DNA of 42,576 nucleotides from Halalkalibacter oceani. Its GTDB lineage: Bacteria > Bacillota > Bacilli > Bacillales > Bacillaceae_D. The notes under the pieces were generated by a model. It did not search any database. It was not told the DNA's origin and was given only the letters and a program-made list of their open reading frames with translations. The translations under genes and the position numbers were made by a program. The DNA lies in the NCBI RefSeq assembly GCF_023715605.1, contig NZ_JAMBOL010000030.1:1-42576 (forward strand), in the 5' to 3' direction. This document shows, in pieces, positions 1 to 42,576 of the stretch. The number at the start of each line of letters is the position of its first letter. The stretch's first letter is position 1.

Positions 1-119
1 GCCTCGGACTTCCTTCAGATTCTAGGTCACCCTAGACACCCTTGTCGTTGGCTAACAGTTACAGTGACCTTCACTGCTCGGGACTTGAACCCTATAGCCC
101 ATGCACATGCCGGGCACAC
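1..119 (-). mobile_element. Group IIC intron, 5' end (domain I), cut by left edge
   Basis: Read on the minus strand, the sequence begins at 119 with GTGTGCCCGGCATG, the conserved GUGYG start of a group II intron. It continues with domain I blocks I recognise from the Oceanobacillus iheyensis group IIC ribozyme: CTATAGGGTT..AGTCCCGA, AACTGTTAGCC, CAAGGGTGTC, and GAATCTGAAGGAAG near 17-30. Group IIC introns are retroelements that insert just downstream of Rho-independent terminators, and here the 5' splice site lies one base past the T-run of such a terminator (121-164). Only the first 119 bases are visible. The catalytic domain V and any reverse transcriptase/maturase ORF lie beyond the left edge, so I cannot say whether the copy is intact. 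Confidence 0.85.
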
Positions 120-120
120 C

Positions 121-164
121 AAAAAAAACGTCAAGGTCGCCATCACAGGCCCTTCACGTTTTTT
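121..164 (-). terminator. Rho-independent terminator, target of the group IIC intron
   Basis: The stem pairs AAAAAACGT-AAGG with CCTT-ACGTTTTTT and contains an inner GCC/GGC hairpin, giving A/T runs on both sides. It follows the stop codon of the small minus-strand gene at 183 by about 20 bases. The A-run at 121-128 is the T-tail on the minus strand, and the intron begins immediately after it. Confidence 0.85.
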
Positions 165-182
165 ATTAACTATTCCTTTGTC

Positions 183-431
183 CTAGCTGATCATCTTCCG
201 CTGACAAATCCCCATCATTTCTTCCAGAAAGTCCTTACCGAGCGGCGTCCATGGAATTTCGATTCCTTTGCCCGGAGCAACGGCCTTTCCCCGATACTCT
301 TTATTTTCATTTGCGGCAATGTAAATGTCCCAGCTCCATCTGTCCATTTTCAAGACAGATTTCCCTTTTTCCACTTGATCGATTTCCGCTAAATAATAAT
401 TTTGCACCTTATACTCATTTTTTCTTTTCAT
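183..431 (-). CDS. Small hypothetical protein, 82 aa
   Basis: Unrecognised small protein. It is rich in charged residues and Trp (MDRWSWDIYIAANENKEYRG in the centre), with no signal peptide or membrane segment, so it is probably a small soluble cytoplasmic protein. Three ATG codons follow an AAAGGAGAG ribosome site (about 438-446); the third, at 431, has the best spacing and is chosen, though starts at 434 or 437 are possible. The gene stands alone and ends at the terminator that the group IIC intron has used as insertion site. The coding call rests on the strong ribosome site, the correctly placed terminator and a protein-like composition. No function can be given. Confidence 0.6.
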   Translation of the reverse strand: MKRKNEYKVQNYYLAEIDQVEKGKSVLKMDRWSWDIYIAANENKEYRGKAVAPGKGIEIPWTPLGKDFLEEMMGICQRKMIS

Positions 432-437
432 CATCAT

Positions 438-702
438 CTCTCCTTTGCTGATAGAAGTGAATCCTTTACGTTTCCGTTTATGTAATTATTAGAATAATAC
501 AAAAACAGAACCTTCACAGCTTTTTTGTCAGATGATCTAACGGGAATTTGTCTCGAATCTGCTTTTGCCGAGGTGGCAGCAGGAAAACGACTTTCAACTC
601 TGAACGTAACAAAAGAGGGAAGGCAAGCCTATCCTCTTTAAAAGTGAGACACCATTCTTTTCATCCTTTTACGTATTTATCACAATTCTCTTGGTAAAAA
701 AC
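438..702. other. Intergenic region with a possible gene remnant
   Basis: There is no convincing intact gene. A minus-strand frame open from 660 to 514 (48 codons, no good start) reads like real protein in its middle (LLLRSELKVVFLLPPRQKQI) and ends with a normal TGA. It could be the 3' remnant of a decayed gene. I do not recognise the family. Confidence 0.25.
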
Positions 703-1446
703 TTACGTCCTGTCTTTATAACTAATCGCTTCCAAATACAGCCCTTGCGCTTCGGCCATCAGGCCCGGATAGCGTTGTTTGGCCTGCAAAATCGCTGTCA
801 CATCATCTACGTCTTTTTTGCCCAGGCCGACTTCAATCAGCAGACCGACCATTTTCCGCACCATATTATGGAGAAAGCCGTTGCCGCGGATTCGGATATC
901 AACGAGGCCGGCCGTCTCTTCCATTTCAAGCGCGTAAATATGGCGTACCATTGATTTCTTCTTTGATTTGGCATTTGAAAAGGCTGTGAAATCATGCTCT
1001 CCTAAAAAAGCCTGGCAGGCTTGGCGCATGAGCGGCAAATCCAGCTTCTGCTCAACATGCATGCTGTATTTGCGCATAAAAGGATGCGGATGTTCTTCAT
1101 TCCATATCCGGTACAAATACGTTTTGTCTTTGACATGATAGCGCGCGTGGAAGCGCTCCGGCACAGTCTCGACGCGAGACACGCTTATATCCTGCGGTAA
1201 ATATTTATTTACATACGCTTTGATTTCCGCCTCAGTGTGGTGATCAAGTTTGACATTCGCAATTTGCTTAAGAGCATGGACGCCCGCGTCAGTGCGGCTC
1301 GCTCCGATGATCTCAATCTCGCTACCGCTCATCCTCGATAACACTTCTTCAAGCTTTCCCTGAATTGTCGCCTCCCCTTTTCCGAGTCTTTGCCAGCCCT
1401 TGTAGCGGCTGCCGTCATACTGGACAGTCAGTTTAAAATTAGCCAT
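703..1446 (-). CDS. truA: tRNA pseudouridine(38-40) synthase TruA
   Basis: Converts uridines 38, 39 and 40 of the tRNA anticodon arm to pseudouridine, in the cytoplasm. The 247-residue length is normal for the family. The catalytic motif GASRTDAGVHA is present with the nucleophile Asp at residue 53. Further family signatures are NGFLHNMVRKMVG and the opening VQYDGSRYKGWQ. The start ATG follows AAGGAGACGAAC. In Bacillus subtilis truA lies in the ribosomal region before rplM-rpsI. Here it stands alone beside a peptidase gene, so it may be the second TruA paralogue that some Bacillaceae carry, or a relocated copy. That last point is inference. Confidence 0.93.
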   Translation of the reverse strand: MANFKLTVQYDGSRYKGWQRLGKGEATIQGKLEEVLSRMSGSEIEIIGASRTDAGVHALKQIANVKLDHHTEAEIKAYVNKYLPQDISVSRVETVPERFHARYHVKDKTYLYRIWNEEHPHPFMRKYSMHVEQKLDLPLMRQACQAFLGEHDFTAFSNAKSKKKSMVRHIYALEMEETAGLVDIRIRGNGFLHNMVRKMVGLLIEVGLGKKDVDDVTAILQAKQRYPGLMAEAQGLYLEAISYKDRT

Positions 1447-1509
1447 GTTCGTCTCCTTCTTATGATTGTGCTTCCACTTATATCATACCTTTCTCAGCAG
1501 CACAACAGC

Positions 1510-1557
1510 AAAGGGCCTGTGCCAAAAGGTTGTTTTACCTTTGACACAGACCCTTTT
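1510..1557 (-). terminator. Terminator behind the M14-SLH gene
   Basis: Long stem: AAAGGG-CTGTG-CAAAAGGT pairs with ACCTTTG-CACAG-CCCTTT around a short loop. It lies directly after the stop codon at 1562 of the minus-strand peptidase gene. Both flanks carry A/T runs, so it may work in both directions. Confidence 0.85.
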
Positions 1558-1561
1558 ACTC

Positions 1562-4500
1562 TTATTCCAGTCCTGCTAATACTCGATACAAGAACGTCGC
1601 AAATTCTGCGCGTGTCACGGTATCCTTTGGACGATAGACCGTTTCATTTGTCAGACCGTGCTGAGCAAGAATCACAATGTCATCCTTGTGAACACCCGCT
1701 GCCTGATCGCTATCGGAAAGATTTACCGTTTCACCTGTATTCTCAAGATCAAAAGCCCGTACAAGAATCGATGCCATTTGTTCCCGAGTTAATGGGTCGT
1801 TTGCTGCAAAACGGCCATTTGACTTCCCGTTCATAACCCCGGCATTTTCCACAGCCCAGGCGACCCGAGCATAATAATCATCGACATTCAAATCAGTAAA
1901 CGGCACTTCCGTTAACGTTGGAGGGCTCTCCAGCTGCAGAGCTGTTGTCAGCAGACCGGATCCCTGGCCACGGGATAATGCCTGGCTTGGCTTAAATGTT
2001 CCATCCGCATGCCCACTAATGATTCCTTGCTGATAAAGAGCTTCAACCGCTTCGTTAGCCCAGTGACCCGCAGGCACATCAGGGAATCGAGCTTCTCCCG
2101 GAGCAGCTTCTTCACTGGCTTCTGCAGCAAATAAGCTGTTTGCCAGTAAACGGAAGCTGTGACCTGTATGGGCACGATACGTTAAATCATTCGCAAATAA
2201 CGTAAAAGGCTGCTCTTCATATGTTGTTGTAAAGGCCAGCGTTTCGCCTTGCGCTCCTTCATGTCCAGGCCACCAGCCGGCAATAAAGAATTCGGAATCA
2301 TCCGCAACGCGGGCAAGAAGCTCGCTACCCTGCGGTACTGCTGTAATCCATGAGCCTGTCGTTACATACAGCTGCTCCTCTGCGTCATAACCAGCTGTAT
2401 AAGGGTGAGACGTCACATCCGCAAGAACAAGTCCTTCATGGGATAGCTCGGTAGTCGCAAAATCAAAGCCTTCAAGCAGGTTTGCTTCCTTGACTGCATT
2501 CAAAGAACGACCGCCAATTCCTACATAAGCTTTGCCGTTGATCGTATCAGGTGTCATTGCTCCTGCGTCATCGACGACAACATCTGCTTCGTCCAGCTCA
2601 ACAACCGGGAACCCAAGCTGTTCAACAACAAATTTGCTTTGCGCCGAACCAATTACAGCAACCTTAGGCTGCTCCAGCTCCCGTGTTTCGACCGTTTCTT
2701 CCACCGGTTCTACCACAAGCGTGTAATCATTGACGTAGCTTAGTAAATCGCTTGTTTGAACGAGGAAATCACCAGCGTATTCCCCACTCGTTACTTGCTC
2801 GACTGTTCTGCCGGCTGCAAGCAAGTCGTTCACCAGTTTTACAGCGTCATTATTCGAGTTTTCAATAAAGTAATGGGAAACCGTAGACTGAATCACGGTA
2901 CCCGGCTTTTCGATTGATTCTACAGCTTGTGCTGCACCGGCAAAGGCATTTTCTTCACGAACTTCAATGCTGTCAAAGCCGCGCAGTGCCGGGAAGTTTA
3001 CGACAATCGCATCATACATTGCTTCCCAGTCGGAAATATCCTCACCTGGATAAAGCATCGCATTGGCAAAGCCGCGCTTCGCCTGTTTCATCGGCACGAC
3101 ATATGTACCCGCCGGATACGTAACGCCGTTCACACTGACTTCCTCTGTTGTTTCTTCTACTTTGATTCCATTTCTTAGAAGATATTCAACCATATTCGTC
3201 GCTTCTAATACATTCTTTTGCAGCTGCTCATCAACAGGAATTACATAATATTCCGGGAAGAAGTTCTCATGTTCCCCGCGAATACGTCCAATCTCTTCTC
3301 CTGCCTGATTGACAAACCATGGATCGACGGCGCGGTTATCCTCGCCATCAACTCCGCGTTTGAACAAAGTAAGCTGATCTTTGAATAAATCATCTTTATT
3401 TTTCAATACATAATCAGTTGCACCAAGTCCGACATGGACAGCAGCGTACAATGAATCCTGGCTTAAATCCGGCACTTCTACCGTATGCCCAAGAGAACCA
3501 TGCAGCATTGTAAAAATAGCCGTATACGCCGGAGTCATATCATCCCAGCCATTTTCATAGTCAAAAAGCGGAATGAGGTAGGAGTCAATATCGGAATTGG
3601 CTACTCCGGCACGTCCCATCGCATGCGCCTGCTCAACCATATTATCAACGAGTAAATCATACTCAAAGTTTGGATTATGCGGCGGAGTGGCCGGCTCAAT
3701 TAAAAATCCTTTCACATATCCGTGAATATCAATAAAGGAAAGCGGCGTCCATTTCGCAATTTCCTCGTTTACTGCAATAGTCTCAACCTGAGTTTGATAA
3801 GCATTATCCCGATTCAAATCAAAACCATTGGCGTTTGCTCTCGTGTTTGCTACACGCCCATCCGGATTATGAGTAAAGTTGAACAAAATAATAAGGTGAT
3901 CAAGCACGTCATCGACATTTAACGTAACTGTGTGTTCTGCTCCGTTCTCATCTGTCGTCTGAAACGTCACTTCATCCTCCAGCGCAAGCTTATTCAGCAA
4001 TTCGATTTGCGCGTCGATCCCTTCCACTTCGTCCGGGTGAATATTATTAAACCAAATCGGAATTTGATAATCTCCCATCGTGCCATTCTCTAATTTTTCT
4101 AAAATCTCAGCCGGATTTTCTAATGCAGTCGGCAATGTTTCATCTAAATACTTCTCTACTGCCTGCTCATCTCTTGCCAGCACGACAAAATGAATATCGC
4201 GTCCTTCCGCACTTTCGCCAAGCTTCTTGTACTCTAAATAGCGATCACGATCCGCTTCAGCAAATACCTGATCGATCGCCGGCTTGATTTCTTCATACGT
4301 CCGGAATTCATCATAAACATTCAGCTTCATTTCAGCCGACGCAACTTGATCCGTTGCCGGGTCATGAAGCGTTAAAGCGTATTCCCCGATCAGCTCAGGA
4401 TAAAGAACACGAATGTTTCTTGGTGATAAATCCGTTGTTCCATAAGGAAGACCGAATTCGATCTCTGCTTCAATTGTCGTAGAATCTCCGACATAGGCAG

Positions 4501-4813
4501 GCTCCCGAACGACTGTTATGTAGGCATCGCCCGAATAATCACCGGCATCACTATCCCACTGCTTCCAGTCAGATAAAGCTTTTCCGCCAAATGACCATTC
4601 CAATCCGTCCAGGTCAATACGTTCCCCGAAATCAACCTGAACCTCTATCGTTCTTTCTTCCGTTATTGCTAAGAGAGATTGGCTAACGTCAAGCTCAACG
4701 GATCCCTCTACTTGTGCACTCTCTGTACTACCAGCAGCCTGTATCGCTTCAGCTGGAAGGATGACCGTCAAGGCAATCAGCATCGCCATCCACAGTGTGA
4801 GTAATTTTTTCAT
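1562..4813 (-). CDS. Secreted M14 zinc carboxypeptidase with C-terminal SLH domains
   Basis: Large exported peptidase (1083 aa), probably held on the cell wall. Residues 1-27 form a Sec signal peptide (MKKLLTLWMAMLIALTVILP, then a likely AxA-type cleavage site at AIQAA). An N-terminal beta-rich region precedes an M14 domain, which has the zinc motif HPDE (His259, Glu262), the third ligand in DIHGY (His364) and the catalytic Glu446 in HTVEVPD. A middle region of about 450 residues is unassigned. Three SLH repeats cover about residues 905-1083 and would bind pyruvylated secondary wall polymer. M14 enzymes release C-terminal residues from peptides; a nutritional role outside the cell is inferred. 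The start follows GAGGAGGAG. A perfect hairpin lies in the 5' leader. Confidence 0.9.
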   Translation of the reverse strand: MKKLLTLWMAMLIALTVILPAEAIQAAGSTESAQVEGSVELDVSQSLLAITEERTIEVQVDFGERIDLDGLEWSFGGKALSDWKQWDSDAGDYSGDAYITVVREPAYVGDSTTIEAEIEFGLPYGTTDLSPRNIRVLYPELIGEYALTLHDPATDQVASAEMKLNVYDEFRTYEEIKPAIDQVFAEADRDRYLEYKKLGESAEGRDIHFVVLARDEQAVEKYLDETLPTALENPAEILEKLENGTMGDYQIPIWFNNIHPDEVEGIDAQIELLNKLALEDEVTFQTTDENGAEHTVTLNVDDVLDHLIILFNFTHNPDGRVANTRANANGFDLNRDNAYQTQVETIAVNEEIAKWTPLSFIDIHGYVKGFLIEPATPPHNPNFEYDLLVDNMVEQAHAMGRAGVANSDIDSYLIPLFDYENGWDDMTPAYTAIFTMLHGSLGHTVEVPDLSQDSLYAAVHVGLGATDYVLKNKDDLFKDQLTLFKRGVDGEDNRAVDPWFVNQAGEEIGRIRGEHENFFPEYYVIPVDEQLQKNVLEATNMVEYLLRNGIKVEETTEEVSVNGVTYPAGTYVVPMKQAKRGFANAMLYPGEDISDWEAMYDAIVVNFPALRGFDSIEVREENAFAGAAQAVESIEKPGTVIQSTVSHYFIENSNNDAVKLVNDLLAAGRTVEQVTSGEYAGDFLVQTSDLLSYVNDYTLVVEPVEETVETRELEQPKVAVIGSAQSKFVVEQLGFPVVELDEADVVVDDAGAMTPDTINGKAYVGIGGRSLNAVKEANLLEGFDFATTELSHEGLVLADVTSHPYTAGYDAEEQLYVTTGSWITAVPQGSELLARVADDSEFFIAGWWPGHEGAQGETLAFTTTYEEQPFTLFANDLTYRAHTGHSFRLLANSLFAAEASEEAAPGEARFPDVPAGHWANEAVEALYQQGIISGHADGTFKPSQALSRGQGSGLLTTALQLESPPTLTEVPFTDLNVDDYYARVAWAVENAGVMNGKSNGRFAANDPLTREQMASILVRAFDLENTGETVNLSDSDQAAGVHKDDIVILAQHGLTNETVYRPKDTVTRAEFATFLYRVLAGLE

Positions 4814-4835
4814 CTGTCATCTCCTCCTCTTCGTT

Positions 4836-4869
4836 TCTCTATCATTTTATGAAAATAAAATGATAGAGA
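4836..4869. promoter_or_regulatory. Perfect 15-bp inverted repeat in the M14-SLH leader
   Basis: TCTCTATCATTTTAT and ATAAAATGATAGAGA flank a GAAA tetraloop with no mismatch. It begins 22 bases before the start codon of the minus-strand peptidase, just outside the ribosome site, and lacks a T-run. It may be a 5' mRNA stabilising stem-loop or a repressor operator. A possible -10 (TATAGT) lies just upstream at about 4873-4878 on the minus strand. Confidence 0.7.
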
Positions 4870-5068
4870 AAACTATACCATAAAATTTCGCCAACAAAAA
4901 TATTAATCATGCAAAATGGCGAATTTTCATTCATTTCTTTCTTATAATTTCCTAAAAACCTTCAAATTTCTTCTCGCAGACTATTAGACTATTATGGTAG
5001 ATTCATGTCGAAAAACAAAAAAGAAGCAGAACTTTTGTCTAAAAATCATTAAATTTCAACATTTCTCT
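4870..5068. other. AT-rich divergent intergenic region
   Basis: Region between the M14-SLH gene (minus) and the agr-like operon (plus). It is strongly AT-rich, with no ORF, RNA gene or repeat visible apart from the flanking regulatory elements listed separately. Confidence 0.5.
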
Positions 5069-5104
5069 TGCCAAGCCCGAAATTTGTTATAAAATAAAGA
5101 AAAT

Positions 5105-5140
5105 GGTTATTGTAAATATTCTGAAAAATAGACAATAACC
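5105..5140. promoter_or_regulatory. Inverted repeat upstream of the agr-like promoter
   Basis: GGTTATTGT (5105-5113) and ACAATAACC (5132-5140) form perfect 9-bp arms separated by 18 AT-rich bases. The centre-to-centre distance of the arms is 27 bp, between 2.5 and 3 helical turns. The element ends 10 bp before the -35 box at 5151, the usual place of an activator site. It is a candidate binding site for the missing response regulator of this operon. Confidence 0.6.
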
Positions 5141-5150
5141 GCAATTCTTG

Positions 5151-5179
5151 TTGAAGTTTATCTCTTTTTTGGATATAAC
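5151..5179 (+). promoter_or_regulatory. Sigma-A promoter of the agr-like operon
   Basis: -35 TTGAAG (5151-5156), 17-base spacer, -10 TATAAC (5174-5179), about 90 bases before the first start codon. A second, weaker candidate (TTGCCA, 16 bases, TAAAAT) lies near 5070-5097 and would place the inverted repeat inside the transcript. Confidence 0.6.
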
Positions 5180-5268
5180 TAAATCATACTATCTCTACTA
5201 GGTTGTCGTGTGCTTCTATTCGATTTCACAACACTCCCTTAGTACTTAGCTTAAAGGAGAAATGAAAG

Positions 5269-6534
5269 ATGCACCCTCTATTAACGTTCTGTATTTCAAT
5301 ACTTGAATGGTTTGCGTTATTAACATTTCCATTTGTCTTTATCGGCTACCGTTATCGACAATATGTGAAAAAGATCATCGTTCTCTCAGTCATAATGAGC
5401 ATCATCTCATTATTGTTACATTATACCAATTTACATCTCACCATCGTCATTGCCCTGCAAATGATTCTTATCTTTTTGATAGCCAAGCCGTTGTTTAAAA
5501 TGTCTAGCCTCGAGACCTTACTATTAACCGGAATGGGCTATGGATTTTATACATTTGTTCACATCGTTGTAATTGAATTGGATTTATTACTTTTATCTAA
5601 TTCTATCGTTTATTCTGAAGTTTTAATTTCTAATAAAATTTATGCCCTGCAGCTCACTTCATTTTTTATTGTCATTGCCCTTTCTTTACTAATATATTTT
5701 TTTAAATATCATTTAACTGAACTGTTCGTCCATCTTAAATTGAACGAACTAAATAAAAAAGGAAAAATTATTATTTATTTAAATTCCTTTTTAACCTACT
5801 TCTTTATTTGTTTAGCTTCATTCGTTATGGTGACGAATGAACTGCGATTCAGATATGCTTTTATTTTATTAAGTATTGTTGTGTTGTTTATGATATTTGC
5901 TGTTTATTTAATTTTGCATAATCAGTTTCAAAAGAAGCGACTCATTGAAGCCAAAAAGTTTTACTTCGATCAAGAAGAACAAGTATCTGTTTATATTGAA
6001 AACATTCAAAAGGACTTACGAAGCTCATATAAAGTAATGCAAAAATTATTTGAAAATAATTCTTATGAATTAAGCAAAGAATACTTCAATCAACATATTT
6101 TACCTAAAAGCAAAAAACACCAAAATCTTGAAATAGAGACGGCTATCCGCAAAAAAGATGAACTTCTTTACGTCTTTTTAATTAATAAGCGTAAGCTTGC
6201 TAATTTACTCGGTGTTTCAATATCAACAACCATTGATCTAACAGACCATGTACCGATTACCCTACCTCACATTCAGTTTTTAAGCAATATAATCGACGAC
6301 CTACTTTTCGCACTTTATGAAACAACTCACTATCAGGATAAACAAATTCATTTTAAACTCACTTCTACAAAAAATCATGTTATTTATGAGATTGCCAGCA
6401 ACTTAGACTTTGATAAAAGCAATAGTCACAGCAAAATTTATGATGCTATCATTGGTTTCAAGAAAAATAAAGCAGTTATAGAATCAACGTTTAATCCGCT
6501 GATGCTATCCATTAGCTGTGAAAAGCTTATGTAA
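5269..6534 (+). CDS. AgrC-like membrane sensor with degenerate kinase domain (pseudokinase)
   Basis: 421 aa. Residues 1 to about 220 hold six or seven hydrophobic helices, as in the AgrC peptide receptor. A helical segment follows that aligns by eye with the AgrC dimerisation/phosphoacceptor region: QKDLRSSYKV..ELSKEYFNQHILP against RHDY..LRDYFNKNIVP of staphylococcal AgrC. The acceptor His is replaced by Lys248. In the ATPase part, the N-box Asn is missing (IIDDLLFALYET, about 341-352) and no GxGL box is found, so kinase activity is unlikely. It is the first gene of an operon with the AgrB- and AgrD-like genes, 15 bases before agrB, and its start follows AAAGGAG. It may bind the peptide and signal by protein contact, or form part of the export/immunity machinery. 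No response regulator gene is nearby. Confidence 0.75.
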   Translation: MHPLLTFCISILEWFALLTFPFVFIGYRYRQYVKKIIVLSVIMSIISLLLHYTNLHLTIVIALQMILIFLIAKPLFKMSSLETLLLTGMGYGFYTFVHIVVIELDLLLLSNSIVYSEVLISNKIYALQLTSFFIVIALSLLIYFFKYHLTELFVHLKLNELNKKGKIIIYLNSFLTYFFICLASFVMVTNELRFRYAFILLSIVVLFMIFAVYLILHNQFQKKRLIEAKKFYFDQEEQVSVYIENIQKDLRSSYKVMQKLFENNSYELSKEYFNQHILPKSKKHQNLEIETAIRKKDELLYVFLINKRKLANLLGVSISTTIDLTDHVPITLPHIQFLSNIIDDLLFALYETTHYQDKQIHFKLTSTKNHVIYEIASNLDFDKSNSHSKIYDAIIGFKKNKAVIESTFNPLMLSISCEKLM

Positions 6535-6549
6535 AACAAGGAGGAGCAA

Positions 6550-7143
6550 ATGATTGAGCATTGGGCCACTCTCGCAGCATCTAAAATTAAAAACATGAAT
6601 CCTGAAGAAACAGCACCTCATGATGTCCTAGTATTCGGATTTACAATTTTAATTAATTTATTTATTACCTTTTCTTTGATATTACTTGCCGGCTTTTTAT
6701 TCGGAAAGACATGGCTTGCCTTTCAAGTTGCCTTATCATTTATGGTAATAAGAATTTTAACTGGTGGTGCTCATTTAGATCGTTCGTTAGCTTGCTCAAT
6801 CAACAGCCTTTGCCTTGTTGTACTCTTTTTATGGCTACCTATTACAAATGCATTAATTTTAGTTTATGCAGCAGTTGCATTTCTTCTGATCATCCGTTTT
6901 GCTCCGTATTATGAACCTCATCAGATGAAGCATTCTGCGGAGTGGGAAGCCAAAAAGAAAAAGGCAGCTTTAGCTTGTATTGTGTTATTTCCCGTCCTTT
7001 TCTTTACGCTGCAAACCCCCGGCTTTGTCACTGGGGCCTTACTTCAGGCTTTACTGCTGACCCCTTTTGGGATTTCAGCGACTCATAAATTAAATACGTT
7101 TACTAATAAAGGAGGTGATTATCTTGAAAAAAGAACTAGCTAA
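6550..7143 (+). CDS. agrB: AgrB-like accessory gene regulator peptidase
   Basis: Membrane cysteine endopeptidase (197 aa) that should cut the C-terminal tail from the AgrD precursor and close the (thio)lactone ring. The family core RILTGGAHLDRSLAC is present with His75 and Cys82, spaced exactly as His77/Cys84 of Staphylococcus aureus AgrB. Four to six hydrophobic helices surround it, with a basic loop (SAEWEAKKKKAA) near residue 135. The start follows AAGGAGG. The 3' end overlaps the agrD-like gene by 20 bases, so the two are translationally coupled. The catalytic pair is intact, so unlike the sensor this protein appears functional. Confidence 0.92.
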   Translation: MIEHWATLAASKIKNMNPEETAPHDVLVFGFTILINLFITFSLILLAGFLFGKTWLAFQVALSFMVIRILTGGAHLDRSLACSINSLCLVVLFLWLPITNALILVYAAVAFLLIIRFAPYYEPHQMKHSAEWEAKKKKAALACIVLFPVLFFTLQTPGFVTGALLQALLLTPFGISATHKLNTFTNKGGDYLEKRTS

Positions 7144-7249
7144 GTACATCTCTAAAGCAACAACTGTTTGTTCTTCTGCATTTGTGCAAGCATCAAGTCC
7201 TTTTTCTCACGCTCCGAAGATTCCAGAAAGCTTGAAAAAGCAAAAGTAA
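7124..7249 (+). CDS. agrD: AgrD-like cyclic lactone autoinducer precursor, 41 aa
   Basis: Short gene starting at TTG (7124) after an almost perfect ribosome site, AAAGGAGGTGAT. The product begins MKKELAKYISKATT, an amphipathic basic leader, and ends HAPKIPESLKKQK. This matches the conserved AgrD tail (xxPKxPExL) that AgrB removes. In known precursors the ring residue stands five residues before the 'xxPK' element (for example C-x4-Y-x-P-K). Here that position is Ser24 or so (SSPFS then HAPK), suggesting a serine lactone ring like that of enterococcal GBAP rather than a Cys thiolactone. The only Cys, residue 16, is too far upstream for the usual ring, though a larger ring cannot be excluded. 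Mature peptide length is inferred. Confidence 0.82.
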   Translation: MKKELAKYISKATTVCSSAFVQASSPFSHAPKIPESLKKQK

Positions 7250-7256
7250 TGGAAAA

Positions 7257-7301
7257 CAAAAAAGCTGTCCAAGGTCGTAAAGACCACGGACGGCTTTTTT
7301 G
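7257..7301. terminator. Bidirectional terminator between agrD and glaH
   Basis: AAAAAAGC-GTCC-GGTC pairs with GACC-GGAC-GCTTTTTT. It starts 8 bases after the agrD-like stop codon and ends about 5 bases before the stop of the convergent glaH gene, with A/T runs on both sides. Confidence 0.85.
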
Positions 7302-7305
7302 CTTT

Positions 7306-8238
7306 TTATCGTGAAAAGCGTCCCCTTTGACGAAGCAGCTCGCGGTGCAAAAGTGGATCTTTTTCAAAAGGCGCGCGGCCGTGTAACCAAAATAGATTGT
7401 TGAGCATCACTAAATCCCCAACTGGCAACGTTAATTCGATGACGCTTTGATCGTTCTCCATGGAAGCGGACAAGTCTTTTAAATACTCGGCCTGTTCAAT
7501 TGTTTCTGAGTGAACAAATTGGTCGATAAAACAGATGCATGGCTTATTTTGCTGTTGGAAAAATGTCGTCCGTTTGATCTCCTGGCTGACATTTTTACTT
7601 GGCGGCGCTTTATAGGTGAATTCATGAGAAGCCAATGGATGGCTTGCGAAGTGTTCAAGCTCCTGCCAGTCATCGAGATGAAGCAGTCTTGATTCACCTC
7701 CGCGTGCGTGTTCTTCCTGCATCTTCATCATTAGCAGCCAATCCGTCGGTTCATCGACAAAGGTGCCGTCTGTATGCAATGTAAACAAACGATAGGCCTG
7801 CCTTAAATAGGAATCACTCTCGTCAGTATCCTTGACAGAGAAGCGGGCATAGAATTTATTTGACATTGCGTCATGGTTGGGCAACCCGGCAAGATGAGCC
7901 AGTGCTGTGGAAAAAATAACAAACTCATCTAAATCAGCGCTTTCTCCTTGTACGCCAATGGTAAATCCTCCTGTCTGACGATCATGAAGAATGCTTCTAA
8001 CCACATCCTGGAGATCAGTCCCTGCTTCCTGCAAAAGATAACCGGCTACCATATGTCGTTCATAAGGTGTATATTCCAGCCGCTGCACCGAAATGTTCTT
8101 TCTTCGTACTTGCTCAAAAAAACGCGCAACAACGCCCGGCTTCATTTCAATATGGAACAATCGCTTACTTTGCGGGTGAACCTGCACCTCATATCCCTTT
8201 CCAGTTACCAGCTTTTCTTTTTGCTCCATCAGACTCAT
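7306..8238 (-). CDS. glaH: Glutarate 2-hydroxylase (GlaH/CsiD family)
   Basis: Fe(II)/2-oxoglutarate-dependent dioxygenase that hydroxylates glutarate to L-2-hydroxyglutarate in lysine/5-aminovalerate breakdown. The 310-residue product matches the E. coli CsiD/GlaH fold along its length. It has the iron triad HTDG (His155, Asp157) and His286 in NNLFWLHGR, plus the family signatures GGESRLLHLDDW, APPSKNVS, FIDQFV and RELLRQRG. The ATG at 8238 is preferred over the in-frame GTG one codon upstream because of spacing from AAAGGGGAAG. The usual partners (L-2-hydroxyglutarate oxidase lhgO, gabD, gabT) are not next to it. The aldehyde dehydrogenase gene 18 kb away cannot be tied to it. It appears to be a single-gene unit. 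Confidence 0.93.
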   Translation of the reverse strand: MSLMEQKEKLVTGKGYEVQVHPQSKRLFHIEMKPGVVARFFEQVRRKNISVQRLEYTPYERHMVAGYLLQEAGTDLQDVVRSILHDRQTGGFTIGVQGESADLDEFVIFSTALAHLAGLPNHDAMSNKFYARFSVKDTDESDSYLRQAYRLFTLHTDGTFVDEPTDWLLMMKMQEEHARGGESRLLHLDDWQELEHFASHPLASHEFTYKAPPSKNVSQEIKRTTFFQQQNKPCICFIDQFVHSETIEQAEYLKDLSASMENDQSVIELTLPVGDLVMLNNLFWLHGRAPFEKDPLLHRELLRQRGRFSR

Positions 8239-8292
8239 CACGTTTCTTCCCCTTTCTCATGTTAAAATCGCTCTTAAACGAATTCAACAAAA

Positions 8293-8334
8293 AAAGCCAG
8301 GCATTATGTAAGGAACATAATACACTGGCTATCA
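8293..8334 (-). terminator. Terminator of the SDR/acyl-CoA ligase operon
   Basis: AGCCAG..ATTATGT and ACATAAT..CTGGCT pair around AAGGA, followed on the minus strand by a run of seven T (8293-8299). It lies about 180 bases after the ligase stop codon and just upstream of the glaH start region. Confidence 0.75.
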
Positions 8335-8510
8335 TTTACATCATTGCCCTACGGGAATAGGGTCACTGTAAATCATTCAGTCATTATTTTGTTTTCGTTT
8401 AAAATAGCGGTTTTCAGACCATACTTACGATTTGCATATGGAAGGTACACAAAGGTAAGTATTTATCTTTATTCATAATTTATCAATTTTCTTAAAAATT
8501 GTCAATATTC
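8335..8510. other. 3' region of the acyl-CoA ligase transcript
   Basis: Non-coding AT-rich stretch. It holds a perfect 8-bp inverted repeat, ATACTTAC (8421-8428) and GTAAGTAT (8455-8462), with a 26-base loop and no T-run. I see no ORF. Confidence 0.4.
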
Positions 8511-10034
8511 TCATTTTAATATTTTCTTATCGAGCTTCCCAACCGCTGTATAAGGAAGCTGCTCGATGATTTCCACTTCTTTTGGTATTTGGTGTTTAGC
8601 CACTTTTGCGCGGAGCCAGACCATCAGTTTTTCTTGATCCAGGCTTTTTTTCCTTTCCGGTTGTACAAATGCTTTTAATCGCTGTCCAAACAGCGCGTCG
8701 TCTATTCCGATGACTGCCACATCCTTGACGAGCGGGTGCTGCATGAGAACCTGCTCCAGCTCAACAGGATACACATTGATTCCGGCTGAAACGATCATTT
8801 CATCTGTCCGCCCACATAAAAAATAAAACCCTTTCGGATCACGATAGCCGATATCTCCTGTTTCGATCCACACTTCATTTCCGGTTTTCTGTGACCAGCT
8901 CTGTTTCACACAAAACTGCCCCGGCTCGCCCTCTGTCACGGGCTTACCGGCAGGATTGACGATTTTGAAGCGCCCGCCGACCGGTTTTCCGATCGTTTGC
9001 GGATTAGCCATTAAGTCAGCCGGCGTGGCGATCGTATTAAGTCCTGCCTCCGAGGTACCATATAGGTTATACAAAACTGGTCCCAGTTTTTGCAGAGCCT
9101 CTTTTGCCAGCTCTGCATGGAGCCTCGCTCCTCCTGAGACGATACAAGCCAAGGATTGCAGAGAAGCCGCGTCTTCCTCAAGCATCTTTTGCAGCATTAA
9201 CGGAACGACAGTGATCACCTCGACGTGATGCTGACGAATCAGATTGCAAGCTTGCTTCGTTTGGAAGGATTCTCTAATGAATATCGTCTTTCCGAGTATG
9301 ATTCCCATAAACAAAACGGCGACTCCATATCCATGATAAAGCGGAGTAGCAATATAGGTTCGATCATAGCGATGCAGCTTCACTTTCGTCAGGAGCGCTA
9401 AAAAAGGCTGTACATAATTGAACAATGAGGGCTGATGGCCTGCTTCCTTCGGCGTTCCTGTTGTTCCCCCCGTTAACAGCACCACTTTCCCCATCACCGT
9501 TTTCGTTCGCCTTCGCTTGTTTTCCGTTTTCGTTTTCAAAAACTGCTCGATTGATGGAAGATGGGTGTGCTCGTAGCTTAGCACTATCTTGTCAGAGGAA
9601 GACATGACGCTCCAGTTCTTATCAGCGATAAGCAGGTCGAAGTTTTTCTGCTTCAATAGCTCTTTTAGCTGGTTCACACTCATGTCCGGATTGAGCAAAT
9701 AGACAGCGGCCCCTGCCGAGGTAAGCGAAAAGATCGCCCTTACAAGCGAAGCATGGCTTTTGCAAATGAGGCCGACCCGCTGAGCAGGCCCAAGCTGATA
9801 CTGCTCCTGCCAAATGGCAGTAAGCTGTTCGATTTCAACTGCTAATTGCTTGTAGCTGATTTTTCCTCTGGCGTCGCATAGAGCAGTCTTGTCCCCATAC
9901 ATGTCGGCATTCACCCGCAGGAGCGCAAGTATATTCATTCCGTCTTTGCGCAGCGCAAAGAACAATCTCATTAACCTTGGCGGGGAAAACAACTTCATCA
10001 TGACAAGGACACGAAGAAACGTCCATAGTCTCAC
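8511..10034 (-). CDS. AMP-dependent acyl-CoA ligase/synthetase
   Basis: 507 aa member of the ANL adenylating superfamily, predicted to activate a carboxylic acid (probably a fatty acid) as acyl-AMP and then acyl-CoA. Motifs: phosphate-binding LLTGGTTGTPKEAG (about residue 187), NLYGTSEAG, ETGDIGYRD and the C-terminal catalytic lysine region AVGKLDKKIL, with the hinge around CGRTDEMIVSAGINVYP. The start is GTG at 10034 after AAGGAGGGGG and overlaps the stop of the upstream SDR gene by four bases (GTGA), so the two are coupled. The substrate is not readable from sequence. Pairing with an SDR reductase suggests fatty-acyl or beta-keto-type lipid metabolism, as inference. Confidence 0.9.
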   Translation of the reverse strand: MRLWTFLRVLVMMKLFSPPRLMRLFFALRKDGMNILALLRVNADMYGDKTALCDARGKISYKQLAVEIEQLTAIWQEQYQLGPAQRVGLICKSHASLVRAIFSLTSAGAAVYLLNPDMSVNQLKELLKQKNFDLLIADKNWSVMSSSDKIVLSYEHTHLPSIEQFLKTKTENKRRRTKTVMGKVVLLTGGTTGTPKEAGHQPSLFNYVQPFLALLTKVKLHRYDRTYIATPLYHGYGVAVLFMGIILGKTIFIRESFQTKQACNLIRQHHVEVITVVPLMLQKMLEEDAASLQSLACIVSGGARLHAELAKEALQKLGPVLYNLYGTSEAGLNTIATPADLMANPQTIGKPVGGRFKIVNPAGKPVTEGEPGQFCVKQSWSQKTGNEVWIETGDIGYRDPKGFYFLCGRTDEMIVSAGINVYPVELEQVLMQHPLVKDVAVIGIDDALFGQRLKAFVQPERKKSLDQEKLMVWLRAKVAKHQIPKEVEIIEQLPYTAVGKLDKKILK

Positions 10035-10879
10035 CTTGTCCCCCTCCTTTTCGCAAGCCGCGCACGAAACAACGACTCTATCAATGGCCGGAGGATGCTA
10101 GCAATTGGCTCGCCGACAGTGATCCACCATGGCCTGAATCGTTTTTGTTTCGTATAGATCGCGCGGGCAATCAATCTGGCAACATGTTCCGGAGCCATCG
10201 CCGGCATCTTTTCATACTGGGGAGTCGGGAGGATCATCGGCGTCCGGACTAACGGCAAATAAAAAGAAGTCGTATTGATGCCCATTGCTTTCAGCTCCGG
10301 CTCCGCTGAGCGGAACCATGTGTCAAAGGCGGTCTTCGACGCTTGATAGGCCGCCCAGTCAGGAACAGGAATAAATAAAACATTGATCGTCGACATATGG
10401 ATGATATGCCCTTGATTTTTTTCGAGCAATGGAATAACCGACAACAGCAATCGGACAGGAGCAAAATAATTAATCGCCATCGTCCGCGTGAAATCATGAT
10501 AGCGCTCCAACGAATCCTCAATCGAGCGCCTGATCGATTTCCCAGCATTGCTAACAACAATATCCAGCCCATCGGGAAGCTGGTGCAGGTAGTGAAGCAA
10601 GCCGCTCATCTCCTCCTCCTTACGCAGATCGGCGGCATACACACTGACCTTTGCCGACCGCTGCTGCAAAGCGTCCTGCATCTCGATCAGCTTCTCCTTC
10701 CTTCTCGCCACTAAAATCAGATGAGTGCACATTTCCGCTAACAGATAGGCTGTTTGCTCACCAATACCCGAGCTTGCCCCGGTAATAAGAACGGTTTTCC
10801 CATTCAGCTCTCGTTTAAGCTTTTTCTCATTTACGTAAGGTTCAGGGAATAATAAAGTTTCAATGACGTTAATATTCAT
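10031..10879 (-). CDS. Short-chain dehydrogenase/reductase
   Basis: 282 aa classical SDR acting on a carbonyl or hydroxyl group with NAD(P)(H). The nucleotide-binding TGASSGIG is at 33-40 and NAG at about 111. The catalytic Ser163 (HMST) and YQASK (Tyr178, Lys182) are all present. A basic residue in VARRK after the second strand suggests NADP preference. The C-terminal extension (FRPWWITVGEPIASILRPLI) is hydrophobic and could touch the membrane, as in lipid-acting SDRs. It is the first gene of a two-gene operon with the acyl-CoA ligase. The start ATG follows AAGGAAGG. Confidence 0.9.
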   Translation of the reverse strand: MNINVIETLLFPEPYVNEKKLKRELNGKTVLITGASSGIGEQTAYLLAEMCTHLILVARRKEKLIEMQDALQQRSAKVSVYAADLRKEEEMSGLLHYLHQLPDGLDIVVSNAGKSIRRSIEDSLERYHDFTRTMAINYFAPVRLLLSVIPLLEKNQGHIIHMSTINVLFIPVPDWAAYQASKTAFDTWFRSAEPELKAMGINTTSFYLPLVRTPMILPTPQYEKMPAMAPEHVARLIARAIYTKQKRFRPWWITVGEPIASILRPLIESLFRARLAKRRGTR

Positions 10880-10908
10880 CTACCTTCCTTGCAGTTTCCG
10901 TTTTTTCC

Positions 10909-10938
10909 AGTATACGTCTAAACATTCTGAAACGGCAA
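10909..10938 (-). promoter_or_regulatory. Promoter of the SDR/ligase operon
   Basis: On the minus strand: TTGCCG (-35), 18 bases, TATACT (-10), ending 30 bases before the SDR start codon. It lies back to back with the divergent exporter promoter, so the two could be co-regulated. Confidence 0.5.
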
Positions 10939-10954
10939 TATTGAATCAAATTTA

Positions 10955-10963
10955 TGGTATAAT
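10955..10963 (+). promoter_or_regulatory. Extended -10 promoter of the Bcr/CflA exporter gene
   Basis: TGGTATAAT is an extended -10 element (TGnTATAAT) about 85 bases before the start codon; the -35 position has no good match. Confidence 0.55.
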
Positions 10964-11047
10964 TGGTTCGCTTATTTTCATTTCTTTTAAAACAGAGCGA
11001 TGAGAAAATAGCGTTCTGCCTCGTTTGTTAAGAAAGGTGTGTATCTT

Positions 11048-12262
11048 TTGCTTCATAATCCTACTGGAAAAGAACGAATCGCTTTAGTCCTCCTGCTCAG
11101 CATGCTCGGGATTCTCGGTCCGCTGAATATCGATATGTATTTGCCGGCCTTCCCGGAAATTTCTGCTGATTTAGGAGCCAGCGCCTCGCTTGTACAGCTT
11201 AGCTTAACTGCTTGTCTTATCGGGCTTGCACTCGGTCAAGTCATTATCGGACCGATCAGTGACAGTCAGGGCCGGAGAAAGCCGTTAATTCTTTCGATTT
11301 TCTTATTTGCCATCTCTTCTTTTCTCTGTGCCGTCGCTCCAAACATTCTCACTTTAGTGATCGCCCGCTTTTTGCAAGGGTTAACTGCTTCAGCGGGAAT
11401 TGTTCTTTCCCGGGCTGTCGTCCGCGACGTTTTCACCGGAAGAGAGCTGACAAAGTTTTTTGCTTTGCTCATGGTGATTAATGCTGTTGCTCCCTTAGCC
11501 GCGCCAATTGCCGGTGGCATTATTCTCCTGTTTCCCTTTGCAAGCTGGCATACGATTTTTATCTTCTTAGGCTTGTTAGGTCTTTTTATTACGATCACCA
11601 TCTCCTTCAAGCTGCCTGAGACGCTGGCGGTTGAAAAACGAATGCCGGGCTCTGTTGTCCATTCGATCCAAACGATTGGCAGCCTGCTAAAAGACCGCTC
11701 TTTTATTGGCTATGCCTTAACCGTCGGCTTCGTTCACGGCGGAAGCTTTGCGTATGTCTCCGGAACACCGTTTGTCTATCAAGGAATCTATGGGGTCTCG
11801 CCGCAAGTCTTCAGTGTTTTATTTGGGATTAATGGTCTCGCTTTGATTATGGGGAGTTTTATTATCGGCCGTTTTGGCGGCATTATTGCGGAGAGACGTC
11901 TGCTTCGTGCGGCTGTGCTGATTGCAGTTGGCGCTACCACTGTTCTACTCGTTATGACGATCATTCACGGCCCGCTTGCTCTAATCGTCATTCCGATATT
12001 TGTTTATATGACGTCAATGGGAATGGTGCTGACAAGTTCATTTACTTTGGCGATGGAACACCAAGGTCATCGCGCCGGCAGTGCAAGCGCCCTGCTTGGA
12101 ATGCTGCCGTTAGTTATTGGCGCGATTGTCTCTCCATTAGTCGGGATGAACGAGACTACAGCTGTGCCAATGGGGACGATTCTTTTTACAACCTCGCTAA
12201 TCGGAGCGGCCGCCTTTTTTCTTCTAACGAAAAAAGCGAGAGAGGATGTCCCGCAAGCCTAG
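11048..12262 (+). CDS. Bcr/CflA-family multidrug efflux MFS transporter
   Basis: Proton-driven exporter of the major facilitator superfamily, drug/H+ antiporter type 1, with 12 predicted helices in about 404 residues. The family opening LGILGPLNIDMYLPAFPEI is the Bcr/CflA signature (motif D1 region). The loop 2-3 motif GPISDSQGRRKPL and the helix 4-5 motif RFLQGLTASAG..VVRDVF are present. A TTG start at 11048 is preferred because AAGAAAGGTG ends 8 bases before it; an in-frame GTG at 11039 would overlap that ribosome site. Substrates cannot be predicted. Divergent from the SDR/ligase operon and convergent with the pucR-type gene, with a 45-base gap and no clear terminator. Confidence 0.9.
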   Translation: MLHNPTGKERIALVLLLSMLGILGPLNIDMYLPAFPEISADLGASASLVQLSLTACLIGLALGQVIIGPISDSQGRRKPLILSIFLFAISSFLCAVAPNILTLVIARFLQGLTASAGIVLSRAVVRDVFTGRELTKFFALLMVINAVAPLAAPIAGGIILLFPFASWHTIFIFLGLLGLFITITISFKLPETLAVEKRMPGSVVHSIQTIGSLLKDRSFIGYALTVGFVHGGSFAYVSGTPFVYQGIYGVSPQVFSVLFGINGLALIMGSFIIGRFGGIIAERRLLRAAVLIAVGATTVLLVMTIIHGPLALIVIPIFVYMTSMGMVLTSSFTLAMEHQGHRAGSASALLGMLPLVIGAIVSPLVGMNETTAVPMGTILFTTSLIGAAAFFLLTKKAREDVPQA

Positions 12263-12307
12263 CTTGGGGATATCTTCTTTCCTAATTATAGCCCGATGAA
12301 CCGACGG

Positions 12308-13957
12308 TTACTTTGCTAACAATCTTGCTACTTTTAATCCAAGCTGCAAATAAAACTTATCTTCCGTCCGAAATACATCATATTCAGTCAATTCCTTAAT
12401 CTTTTTCAGCCGATATTTAATTGTATTGACATGAATATAGAGCAATTCAGCCGTATCTTTTAAGCTGCAGTCATGTTCAAAGTACACCTTCAAAGTTTCT
12501 ACTAAATTCGCCCCACTGTTTTCATCGTAGGTGACCAGTTTCTTGATGGTATCATGATAAACTGTTGTCAGTTCTTCATTTGATTCCAGCTGCGAAAGCA
12601 TGCGGTATATCCCCAAGTCATCAAAGTGCAGCACAGTTCTCCGTCCAAAAATTTCTTTTCCGATCTCAATCGTCTTAATTGCATCTTTATAGCCGATGCT
12701 AATACCGCAAAAGCCGGAATGAAACCGTCCAATTCCTGAGGTGAAAGTAACTTCAGGTACCTGTCTTTTTAATTCTACAATAATATTTGTAATAAACTTC
12801 TTAGTAGCTTGAATCATATCTTTTTTGTTCTCTGCAAGATGGATGTGTTTCTTAGCCGGCTTTAAGATAATGAAATAATTACTTGTCATCCCGACGATCG
12901 CAGAAGACATTTTAATTCTCATTAAATTCTCCATAATCCTGAGAATTTTCAGCTTATATTCCTGAATAAACAATTCATTATGATCGAGGCGTTTGACGAC
13001 TCGCATAAAATGATCAATCGCCAGGATAATCACTTCATAGCTCTCGTTAAAGTTCCAATTGTAAAATTTCCCTTTCTCTATCGCCTCTTCCATTTTAATA
13101 TTGCCAGAAACGATTTCCCGTAAAAATTCATTACGATACTTTTGCTCTACTTCAATCTTTGTTTTCACTTTTAAAAATTCCAGAGCGATTAAAGGAATAA
13201 CTCGCTCAAGTAAAATGAGTTGAAAGCTCGTTAACTCACTCTCCGTTTCCCAGCATGTCAGAAAACCATTAATCTCCTGATTTAAAATTAGCGGCGCAAC
13301 AATACAGTTTACTTTCTTGCCATTCAACTCCCGCTTCGTTTTAATTGGCCTTCTTGCTTTTAAAAACTCGTTGCGCTGCTCTCTTGAAAAAGAGACTATA
13401 AGGTCGTCATGATTATATTTGATAAAGGGAATCTCTGATTCTAACGTGACATGATTCGTCATGATTTTTTTTAATGTATCGAGAATAATGTCGAGGCTTT
13501 CTCCGTTAAACGCAAGCTCACTAACCCATTTATAGTAGTCTTCAACCTGTTCACTTCTCGGAGAATTGTTCGTTAAAATTCCCGCCATCAATGGCGTCAT
13601 AATATCTAAATAGGAGACTTCATTTTTAATTTCTATGATTGGAAACTGATAAGCATTGGCTTGCTCCAAAATAATAGCAGGAATTCCTTCTTCAAGGGCA
13701 TGATACGTTTTGATCGCCAAACCGGCACAGTTTTTCTCAATGAGCTGAGGTACAAGCTGCTCCAGTGCTTCAGGATCATCCTTAACGGAAAAAAGGGATG
13801 ATAACAAGAAATCATTTCCCTTCAGCCACCGTATCGTATCCGGTACTTCCATCACGGCCACATGTTGAACAATCCGCTCTGCTCCCTCATGTCCTGCGGC
13901 AATTTTGCAATGCCGCAAACCGCCAATATGCATCGCCTGTTCAATCGTAATCCCCAT
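12308..13957 (-). CDS. PucR-family transcriptional regulator
   Basis: 549 aa DNA-binding regulator. Residues 1 to about 125 form the PucR N-terminal sensory domain (GITIEQAMHIGGLRHCKIAAG.., VPDTIRWLKGNDFLLSS). A GAF-like/GGDEF-like middle follows, and the C-terminal PucR helix-turn-helix (CSLKDTAELLYIHVNTIKYRLKKI) covers about 490-545. The frame is open for 71 codons further upstream, but the first 71 residues resemble no PucR protein, and GGAGGAGG lies correctly before the ATG at 13957, so that start is chosen. The gene is divergent from the dctPQM TRAP operon, so control of that importer is likely (inference). PucR proteins often govern use of purines, amino acids or organic acids. Confidence 0.88.
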   Translation of the reverse strand: MGITIEQAMHIGGLRHCKIAAGHEGAERIVQHVAVMEVPDTIRWLKGNDFLLSSLFSVKDDPEALEQLVPQLIEKNCAGLAIKTYHALEEGIPAIILEQANAYQFPIIEIKNEVSYLDIMTPLMAGILTNNSPRSEQVEDYYKWVSELAFNGESLDIILDTLKKIMTNHVTLESEIPFIKYNHDDLIVSFSREQRNEFLKARRPIKTKRELNGKKVNCIVAPLILNQEINGFLTCWETESELTSFQLILLERVIPLIALEFLKVKTKIEVEQKYRNEFLREIVSGNIKMEEAIEKGKFYNWNFNESYEVIILAIDHFMRVVKRLDHNELFIQEYKLKILRIMENLMRIKMSSAIVGMTSNYFIILKPAKKHIHLAENKKDMIQATKKFITNIIVELKRQVPEVTFTSGIGRFHSGFCGISIGYKDAIKTIEIGKEIFGRRTVLHFDDLGIYRMLSQLESNEELTTVYHDTIKKLVTYDENSGANLVETLKVYFEHDCSLKDTAELLYIHVNTIKYRLKKIKELTEYDVFRTEDKFYLQLGLKVARLLAK

Positions 13958-14603
13958 CTTGAATTCTTCCTCCTCCACCCAGTCCCCTTCACTTCTTTGC
14001 AACCACTGTGTCGATAAGCTATTGTCTACATCAAACTGATTCAATGTTCCCGGCACGGCATGATTCACGCTATCATCAATTGTTGTTTCTTTCCCTTCTC
14101 TGTCTATTAGCACATTCATCCCTCTATTTGATGTCCATATCGACAAATACAGCAGGTGATTTTGATTCATGTCGAATTTAAAGCTTGTATGATTGAAATT
14201 ATCAAATATTTTGTTTTCATGCTATAAATCGGGTATATTTTCTCCCATAGAAAAAGACAAAAAAATAAGAAAGATTACACATTTATTTGTTTATAAAGAC
14301 AAATAATTGATCCTATAGTTGTTCATTCCTCTATATTTTTTAGAAAAAGGACCCGGTTTTCCAAAGCGCTCTTTTCTTCCTTTCTGTCATTTTCTACAAA
14401 GCTTATGAATCTTTCTGACTTTCCAACGAACTATCCAATTCTTCCTCTCTTAATCTGCCAATTCACAAAATTTAATGTCTAATATATTAATTTTCTCTTG
14501 ATTAGCGTCGAACTTCCATGTAAAATAGCGCATAAGAAAACAGAAAACTGTTTACAGTATACATTTAATCTTATCGAATTTTTAGAATATTCCATTCTTA
14601 ATC
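13958..14603. other. Long AT-rich divergent intergenic region
   Basis: About 650 bases between pucR-type regulator and the dctP promoter. The first 213 bases form an in-frame open extension of pucR that I judge non-coding or vestigial. The rest is AT-rich with no ORF or RNA gene that I can support. It is unusually long for a divergent regulator/transporter gap, so it may hold regulator sites I cannot define. Confidence 0.4.
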
Positions 14604-14632
14604 TTGCCTTCTCAATCGTTTGTCGCTATAAT
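14604..14632 (+). promoter_or_regulatory. Sigma-A promoter of dctP
   Basis: TTGCCT (-35, 14604-14609), 17-base spacer, TATAAT (-10, 14627-14632). The leader to dctP is then about 230 bases, and contains a cre site. Confidence 0.7.
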
Positions 14633-14808
14633 AACGTTACAAATTCTTTTCAAATGTTACGTTAATATTACGCCATTTGAATGTGAGCGCAGATTATGGA
14701 GGATTTTCGCAAGCTAGCAGTCTTTTCATTTTAACTTCCTGAAGGGGGGCGACAATCGGTTTTCACTAGCAAACATTTCGTATTCGTTTTACTTTGTCAG
14801 CGTCTTTA

Positions 14809-14824
14809 ATGTAAGCGCTGACAT
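14809..14824 (+). promoter_or_regulatory. CcpA cre site before dctP
   Basis: ATGTAAGCGCTGACAT fits the Bacillus catabolite-responsive consensus TGWAANCGNTNWCA at every position. It lies about 180 bases after the -10 box and 45 before the start codon, suggesting carbon catabolite repression by a roadblock. The exact reverse complement recurs at 16232-16247. Confidence 0.85.
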
Positions 14825-14868
14825 TAACAGATTAGTTTACTACTAGAAAAATGGGAGGTATTACTTTT

Positions 14869-15957
14869 ATGAAGAAATTAATGATGCTTATGATGCTGCT
14901 TGTTTTATCTTTTGTACTAGTAGCATGTGGCGGTAGTGAAGAAGGTTCCGCCCCGGCTGAAGGCGGCGAAGGCGATACTCCTGCTGCCGAAGGTGAATCA
15001 GCCGGCAGCGGTGAATATGTTATGAAAATTGCTCATGCCGCGCCAGCCCAGGATGATAAAACTGAAAACTCTTTACAAGAGTTTAAGAAACGTGTCGAGG
15101 AAGCAACTGATGGACGTATCACTGTTGAAACATACCCTGCCAGTCAGCTCGGCGGCGAACGTGAAATTCTTGAAGGGACGCAATTAGGTTCGATTGAAGC
15201 GCATTCGATCTCGACCGGTCCATATCCTGGCGTATTTCCGGAAATTATGGTCCTCTCAATCCCTTATTTGTTTGTTAATAAAGATGTTGCCTACGAAGTA
15301 CTAGATGGTCCGTTTGGCGAGAAGATGAAGGAATTGTTACTTGAAAAAACCGGTCTTCGTTTACTAGCATGGGGAGAAAATGGAGTTCGTCATTTCACGA
15401 ATAACACCAATCCAATTCGGACGCCTGAAGATATGAAAGGAATTTCCTTCCGTACGATGGAAAATCCGGCTCACATGGCTATGGTTGAAGCTTTAGGGGG
15501 AAGTGCTACTCCAATTGCTTATGGCGAACTTTATTCCGCCCTTCAACAAGGCGTAGTTGACGGACAAGAAAACCCAGTTACGAACATTGCCAGCATGCGT
15601 TTTTATGAAGTACAAACCTATGCAACACTTGATGGTCATGTCTATGATCCGCATCTGTTCGCTGTAAACAATGCATGGTTTGAATCGCTTCCTGAAGATC
15701 TGCAAACGATTCTCGAAGATGAAGCAGCCGCCTGGTCTGAGTACAATCGCCAAATGAGCACAGAGCAGGATGATGGTGCGATCGAAACAATGCTCGAATC
15801 CGGAATGGAAATCATTGAGCTTTCTCCAGAAGAACTGGTACCATTCCAGGAAGCTACCCAATCTGTCCATGATTTGATTAAGGCTGAAGCCGGTGATGAA
15901 ATCTACAACGACATCATGGCAGCTGTTGAAGAAGCTGAAGCAGCCGTCTTAAATTAA
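14869..15957 (+). CDS. dctP: TRAP transporter substrate-binding lipoprotein DctP
   Basis: Extracytoplasmic solute receptor that captures a substrate, usually an organic acid or sugar acid, and delivers it to the DctQM membrane complex. It is a lipoprotein: the lipobox LVAC at residues 17-20 is followed by an acidic, Ala/Gly/Glu-rich linker (GGSEEGSAPAEGGEGD) before the DctP fold starts near residue 55 with YVMKIAHAAP. Family signatures include YPASQLGGEREILEG, RTMENPAHMAMVEALGG, and the carboxylate-binding region around YSALQQGVVDGQENP. The ATG at 14869 is chosen because GGGAGGT lies 9 bases upstream; an earlier in-frame ATG at 14851 precedes that site. A strong terminator separates it from dctQM. 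Confidence 0.93.
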   Translation: MKKLMMLMMLLVLSFVLVACGGSEEGSAPAEGGEGDTPAAEGESAGSGEYVMKIAHAAPAQDDKTENSLQEFKKRVEEATDGRITVETYPASQLGGEREILEGTQLGSIEAHSISTGPYPGVFPEIMVLSIPYLFVNKDVAYEVLDGPFGEKMKELLLEKTGLRLLAWGENGVRHFTNNTNPIRTPEDMKGISFRTMENPAHMAMVEALGGSATPIAYGELYSALQQGVVDGQENPVTNIASMRFYEVQTYATLDGHVYDPHLFAVNNAWFESLPEDLQTILEDEAAAWSEYNRQMSTEQDDGAIETMLESGMEIIELSPEELVPFQEATQSVHDLIKAEAGDEIYNDIMAAVEEAEAAVLN

Positions 15958-15989
15958 ACCGATTCTCGAGCGAAATGAGCATTGAATGA

Positions 15990-16035
15990 AGCCAAAGCCC
16001 CTTCAAGAGCAATCCTGCCTTGAAGGGGGGCTTTC
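15990..16035 (+). terminator. Terminator/attenuator between dctP and dctQ
   Basis: AAAGCCCCTTCAAG pairs with CTTGAAGGGG..CTTT, followed by CATTTCATC, a short U-containing tail. It should lower transcription into dctQM, allowing more receptor than permease. Confidence 0.75.
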
Positions 16036-16098
16036 ATTTCATCATGTATTCCACTCATGATTGAAACGCCATTATTTATCTAATATTTTAGATTTTTC

Positions 16099-16128
16099 TT
16101 GCTTTTTTGTTTTCGATGAAGCTACAAT
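16099..16128 (+). promoter_or_regulatory. Possible secondary promoter for dctQM
   Basis: TTGCTT (16099-16104), 18 bases, TACAAT (16123-16128), lying between the dctP terminator and dctQ. Moderate match only. Confidence 0.45.
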
Positions 16129-16231
16129 AAACGAAAATACGATTGTTCGATTGCCGCCTTTACATGCTACATCTTATCCAAGCCTGTCAATGGTCAGACC
16201 ATCACTCCATAGCTGTTAGGCAACAAATAAA

Positions 16232-16247
16232 ATGTCAGCGCTTACAT
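16232..16247 (-). promoter_or_regulatory. Second cre site, before dctQ
   Basis: ATGTCAGCGCTTACAT is the exact reverse complement of the site at 14809-14824. It lies about 105 bases after the candidate dctQM promoter and 125 before dctQ, so both transcripts would be under CcpA. Confidence 0.85.
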
Positions 16248-16371
16248 AAATGCTCTTATTTTATTCTTTTTGGAGGTGATCATCCAAGGCTTGACTCATT
16301 CCTGTTAGAGGCGTGTCACCCTTTTAAAACCGACCATTTGCGTAATCAACGTTTACTTAAGGAGGGTTATC

Positions 16372-16932
16372 ATGAAAATAAAAAAGGCAATTGATAAGTT
16401 TGACGCGATTATGGAATCCGTTGAAAGCTATCTCGTTTTTCTTTTGCTGTTTGCGATGCTGTTTTTTGTCTTTATCGGGGTTATCTTCCGCTATGGCTTC
16501 GGCTTCACCTTAAGCTGGGGCGAGGAACTTCCTCGTTATATTATGATTTGGGCGACCTTTATCGGGGCAAGCCTCGGTGTTAAAAAAGGCTCCCACATTA
16601 GCGTGGATGCCCTTGAAGCATTTTTGCCACTTGCCGCCAAACGTGTCGTAGTTGTCATTAGCTATGTTATTTCGTTAGCATTTTGCATTGTGATATTAGC
16701 AATTGGAGTTCCTTTTATCGGGAGCCTGGCAGATTCCGGCCAATTATCTCCAGCTTTGCGCATCCCGATGTATTTTGCTTATCTGGCCGTTCTGATTGGT
16801 ATTGGAATGATGGCCATCCGTTATCTTTTATTACTTATTTTTGAGCTGTTTTATCCACAGTCATCGGAATTCAGCGTTCAAAATCAAAACAAAGAAGATC
16901 CGCTATCAGGGAGAGGAGGTTTTGTAGAATGA
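16372..16932 (+). CDS. dctQ: TRAP transporter small permease DctQ
   Basis: Small membrane subunit (186 aa) with four hydrophobic helices that pairs with DctM to import the solute bound by DctP, using a sodium gradient in characterised systems. Typical features are the N-terminal helix, VIFRYGFGFTLSWGEELPRYIMIWATFIGAS in the second and third helices, and KKGSHISVD. The start follows AAGGAGGG. The 3' end overlaps dctM by four bases (ATGA), indicating coupled translation. The 414 bases between dctP and this gene hold a terminator, a candidate promoter and a cre site, but no gene. Confidence 0.92.
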   Translation: MKIKKAIDKFDAIMESVESYLVFLLLFAMLFFVFIGVIFRYGFGFTLSWGEELPRYIMIWATFIGASLGVKKGSHISVDALEAFLPLAAKRVVVVISYVISLAFCIVILAIGVPFIGSLADSGQLSPALRIPMYFAYLAVLIGIGMMAIRYLLLLIFELFYPQSSEFSVQNQNKEDPLSGRGGFVE

Positions 16933-18197
16933 GTCTCGTACTGGCGATTACCTTAATTATTTTCCTGTTGCTCAGCGTACCTTTAGCGATTTCCATTGCC
17001 TTTTCGGGTATTCTTGCCATCTTATATGCCGGTGATTTGCCAACCTTCGTCGGCGTACAGCGATTGTTTACAGGGCTGGACTCCTTTCCCCTAATGGCGA
17101 TACCTTTCTTCTTATTGGCTGGTAAAATTATGGAAAAGGGTGGAATTTCCCGCCGCCTGATCGATCTGGCCGCAAGTGTCGTCGGCTCGACAACCGGTGG
17201 TCTGGCGATGATCGCCATCCTTGCTTGTATGTTCTTTGCCGCTATTTCAGGTTCAGCGCCGGCGACTGTAGTTGCCATCGGTAGTATCATGGTCCCTGCT
17301 ATGCTGCGGGCCGGCTATGACAAAGGCTTTACCATCGCCTTAATGGCCGTAGCGGGGACAATCGGTGTCATGATCCCGCCAAGTATTCCGTTTATTCTGT
17401 ACGGAATTGCCGCCAGCACAAGTATTGGCGACCTCTTTATCGCCGGAATTCTTCCCGGGATTCTTGTTGGGGTATCCTTAATGGTCTATTCCTATTTTAT
17501 CGCCAAAGCCCGCGGCTACAAAGGCGGGGAACCGACATCCCTCAAACGCTTCCTAACGAGCTTAAAAAGCTCAATCTGGGGGATCCTCATGCCGGTTATT
17601 ATTCTCGGCGGTATTTACAGCGGAGCTTTTACCCCTACGGAATCGGGAGCGATTGCGTGCGTATACGGCTTGATTATTTCCTATTTCGTTTACCGCGATG
17701 CAAAGCTTTCTGATTTAAAGCCAATTTTTGTTGAATCGGGCGCCACATCCGCAATGGTTTTACTTATCGTCGGGGCGGCTAATATCATGAGCTGGATTTT
17801 ATCAACTGAACAAATTCCAATGCTCATCTCCGGCGTTATTTCCGACTTTGCATCAAGCTCCGTCATCCTGATGCTTGTCATTAACCTGCTACTGCTTTTT
17901 GTCGGTACATTCCTGGAGCTGGGCGCAGCGATTATTATTCTTGTCCCTATCTTACTGCCGCTTTTAGGTCAGTTTGATATTAACCTCGTCCACTTCGGCG
18001 TCATGATGGTTGTCAACTTGGCAATCGGACTGCTTACCCCGCCGCTTGGTGTAAATCTGTTCGTTGCCAAGAGTTTAAGTGATCTGTCCTTTAATCATGT
18101 AGTCAGGGCCGTTATACCGTTTTTAGCAGTCGTCATTCTAAACCTTTTCATGATCGCCTATATTCCACAAATTTCCCTGCTTCTTCTTGGGGATTAA
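16929..18197 (+). CDS. dctM: TRAP transporter large permease DctM
   Basis: Large membrane subunit (422 aa, 11-12 helices) that forms the transport path of the TRAP importer. Family motifs: PFFLLAGKIMEKGGISRRLI near residue 60, AISGSAPATVVAIGSIM, GTIGVMIPPSIPFILYG, GAFTPTESGAIACVYG, and NLAIGLLTPPLGVNLFV near the C-terminus, one of the conserved solute/ion sites. It begins inside the dctQ stop (ATGA overlap) with GGAGG upstream. The operon ends at a strong terminator just after the gene. Confidence 0.94.
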   Translation: MSLVLAITLIIFLLLSVPLAISIAFSGILAILYAGDLPTFVGVQRLFTGLDSFPLMAIPFFLLAGKIMEKGGISRRLIDLAASVVGSTTGGLAMIAILACMFFAAISGSAPATVVAIGSIMVPAMLRAGYDKGFTIALMAVAGTIGVMIPPSIPFILYGIAASTSIGDLFIAGILPGILVGVSLMVYSYFIAKARGYKGGEPTSLKRFLTSLKSSIWGILMPVIILGGIYSGAFTPTESGAIACVYGLIISYFVYRDAKLSDLKPIFVESGATSAMVLLIVGAANIMSWILSTEQIPMLISGVISDFASSSVILMLVINLLLLFVGTFLELGAAIIILVPILLPLLGQFDINLVHFGVMMVVNLAIGLLTPPLGVNLFVAKSLSDLSFNHVVRAVIPFLAVVILNLFMIAYIPQISLLLLGD

Positions 18198-18211
18198 AAC
18201 CAACTAAAACT

Positions 18212-18262
18212 GCTTCTGGGACGGATCAAAAGGATTACCAACCTTTTGATCCGTCCCTTTTC
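18212..18262 (+). terminator. Terminator of the dctPQM operon
   Basis: GGGACGGATCAAAAGG and CCTTTTGATCCGTCCC form a perfect 16-bp stem with a short loop, followed by TTTTCC. Confidence 0.9.
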
Positions 18263-18350
18263 CTGCCCTCACTAAAGCTGGCCCCTTCCAGTCCAACCCT
18301 TGCAAAAACCTCCCTACAACATTCGGACTTTTTATTGCTTATCATAAGCG

Positions 18351-18356
18351 TATAAT
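18351..18356 (+). promoter_or_regulatory. -10 element of the ascorbate-type PTS operon
   Basis: TATAAT about 100 bases before the regulator start codon, with no convincing -35 box. This fits a promoter needing an activator, for which the PRD regulator itself is a candidate (inference). Confidence 0.45.
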
Positions 18357-18454
18357 ACTAACCAAGAAGAGTTATTCTTCGTCATTCTACCGGGTGAATG
18401 CTTGCAAAAAATGTTGAATCCCTTCTTTTGCTTACGAAAGGAGAGCGCGCTCAG

Positions 18455-20566
18455 ATGATTCTTGATCAACGCTGCATTGCCATCATGACAAAAATTGTTC
18501 ATGCCGCGTCCCCCGTCTCTCCGCAGGAGCTGATGGAGGAACTACATGTTTCCAAACGGACGATCTATTACGATATCGAAAAAATCAATGATTGGCTTGA
18601 GCAGGCGAACCTGCCTCAGCTCGATTATGTGCGGTCTGCCGGCTTTTATATTAGCGAAAAAGAAAGTGCGCTGATTAAAAAAAAGCTCGCCACCTTTGAT
18701 AAAAAAACAAACTATGAATTTTCACCAAAAGAAAGAGCGGCCTGGATCGCGATTTTGATTTTGACCCGAGATGCTAAAATCTACTTGCACGATCTTATGG
18801 AAACGCTTCATGTGAGCAGGAGCACGTTACTTGCTGACCTGAAGCAGCTGAAGGAACAGCTTGGCCACTTTCAAGTTGAATTACATTTTCACAAATCATC
18901 CGGCTATTATATGGTTGGTGAAGAACAGGCCAAGCGGAAAATGCTCATTAGCTATTTGTCCCACCTTCTAACGAATAAGAGCTGGGATGCCCTTTTAACG
19001 GAAATTCAGTTAATCGGTCAACAGCAGCCGGCGTCAGATGCCTTCCACAGCGCCGAGCTTGATGTCATTTATCACATTTTACATGAGTATGAGCCGTTGA
19101 CAGGGGTGCGCTATACCGATGAAGTCATGCAGGCATTGAGCGCCCACCTCCTGTTGCTCATCAAGCGCTTTTCCAGAGGCAGATATATTCAAATGGATCC
19201 GGTGGAAAAGGATGTTATTAAACGGACAAAGGAATATCAGGCCGCCTCGCAGATTTGCCAGCAACTCGAAACCGTCTTCGATTTAAACGTTCCTGAAGAT
19301 GAAATTCACTATATTGCCACGTTTCTGCTCGGCGCAAAAATTAGCGACTATCAGCTGGTTGATGTCGAGAATCAGGACACAGCCAACCTGAAGCATATCG
19401 TGACATTAATGGTTGATGATTTTCAAAAGTTTGCCTGTGTCTTCTTTCAAAACCGGGAAGAGCTGGAGCGGAATTTATTTATCCATTTAAAACCGGCCTA
19501 CTTCAGGATCAAGTATGGTATCGGTATCGACAACCCGCTCTCTTCTTCAATGCAGCACTCCTACCCTGATCTGTTTGTCCTGACAAAAAAAGTAGTTCAT
19601 CACTTTGAACATGTTCTTGGCAAACCGATCTCAGACGATGAAGTTGCCTATATTGCGATGCACTTTGGCGGCTGGATCAATAAAGAAGGCGTGAAAGTGG
19701 AGAGCAGGAAAAAAGCGGTTGTCGTCTGCTCAAGCGGGATCGGTACTTCGCGGATTTTACAAAAACAGCTGGAGGACCTGCTGCCTACCGTTGATGTTGT
19801 CAACGCCCTTACGGCGCGCGAATATGAAAACGCGAACCTTTCAGGCATCGATTTTGTGTTTTCAACAACGCCGGTATCCGAAAAAGGCGTAGCGGTGTTT
19901 GTCGTCAATCCGATTTTAAGTCATGCGGAGAAAGCGTCCTTGCTGAAGCAGTTCCAGGCGGGAGAGACCGTTCCGGGACAGATAAATCCCGAAGCCCTTT
20001 TGAGCATTGTTGAGAAACACGCTCATATTACTGATGGAGACAAACTTCTGCAAGAGCTAAAGACCTTTTTACAAAACAACAAGGAAATGAAAAATGAGGT
20101 GGATCAAAGGCCGATGCTAAATGAAATACTCACCAAAGATAAAATCCAATTTGCCGAATCGGCAAACAGCTGGCAGGAGGCTTTGCAAATGGCCGCCGCG
20201 CCGCTGCTGGCCGACCAGTCAATCAGCCAGGGATATATTGATACGATGATTGAAAATGTTCATCAAATGGGGCCTTATATTGTGATCGCTCCGGGGATTG
20301 CTCTCCCTCATGCCCGTCCTGAAGCCGGCGTCAATAAGCTTGGCATGAGCTTCCTGCAATTACGTCAGAGCTGCTCTTTTTCAGAGAAGGCGGAGCATCA
20401 AGTATCATTGCTGTTTGTCCTGGCGGCGATCGACAATGATACTCATTTGACAGCTTTATCGCAATTATCAAAGATGCTGTCGGACCGCGACAACATCGAG
20501 AAGCTGCAAACGGCTCAGTCGGCCGACGAAGTTTTACCGATTATTAATCAATACTCACATATATAA
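18455..20566 (+). CDS. PRD-containing PTS regulator with EIIB-like and EIIA domains (BglG/MtlR type)
   Basis: 703 aa activator of a sugar PTS operon. Order of domains: two N-terminal HTH modules (SPQELMEELHVSKRTIYYDI; METLHVSRSTLLADLKQL), PRD1 (about 180-270), PRD2 (about 285-385; VAYIAMHFGGWI), an EIIB-like domain with VVCSSGIGTS (Cys425), and a C-terminal EIIA of mannitol/fructose type with LPHARPEAG (His619). PRD and EIIB phosphorylation should tune activity. The EIIA domain may also act as the missing EIIA of the transporter, since none is encoded separately. The ATG at 18455 follows GAAAGGAGAG; an upstream in-frame ATG at 18398 lacks a ribosome site. It is the first gene before IIB and IIC. 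Confidence 0.9.
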   Translation: MILDQRCIAIMTKIVHAASPVSPQELMEELHVSKRTIYYDIEKINDWLEQANLPQLDYVRSAGFYISEKESALIKKKLATFDKKTNYEFSPKERAAWIAILILTRDAKIYLHDLMETLHVSRSTLLADLKQLKEQLGHFQVELHFHKSSGYYMVGEEQAKRKMLISYLSHLLTNKSWDALLTEIQLIGQQQPASDAFHSAELDVIYHILHEYEPLTGVRYTDEVMQALSAHLLLLIKRFSRGRYIQMDPVEKDVIKRTKEYQAASQICQQLETVFDLNVPEDEIHYIATFLLGAKISDYQLVDVENQDTANLKHIVTLMVDDFQKFACVFFQNREELERNLFIHLKPAYFRIKYGIGIDNPLSSSMQHSYPDLFVLTKKVVHHFEHVLGKPISDDEVAYIAMHFGGWINKEGVKVESRKKAVVVCSSGIGTSRILQKQLEDLLPTVDVVNALTAREYENANLSGIDFVFSTTPVSEKGVAVFVVNPILSHAEKASLLKQFQAGETVPGQINPEALLSIVEKHAHITDGDKLLQELKTFLQNNKEMKNEVDQRPMLNEILTKDKIQFAESANSWQEALQMAAAPLLADQSISQGYIDTMIENVHQMGPYIVIAPGIALPHARPEAGVNKLGMSFLQLRQSCSFSEKAEHQVSLLFVLAAIDNDTHLTALSQLSKMLSDRDNIEKLQTAQSADEVLPIINQYSHI

Positions 20567-20579
20567 GGAGGAAGAAAAG

Positions 20580-20846
20580 ATGAAAAAGATTTTAGTTGTT
20601 TGCGGAAACGGATTAGGAAGCAGCTTTATTGTCGAAATGAATGTCAAAAATGTATTAAGTGAGTTAGGTGTCGAAGCAGAGGTGTCTCATACTGATCTGA
20701 CAACAGCCAAATCAGAACAGGCCGATCTTTACCTCGGCTCCAAGGACTTGATTTCTAATTTGGATGATGGGACGAGAACGATCATCGGTTTAACGAACAT
20801 CCTTGATCAGGAAGAATTAAAAGCCGCGCTGCAATCTCATCTGTAA
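20580..20846 (+). CDS. ulaB: PTS EIIB component, ascorbate/galactitol type
   Basis: Cytoplasmic phosphocarrier (88 aa) that takes phosphate from EIIA on a cysteine and passes it to the sugar entering through EIIC. The P-loop-like site VVCGNGLGSS holds Cys8. The sequence (TTAKSEQADLYLGSKDL, GLTNILDQEELKAAL) fits the UlaB/SgaB family. The start lies 13 bases after the regulator stop, behind AAGGAGGAAG. A stem-loop and about 100 bases separate it from the EIIC gene. The real sugar could be L-ascorbate or a related acid; no catabolic genes lie nearby to decide. Confidence 0.9.
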   Translation: MKKILVVCGNGLGSSFIVEMNVKNVLSELGVEAEVSHTDLTTAKSEQADLYLGSKDLISNLDDGTRTIIGLTNILDQEELKAALQSHL

Positions 20847-20859
20847 GTTCCGCGAAAGG

Positions 20860-20888
20860 CTGAAGAGGAGTGGGATTCTCCTCTTCAG
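20860..20888 (+). other. Intercistronic stem-loop between IIB and IIC genes
   Basis: CTGAAGAGGAG and CTCCTCTTCAG form a perfect 11-bp stem with a 7-base loop and no U-tail. It may be an mRNA processing or stability element that sets the ratio of the flanking proteins. Confidence 0.7.
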
Positions 20889-20948
20889 ACAAAACCGGAT
20901 GAAAATAAAAAAACAAATAAAAATGGCATTAATAAGGGAGGGTTTAGA

Positions 20949-22211
20949 GTGTTTGATCTTATAATGAATGATATATTAGGTACGCCCGCGATCCTGGTCG
21001 GTTTATTCGCCCTGTTAGGTCTTTTATTGCAAAAGAAGGCGATTGCGGATGTCATTTCCGGAACGTTAAAAACCGTCATGGGCTTTTTAATCCTTAATGG
21101 AGGCGCCACCATATTAGTCGGATCACTTGACATTTTCGGGCAGATGTTTGAAAAAGCGTTCCACATCCAGGGAGTCATCCCGAATAATGAAGCGATTGTC
21201 GCGATTGCCCAGCAAACCTTCGGCAGGGAAACAGCAATGATCATGCTGTTTGGGATGCTGATGAACATCGTCATCGCCCGCTTTACACCATTTAAATATA
21301 TTTTCCTGACTGGTCATCATACATTATTTATGGCTTGCTTAATTTCAGCGGTGTTTGCGACTGGCGGAGTCACCGGTTTGCCGCTTATCATTATCGGCTC
21401 CATTATCCTTGGTCTGTTAATGGTGTTCCTGCCTGCTATGATTCAGCCGTATGTGAGAGAAATCACAGGTAATGACAACATCGCCGTCGGTCATTTCGGC
21501 TCATTCGGCTATTTCACCGCGGGCTTTATCGGCAAAAGAATCGGAGACAAAGCGAAATCAACAGAGGATATTAAAGTACCGAAATCACTCGGTTTCCTGC
21601 GTGACACTTCCGTGGCGATGTCGCTGACGATGGCGATCCTGTTTTTAATCGTCGCTCCAATCGCCGGAAAAGGCTATATCGAGACCGAATTAAGTGACGG
21701 GGTTAACTTCCTTGTCTTCTCTCTTATTCAGGCGATCACCTTTGCCGCCGGGGTCTATGTTGTCCTCGCCGGGGTGCGGATGCTGATTGCTGAAATTGTC
21801 CCGGCGTTTAAAGGGATTGCTGACAAAGTCGTCAAAGACGCGAAACCGGCTCTCGATTGTCCAGCCGTCTTCCCGTTCGCACCAAATGCGGTTATTATCG
21901 GCTTCCTGTTCAGCTTCCTTGCCGGCTTGATTTCGATGTTTTTGCTGCCGCTGTTCGGCCTTAAAATCATCGTACCCGGCCTGATTCCTCACTTCTTCAC
22001 CGGCGCGGCTGCCGGGGTTTTCGGGAATGCGACCGGCGGAAGACGCGGCGCGATGATCGGTGCGTTTGCCAACGGCCTGCTGATCTCCTTCTTACCAGCG
22101 CTTCTCCTGCCGGTTCTCGGATCGCTCGGCTTTGAAGGCACAACCTTCGGCGACTCGGATTTCGGGATTGTCGGGATTCTCTTGAGCTTCCTGATTCAGC
22201 TCTTTTCTTAA
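20949..22211 (+). CDS. ulaA: PTS EIIC permease, ascorbate-specific (UlaA/SgaT) family
   Basis: Membrane channel (420 aa, about 11 helices) that moves the sugar during phosphorylation. UlaA-family features are the opening DILGTPAILVGLFALLGLLLQKK, NGGATILVGSLDIFG, FTGHHTLFM-type loop (LTGHHTLFMACL), AVGHFGSFGYFTAGFIG and GAAAGVFGNATGGRRGA. The start is GTG at 20949, with AGGGAGGG about 7 bases before it. It ends the operon, followed by a terminator. Confidence 0.92.
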   Translation: MFDLIMNDILGTPAILVGLFALLGLLLQKKAIADVISGTLKTVMGFLILNGGATILVGSLDIFGQMFEKAFHIQGVIPNNEAIVAIAQQTFGRETAMIMLFGMLMNIVIARFTPFKYIFLTGHHTLFMACLISAVFATGGVTGLPLIIIGSIILGLLMVFLPAMIQPYVREITGNDNIAVGHFGSFGYFTAGFIGKRIGDKAKSTEDIKVPKSLGFLRDTSVAMSLTMAILFLIVAPIAGKGYIETELSDGVNFLVFSLIQAITFAAGVYVVLAGVRMLIAEIVPAFKGIADKVVKDAKPALDCPAVFPFAPNAVIIGFLFSFLAGLISMFLLPLFGLKIIVPGLIPHFFTGAAAGVFGNATGGRRGAMIGAFANGLLISFLPALLLPVLGSLGFEGTTFGDSDFGIVGILLSFLIQLFS

Positions 22212-22273
22212 GAAAAACGCATAGCGTTCTTTCTTAGAAGCTGCGCGCGAAGCCAACGCTCTTCCGCGAATAT

Positions 22274-22313
22274 AAAAAACGCTGTTTCCCTGTGAGGGGA
22301 GCAGCGTTTTTTT
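22274..22313. terminator. Terminator between ulaA and the nitroreductase gene
   Basis: AAAAACGCTG..CCC pairs with GGG..CAGCGTTTTTTT; lies between convergent genes and has A/T runs on both sides. Confidence 0.85.
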
Positions 22314-22337
22314 CATATGCCAAGCCGTTCTAAAAGC

Positions 22338-22892
22338 TTATTCACGCTCTCCTTCATAAACTGTCAGCTTCTCTTCGATTTCCGTCCGCGCTCTTGCTTT
22401 CGGAATTTCATTGAAATACCCGAGATGCAAAAAGCCGGCAATTTTTTCTCCGGGCTGTACCCCTAATAGCTGCCGAACCTTCGGGTCATAAATATGAGGG
22501 TTCGTTTTCCAGACAACGCCGAGCTGACGTTCCCAGGCAAGCAGCTGAAAGTTCTGAATCAGGGCGCCGATCGCGCCGAAATTTTCGTCCCATTGCTTTT
22601 GTCTTGGATCTTCCTCCATGATGACGATTAAAAAAGCCGCCGGACTGCTGAAATAAGCCCGTCTGTTTTCTTGCATCTCAGCCGGAAATGTTTTCACCAG
22701 CTTTTCCACAAACTCCGCCTTCTCCTCTGTCGGCACATAAATGAAGCGCCACGGCTCCCGTAATCCATGATTTGGCGCCCAAACAGCATCACGTAAAAGC
22801 TCCTTAACAAGCTCTGTCGGCACGGCTTGATCTGTGTATCCATTTTTGATCGAACGTCGTTCGCGAATCAGTTTCGCTAAATCGGTACTCAT
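22338..22892 (-). CDS. Nitroreductase-family flavoprotein
   Basis: FMN-dependent NAD(P)H oxidoreductase (184 aa). The N-terminal RERRSIKNGY motif binds FMN phosphate. PNHGLREPWRFIYV, GAIGALIQNFQLLAWERQLGVVW and EKIAGFLHLGYF are the usual core and C-terminal motifs. The ATG at 22892 is preferred over the upstream TTG because AAGGTGG lies 7 bases before it. A perfect Fur box sits 30 bases upstream, so the gene should be induced by iron limitation. A role in reducing ferric siderophore, releasing haem iron or replacing an iron enzyme is possible but inferred. It stands alone between two terminators. Confidence 0.9.
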   Translation of the reverse strand: MSTDLAKLIRERRSIKNGYTDQAVPTELVKELLRDAVWAPNHGLREPWRFIYVPTEEKAEFVEKLVKTFPAEMQENRRAYFSSPAAFLIVIMEEDPRQKQWDENFGAIGALIQNFQLLAWERQLGVVWKTNPHIYDPKVRQLLGVQPGEKIAGFLHLGYFNEIPKARARTEIEEKLTVYEGERE

Positions 22893-22920
22893 TCTCAAAC
22901 CACCTTATTAATTAATATAA

Positions 22921-22935
22921 TGATAATCATTATCA
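22921..22935. promoter_or_regulatory. Fur box upstream of the nitroreductase gene
   Basis: TGATAATCATTATCA is an exact match to the Bacillus 7-1-7 Fur consensus TGATAATnATTATCA. It is distinguished from PerR (TTATAAT) and Zur (TCGTAAT) arms by the TGA ends. A -35-like TTGAGT lies at its upstream edge on the minus strand, so bound Fur would cover the promoter. Confidence 0.9.
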
Positions 22936-23026
22936 CTCAACTATTTCATTTTAATTGATTCTATTTTCATTGTCCACGTCTTATCCCTTTTTTCTTTATA
23001 GATAAAAAAAGTCCCATCCAGACTGG

Positions 23027-23075
23027 CAAAAAAAAAGCTGCCTTCACCAGTCCTATGAACCGGTAAAGACAGCCT
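23027..23075 (-). terminator. Terminator of thiC
   Basis: On the minus strand CTG-CTT-ACC pairs with GGT-AAG-CAG, followed by nine T. It begins a few bases after the thiC stop codon. Confidence 0.85.
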
Positions 23076-23080
23076 CCAAT

Positions 23081-24958
<1,878 letters not shown>

Positions 24959-24979
24959 TCAGACTGACGCTGCCTATCT

Positions 24980-25019
24980 AAAAAGCCGGATCCATCACGT
25001 AAACGAATGGACCCGGCTC
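24980..25019 (-). terminator. Riboswitch-controlled terminator before thiC
   Basis: On the minus strand GAGCCGG-TCCAT pairs with ATGGA-CCGGC, followed by TTTTTAG. It is the expression platform of the TPP aptamer. Confidence 0.85.
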
Positions 25020-25053
25020 ATGCAAACAGATGTATGTGCTGTTATTATGCTAA

Positions 25054-25143
25054 CTTCCCCACGCTGGTATGAGCCAGATCAGGTCCCAAGGGTCAAGAAA
25101 CTTCAACGTGTTTCTTTCTCAGCCCACCTCATTGGACTCCCCC
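25054..25143 (-). ncRNA. TPP riboswitch (THI element) aptamer
   Basis: On the minus strand the conserved blocks occur in order: GGGGGAGTCC, GGTGGGCTGAGA (pyrimidine-sensing CUGAGA), GACCCTTGGGACCTGATCTGG (diphosphate-sensing part) and ATACCAGCGTGGGGAAG. It sits in the long thiC leader, with a terminator between aptamer and gene, giving OFF control by thiamine pyrophosphate. Confidence 0.95.
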
Positions 25144-25217
25144 AGTTATTGCTTATTCAATTTACCCTCAGTATACAGAAGTCCCGCTCAAATGAAAAGA
25201 AAAATTTTACTATTTGT

Positions 25218-26417
25218 TCAAGTACCGGAAAGAGCAGCTTTTTCCCGGCGGGCTTTTCTTCCATGAAAGAAATAATAGAGCCCCGTTGATAATAGGACAA
25301 GGACAGAGCAGGCCAGATAAATATCGGCATATTCTAAATATGTCGCCATAATGCCTAATAGAAATGAACCGATGGCGAACCCGGAATCAAACAATACAAA
25401 AAACGTAGCTGTGGCAACCCCTGCCCGTTCAGGCGGTGAAGCTTGAATGGCGATTGCCTGAAAGCTTGAAAACAGCGTACCAAATCCAAGCCCAATCAGC
25501 CCTCCGGCGAGCAAGAGCATCCATCCTGATCCCACTTGGCTCAAAACCAAAACGCCGACAGCAAATACGATGATGCATGGATAAATCACTTTATTTTCTC
25601 CATACAAATCAAACCAGCGGCCTGTAAATGGTCTGGAAATTAACAGAAAGGTTGCGTAGACGACAAAGAAAAAGCTCGAAGCCTGAATCAGATTCAGCTC
25701 TTCGGCATAAACCGAGATAAACGAAAGGACGCCTGAATAAACAAATGCCAGAACAAAAGCAACAATCGCAATCGGGAACGTTCTTTTTTCAAAAAATTGA
25801 GCGAGACTAACCCGCTGTTTGACCGCGGCCACTTCTGCGGAAGCCGCGCTTTTATCCGCTACGTTGACAAGCAATGCACAGATGAGGGCAAGACAAGAAA
25901 AAACGGCGCATAATACCATTAAAAAAGTGTAGCCCCACGAATGAATAAAAGAAAGACCTAAAAAAGGGCCAATCACCATGGCAAGATTCATGAAAGTCGC
26001 ATAATAGCCCATTCCTTCTCCACGCCGTTCCCTTGGGATAACGGTGGCGACAATCCCCCCGGTCGCGGTCGTCGCGATGCCAAAGCCGACCCCGTGCAAA
26101 ATCCGCAGCACCAACAAAAGAAAAATCGTCGAGGCAAAAAAGTATAAAAATGAACCTGCTACAAAAATAAGAGTACCGATTAGTAACGTTTTCTTTTGTC
26201 CGACTGATTGCAGCCAATTTCCGGCGAATGGCCGAAAGACAATCGCGGCAATAACGAATAAAGCGGCGTTCAACCCGATCGATTGACCTCCGCCCGCCAG
26301 GCTCTCCACAATATAAATCGGCAATGTCACCATCAGCATATAAAAAATTAAAAAGATAAAAAAGCTCGCTAATGAAATACTAATAAAATCCTTCGTCCAA
26401 AGCTTTGTTTTCCCCAT
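25218..26417 (-). CDS. Major facilitator superfamily transporter
   Basis: 12-helix MFS protein (399 aa) of the drug-exporter-like branch related to Bacillus YwoG/YfkF-type proteins. Signatures are the helix 2-3 loop region RPFAGNWLQSVGQKKTLLIG, helix 4-5 RILHGVGFGIATTATGG..IPRERRGEG and the second-half loop SRPFTGRWFDLYGENKVI. The C-terminus ends in a basic tail (HGRKARREKAA). The start follows a modest AAGAAGTG. It lies between aldehyde dehydrogenase and thiC, all on the minus strand; its stop is 75 bases before the TPP riboswitch, so read-through control is possible. Substrate unknown; a link to thiamine precursors is only positional. Confidence 0.85.
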   Translation of the reverse strand: MGKTKLWTKDFISISLASFFIFLIFYMLMVTLPIYIVESLAGGGQSIGLNAALFVIAAIVFRPFAGNWLQSVGQKKTLLIGTLIFVAGSFLYFFASTIFLLLVLRILHGVGFGIATTATGGIVATVIPRERRGEGMGYYATFMNLAMVIGPFLGLSFIHSWGYTFLMVLCAVFSCLALICALLVNVADKSAASAEVAAVKQRVSLAQFFEKRTFPIAIVAFVLAFVYSGVLSFISVYAEELNLIQASSFFFVVYATFLLISRPFTGRWFDLYGENKVIYPCIIVFAVGVLVLSQVGSGWMLLLAGGLIGLGFGTLFSSFQAIAIQASPPERAGVATATFFVLFDSGFAIGSFLLGIMATYLEYADIYLACSVLVLLSTGLYYFFHGRKARREKAALSGT

Positions 26418-26456
26418 TCCTTTTCACTTCTTTCCAAATTCTTCTCCAACAAAAAA

Positions 26457-26486
26457 ACAGCCATTAAAAGAGGAATCAAGGGCTGT
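26457..26486 (-). terminator. Terminator behind the aldehyde dehydrogenase gene
   Basis: On the minus strand ACAGCC pairs with GGCTGT, followed by TTTTTTTGTTGG. About 100 bases past the dehydrogenase stop codon. The loop is long (17 bases). Confidence 0.6.
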
Positions 26487-26529
26487 CTCAAAAGTCCTCA
26501 AATTATCACAATCGTTTCGGGCGCTACCC

Positions 26530-26561
26530 GCATGGAAAAGAGCCCCGCGCTCTCTCCATGC
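26530..26561. other. Strong stem-loop in the aldehyde dehydrogenase 3' region
   Basis: GCATGGA-AGAGC pairs with GCTCT-TCCATGC, 12 bp in two blocks, without a T-run. It lies between the dehydrogenase stop (26590) and its terminator, and may protect the 3' end of the mRNA. Confidence 0.55.
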
Positions 26562-26589
26562 TTGTAAACCGTAACGCTTCGTCCTTTTT

Positions 26590-28068
26590 TTATTCAGGGA
26601 TGTATGGCAGCTCACCGTTTTTTGGTATGTTGATAACATGCGTATCCGTATAAGCAAGAAGACCTTCTTTTCCATATTCCCGCCCGATTCCCGACTGCTT
26701 CACACCACCGAACGGAAAGCGGACATCCAGCCCTTGTACAGCTGCTGTATTAATCATCGTCGTCCCTGCCTGGATATGCTTCGCCACCTTAATCGCGTGC
26801 TCTTCTTCTCCCCAAACTGAACTCGTCAGTCCATAAATACTATCATTTGCCAGCTCAATCGCATGTCTGTCATCATCAAAAGGTAATATCGGGACGGTTG
26901 GGCCAAACTGCTCCTCGACCACGATCGGATCATGATAATCCGCCTCCAGCACGACCGTCGGCTGCATGAAATAGCCTTCATTGAACAGCTCTTCATCTAC
27001 GATCCTGCCCAGCTTGATCACTGTTGCCCCTTTGCTCTCGGCACCATCAATTAAGCTCTGGACATACTCCGCCTGCTTCTTATTGTTCACCGGGCCGATG
27101 GTGACCTCTTTATTAAACGGGTCACCTACTCGAATCCATTTATTCGCCGCTTCAATATACTTCTCAACAAAGCGGTCATAAATGGAACGGTGAACGTAGA
27201 TTCGTTTGGCGATCATACATATTTGCCCCGCCGTTAAAAAGTTGGAAATCACAATGCGCCGCATTGCTCTCTCATCCTCAACATCGAAGTCCTCTAAAAC
27301 AACCGCCGCATCATTTCCACCCAACTCAAGCGTCATCTTCTTGATCGTATCGGCAGCGGCTTTCATGATATGCTTCGCGGTCTCCGTTCCTCCCGTAAAG
27401 GCAATTTTCGCCACCTTCGGATTCGACGTCAATTCGACACCGACATCCGTTTCCCCGTGCACGAGATTCAGAACACCCTTTGGCAGCTCGCCGGCGATGA
27501 TTTCAATGACTTTGCTGACAGCTAAAGGCGCTAACGGACTCGGCTTCAACACCATCGTGTTCCCCGCCAGAAGAGCCGGGGCAATTTTAATCGTTGACAA
27601 GGATAGCGGATAATTCCACGGTGTAATCGCCGATACGACCCCGATCCCGTCCCGGGCGATAATCGTTTTCCCACTCTCATGCTCTTGGACTTCATTTTTC
27701 AATACTTCTTTTGCATGTTCGCAGGCAAACTCCATCCAGGCAAGTGAAACACCGATTTCACCTTCCGAATCATACAGCGGCTTTCCGTGTTCCTTTGATA
27801 AGAGATGCGCAATGTCCGGCGCGGCCTCTTTCATCCTCTGAATCGCGCTTTTCATCCGCTCGATCCGCTCGTCTATCGCCGTTTCCGTCCAACCCGGAAA
27901 AGCGCCGTAAGCCGCCTCTATCGCCTGGACGGCCTCCTCACGGGTATTAACCGGCGCGTAACCGACAATCTCACTCGGCCGGGTCGGGTTTTCACGAGGG
28001 GCCTGCTTTTCCGACCTTATTTTTTCACCATTAATAATCGCTTCAGCTATAAATGCTTGATCTGACAT
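26590..28068 (-). CDS. NAD(P)-dependent aldehyde dehydrogenase
   Basis: 492 aa member of the aldehyde dehydrogenase superfamily, oxidising an aldehyde to the carboxylate. The catalytic Cys284 is in FLTAGQICM and the general base Glu in MTLELGGNDA. The cofactor region TPWNYPLSLSTIKIAPALLAGNTMVLKPS, the FTGGTETAKHI loop and the C-terminal PFGGVKQSGIGREYGKEGL are all present. Overall similarity is to broad-specificity or succinate-semialdehyde-type enzymes. The substrate is not readable. Two palindromes in the 5' region suggest control by a repressor. Start ATG follows AAAGGACGG. Confidence 0.93.
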   Translation of the reverse strand: MSDQAFIAEAIINGEKIRSEKQAPRENPTRPSEIVGYAPVNTREEAVQAIEAAYGAFPGWTETAIDERIERMKSAIQRMKEAAPDIAHLLSKEHGKPLYDSEGEIGVSLAWMEFACEHAKEVLKNEVQEHESGKTIIARDGIGVVSAITPWNYPLSLSTIKIAPALLAGNTMVLKPSPLAPLAVSKVIEIIAGELPKGVLNLVHGETDVGVELTSNPKVAKIAFTGGTETAKHIMKAAADTIKKMTLELGGNDAAVVLEDFDVEDERAMRRIVISNFLTAGQICMIAKRIYVHRSIYDRFVEKYIEAANKWIRVGDPFNKEVTIGPVNNKKQAEYVQSLIDGAESKGATVIKLGRIVDEELFNEGYFMQPTVVLEADYHDPIVVEEQFGPTVPILPFDDDRHAIELANDSIYGLTSSVWGEEEHAIKVAKHIQAGTTMINTAAVQGLDVRFPFGGVKQSGIGREYGKEGLLAYTDTHVINIPKNGELPYIPE

Positions 28069-28105
28069 GCTTGACCGTCCTTTCTAAAGAGACAGGATAT
28101 AATTG

Positions 28106-28122
28106 ACTACATTATGTGTAGT
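28106..28122. promoter_or_regulatory. Palindrome near the aldehyde dehydrogenase start
   Basis: ACTACATTATGTGTAGT has perfect 6-bp arms around 5 bases, 38 bases before the start codon. Shape and size fit an operator for a MarR- or TetR-type repressor. Confidence 0.45.
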
Positions 28123-28191
28123 TTGTTCCTCCCTCTTTCGCCTCTATACTCATCATCAATTGAGAATATATGGCAGCGGTCAATTTTCTTT

Positions 28192-28205
28192 GTTGCTATA
28201 GCAAC
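28192..28205. promoter_or_regulatory. 14-bp perfect palindrome upstream of the aldehyde dehydrogenase
   Basis: GTTGCTATAGCAAC is fully self-complementary. It lies just upstream (minus strand) of a -35-like TTGACC at 28178-28183. A MarR-type operator is plausible; the decayed tetR gene next to it may once have been the regulator. Confidence 0.5.
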
Positions 28206-28245
28206 TATAGAAAAAGATCTCGGTCGAGTCAACTATCCTGCTTCG

Positions 28246-28417
28246 TTACCCTTCCTCTACCTTGTTCCACGCCCGGTTATGAATCAAATAAATTTGTTTC
28301 GCTAAAAAGGCCGGGGTGTACGGCATGTCGTTTTTCAGCCAGGCGACGATCGTTCCGATTAAAGCGGCAGAATCATACCAGATGAAAACCTCCATTTGAA
28401 TTCCGGCCTTCAGCAGC
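28246..28417 (-). pseudogene. 3' remnant of a TetR-family regulator gene
   Basis: The last 57 or so codons read as the C-terminal domain of a TetR repressor of the efflux-linked type: VFIWYDSAALIGTIVAWLKN, then DMPYTPAFLAKQIYLIH, ending at 28246. No N-terminal DNA-binding helix-turn-helix is present. Upstream, the frame runs into sequence that belongs, on the other strand, to an MFS transporter remnant. The gene has thus lost its 5' two thirds and cannot encode a DNA-binding repressor. Confidence 0.75.
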
Positions 28418-28424
28418 TTGGATT

Positions 28425-28908
28425 CACGTCCCTTGCTCTCTTCGCCATTATCCTTATGCAACGCTCGGCTATACCGACCTGACCGATGCAACGCCTTATG
28501 CCTTCCTTATTCTGTTGTATACTGGCAGTCGAATTGGGATGGCGCTGTTTTTGATGCCGGTTCAGACAGCAGGGCTAAATCAGCTTCCGGCAAAGCCTTC
28601 ATGCCCACGGCACGGCGATTTCCAATACAGTTAGACAAGTAGCCGGCGCCATGGGGACATCTTTGCTCGTAACGATTATGACAAGCAGAACAAATACTCA
28701 CCTCGAAAAAATGACAACAGGCGCGGCAAATGCTGGAGAAGAAAGCCACCTGCTAATGGAAGCCTCCATTCAGGGAATCAATGACGCTTATTTCACCATT
28801 CTTCTTCTCGGCTTTATTAGTTTGGTTCTCTCCTTCTTTATTAAGCGCGCGAGCCAGGCTTCCGGGGAGATCCTTGATGCAAAGGAACAAACGGCAAGCA
28901 GATCGTAA
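28425..28908 (+). pseudogene. 3' remnant of a DHA2/EmrB-type MFS efflux gene
   Basis: Three reading frames together spell the last helices of a 14-helix drug exporter: an opening LALFAIILMQRS, then TDATPYAFLILLYTGSRIGMALFLMPVQTAGLNQLPA, then (after a frameshift near 28600) LHAHGTAISNTVRQVAGAMGTSLLVTIMTSR and a final helix FTILLLGFISLVLSFF ending at 28908. At least two frame breaks and the loss of the first two thirds make it a pseudogene. It is divergent from, and abuts, the truncated tetR remnant. Confidence 0.85.
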
Positions 28909-28931
28909 AAGCAGACACAAATCCGTTGTGA

Positions 28932-28970
28932 AGAAGCTGCTGAAAATCGTACGTTTTCAGCAGCTTTTTC
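28932..28970. terminator. Terminator between the MFS remnant and the anti-sigma gene
   Basis: AAGCTGCTGAAAA pairs with TTTTCAGCAGCTT around TCGTACG, followed on the plus strand by TTTC. It would serve the former exporter gene and possibly the convergent anti-sigma operon. Confidence 0.8.
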
Positions 28971-29026
28971 GTAATAAGCGTAGCCGTTGCCTGATTTTGC
29001 GGGTTTTGCCCTTTGCTTAAGAGCAC

Positions 29027-29641
29027 TTATTCGGCTTCCCTTACCTCTTCATCTTCTAACACTGTCTCATACTCATCGACTACGGCCCTGCCATTCTCCT
29101 CACGAAAAGAAATCACTTCTACACTTTTGTAGTAACGCGGTTCGCTCGTTTGCGTGAGATATGTGATCATCACCGAATGCTCGTCTTTCCGCTCTATCTC
29201 AAATTCCACAACCCATGGGCTTGAGCAGCAAAGGACATAGTTCCAGTCCGTTCCACTAACAGTCTTCTGTTCCTCGATAAATTTTTCTTTTGCTTCGGCA
29301 GACATCATCTCATAACGCGGCTTTCCGTCCCGCTCTTTTAACGCATTTGCCCAAATAAAGGACAGTTCTTCGATGTCTTCAATCCAAGCCTCTTCTTCTG
29401 AGGAGGGCGCTTGCCCGGTTTGCGTAAACAGGCTCTCGTTGATGGTTAGAAGAAGCAGCCCGGCGAAGAGAATGAGGACAATGATCGATGCCGAAAGCGG
29501 AACAGCCTTTTTCAGCCTTGCAGCAATCGTTCCCCCCGGTTGATCACCATTGCCGGCCTCCTGTTCCTTAATTTTTTGAAACACTTTCTTGCGATCCTCC
29601 TCTGTAAAGCGCAGCCCATGCTCATCCTTTCTTCTGTCCAT
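29027..29641 (-). CDS. Probable membrane anti-sigma factor of the ECF pair
   Basis: 204 aa single-pass membrane protein. The N-terminal 45 residues are charged and cytoplasmic (RFTEEDRKKVFQKIKEQEA), followed by one transmembrane helix (about 49-68, SASIIVLILFAGLLLLTI) and an extracytoplasmic domain of about 130 residues with paired cysteines in YVLCCSSPW. This layout, and the 20-base overlap with an ECF sigma gene, indicate an anti-sigma factor that holds the sigma factor at the membrane until an envelope signal arrives. It lacks the HxxxCxxC zinc motif of the common ZAS family. The C-terminal part resembles NTF2-like or DUF-type sensor domains only vaguely. Confidence 0.7.
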   Translation of the reverse strand: MDRRKDEHGLRFTEEDRKKVFQKIKEQEAGNGDQPGGTIAARLKKAVPLSASIIVLILFAGLLLLTINESLFTQTGQAPSSEEEAWIEDIEELSFIWANALKERDGKPRYEMMSAEAKEKFIEEQKTVSGTDWNYVLCCSSPWVVEFEIERKDEHSVMITYLTQTSEPRYYKSVEVISFREENGRAVVDEYETVLEDEEVREAE

Positions 29642-30155
29642 CGTTTTCCCCCTCCTCCAGCTTGCTTTTCAGCTGTTGCTTCGCTCTCCTGAGACGGGTT
29701 TTTACCGTATTTACATGAAGCCGCGTCACCTCGGCGATTTCTCCAATTTTCAATGAATGAAAATAATAAAGACTGATCACTTCCCTGTATTTAGGCGGCA
29801 AGGAGAAAACCATCTCTCTCAGCTCTTGATCATTCGCATTCTTCATCACCTTCTGTTCCACTGAAGAAGTGGTGAAACGGTAGTGAAGCAGAATATCCTT
29901 TACTTGCACCTTGCGATAGTGCCAGCTTTTCAGATAATCCTTGCACTCATTAATCGCAATCCGATAAAGCCAGGTCCTTATTTGCGCCTCATAGCGAAAC
30001 GCTTCAAGGTTTTCATAACATTTAACAAACGTATTTTGCACAAGATCCTTTGCCAGCTCTTTCTCTCTCACATATGCAAAGGCCAGCCTCAGCAGCTCAT
30101 CCCCATAGGCGATCATCAACTCTTCCAACAAACGATCCTTCTCTGCTTTCTCCAC
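29622..30155 (-). CDS. ECF-type RNA polymerase sigma factor
   Basis: 177 aa sigma-70 family factor with region 2 (RLAFAYVREKELAKDLVQNTF..RTWLYRIAINECKDYLK) and region 4 (LPPKYREVISLYYFHSLKIGEIAEVTRLHVNTVKTRLRRAKQQL), and no region 3, as in ECF factors. A GTG at 30155 (or 30158) behind AAGGGGGTG is preferred. An upstream TTG at 30176 coincides with the predicted transcription start and would be leaderless. A typical ECF promoter lies directly upstream, so the pair probably activates its own transcription. The regulon is unknown; cell-envelope stress is the usual role in Bacillus. Confidence 0.9.
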   Translation of the reverse strand: MEKAEKDRLLEELMIAYGDELLRLAFAYVREKELAKDLVQNTFVKCYENLEAFRYEAQIRTWLYRIAINECKDYLKSWHYRKVQVKDILLHYRFTTSSVEQKVMKNANDQELREMVFSLPPKYREVISLYYFHSLKIGEIAEVTRLHVNTVKTRLRRAKQQLKSKLEEGENDGQKKG

Positions 30156-30182
30156 CACTCCACCCCCTTTATCCAATCCTTT

Positions 30183-30209
30183 GACGACTGCGGGGAGAGA
30201 AAGGTTTCA
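30183..30209 (-). promoter_or_regulatory. ECF-type autoregulatory promoter
   Basis: On the minus strand TGAAAC (-35) is followed by CTTT.., a 17-base spacer and CGTC (-10), the pattern of Bacillus ECF sigma promoters. It lies about 28 bases before the sigma gene start. Confidence 0.75.
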
Positions 30210-30335
30210 TTCTAAGGCGATCAGAATAGCAAGAAAGAGGTGGCCCCTTATGGAACAACCTCTCTCTTGCACGCTCATCCGTACATCTTTATATTTACTT
30301 AGTTTCCATAAAATTCCTAACTCGCCATTAGGTAA

Positions 30336-30476
30336 CTATTTTTCGTTGTCGCGTATTTCAATAAATGGCTCTGCCTCCCCATTCTCTTTTTCGATCCGCA
30401 CACTTAATGAATAATCTCCTTTATAGTCACCCTCACTGTTACAACAAATCTCACGGAATAGTATTGAGAAAAAACG
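30336..30476 (-). pseudogene. Possible 3' remnant of an unknown gene
   Basis: A frame open for 46 codons without a start codon reads REICCNSEGDYKGDYSLSV.. and ends ..EPFIEIRDNEK at a TAG. The acidic, protein-like composition suggests the end of a lost coding sequence. It is too short to identify. The remainder of the 30210-30522 gap is AT-rich and empty. Confidence 0.35.
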
Positions 30477-30522
30477 TTATAGGAATTTACAAACAGATGA
30501 GCCTCTAAATGAATCAACTGTA

Positions 30523-30735
30523 CTATTTCCTGCTTTTTAACAGCTTCTTCATTAGTTTAAAAATATCAAAACTTGTTTTCCGATAAACCTTGTTGTAAGC
30601 ATATCTTTTCGGACTTCGCAACCAACCGTACCCTCTTGGCATTTTCAAACCAGCTCGTTGAACGACTTGTCTTTTAATGCTTGTCCTAGCAGCAATACGC
30701 TTTTTAAGACTCGGTTTGCGCATTCCGAATTTCAT
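30523..30735 (-). CDS. Small highly basic protein, 70 aa
   Basis: The product is extremely basic (MKFGMRKPSLKKRIAARTS at the start, MKKLLKSRK at the end) with a Tyr/Trp-containing centre (PRGYGWLRSPKRYAYNKVY). Small Firmicute proteins with the same arrangement (FRKPSLKKxIxART.., WGWLxNPKKAAYNKVY..) are common in phages and integrative elements, where they are annotated only as hypothetical; this link is from memory. The high Lys/Arg content suggests nucleic acid binding. The ATG at 30735 lies 8 bases after GGGGGAG. It stands alone beside a remnant-rich stretch, which fits a trace of mobile DNA. Confidence 0.65.
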   Translation of the reverse strand: MKFGMRKPSLKKRIAARTSIKRQVVQRAGLKMPRGYGWLRSPKRYAYNKVYRKTSFDIFKLMKKLLKSRK

Positions 30736-30789
30736 CGCAGTCACTCCCCCGATTTGCTATTCTCACTGTCTACTTAAATCGACTAACAA

Positions 30790-30909
30790 CTAACCTTGAT
30801 CATAAATTTCCATTCCCGCTTCAGCCCCTAAATCGGCTGCAACCTTAGCTCCTGCCGAAAAACATTCCACTACATTTGTTGATGTGAAGGAATGCATTGC
30901 ATCTTCCAT
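30790..30909 (-). CDS. Possible 39-aa protein or gene remnant
   Basis: Frame beginning at ATG 30909 (MEDAMHSFTSTNVVECFSAG) and ending ..GAEAGMEIYDQG at 30790. The composition is protein-like and probably helical. The ribosome site is poor (GAAAAAG), and sequence directly upstream belongs to an intergenic repeat, so it may be the tail of a gene interrupted by that repeat. I do not recognise it. Confidence 0.35.
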   Translation of the reverse strand: MEDAMHSFTSTNVVECFSAGAKVAADLGAEAGMEIYDQG

Positions 30910-30924
30910 CTTTTTCAGTCTCTT

Positions 30925-30998
30925 AAGGAAAAGCAACGTTGAGACCCTCAAGTAGCAAGCACGTGGAGGCTCAACAGCTTCCCGCAGAAAGCGGAGTC
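30925..30998. repeat. Bacillus-type intergenic repeat element
   Basis: The stretch includes GTTGAGACCCTCAAG, GGAGGCTCAACAGCTTCCCG and CAGAAAGCGGAGTC. On the minus strand GGGAAGC-GTTGAG-CC pairs with GG-CTCAAC-TTGCTTTTCC to form a long interrupted hairpin. I recognise the same blocks as a dispersed intergenic repeat frequent in alkaliphilic and related Bacillus genomes. Only this copy is seen in the window. It lies just after the jetC stop codon. Confidence 0.6.
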
Positions 30999-31047
30999 TA
31001 TTTCAAGAGCGGTGGATGTCCTCTGCTTTCTGTCCTTCTCCCATAAA

Positions 31048-34000
31048 TCAAAACAACGTCATCTGCTCCTGTTCTCCTAATCTTACCATTGCTTCAGGAT
31101 CATTATCTTTAAAAAATGCGGTTCGGATTTCTTTATTTTTGGTCATGATCTGTGTTTCACCGCTTGCCGAGTCTCTAAGACGACAGCTATAAATAACAGG
31201 AAAGTATTTGCGAATAAACTTTCCTTCAGCATGGGCAGTTAGAGCGATCATTTGAAAGCCTAATTGTTCGGCAATAAAGAATACTGGGTCCAGCACATGG
31301 TCACTTGATGCTTTTCCAAATGGATTGTCAACAATGACTGTTCGATGACGCTTTTGGTTTCCTTGAAGGGGGACCCTCTTTTCGGCTAAATAGTTCAGAA
31401 TCCCGAGAAAGAGCGTCATGTTTTTACTCCATTTTTCTCCACCGGACCAGGCATTTGATTTTTCCCAGCTAGTCAGTGCACCACTCACTTTCCCATCATT
31501 GCTTACTTTTCTACACTTTACACTGATGTCTTTTTCTTTCATCACATTCTTCAGTAGCTGTTTCGTATGAAGCCATTTTTCGATTTGTTTGCGAATAAGT
31601 GACTCATCTTCTTGTCCTTCATCACCTTTATATTCATCTTTGTCTAGCTGTATCACCATCCAATCGATATGATGTCGGAGGGCTTCCTTCCCTTCTTGCT
31701 CATCCCAATCTGGAACAGAGAAGATATAAATGTCTTTTGTTTTATCCTCCACTTTCACACGCGTCTGCTTTGGGATTAACCTTAATTCATCTGCAATGGT
31801 TTGTAGATAAAGATGCAGATGGGAAATGAATTGTTGTAATTGCTTATCATGCTCCCTCATATCTTCCTCGGCAATCTTTACGGTGCGATAAATCCGATCG
31901 CTCATTTTTTCTTGCCACTCGATCACATCGTCATATGTCGTTTTGTGTTCAATCCCTGTGATACATGTATTTCGTAGTTTAATGTCTATAATGTTATTAT
32001 TACAAAATTTAACGAAATGTCCTTTTTCTTCAATTCTTCTTTTTTCCAGAGACGTCACTTTCTCTTGTATTGAGGTGAGGGTTTTCACTAGCTCCGAAAT
32101 CATCTCCATTCGCTTATACGCATAATCGTTTTTAATTTGCTCTTCTAACAGATGTTTACGGATATTTTCATGTAAAAAAGCAAAGCGCATATCTTGCTTC
32201 TCTAATTCTACAATCGCTTTCTCAATGATCTTCTCTACAGTCTGATATCTCTTTAGTTCACTCGTAAAAAACTGATATCTTTCCTCCAAACTTTTGCGCT
32301 CTATCTCAAGCTGTTCCTTTACCTGGGTTAGAGACTGTTTAAACACTTCGATTTCCTGATAGATTTGATGAAAATCACCTTTCCGAAGGTCATATTCATT
32401 TTTTGCTTTATTCCACTCTTCCCAAAGTCGATCCACTTTAGGTTTCAATGACTCCATTCTTTCTTCTTGTTTCCTAATTAACTGACTAAGCCGGATGATT
32501 TCTTCATCGCCATGAGCTGGAAATTCGATTGCATCCACGATTCCATATTGTTGTAGTAACAATGTCTTTTCTTTCGTTAGCTCCTTAAGCTTCTCCCTGG
32601 CATTTTGCAGATTACTTTCTAATATTTCTCTTCCTTGTTGCCTATCCTGTAACTTATTACTCAGCGATTTGCGTTCTTTTACTAAAAGTTCCAAGCTTTT
32701 CGTCGCGTATTTTGGTTGTGCGTCAATGACTTCTTTATAATAGGCATCGCCCTTTAACTCATATAATGGCTCCTTAGCCAAAGCTAATTGAGCTTCTATT
32801 TCATTCAGTTCTTCGTTCAGATTTGAAAGAAGTCTTTCTGTTCGTTCTAACTTTCTAGATACTTTATCCATTTCTTCTCGAATCTTTGTAAGTTCCTGCT
32901 TAAAAAACTCAAAGTCTTTCTTTTTCGTAAAGTAATTTCTTCCTTTCGAGAGCCTTGCTTCTAAACCTTGATAGATATCTTTAGCTTCGGATAATCGCTT
33001 TTGATAGTCCACTGTCTCTTTTTCTTTCTGTTCAATTTGTGTAGTTCGTTCATGTAATACTCTTTTTTGTTTCGCTTCTTCATCAGAAGCTGATTTAAAC
33101 TGTTCTTTTAACTCAGCATACTGTTCATACGGGTACTTCATCACAAATTCACGAACCTTTGACAAAATCGTTCTCCAGCTGTGAAGCTCTGTTTCTTTTT
33201 TCGTCCGTTCTCCCTTTGATTCATCGGCTAACGTTTGAACCTCAATTTTCCAATGATTAAACTTCTCATTAGATAGATTTTCCTTCCAAATACGAGGAAA
33301 AATATGCTGGTCACTGGGTTCTTTCTCACCACGAATGAGCAGCCGGGCTTCTTCCTCGGTGCAAATATAGACTGGATGGGTCATCTCCCTTTCAACGGAA
33401 AGTAGCTTCTCTCGTAATTTCGTCTTTTCTGATTGAGTTACAATAAACGTAATTGCCCAATACGGATAAATAGAATGATAATCCTCCACCGCACCTCCCA
33501 ACGAACGGGCAGCCTGCTGAACAAAATCAGCCCCCAGTTCAAGATATGCAAACTGATTTCGCCAACGATTTTTCCAAGTTTCAAGTTTCGGATCTGCCGT
33601 GAAGGTTGCATTGTTTTCATAGTCATCTGCAAACCTTGTTGCTTGTCTTTCTCTAAATAACAGCTCTTCTTTTTCTCTTGACAACTTCTCAACTTTTTCC
33701 TCAAGCTGAGCAATCATCGTTTCTTCTTTTTCATAAATCGAATTGTAATGCTGCCATTGAGGTATTTGAACAATCACTTCAGATAAAATCTCGTTTTGCT
33801 GGTCTTCAATTACGTTTATTTGTTGTTTGTACGTGATTGCTTCTTGGCGGAAATGTTCGTATTCAGCTTGGACATTTGGCAAAGTATTTTTAAGCTCACG
33901 TTTTGTTTGCTCCAGATCTTTTATATGGCTTTCAAAAGAGATGATCTCTTTATCGTAATTTTGATAATCATGCTCCCATTTTGGAAATTCATCCTCTACT

Positions 34001-35475
34001 CTTTCTTTTAGAGGATTAGACAAAATCTCTTTTGCAATCTCTTTCATATCTTTTTCGACTAACTCTTTCTTCCCATTGTAATCCGTTTCTTTTAGTTGCC
34101 AGCTTCTTGCTTCCTTTTCGAGACTACGTAATCCCTTTTCTTCTATAGCAATTTCATCCTTTTTCCTCCCTTGCTGCAACTCTATTTGCTTTATATGTTC
34201 TTGAATTTTCTCTTCCTCATTAAGGAAATACCCTTTCAAATAAGCGGTATTGTCCGCTAATTGCTCTTCTAGATCGAGCGTTTCTTCATCTCTTTCGAGC
34301 GAGCTTAACTGCTCTACAAAATGGCTTTGCAATTGTTCATTTCTTGTTATTTCCGCATTCACCTTCGAAACTCTAAGCTGTGCTAGTCGCGCTTTCTTTT
34401 CTTTTAGGTCCTGTCCCAGCTGTTCTAATTCATCCTGGTCCATTTTATATTTTTCAAAGGCTTCATCTCTTTTTTGCTCTAAAAGTGTGATTTTATAGGA
34501 TTTCTCCCTTCGTTCCCACTCTTTCTTCTCAGCTTGCCACTCTTCCATGTTCGTTTGTATTTTTGATAAAGTTGCTTTCGTCTCTCCTTGTTCTTGCTTC
34601 GTATGAAGATATAGAGCTTTCGCATTTACCTTTTGTTCTTCTAGTTGTCTTTCAACTTCATCTAATTGTTTAAAGGAAGAGACATAATTTGCAATTTGCT
34701 TTTCAACTTGTTTATTCTCTTCGATCACTCGTCTTAACCGTTTATGTGCTTTAAAATGCTCACGCTGTTTCTCAAAGGTTTGAACAAAATCAATAGAGCC
34801 TTTGCCAGCAATCGCTTCTTCTACTGTCGGGATCAGCAGCTGGTCAACAAGCTGGGAAGTCGTTTTACAGCCATCAAAAAAGCTCTCCACTCCCCCTTCT
34901 GAGCTATTAATAACCGCAATTTTTTTCCATTCCGAAGCAATGATTTTAAATCGTTCCTCTAAATATTGATGATAGCCCTTTACCGTATCAAATGTATTTG
35001 CTTTCAATGGATGAGAGGACTTCATCGTAGTGTAATATTCATTCATCTCATCCCGATTTGCCGGGCGTACCTTGCCATCTACACTCTGTCTAACAAACGG
35101 CAGCTCCTCGATTCGATGCTTGTCCCCTTCTTCATACTCATAAGTGTACCGATATGATTTTACTCCTTCTTTCGCCATAAATAAGGTAACAGCGGTGAGT
35201 CCATAGCGCCTCGGCTTTTCATTGATAATCCATTCAATCGCAATATGGGCACTCGATGATTCTAAGGAAAGAGTATCCTTCATTTTACGTTCTGCAAGTT
35301 CAGCATTAGGTAGAATGGCCTGAATCGCGGTCTGTATAAATACCGTCTTTCCTCCACCATTTTCAAGTAAAATCGCTCCATTATGGCTATCAAAAAGGAA
35401 AATATCGTCATTATAACGTTTTGCTCCACCTTCATAGACAACATTGGTGAATCTAATTTTTGAAATCGAGGGCAT
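31048..35475 (-). CDS. jetC: Wadjet defence SMC-like ATPase JetC (MksB-like)
   Basis: SMC-family motor of the Wadjet system (1475 aa), which extrudes DNA loops and lets JetD cut small circular plasmids. Head motifs are present at both ends: Walker A LLENGGGKT (Lys43), signature SGGE (1344-1347) and Walker B VIVDNPFG (Asp1383). Between about residues 230 and 1150 runs a long Glu/Lys/Gln-rich coiled coil broken by a hinge-like globular part near 590-720 (RSLGGAVEDYHSIYPYWAITFI). The start ATG directly follows the jetB stop (TAG-ATG) with AAAGGAGG inside jetB. It is the last gene of the jetDABC operon. No frameshift is seen, so it should be functional. Confidence 0.95.
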   Translation of the reverse strand: MPSISKIRFTNVVYEGGAKRYNDDIFLFDSHNGAILLENGGGKTVFIQTAIQAILPNAELAERKMKDTLSLESSSAHIAIEWIINEKPRRYGLTAVTLFMAKEGVKSYRYTYEYEEGDKHRIEELPFVRQSVDGKVRPANRDEMNEYYTTMKSSHPLKANTFDTVKGYHQYLEERFKIIASEWKKIAVINSSEGGVESFFDGCKTTSQLVDQLLIPTVEEAIAGKGSIDFVQTFEKQREHFKAHKRLRRVIEENKQVEKQIANYVSSFKQLDEVERQLEEQKVNAKALYLHTKQEQGETKATLSKIQTNMEEWQAEKKEWERREKSYKITLLEQKRDEAFEKYKMDQDELEQLGQDLKEKKARLAQLRVSKVNAEITRNEQLQSHFVEQLSSLERDEETLDLEEQLADNTAYLKGYFLNEEEKIQEHIKQIELQQGRKKDEIAIEEKGLRSLEKEARSWQLKETDYNGKKELVEKDMKEIAKEILSNPLKERVEDEFPKWEHDYQNYDKEIISFESHIKDLEQTKRELKNTLPNVQAEYEHFRQEAITYKQQINVIEDQQNEILSEVIVQIPQWQHYNSIYEKEETMIAQLEEKVEKLSREKEELLFRERQATRFADDYENNATFTADPKLETWKNRWRNQFAYLELGADFVQQAARSLGGAVEDYHSIYPYWAITFIVTQSEKTKLREKLLSVEREMTHPVYICTEEEARLLIRGEKEPSDQHIFPRIWKENLSNEKFNHWKIEVQTLADESKGERTKKETELHSWRTILSKVREFVMKYPYEQYAELKEQFKSASDEEAKQKRVLHERTTQIEQKEKETVDYQKRLSEAKDIYQGLEARLSKGRNYFTKKKDFEFFKQELTKIREEMDKVSRKLERTERLLSNLNEELNEIEAQLALAKEPLYELKGDAYYKEVIDAQPKYATKSLELLVKERKSLSNKLQDRQQGREILESNLQNAREKLKELTKEKTLLLQQYGIVDAIEFPAHGDEEIIRLSQLIRKQEERMESLKPKVDRLWEEWNKAKNEYDLRKGDFHQIYQEIEVFKQSLTQVKEQLEIERKSLEERYQFFTSELKRYQTVEKIIEKAIVELEKQDMRFAFLHENIRKHLLEEQIKNDYAYKRMEMISELVKTLTSIQEKVTSLEKRRIEEKGHFVKFCNNNIIDIKLRNTCITGIEHKTTYDDVIEWQEKMSDRIYRTVKIAEEDMREHDKQLQQFISHLHLYLQTIADELRLIPKQTRVKVEDKTKDIYIFSVPDWDEQEGKEALRHHIDWMVIQLDKDEYKGDEGQEDESLIRKQIEKWLHTKQLLKNVMKEKDISVKCRKVSNDGKVSGALTSWEKSNAWSGGEKWSKNMTLFLGILNYLAEKRVPLQGNQKRHRTVIVDNPFGKASSDHVLDPVFFIAEQLGFQMIALTAHAEGKFIRKYFPVIYSCRLRDSASGETQIMTKNKEIRTAFFKDNDPEAMVRLGEQEQMTLF

Positions 35476-36210
35476 CTACATTTCCTCCTTTCGTTGATCA
35501 AACGAATAAATAAACTCCAAAATTCCCCGGTTATACTCCAGCTCCATAAAATATCTTTGCACGATCACTTTCGCTTTTTCTGTTAATTGTAATTCATCAT
35601 TTCCGATCTCTTGAACTAATTCCTGGGCCACTAAAAAACGTTTCACTGTATGGAGAAAGCTTAGTCGACTAATCGTTCTTCCTGTCTGTGCCTTGGCAGT
35701 CTCTTTTAAATCATCCATATCTGCCCATTTCTCAATAATCGCACTCCAGTTGTATTCATATTCTTTTTCCAGCTCTTTTAATTCCTCTTCATCAATAGTT
35801 TGTAATGTTTCCAGCCGCTCATTGACTTGCTCCAACCAGTCACTCATGGAAATAAAATCACGTGTCGGCTCTGTTGTTTGGTAGCTATCATAGAACTCTC
35901 CAACAAGGATAATGATCGTCACATACATAAAATAAATATCTGCGTTGACTGTTCTTCCCGTAAAATAGGTTTTCTTCAACGTATCATTAGAAATATGAAA
36001 AGGAGAATTACGCGCTAAAGGAACAAAATAAAGACGTTCCCCAACAGAGAAAATTGTACAATCGACTTCTTTAGCAAACTGATCCACCAACCCTCGCACT
36101 TTGTCTTCTGCTAAATACAGTCTAAGCTCATCACCCTCACTATATCCCTTTTGACTAATGTTCGCGTATATTTGAAAGGCCTTTATTACATCTTCTTGTC
36201 TATAATCCAT
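35476..36210 (-). CDS. jetB: Wadjet component JetB (MksE/KITE-like)
   Basis: About 244 aa protein corresponding to the MksE/KITE subunit, a winged-helix protein that binds the JetA kleisin and helps the SMC complex hold DNA. Identification rests mainly on its place between JetA and JetC, its size, and the paired winged-helix-like pattern (GYSEGDELRLYLAEDKVRGLVDQFAKE; FLHTVKRFLVAQELVQEIGNDELQLTEKAKVIVQRYF). Two adjacent ATG codons follow AGGTGG; 36210 has the better spacing. It overlaps the end of jetA by about 11 bases and touches jetC, so the operon is tightly coupled. Confidence 0.88.
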   Translation of the reverse strand: MDYRQEDVIKAFQIYANISQKGYSEGDELRLYLAEDKVRGLVDQFAKEVDCTIFSVGERLYFVPLARNSPFHISNDTLKKTYFTGRTVNADIYFMYVTIIILVGEFYDSYQTTEPTRDFISMSDWLEQVNERLETLQTIDEEELKELEKEYEYNWSAIIEKWADMDDLKETAKAQTGRTISRLSFLHTVKRFLVAQELVQEIGNDELQLTEKAKVIVQRYFMELEYNRGILEFIYSFDQRKEEM

Positions 36211-37711
36211 CATTTCCACCTACTCTTAGACGCAATACCATGTTTTGAATGGAAAAGCGCTCCGTCGCTTTTATAATTTCTTGTAATTCTTCTACTTCGA
36301 TACAGGAATATTGATATTTAATTAATTCGAAAACCTCTTCAAATAATGATTCATTCCGATCTTCTGTTTTTTCATAGGTGATTGGGGAGCGTTGATGCAT
36401 CACATACCATAATTGGTAAAAAATCGGATTGTTTAACCAGTCCAACTCTTCTTCACGTATCCGTTCAACCACTTCTTTTAATGTTATCGTTTCTTTCCCT
36501 TCCATTGCCTTTAGTACGAGAGTCATAATCTCCCCAAATCGTTTTCGAATCTTGGCATTTTCCAGTTCCTGCAGCTCCTCATCTGAAAGATCATCAAAGC
36601 TGGCAGTACGCTCAACCCCGTCTTGTGTTTCTATTCGTTGCTCTGAAAAAATAACGAGGGGAGACCATGTCTCATTTTGCTCGATCGTGAGAAATGGTTC
36701 CATTAAGCGTTTGGATGCGGCTAACGGTAAAGGCTTGCTTGCAAGTGGTGCGGTGATCTCTTGCTTAAAGTTAAAGGAGTCAATCCCTACATAATACAAT
36801 GCTTCTTGTGCAGCATGCAGAGCTGTCGTTTTTAAATCAATGCTTTCCTTCAAAAGCATTGTATGGATATGGTGAACTTCGCCTAGCTCACGGTCGATCT
36901 GTAAAATCAGTTCATATGCTTTTCGATCTTTTTCCGAGTTCATATCGTATGCTAACCGGTTCTTCGTATCTTTTACAAATGTATGTAATTCACGAAACTC
37001 TTCGTTCTCTCTCGTTAAACAGGCATTTATATCCTCTACCATTTGTTTATAACGTTCATATGTTTCATCTGAAATGATATTTCTTTGAATTTCATGTTTG
37101 ATGACAGTCATCCGATTTCTTAACGATTCCACATCGATATGCATTTCATCGATTTGCCTTAATGCTCCTACAAATTCCCCTTTTTCAAGCTGTTTCCTTA
37201 AGACTAATTGATTAATAGATAGCTGAAACTCAGTAAAGTACTCTTTCGTGGCAAAAACGAGTTCCAGTCCTTGTTCATCGAGTTTATAATATTGAGTATT
37301 CGTGTTCACATCTGCTCGATCGGCTTTCAAGATCGAGTAATGTACGTTTTCATATTCCCTTGTTTCCCAATTATAAAAAGATTTTTCATTGCGCTTTCCA
37401 CTAGGTGGTCGAAACGTTTCAACTACGTTTCGGGCAATTTTTTCAAAGCCTTCAAGGGAGAGGGCCTGTTTCCCTTGATTTAATTCATATAAATACTGGG
37501 CCAAATCCTGTATACTCGTTTTTTTATTTCGAATTAGCATATTTTCAAAGAAAAATAAAAGGGTTAATAGACCATAACCGAAGTAATCAACCTGTTGATT
37601 ATTTTCATCCTTCTCCCGCTTATTTTCCAGTCGGAATAATGGTTCAAATAACGCTAATCGCTGCATACGTTCACGGTAATTTTCCGTTATCCCTTTCAAT
37701 TGTGTGTTCAT
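36200..37711 (-). CDS. jetA: Wadjet component JetA (MksF kleisin)
   Basis: 503 aa kleisin subunit that bridges the heads of the JetC dimer and recruits JetB and JetD. The N-terminal part (ERMQRLALFEPLFRLENKRE.., YGLLTLLFFFENMLI) carries the kleisin winged-helix region. A helical middle (about 170-290) and a C-terminal winged helix (TLKEVVERIREEELDWLNNPIFYQLWYVM) follow. The ATG at 37711 lies 8 bases behind GGAGG and overlaps the jetD stop by four bases (ATGA); a TTG at 37726 would precede the ribosome site. The gene order jetD-jetA differs from the A-B-C-D order of well-studied systems. Confidence 0.9.
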   Translation of the reverse strand: MNTQLKGITENYRERMQRLALFEPLFRLENKREKDENNQQVDYFGYGLLTLLFFFENMLIRNKKTSIQDLAQYLYELNQGKQALSLEGFEKIARNVVETFRPPSGKRNEKSFYNWETREYENVHYSILKADRADVNTNTQYYKLDEQGLELVFATKEYFTEFQLSINQLVLRKQLEKGEFVGALRQIDEMHIDVESLRNRMTVIKHEIQRNIISDETYERYKQMVEDINACLTRENEEFRELHTFVKDTKNRLAYDMNSEKDRKAYELILQIDRELGEVHHIHTMLLKESIDLKTTALHAAQEALYYVGIDSFNFKQEITAPLASKPLPLAASKRLMEPFLTIEQNETWSPLVIFSEQRIETQDGVERTASFDDLSDEELQELENAKIRKRFGEIMTLVLKAMEGKETITLKEVVERIREEELDWLNNPIFYQLWYVMHQRSPITYEKTEDRNESLFEEVFELIKYQYSCIEVEELQEIIKATERFSIQNMVLRLRVGGNDGL

Positions 37712-38724
37712 AACGAGTTCCTCCAAATATGATGTAACTCTTCTTTCGTTAGAGCTTCTTGAGGATAATAACCATTTTCCTGGAACATAGCTGCAATTTT
37801 CTTCTGGTCAGCCTTCCTGAAATATTGCAAAAAGTGCTGAACCGCCGCTTCATTTCTAGTTTGAGTTCCTTTCCCTTTGTAGAAAGGCTTACGGAGCAAA
37901 CTTTCATAAAAACCCGTGGCAAGCTTCACGTTGTATTTTTCATAAAGGTGATAAAAGATCCGAATTCCTTCATAATCTAAATCGCCGAAATAATAGAAGT
38001 CATGTTGAATCTCCCTATCCGTAAGGCCCAGCTGCAAGGAAAGCTGACCTAAACTCGAAGCTATTTTCCAGCCTGAGCCGTAGATAAGAGTTGTGAAATG
38101 GGTCTTTGTTAATGAATCTACTAAACTGGAGTAAGTAGCTTTATTTTCTACGATGAAGTGTTTATGATCACGTTTATTAGCGAGTAGTTCGTTTGGATGT
38201 AACGCAAACATGAGAGGATCTGGGGTTTTCATAATTTTCAACTTATCAAATATATTAATTTTTTCTAATAGCACTCTCCCACCCTTCTCATCAATCCATT
38301 TCTCATCCTTCATTATTTCATAGGAACGTTCCGAACTGTTCGCATAGGCAGCAGGCAGCCCATTCTTTGATAAATACTGATCAATCTTCAATATCGCAGG
38401 CTTATCCTCCATCCATTTCTTTTTTGATGAAGAGAAGTAAGGTCTTAAATCTATGACAGGATGCACTTTAAACTGCACCTCTTGAATGTCTTCAATTAAC
38501 GGCTGCTTCAGCTTTCCTTTTTGAATACGGAAACGATTCGGCAACCCTTTCCAATTGACGCCATGACTTTTTACAGCAGCCAAAAACCCTTCATCAATTA
38601 ATGTTTGAACCGTGGCAGCAAAGTCATCGTACGTATTTCTAGTATCGACTGCCTCTTCCAATTCACTAAGCGGTATCGTCGATTTTTTAGCCAGTTCAAG
38701 GGTTGATAGTAATTTGTTTCTCAT
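37708..38724 (-). CDS. jetD: Wadjet nuclease JetD (toprim domain)
   Basis: 338 aa nuclease subunit, related to topoisomerase VI subunit A, that cleaves the plasmid once JetABC has looped it. The C-terminal toprim domain has the metal-binding residues Glu193 (FIVENKATY) and the DxD pair Asp248/Asp250 (YYFGDLDYEGIRI), all intact. The N-terminal half holds a winged-helix-like arm (SKKKWMEDKPAILKIDQYL..). As first gene of the operon it lies right behind a TATAAT -10 element. The ribosome site is weak (GATGGGATGG), which could keep nuclease levels low. It overlaps jetA by four bases. Confidence 0.93.
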   Translation of the reverse strand: MRNKLLSTLELAKKSTIPLSELEEAVDTRNTYDDFAATVQTLIDEGFLAAVKSHGVNWKGLPNRFRIQKGKLKQPLIEDIQEVQFKVHPVIDLRPYFSSSKKKWMEDKPAILKIDQYLSKNGLPAAYANSSERSYEIMKDEKWIDEKGGRVLLEKINIFDKLKIMKTPDPLMFALHPNELLANKRDHKHFIVENKATYSSLVDSLTKTHFTTLIYGSGWKIASSLGQLSLQLGLTDREIQHDFYYFGDLDYEGIRIFYHLYEKYNVKLATGFYESLLRKPFYKGKGTQTRNEAAVQHFLQYFRKADQKKIAAMFQENGYYPQEALTKEELHHIWRNSL

Positions 38725-38765
38725 AACACCATCCCATCTTTTCTAGTATGTACTCATATAGTGAC

Positions 38766-38771
38766 ATTATA
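38766..38771 (-). promoter_or_regulatory. -10 element of the Wadjet operon
   Basis: TATAAT on the minus strand, 42 bases before the jetD start, with only an AT-rich, weak -35 region. Low basal transcription would suit a self-toxic nuclease system. Confidence 0.5.
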
Positions 38772-39003
38772 GTACAACAGGAATAAAATTAAAATTAAAT
38801 GAAGATGGTGTCTATTGATTAAGTTTTTATGATTTTTATACAGTCTAGCATAACATCATATTCATTATAAGATTCTACTTTCCGCAATAAATAGTTTGAA
38901 TTTTCATTCAAATAAATTAATAATCCACAAAAAAATTAACCACACTGCCGAGAAACTCGCAACAGTTTGGTCCTATAAATAAAACGATAATCTCAAATTC
39001 ATC
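38772..39003. other. AT-rich spacer upstream of Wadjet
   Basis: About 230 bases of AT-rich, non-coding sequence between the jetD promoter and the orphan CRISPR repeat. No second repeat, ORF or RNA gene is visible. Confidence 0.5.
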
Positions 39004-39036
39004 ATTTCAATCCACGCACTCACATGAAGTGCGAAC
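39004..39036 (-). CRISPR. Solitary CRISPR-like repeat, type I-C class
   Basis: Read on the minus strand this 33-base unit begins GTTCGCACTTCATGTG, continues AGTGCGTGGATTGAAAT, and holds the hairpin CGCACT/AGTGCG. The 3' GTGCGTGGATTGAAAT end and the stem are hallmarks of type I-C repeats (for example Bacillus halodurans, GTCGCACTC..GGTGCGTGGATTGAAAT). There is only one copy: no second repeat within a spacer length on either side, and no cas genes in the window. It is an orphan or relic repeat, not an array. Confidence 0.75.
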
Positions 39037-39042
39037 TTGCTT

Positions 39043-39084
39043 TACAAGTATATTACACAATAAAAACGCTTCAAGTTACTTGTA
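39043..39084. repeat. Inverted repeat beside the orphan CRISPR repeat
   Basis: TACAAGTA (39043-39050) and TACTTGTA (39077-39084) are perfect 8-bp arms with a 26-base loop, between the CRISPR-like repeat and the stop codon of the propeller-like gene. No T-run is present. Confidence 0.45.
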
Positions 39085-39098
39085 CCTTTCATGAATGG

Positions 39099-39608
39099 TC
39101 AATAGCTCATTAATGAGTCTAACGAAATGCTATTTGAATAGGTTTTCGTTACCTGAAAGTCATTATCTGTGTATTGAATTCCAGTGTACGTTAAAATTCC
39201 GTCTTTAATTTCAAAATCAAGGATTTGAACACGACCATCGTTATAATCAGTTATTTTCACTTTTTCTTTCGTCTCAATGTTTACGCTAAAGATATTTCCA
39301 CCAACCCTTACAGTTCCAGATCCATACCCAATAATTACTAAAACTCGTTTGTTATCTTGCCAAATAGCATTTTTAGGAATGTAATCTCCTTCTGGAGCAA
39401 CCAGTACTTCTTGTTCTCCGCTTTGCAGATCGACGATATATAAATTTCCCCTTTCTTCCCATTCTAACGGGGAAATGTAAACTGCCTTTTTCTTATCGGC
39501 TGACACTACTGGTTCTGTTGGAGAATCCTCAGCAAGAACTTCTGTATTTCCATTTGGATATACTAATTCCACGGTTTCTGTTTTCGAATTGAACTTAATA
39601 TCAAACAT
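39099..39608 (-). CDS. Beta-propeller-like hypothetical protein (possible DUF4652)
   Basis: 169 aa protein without signal peptide or membrane segment. It shows repeated beta-blade patterns as in TolB/WD-like propellers: VVSADKKKAVYIS..GNLYIVDLQSGEQEVL, then AIWQDNKRVLVIIGYGSGTVRVGGNIFSVNIETKEKVKIT, then DFEIKDGILTYTGIQY. This is about three blades, so it would need to oligomerise to close a ring. The GYGSGTVRVGGN segment recalls the DUF4652 family, a match made from memory. It is the second gene of a unit with an Mrr-like nuclease, 16 bases downstream of it, behind AAGGAGGAGG. A partner or control role for that nuclease is inferred. Confidence 0.7.
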   Translation of the reverse strand: MFDIKFNSKTETVELVYPNGNTEVLAEDSPTEPVVSADKKKAVYISPLEWEERGNLYIVDLQSGEQEVLVAPEGDYIPKNAIWQDNKRVLVIIGYGSGTVRVGGNIFSVNIETKEKVKITDYNDGRVQILDFEIKDGILTYTGIQYTDNDFQVTKTYSNSISLDSLMSY

Positions 39609-39624
39609 GTAGTCCGCCTCCTCC

Positions 39625-40113
39625 TTATTTTAATTCTCCATAATACAATATATCTGTTAAATCAGGGTTTTCATAACAAATTTCCTCTACCTCTGTTAAT
39701 GTCAGTATACGGCATTTTGCCTCCTTTAAATACTTACCAGTATTCTCGTAAATAGTATCCATTTGATTAGAGGTTGGATTAAACGACAATACCAAGACCC
39801 ATAAATCTGGATTGTGGGTTCCTGCTTTAATCATATCATTTGTTATCTCCGTTATATGCGGCATTTTCTTTCTTTTCTTACATTGAAATATCCATTTTCG
39901 TTCATATCCTAATTTAAATGGTAGCTCTTCATATGTAAAGGCCACAATATCTCTTCCTTTATCACTGCCGTATTCCCCATGCCATTCTCTGTTTTTAAAG
40001 TTGCATCTGCCTAATACATTAAACAAAAACAGCTCAAAATTAGTTCCACTTACTTCATCCCATTTTATCAAAGTAAACCCCTCCCCAGTTAGTTTTGTTT
40101 CCTTTCGTTCCAT
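39625..40113 (-). CDS. Mrr-like restriction endonuclease-fold protein
   Basis: 162 aa nuclease of the PD-(D/E)xK superfamily. Following a helix with FELFLFNVLGRCNF, the segment YGSDKGRDIVAF supplies the catalytic Asp55, and WIFQCKKRKK gives Q77-x-Lys79, the QxK variant typical of Mrr-type enzymes that cut modified or foreign DNA. Later parts (NPDLWVLVLSF.., CRILTLTEVEEIC) match the Rossmann-like continuation of the fold. No DNA-recognition domain is visible, so it is a minimal Mrr core. The ATG at 40113 behind AAGGAA is chosen. It lies next to Wadjet and forms a two-gene unit with a propeller-like protein. A defence role is inferred, not shown. Confidence 0.78.
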   Translation of the reverse strand: MERKETKLTGEGFTLIKWDEVSGTNFELFLFNVLGRCNFKNREWHGEYGSDKGRDIVAFTYEELPFKLGYERKWIFQCKKRKKMPHITEITNDMIKAGTHNPDLWVLVLSFNPTSNQMDTIYENTGKYLKEAKCRILTLTEVEEICYENPDLTDILYYGELK

Positions 40114-40136
40114 ATATTTCCTTATCCTGGTTTTAC

Positions 40137-40172
40137 AAAAAGCACCCACACTACTGTGCAGATGCTCTTCTA
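40137..40172 (-). terminator. Terminator of the rlmCD transcript
   Basis: On the minus strand AGCATC and CACA pair with TGTG and GGTGCT, followed by TTTTTG. It lies after the zinc-ribbon gene and only 24 bases before the Mrr-like gene, leaving almost no room for a separate promoter for that gene. Confidence 0.7.
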
Positions 40173-40189
40173 ATACTTTTTAATCCTCC

Positions 40190-40375
40190 ACCACTCTTGC
40201 TACATGATGTCCGCACTTCTTACATTTCCCTTCTAAAATCAAACCAATTTCATGCTCTTTCATTTCATACTCAACAATCTCTACTGCTTCTTTACATTTT
40301 CCACACCAAACATTTGTGGAGTAGTTTTAGTCTTATCTCTTCAGGAATAGCTAACCATTTATCTTGTACTTTCAA
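40190..40375 (-). pseudogene. Small zinc-ribbon protein gene with a frameshift
   Basis: The first frame begins at a TTG (40375) overlapping the rlmCD stop codon, with GAGGAGG inside rlmCD, and reads [19 protein letters not shown]. The continuation is in the +1 frame: NVWCGKCKEAVEIVEYEMK, then ..LEGKCKKCGHHVARVVED, ending at 40190. Joined, they give a typical 60-residue Bacillus zinc-ribbon protein with two CxxC knuckles (WCGKC, CKKC). One extra base near 40320 separates the halves. It may be a pseudogene, a sequencing error or, less likely, a programmed frameshift. Translation is coupled to rlmCD. Confidence 0.75.
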
Positions 40376-41757
40376 TTTGCTTCCTCCTCTCGCTCCATTC
40401 TTACCACGCACTCGACGTGCGTACTCTGAGGAAACATATCAACCGGCTGTACTTCCTTCGTCGTGTAGCCGCCTTCTTCGAGCACCTTCAGGTCGCGGGC
40501 GAGAGTGGCGGGGTTGCAGGAGACGTAGACGACGCGCTTCGGCTTCATGTTGAGCATCGTCTCAAGCAGGGCCAGGTCGCAGCCTTTGCGCGGCGGGTCG
40601 ACGACGATGACGTCGGGCCGGATGCCTTGGGCGTACCACCAGGGCATGATCTTCTCCGCTTCGCCGACGGCAAATTCGGCGTTGGTGATGCCGTTGAGCC
40701 GGGCGTTGCGCTTGGCGTCGGCGATGGCGTCGGGTACGATTTCGACGCCGTAGACGTGCTTGGCGCGCTGGGCGAGGAAAAGGGAAATCGTGCCGATGCC
40801 GCAGTAGGCGTCGATGACGGTTTCGCTGCCGCTTAAGTCGGCGTATTCGAGCGCTTTGTCGTAGAGCACCTTCGTTTGCTCGGGATTGACCTGATAGAAG
40901 GAGCGCGCTGAAATCGCGAATTTGATCTCGCCGATCGAATCGTAAATGTATTCATCGCCCCAGAGGACGCGTGTTTCGTCGCCAAAAATGACGTTGGTCC
41001 GCTTTGAATTGATGTTGTGAACAATTGATTTCAGATTAGGGATTTTGCTTTTAATTGCCTCAATCAGCTGCTGCTTTTTTGGCAGCTCTTTGCCTCTCGT
41101 AATGAGGACGACCATGATGTCCCCGGTCTGTTTGCCGTAGCGGGCGACGACATGGCGCAACGTGCCGCGGTGCTTGTCTTCGTCATAGCCGCGAATGCCG
41201 AGCTCCTTGGCGATCTGCTTCACTGTACGGATGATGGCGTCATTTTCTTCATGCTGAATCAAGCATTCATCCATATCAATGATCCGATGGCTGCGCTCCT
41301 GATAGAAGCCGGCAATCAGTCCGCCTTCCCGTTCTCCGACAGGAACCTGTGATTTGTTGCGGTAGCGCCATGGCTCGTCCATGCCGAGCGTCGGATGAAC
41401 TGGAATGCCGGTAATCCCACCAATCCGTTCCAGCACATCCTTGACCTGCTTTTGCTTGACGCGAAGCTGGGCGTCGTAGCCGAGATGCTGCAGCTGACAG
41501 CCGCCGCATTGTTGATAGATGGGACAGGAGGGTTCGACGCGATCCGGACTGGCTGTTTCGATGCTGAGCAGGCGGGCAAAGCCGTAGCCTTTGTTTGTTT
41601 TGATAACTTTTATATGCACGACCTCACCGGGGAGCGCTTTTGGAACAAAGAGCGTGTAGCCCTCAACCTTGGCTACTCCCGCGCCTTCGTGGGTCAGATC
41701 TTCTATTTTCACTGTAAGCTGTTGATTCTTTTGTACAGGTGGCTGTTGTTTTATCAT
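40372..41757 (-). CDS. rlmCD: 23S rRNA (uracil-5-)-methyltransferase RlmCD
   Basis: SAM-dependent enzyme (461 aa) that methylates C5 of uridines in 23S rRNA; the Bacillus subtilis homologue modifies both U747 and U1939. An N-terminal TRAM domain ([25 protein letters not shown]) precedes the iron-sulfur cysteines [11 protein letters not shown], the SAM-binding [25 protein letters not shown], and the catalytic cysteine in [13 protein letters not shown]. The ATG at 41757 follows AAGGACGG; the frame is open 16 codons further up without a ribosome site. The 3' third is much richer in GC than the rest of the window. The stop overlaps the start of a small zinc-ribbon gene. Confidence 0.95.
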
Positions 41758-41834
41758 GTTTGTCCGTCCTTTTTGGTCAAATTTCTGCTCATTATTGTAC
41801 CACAAATCAAGGAGCGGTTTCTTTTCTGCCGGTT

Positions 41835-42299
41835 TTAGTCTTTTTTCTGCAATGGAAGATAAATGTCGTACTGAAGATATTCTTTCGAGGCGTTGTCTCT
41901 GCTGCGGTCATAGCGTTCTATCGTTAATGCGCTCGGGTTCTGCCGATAGCCGTTCTCCTTTATCCAGGAAAACATCGTGCGGTAAGTGGCGGTGACTTCA
42001 GCAGCCGGGCCTTGATGCGTTGCTTTCGCGTACGATTTTCCCGGAATCTGAAAGCCTGTCATCCCGCTTGGCATCGTCCACAGTTCATCAACAGCCAAGG
42101 TGACGTAATAGGTGAATTCCGTTTCACGGCTATGAAATGGCGCATAAATCCATTCCGTAGTGACAGGAGCTTCGATTTCAGCAAGACGCTGCTCAAATTG
42201 CGAGAATAAAAGCGGAATTTCAGACGAATTCGCATATGGACCACTCCACGCGAAGCCGACTACATAAAGATTTTCTAGCGTCACTACTTGAATCTCCAT
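41835..42299 (-). CDS. GyrI-like/AraC effector-binding domain protein
   Basis: 154 aa protein formed of one GyrI-like small-molecule-binding domain, without a DNA-binding domain. Family features are the opening [20 protein letters not shown], the paired-strand core [21 protein letters not shown], then [34 protein letters not shown] and a C-terminal [12 protein letters not shown]. Stand-alone members bind hydrophobic cationic drugs or hydrolyse epoxide-like compounds, but the role here is open. The ATG at 42299 lies 4 bases behind GGAGGGGGAG. It is a single gene, on the same strand as rlmCD. Confidence 0.88.
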
Positions 42300-42469
42300 G
42301 ATACTCCCCCTCCATTTTCAATCGTATTGTCAAAACTTTTATAAGAAATAGGCTATAAAATACCTTGATAGAGGGTTTTTTAAGCAAAAAAGTTGCCACC
42401 CCCTGAAATTTAGGCAATAGTGAGGTTACCACACCGACACTAAATCCCCAAATAAAGGAAGTGACAATC
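42300..42469. other. Intergenic region, possible insertion-sequence left end
   Basis: The first 80 bases carry the minus-strand promoter area of the GyrI-like gene. From about 42390, GC-richer sequence (TTGCCACCCCCTGAAATTTA) precedes the putative transposase start and may hold the end of an insertion sequence. The matching inverted repeat would lie outside the window. Confidence 0.35.
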
Positions 42470-42576
42470 TTGTACCCTCAAATTATAACCTATTTATTAT
42501 CTTTTATAAACTATCAAGAACAATTGATTCGAACATTACTTACTCTGCTTAACGGAAAAAGGATGTTCAATAAGCC
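42470..42576 (+). CDS. N-terminus of a possible transposase, cut by right edge
   Basis: TTG start 4 bases after AAAGGAAGTGAC. The visible 35 residues begin MYPQIITYLLSFINYQEQLI and go on RTLLTLLNGKRMFNK. This pattern reminds me of the first residues of IS transposases found in many copies in Bacillaceae, but I cannot name the family. Only the 5' end is visible. Confidence 0.4.
   Translation, partial: MYPQIITYLLSFINYQEQLIRTLLTLLNGKRMFNK

Follow-up and report, generated by a model that had tools for sequence, protein, structure and literature searches.

A probable split Agr system in Halalkalibacter oceani, with a pseudokinase AgrC homologue and a separate KinB-like kinase

In the known Agr systems, receptor and kinase are one protein and the signal follows the route from AgrC to AgrA. 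On the side of sporulation, KinB is described as working with a membrane partner, the six-helix membrane protein KbaA, and with the lipoprotein KapB (PMC6011975), kinA of Bacillus subtilis is placed in the sigma-H regulon (PMC12421865), and a statement in PMC11210211 has it that 'little is known' about the activation of KinB-type kinases. The orphan agrB1D1 of Clostridioides difficile, presented in PMC10602386 as devoid of AgrA, promotes early sporulation and its receptor is there described as sought. Canonical agrBDCA was represented in our comparisons by six loci (G027, G040, G090, G093, G099 and G358) whose layout is canonical to the eye, AgrB and a LytTR-like regulator adjoining AgrC; the six AgrC served as comparison proteins, and each of them gave matches to the GHKL domain and to the Spo0B-type helical domain.

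The window, i.e. the whole stretch of 42,576 nucleotides that was analyzed, is contig 48 in our numbering of a draft genome of 4.47 Mb (G000). The original prediction was right at its core: the operon is Agr-like, its sensor is a pseudokinase and it has no response regulator. On the forward strand, a kinase-dead AgrC-like membrane receptor of 421 aa, hereafter the sensor (5269..6534), is followed by AgrB, a peptide-processing membrane endopeptidase of 197 aa (6550..7143), and by AgrD, a pheromone precursor of 41 aa with a TTG start (7124..7249); both the operon and its coordinates hold. An intrinsic terminator, also predicted, lies 3' of agrD on the same strand (7257..7301), with a folding energy of -27.5 kcal/mol (z -6.9) that none of 200 shuffles equalled. 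A simple pattern scan counted no terminator, the strong hairpin notwithstanding. The promoter claimed for the operon did not emerge from the background, since 11 promoter-like sites were found for 11.0 expected in shuffles, and a sigma-H-type site was sought upstream of the operon and not found. A Spo0A-box-like TGTCGAA is present at 5006 and is kept in genome G007, single 7-mers being weak evidence. The sensor is also encoded, at 97% identity, on a contig of Halalkalibacter oceani strain P106. The organism is an alkaliphile related to Bacillus, and for another alkaliphilic relative, Halalkalibacterium halodurans, a genetic toolkit has been published (PMC11445130).

No response regulator is encoded within the operon or adjoining it, and the locus is devoid of the LytTR regulator AgrA that belongs to Agr systems. 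It had been pointed out that an agrA located elsewhere, partnering a second intact AgrC, would undermine the proposal. The genome G000 contains 15 GHKL-domain matches and three LytTR matches, one of which has a receiver domain (245 aa, contig 69) and is unlinked to the operon and to the kinase described below. The AgrB of the window is the only AgrB match of this genome. Judging from the AgrB and LytTR matches, such a second system was not encountered, and we consider it unlikely.

AgrB matches PF04647 with 87.5 bits for a cut-off of 23 and possesses, as predicted, the His/Cys pair of the Agr endopeptidases, His75 and Cys82 being seven residues apart when counted by eye. AgrD passes the NCBIfam model TIGR04223 narrowly (20.5 bits for a cut-off of 19); this match and the alignment of ten peptides confirm the conserved cleavage tail, which follows an amphipathic leader as in Agr systems. 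Its start is most likely the TTG at 7124, within the 3' end of agrB, rather than the GTG at 7115, because of the spacing from a GGAGG and of the comparison with relatives, both judged by eye. The motif FVxASSPxxHxP is common to the ten peptides, the two residues preceding the His being variable. Assuming that the ring register is that of S. aureus AgrD, the predicted ring of the window's AgrD would be SSPFS, a lactone closed via the first Ser, followed by HAPKIPESL. The Cys of this AgrD is located upstream of the predicted ring and varies among the peptides. A ring with variable ends beside invariant flanks would fit a diversifying pheromone. The gene order is largely kept, with AgrB downstream of the sensor in 10 of the 11 sensor loci, the exception being the second copy of G022, and AgrD behind AgrB in nine of these 10; in G014 a transposase gene starts at this place. 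Two AgrD are found in tandem in G022.

The sensor, which contains about seven hydrophobic stretches, is not recognized by any Pfam family. A profile comparison between ten sensors and the six AgrC nevertheless gave a probability of 98.7 and an E-value of 4.3e-16 over 356 columns. The homology with AgrC that had been proposed is thus confirmed, but not its limitation to the dimerisation helix, as the alignment extends from the N-terminus to residue 384. The alignment also places Lys248 in the column of the AgrC phospho-His, in agreement with the prediction, and pattern tests bear out the absence of the N-box and G-box: none of the ten sensors, but every one of the eight controls, contains the RHD-type motif, N-box and GxG box. 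These controls are AgrB-linked kinases, two of them (G003 and G008) short and from the window's own genus. The phospho-His column reads K, K, K, K, A, E, N, E, E, N and never H, so the lysine is not the conserved feature that a survey of relatives had been expected to reveal (K in 4/10, otherwise A, E or N). The column of the N-box Asn is occupied by D in nine sensors, including D344 of the window's copy, and by E in one. The sensor is therefore homologous to AgrC while lacking the three motifs of an active histidine kinase. Structure predictions, made from two near-identical sequences each, gave mean pLDDT values of 44.6 for the full sensor and 42.2 for its cytoplasmic part, which is too low for the models to be of use, and a search of the sensor profile against solved structures returned nothing meaningful (best E 0.88).

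One would wonder whether the sensor is merely an AgrC that has decayed in one lineage, as the loss of all three kinase motifs could suggest. However, the motifs are absent from all ten members of the family, down to 31% identity; an intact His or GxG box in relatives, which had been named as the sign of a decayed copy, was seen in none of the ten. In addition, the comparison with G007 gave dN/dS values of 0.031 (sensor), 0.061 (AgrB) and 0.011 (the partner kinase described below), AgrD being identical, and the degenerate C-terminal part of the sensor (residues 301-421) does not differ in this respect (0.029). Local decay is thus rejected by the family-wide loss of motifs and by the dN/dS values, and it appears to us extremely improbable. 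For the same two reasons we conclude that the sensor, as far as sequences can tell, is a conserved pseudokinase under purifying selection whose gene is kept as it stands: homology to a histidine kinase, loss of the catalytic residues and conservation of the gene are found together. Another proposal was that the sensor could confer immunity to the peptide or transport it. A membrane protein that adjoins a peptide-maturation pair and belongs to no Pfam family could be read in this way, but the AgrC-receptor homology over 356 columns and the pairing with a histidine kinase argue against it, and no transporter match above cut-off was found in Pfam or NCBIfam. We thus found no support for this proposal, to which we give hardly any credit.

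The sensor is patchily distributed, being found in two of the 13 genomes of the window's genus. Eight of 100 related genomes contain a match, seven of them full-length or nearly so and the eighth (G049) a weak stretch with stops. A transposase gene splits the sensor of G050. This sensor is not part of alignments A1 and A3, and only the first alignment includes its N-terminal piece. A profile search of 397 genomes of the order found the sensor in nine, plus weak partial matches in four (G358, G095, G092 and G128). In a phylum-wide sample of 398 genomes, only the window's own genome matched along most of the sensor, and ten others showed weak similarity to parts of it (best E 9.9e-7). No relatives were confirmed in viral contigs or plasmids.

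In eight of the ten genomes with the pair (G014, G016, G022 for its second copy, G050, G084, G199, G264 and G271), the gene of a soluble histidine kinase immediately precedes that of a sensor, both having the same orientation. These kinases are 262-294 aa long as called, and the gap to the sensor is 10-40 nt in the seven cases measured, the frames as called overlapping in G050. The window's genome encodes an orthologue on contig 36 (67505-68314, minus strand; 65% identity), which stands out among 34 kinase matches with an E-value of 2.1e-117, the next one being at 1.8e-37. It stands alone, flanked by two genes of the opposite strand, and the kinase gene is likewise unlinked to the sensor in G007. 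Among the 100 relatives, the kinase (E <= 1e-50) is present in seven genomes, which are the same seven that contain a full-length sensor. Among the 397 genomes of the order, with a threshold of E <= 1e-70 chosen after the result on the 100 relatives, it is present in nine, again the same nine as the sensor (E <= 1e-108). These nine genomes span five families and seven genera, although such counts are not independent trials because the genomes are related. The partner-family kinase was found in none of the four genomes where the sensor match was weak; the match of G358 is a canonical agr locus, and in G095, where this kinase was not found, the end of a sensor adjoins AgrB at a contig edge. G022 possesses two sensors for one partner-family kinase. 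G095 and G022 thereby speak against the pairing.

Contrary to the sensor, this kinase has retained its catalytic motifs. HisKA and HATPase_c domains scored far above cut-off in the two proteins scanned, and the motifs HEIRNPL and GTGxGL are invariant in six of six sequences; this is the core, with its HEIRNP motif, of the KinA-E-type orphan kinases. No membrane helix was detected in any of these six sequences, which share an N-terminal aromatic/basic stretch with an invariant Trp9. The splitting of receptor and kinase into two genes is well supported by these comparisons. Of the options left by the original prediction, that of a separate kinase listening, together with signaling by binding, is hence strongly favored by adjacency and co-occurrence, the kinase being encoded outside the window. 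One could object that sensor and kinase operate in separate pathways, the sensor binding another protein and the gene order reflecting shared regulation only. The distance between the two genes in G000 and G007 and the presence in G022 of an agr-linked sensor without adjacent kinase would be in line with this objection. Yet it has to account for the occurrence of both genes in the same nine of 397 genomes across several families and for their close adjacency in eight, and we regard it as rather improbable. We consider a contact between sensor and kinase, by contrast, as highly probable.

The column of residue 253 deserves a comment. It is occupied by a His in seven of the ten sensors, precisely those whose gene adjoins the kinase gene, and by S in the window's copy, S in G007 and P in the first copy of G022. 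By eye, ordinary AgrC often display a second His at this place, besides the phospho-His. The sensor could thus be a membrane protein with a Spo0B-like phosphotransfer function relying on this His, instead of a pure scaffold, and a membrane-bound Spo0B is described in Paenibacillus (PMC12826061). Such a function cannot hold in the window's copy because this His is absent here, as it is from the two other sensors just mentioned; the frequent second His of ordinary AgrC also weakens the argument, and G000 encodes an ordinary Spo0B (87.6 bits, with an RHDW motif recognized by eye). We thus judge a phosphotransfer role very improbable and retain the sensor as a putative scaffold.

Similarity does not fix the target of the kinase, because among solved structures ThkA (3a0r, 149 bits) scores above sporulation kinase B (3d36), with which ZraS (9jfj) is tied at 144.7 bits, and because the leading NCBIfam models are mixed (AtoS, ZraS, PnpS and KinD). 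These models do not separate the kinase groups, since the three other HEIRNP kinases of G000 that were scanned gave a similar order. In a tree of ten family kinases and 11 other kinases of G000, the family forms one group (100/99) placed beside HEIRNP kinases and tied to no single one. This tree samples the loci of 15 of the 34 kinase matches of G000, one being the family member; three of the other 14 were left out for lack of a frame recognized by motif.

Another indication comes from the upstream regions of the kinase genes. We looked for a sigma-H-type site with the consensus RNAGGAWWW, gap, RNNGAATWW, which we take to be that of sigma-H, allowing gaps of 11-13. In five of the ten genomes (G000, G007, G016, G022 and G050), such a site lies 95-117 nt before the chosen start codon, with a gap of 11 or 12 and a score of 13-15 of 15, a score reached by 1 to 22 of 1000 shuffled upstream regions. 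No site with both cores was found upstream of the kinase in G014, G084, G199, G264 and G271. Among 155 other upstream regions the site is present in six, and the contrast with five in ten has a Fisher p of 1e-4, without correction for relatedness. When the five regions are aligned, the GAAT part is identical in all and the AGGA part falls out of register, the gap being either 11 or 12. A single site of this type means little, as a shortened pattern occurs 31 times genome-wide for 20 occurrences of its reversed form; the evidence lies in its repeated presence, at a like position, in five genomes. We regard a sporulation output of the split system as likely.

This output could nevertheless be distinct from Spo0F, the receptor and kinase acting on an AtoC/ZraR-type regulator or on an orphan LytTR regulator encoded elsewhere. 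The AtoS and ZraS models score at least as high as KinD, and the 245-aa receiver-LytTR protein of contig 69 exists as a candidate. Against this, the latter is unlinked to either the kinase or the operon, inspection by eye of the kinase loci of the ten genomes minus G007 revealed no adjoining receiver gene, and the sigma-H-type site recurs upstream of half of the kinase genes. Such an output seems to us possible but doubtful. As for Spo0F itself as the target of the kinase, the Spo0B encoded in G000 is in its favor, and we would put the chances at about even.

We thus propose, as the probable reading of these data, a split Agr system in which a kinase-dead AgrC controls a KinB-like kinase that most likely phosphorylates Spo0F. 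AgrB would trim AgrD, and a Ser-lactone peptide with the ring SSPFS would leave the cell and bind the membrane part of the 421-aa sensor, itself unable to phosphorylate. The resulting change would travel along the helix into the dimerisation region of the sensor, whose degenerate cytoplasmic part, at about residues 216-421, would hold and switch the soluble KinB-like kinase; the sensor would hence behave as both receptor and scaffold. The N-terminal aromatic/basic stretch of the kinase, with its Trp9, may serve to dock on the sensor or on the membrane. The kinase would then act on Spo0F, so that the concentration of the peptide would feed the Spo0F-Spo0B-Spo0A phosphorelay around the entry into stationary phase. 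A further and more tentative step, which we put slightly below an even chance, is that an Agr pheromone would feed directly, from outside the cell, into the sporulation phosphorelay, with a three-part receptor made of peptide, pseudokinase and sensorless soluble kinase tying cell density to Spo0A, and that the Halalkalibacter kinase would still serve although encoded outside the operon.

In the open-access literature, searched at the level of titles and abstract openings with subscription papers mostly outside, we found no description of a pseudokinase resembling AgrC that works with a kinase encoded separately. A parallel can be drawn with several described systems. The locus shares with canonical agrBDCA an AgrB, an AgrD with its recognition tail and an AgrC-like membrane receptor of similar length. 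It differs in that the receptor is devoid of phospho-His, N-box and G-box, that no AgrA-like regulator adjoins it and that its companion is a soluble kinase, a separate protein from another family. Receptor and kinase functions thus seem separated, with this kinase apparently taking the place of the AgrC-AgrA route. This would illustrate how a quorum signal acquires a new output by rewiring, the peptide machinery being unchanged. Compared with KinB and KbaA, we find a similar kinase core, a putative membrane-protein helper and no adjoining regulator gene; in contrast, the kinase has no membrane part here and its putative partner is a pheromone-linked AgrC homologue, which bears on the activation of KinB-type kinases as raised in PMC11210211. 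DivL of Caulobacter, going by its description, is likewise a kinase-dead histidine kinase homologue that controls a real kinase, CckA, although in an unrelated pathway and, in that description, not as a pheromone receptor. Spo0B-TM of Paenibacillus, as presented in PMC12826061, also combines a membrane part with a helical region of the Spo0B/AgrC type that lacks kinase activity, but it keeps a phosphorylatable His and has two membrane helices, whereas the window's sensor has no such His and several more hydrophobic stretches. Finally, agrB1D1 of C. difficile, as portrayed in PMC10602386, has in common with the present locus an Agr peptide without AgrA, and the difference is that here an AgrC-like receptor can be named, along with a candidate kinase, which bears on how an Agr peptide could promote early sporulation without a known receptor.

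Genome G022 carries two copies of the sensor gene (loci L031 6172-8350 and L032 5721-7822), one accompanied by AgrB and two tandem AgrD genes without a kinase, and the other by the kinase without AgrB or AgrD. This genome is a natural case of two receptors for one kinase. In the alignment of the ten sensors (A3), the column of window residue 253 holds a His in the seven sensors whose gene adjoins the kinase, and this His is lost in the three that have no adjoining kinase, namely those of the window and of G007 and the first G022 copy.

The system has also been struck by insertion elements (L035 3872-6974 and L037 3844-5127): a transposase gene breaks the sensor of G050, and another one lies at the place expected for AgrD in G014. 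A second sensor gene of G016, found as match L011, is a remnant with stops (L034 6428-6910), and no kinase of the partner-kinase family adjoins it.

In the window, the sensor gene is separated by 455 nt from the start of a divergent gene encoding an SLH-domain protein of 1083 aa (1562-4813, minus strand). The heptamer TGTCGAA, which matches the Spo0A-box, is found at 5006-5012, 263 nt before the sensor start, and G007 carries it at an equal distance. On the other side, a CsiD-type oxygenase gene (PF08943) is convergent with the agr operon and is followed by genes for an AMP-binding enzyme and for a short-chain dehydrogenase, with a four-base overlap between their reading frames (7306-10879, minus strand).

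An Agr-like pair of a different type is present in G003 and G008, two genomes of the window's genus (L110 2400-3916 and L111 3723-5194). No LytTR regulator was seen near this pair when 8 kb were read by eye. The pair is made up of a short kinase, roughly 280 aa long, and an AgrB that comes after it, and the RHD, N-box and GxG box of this kinase are intact.
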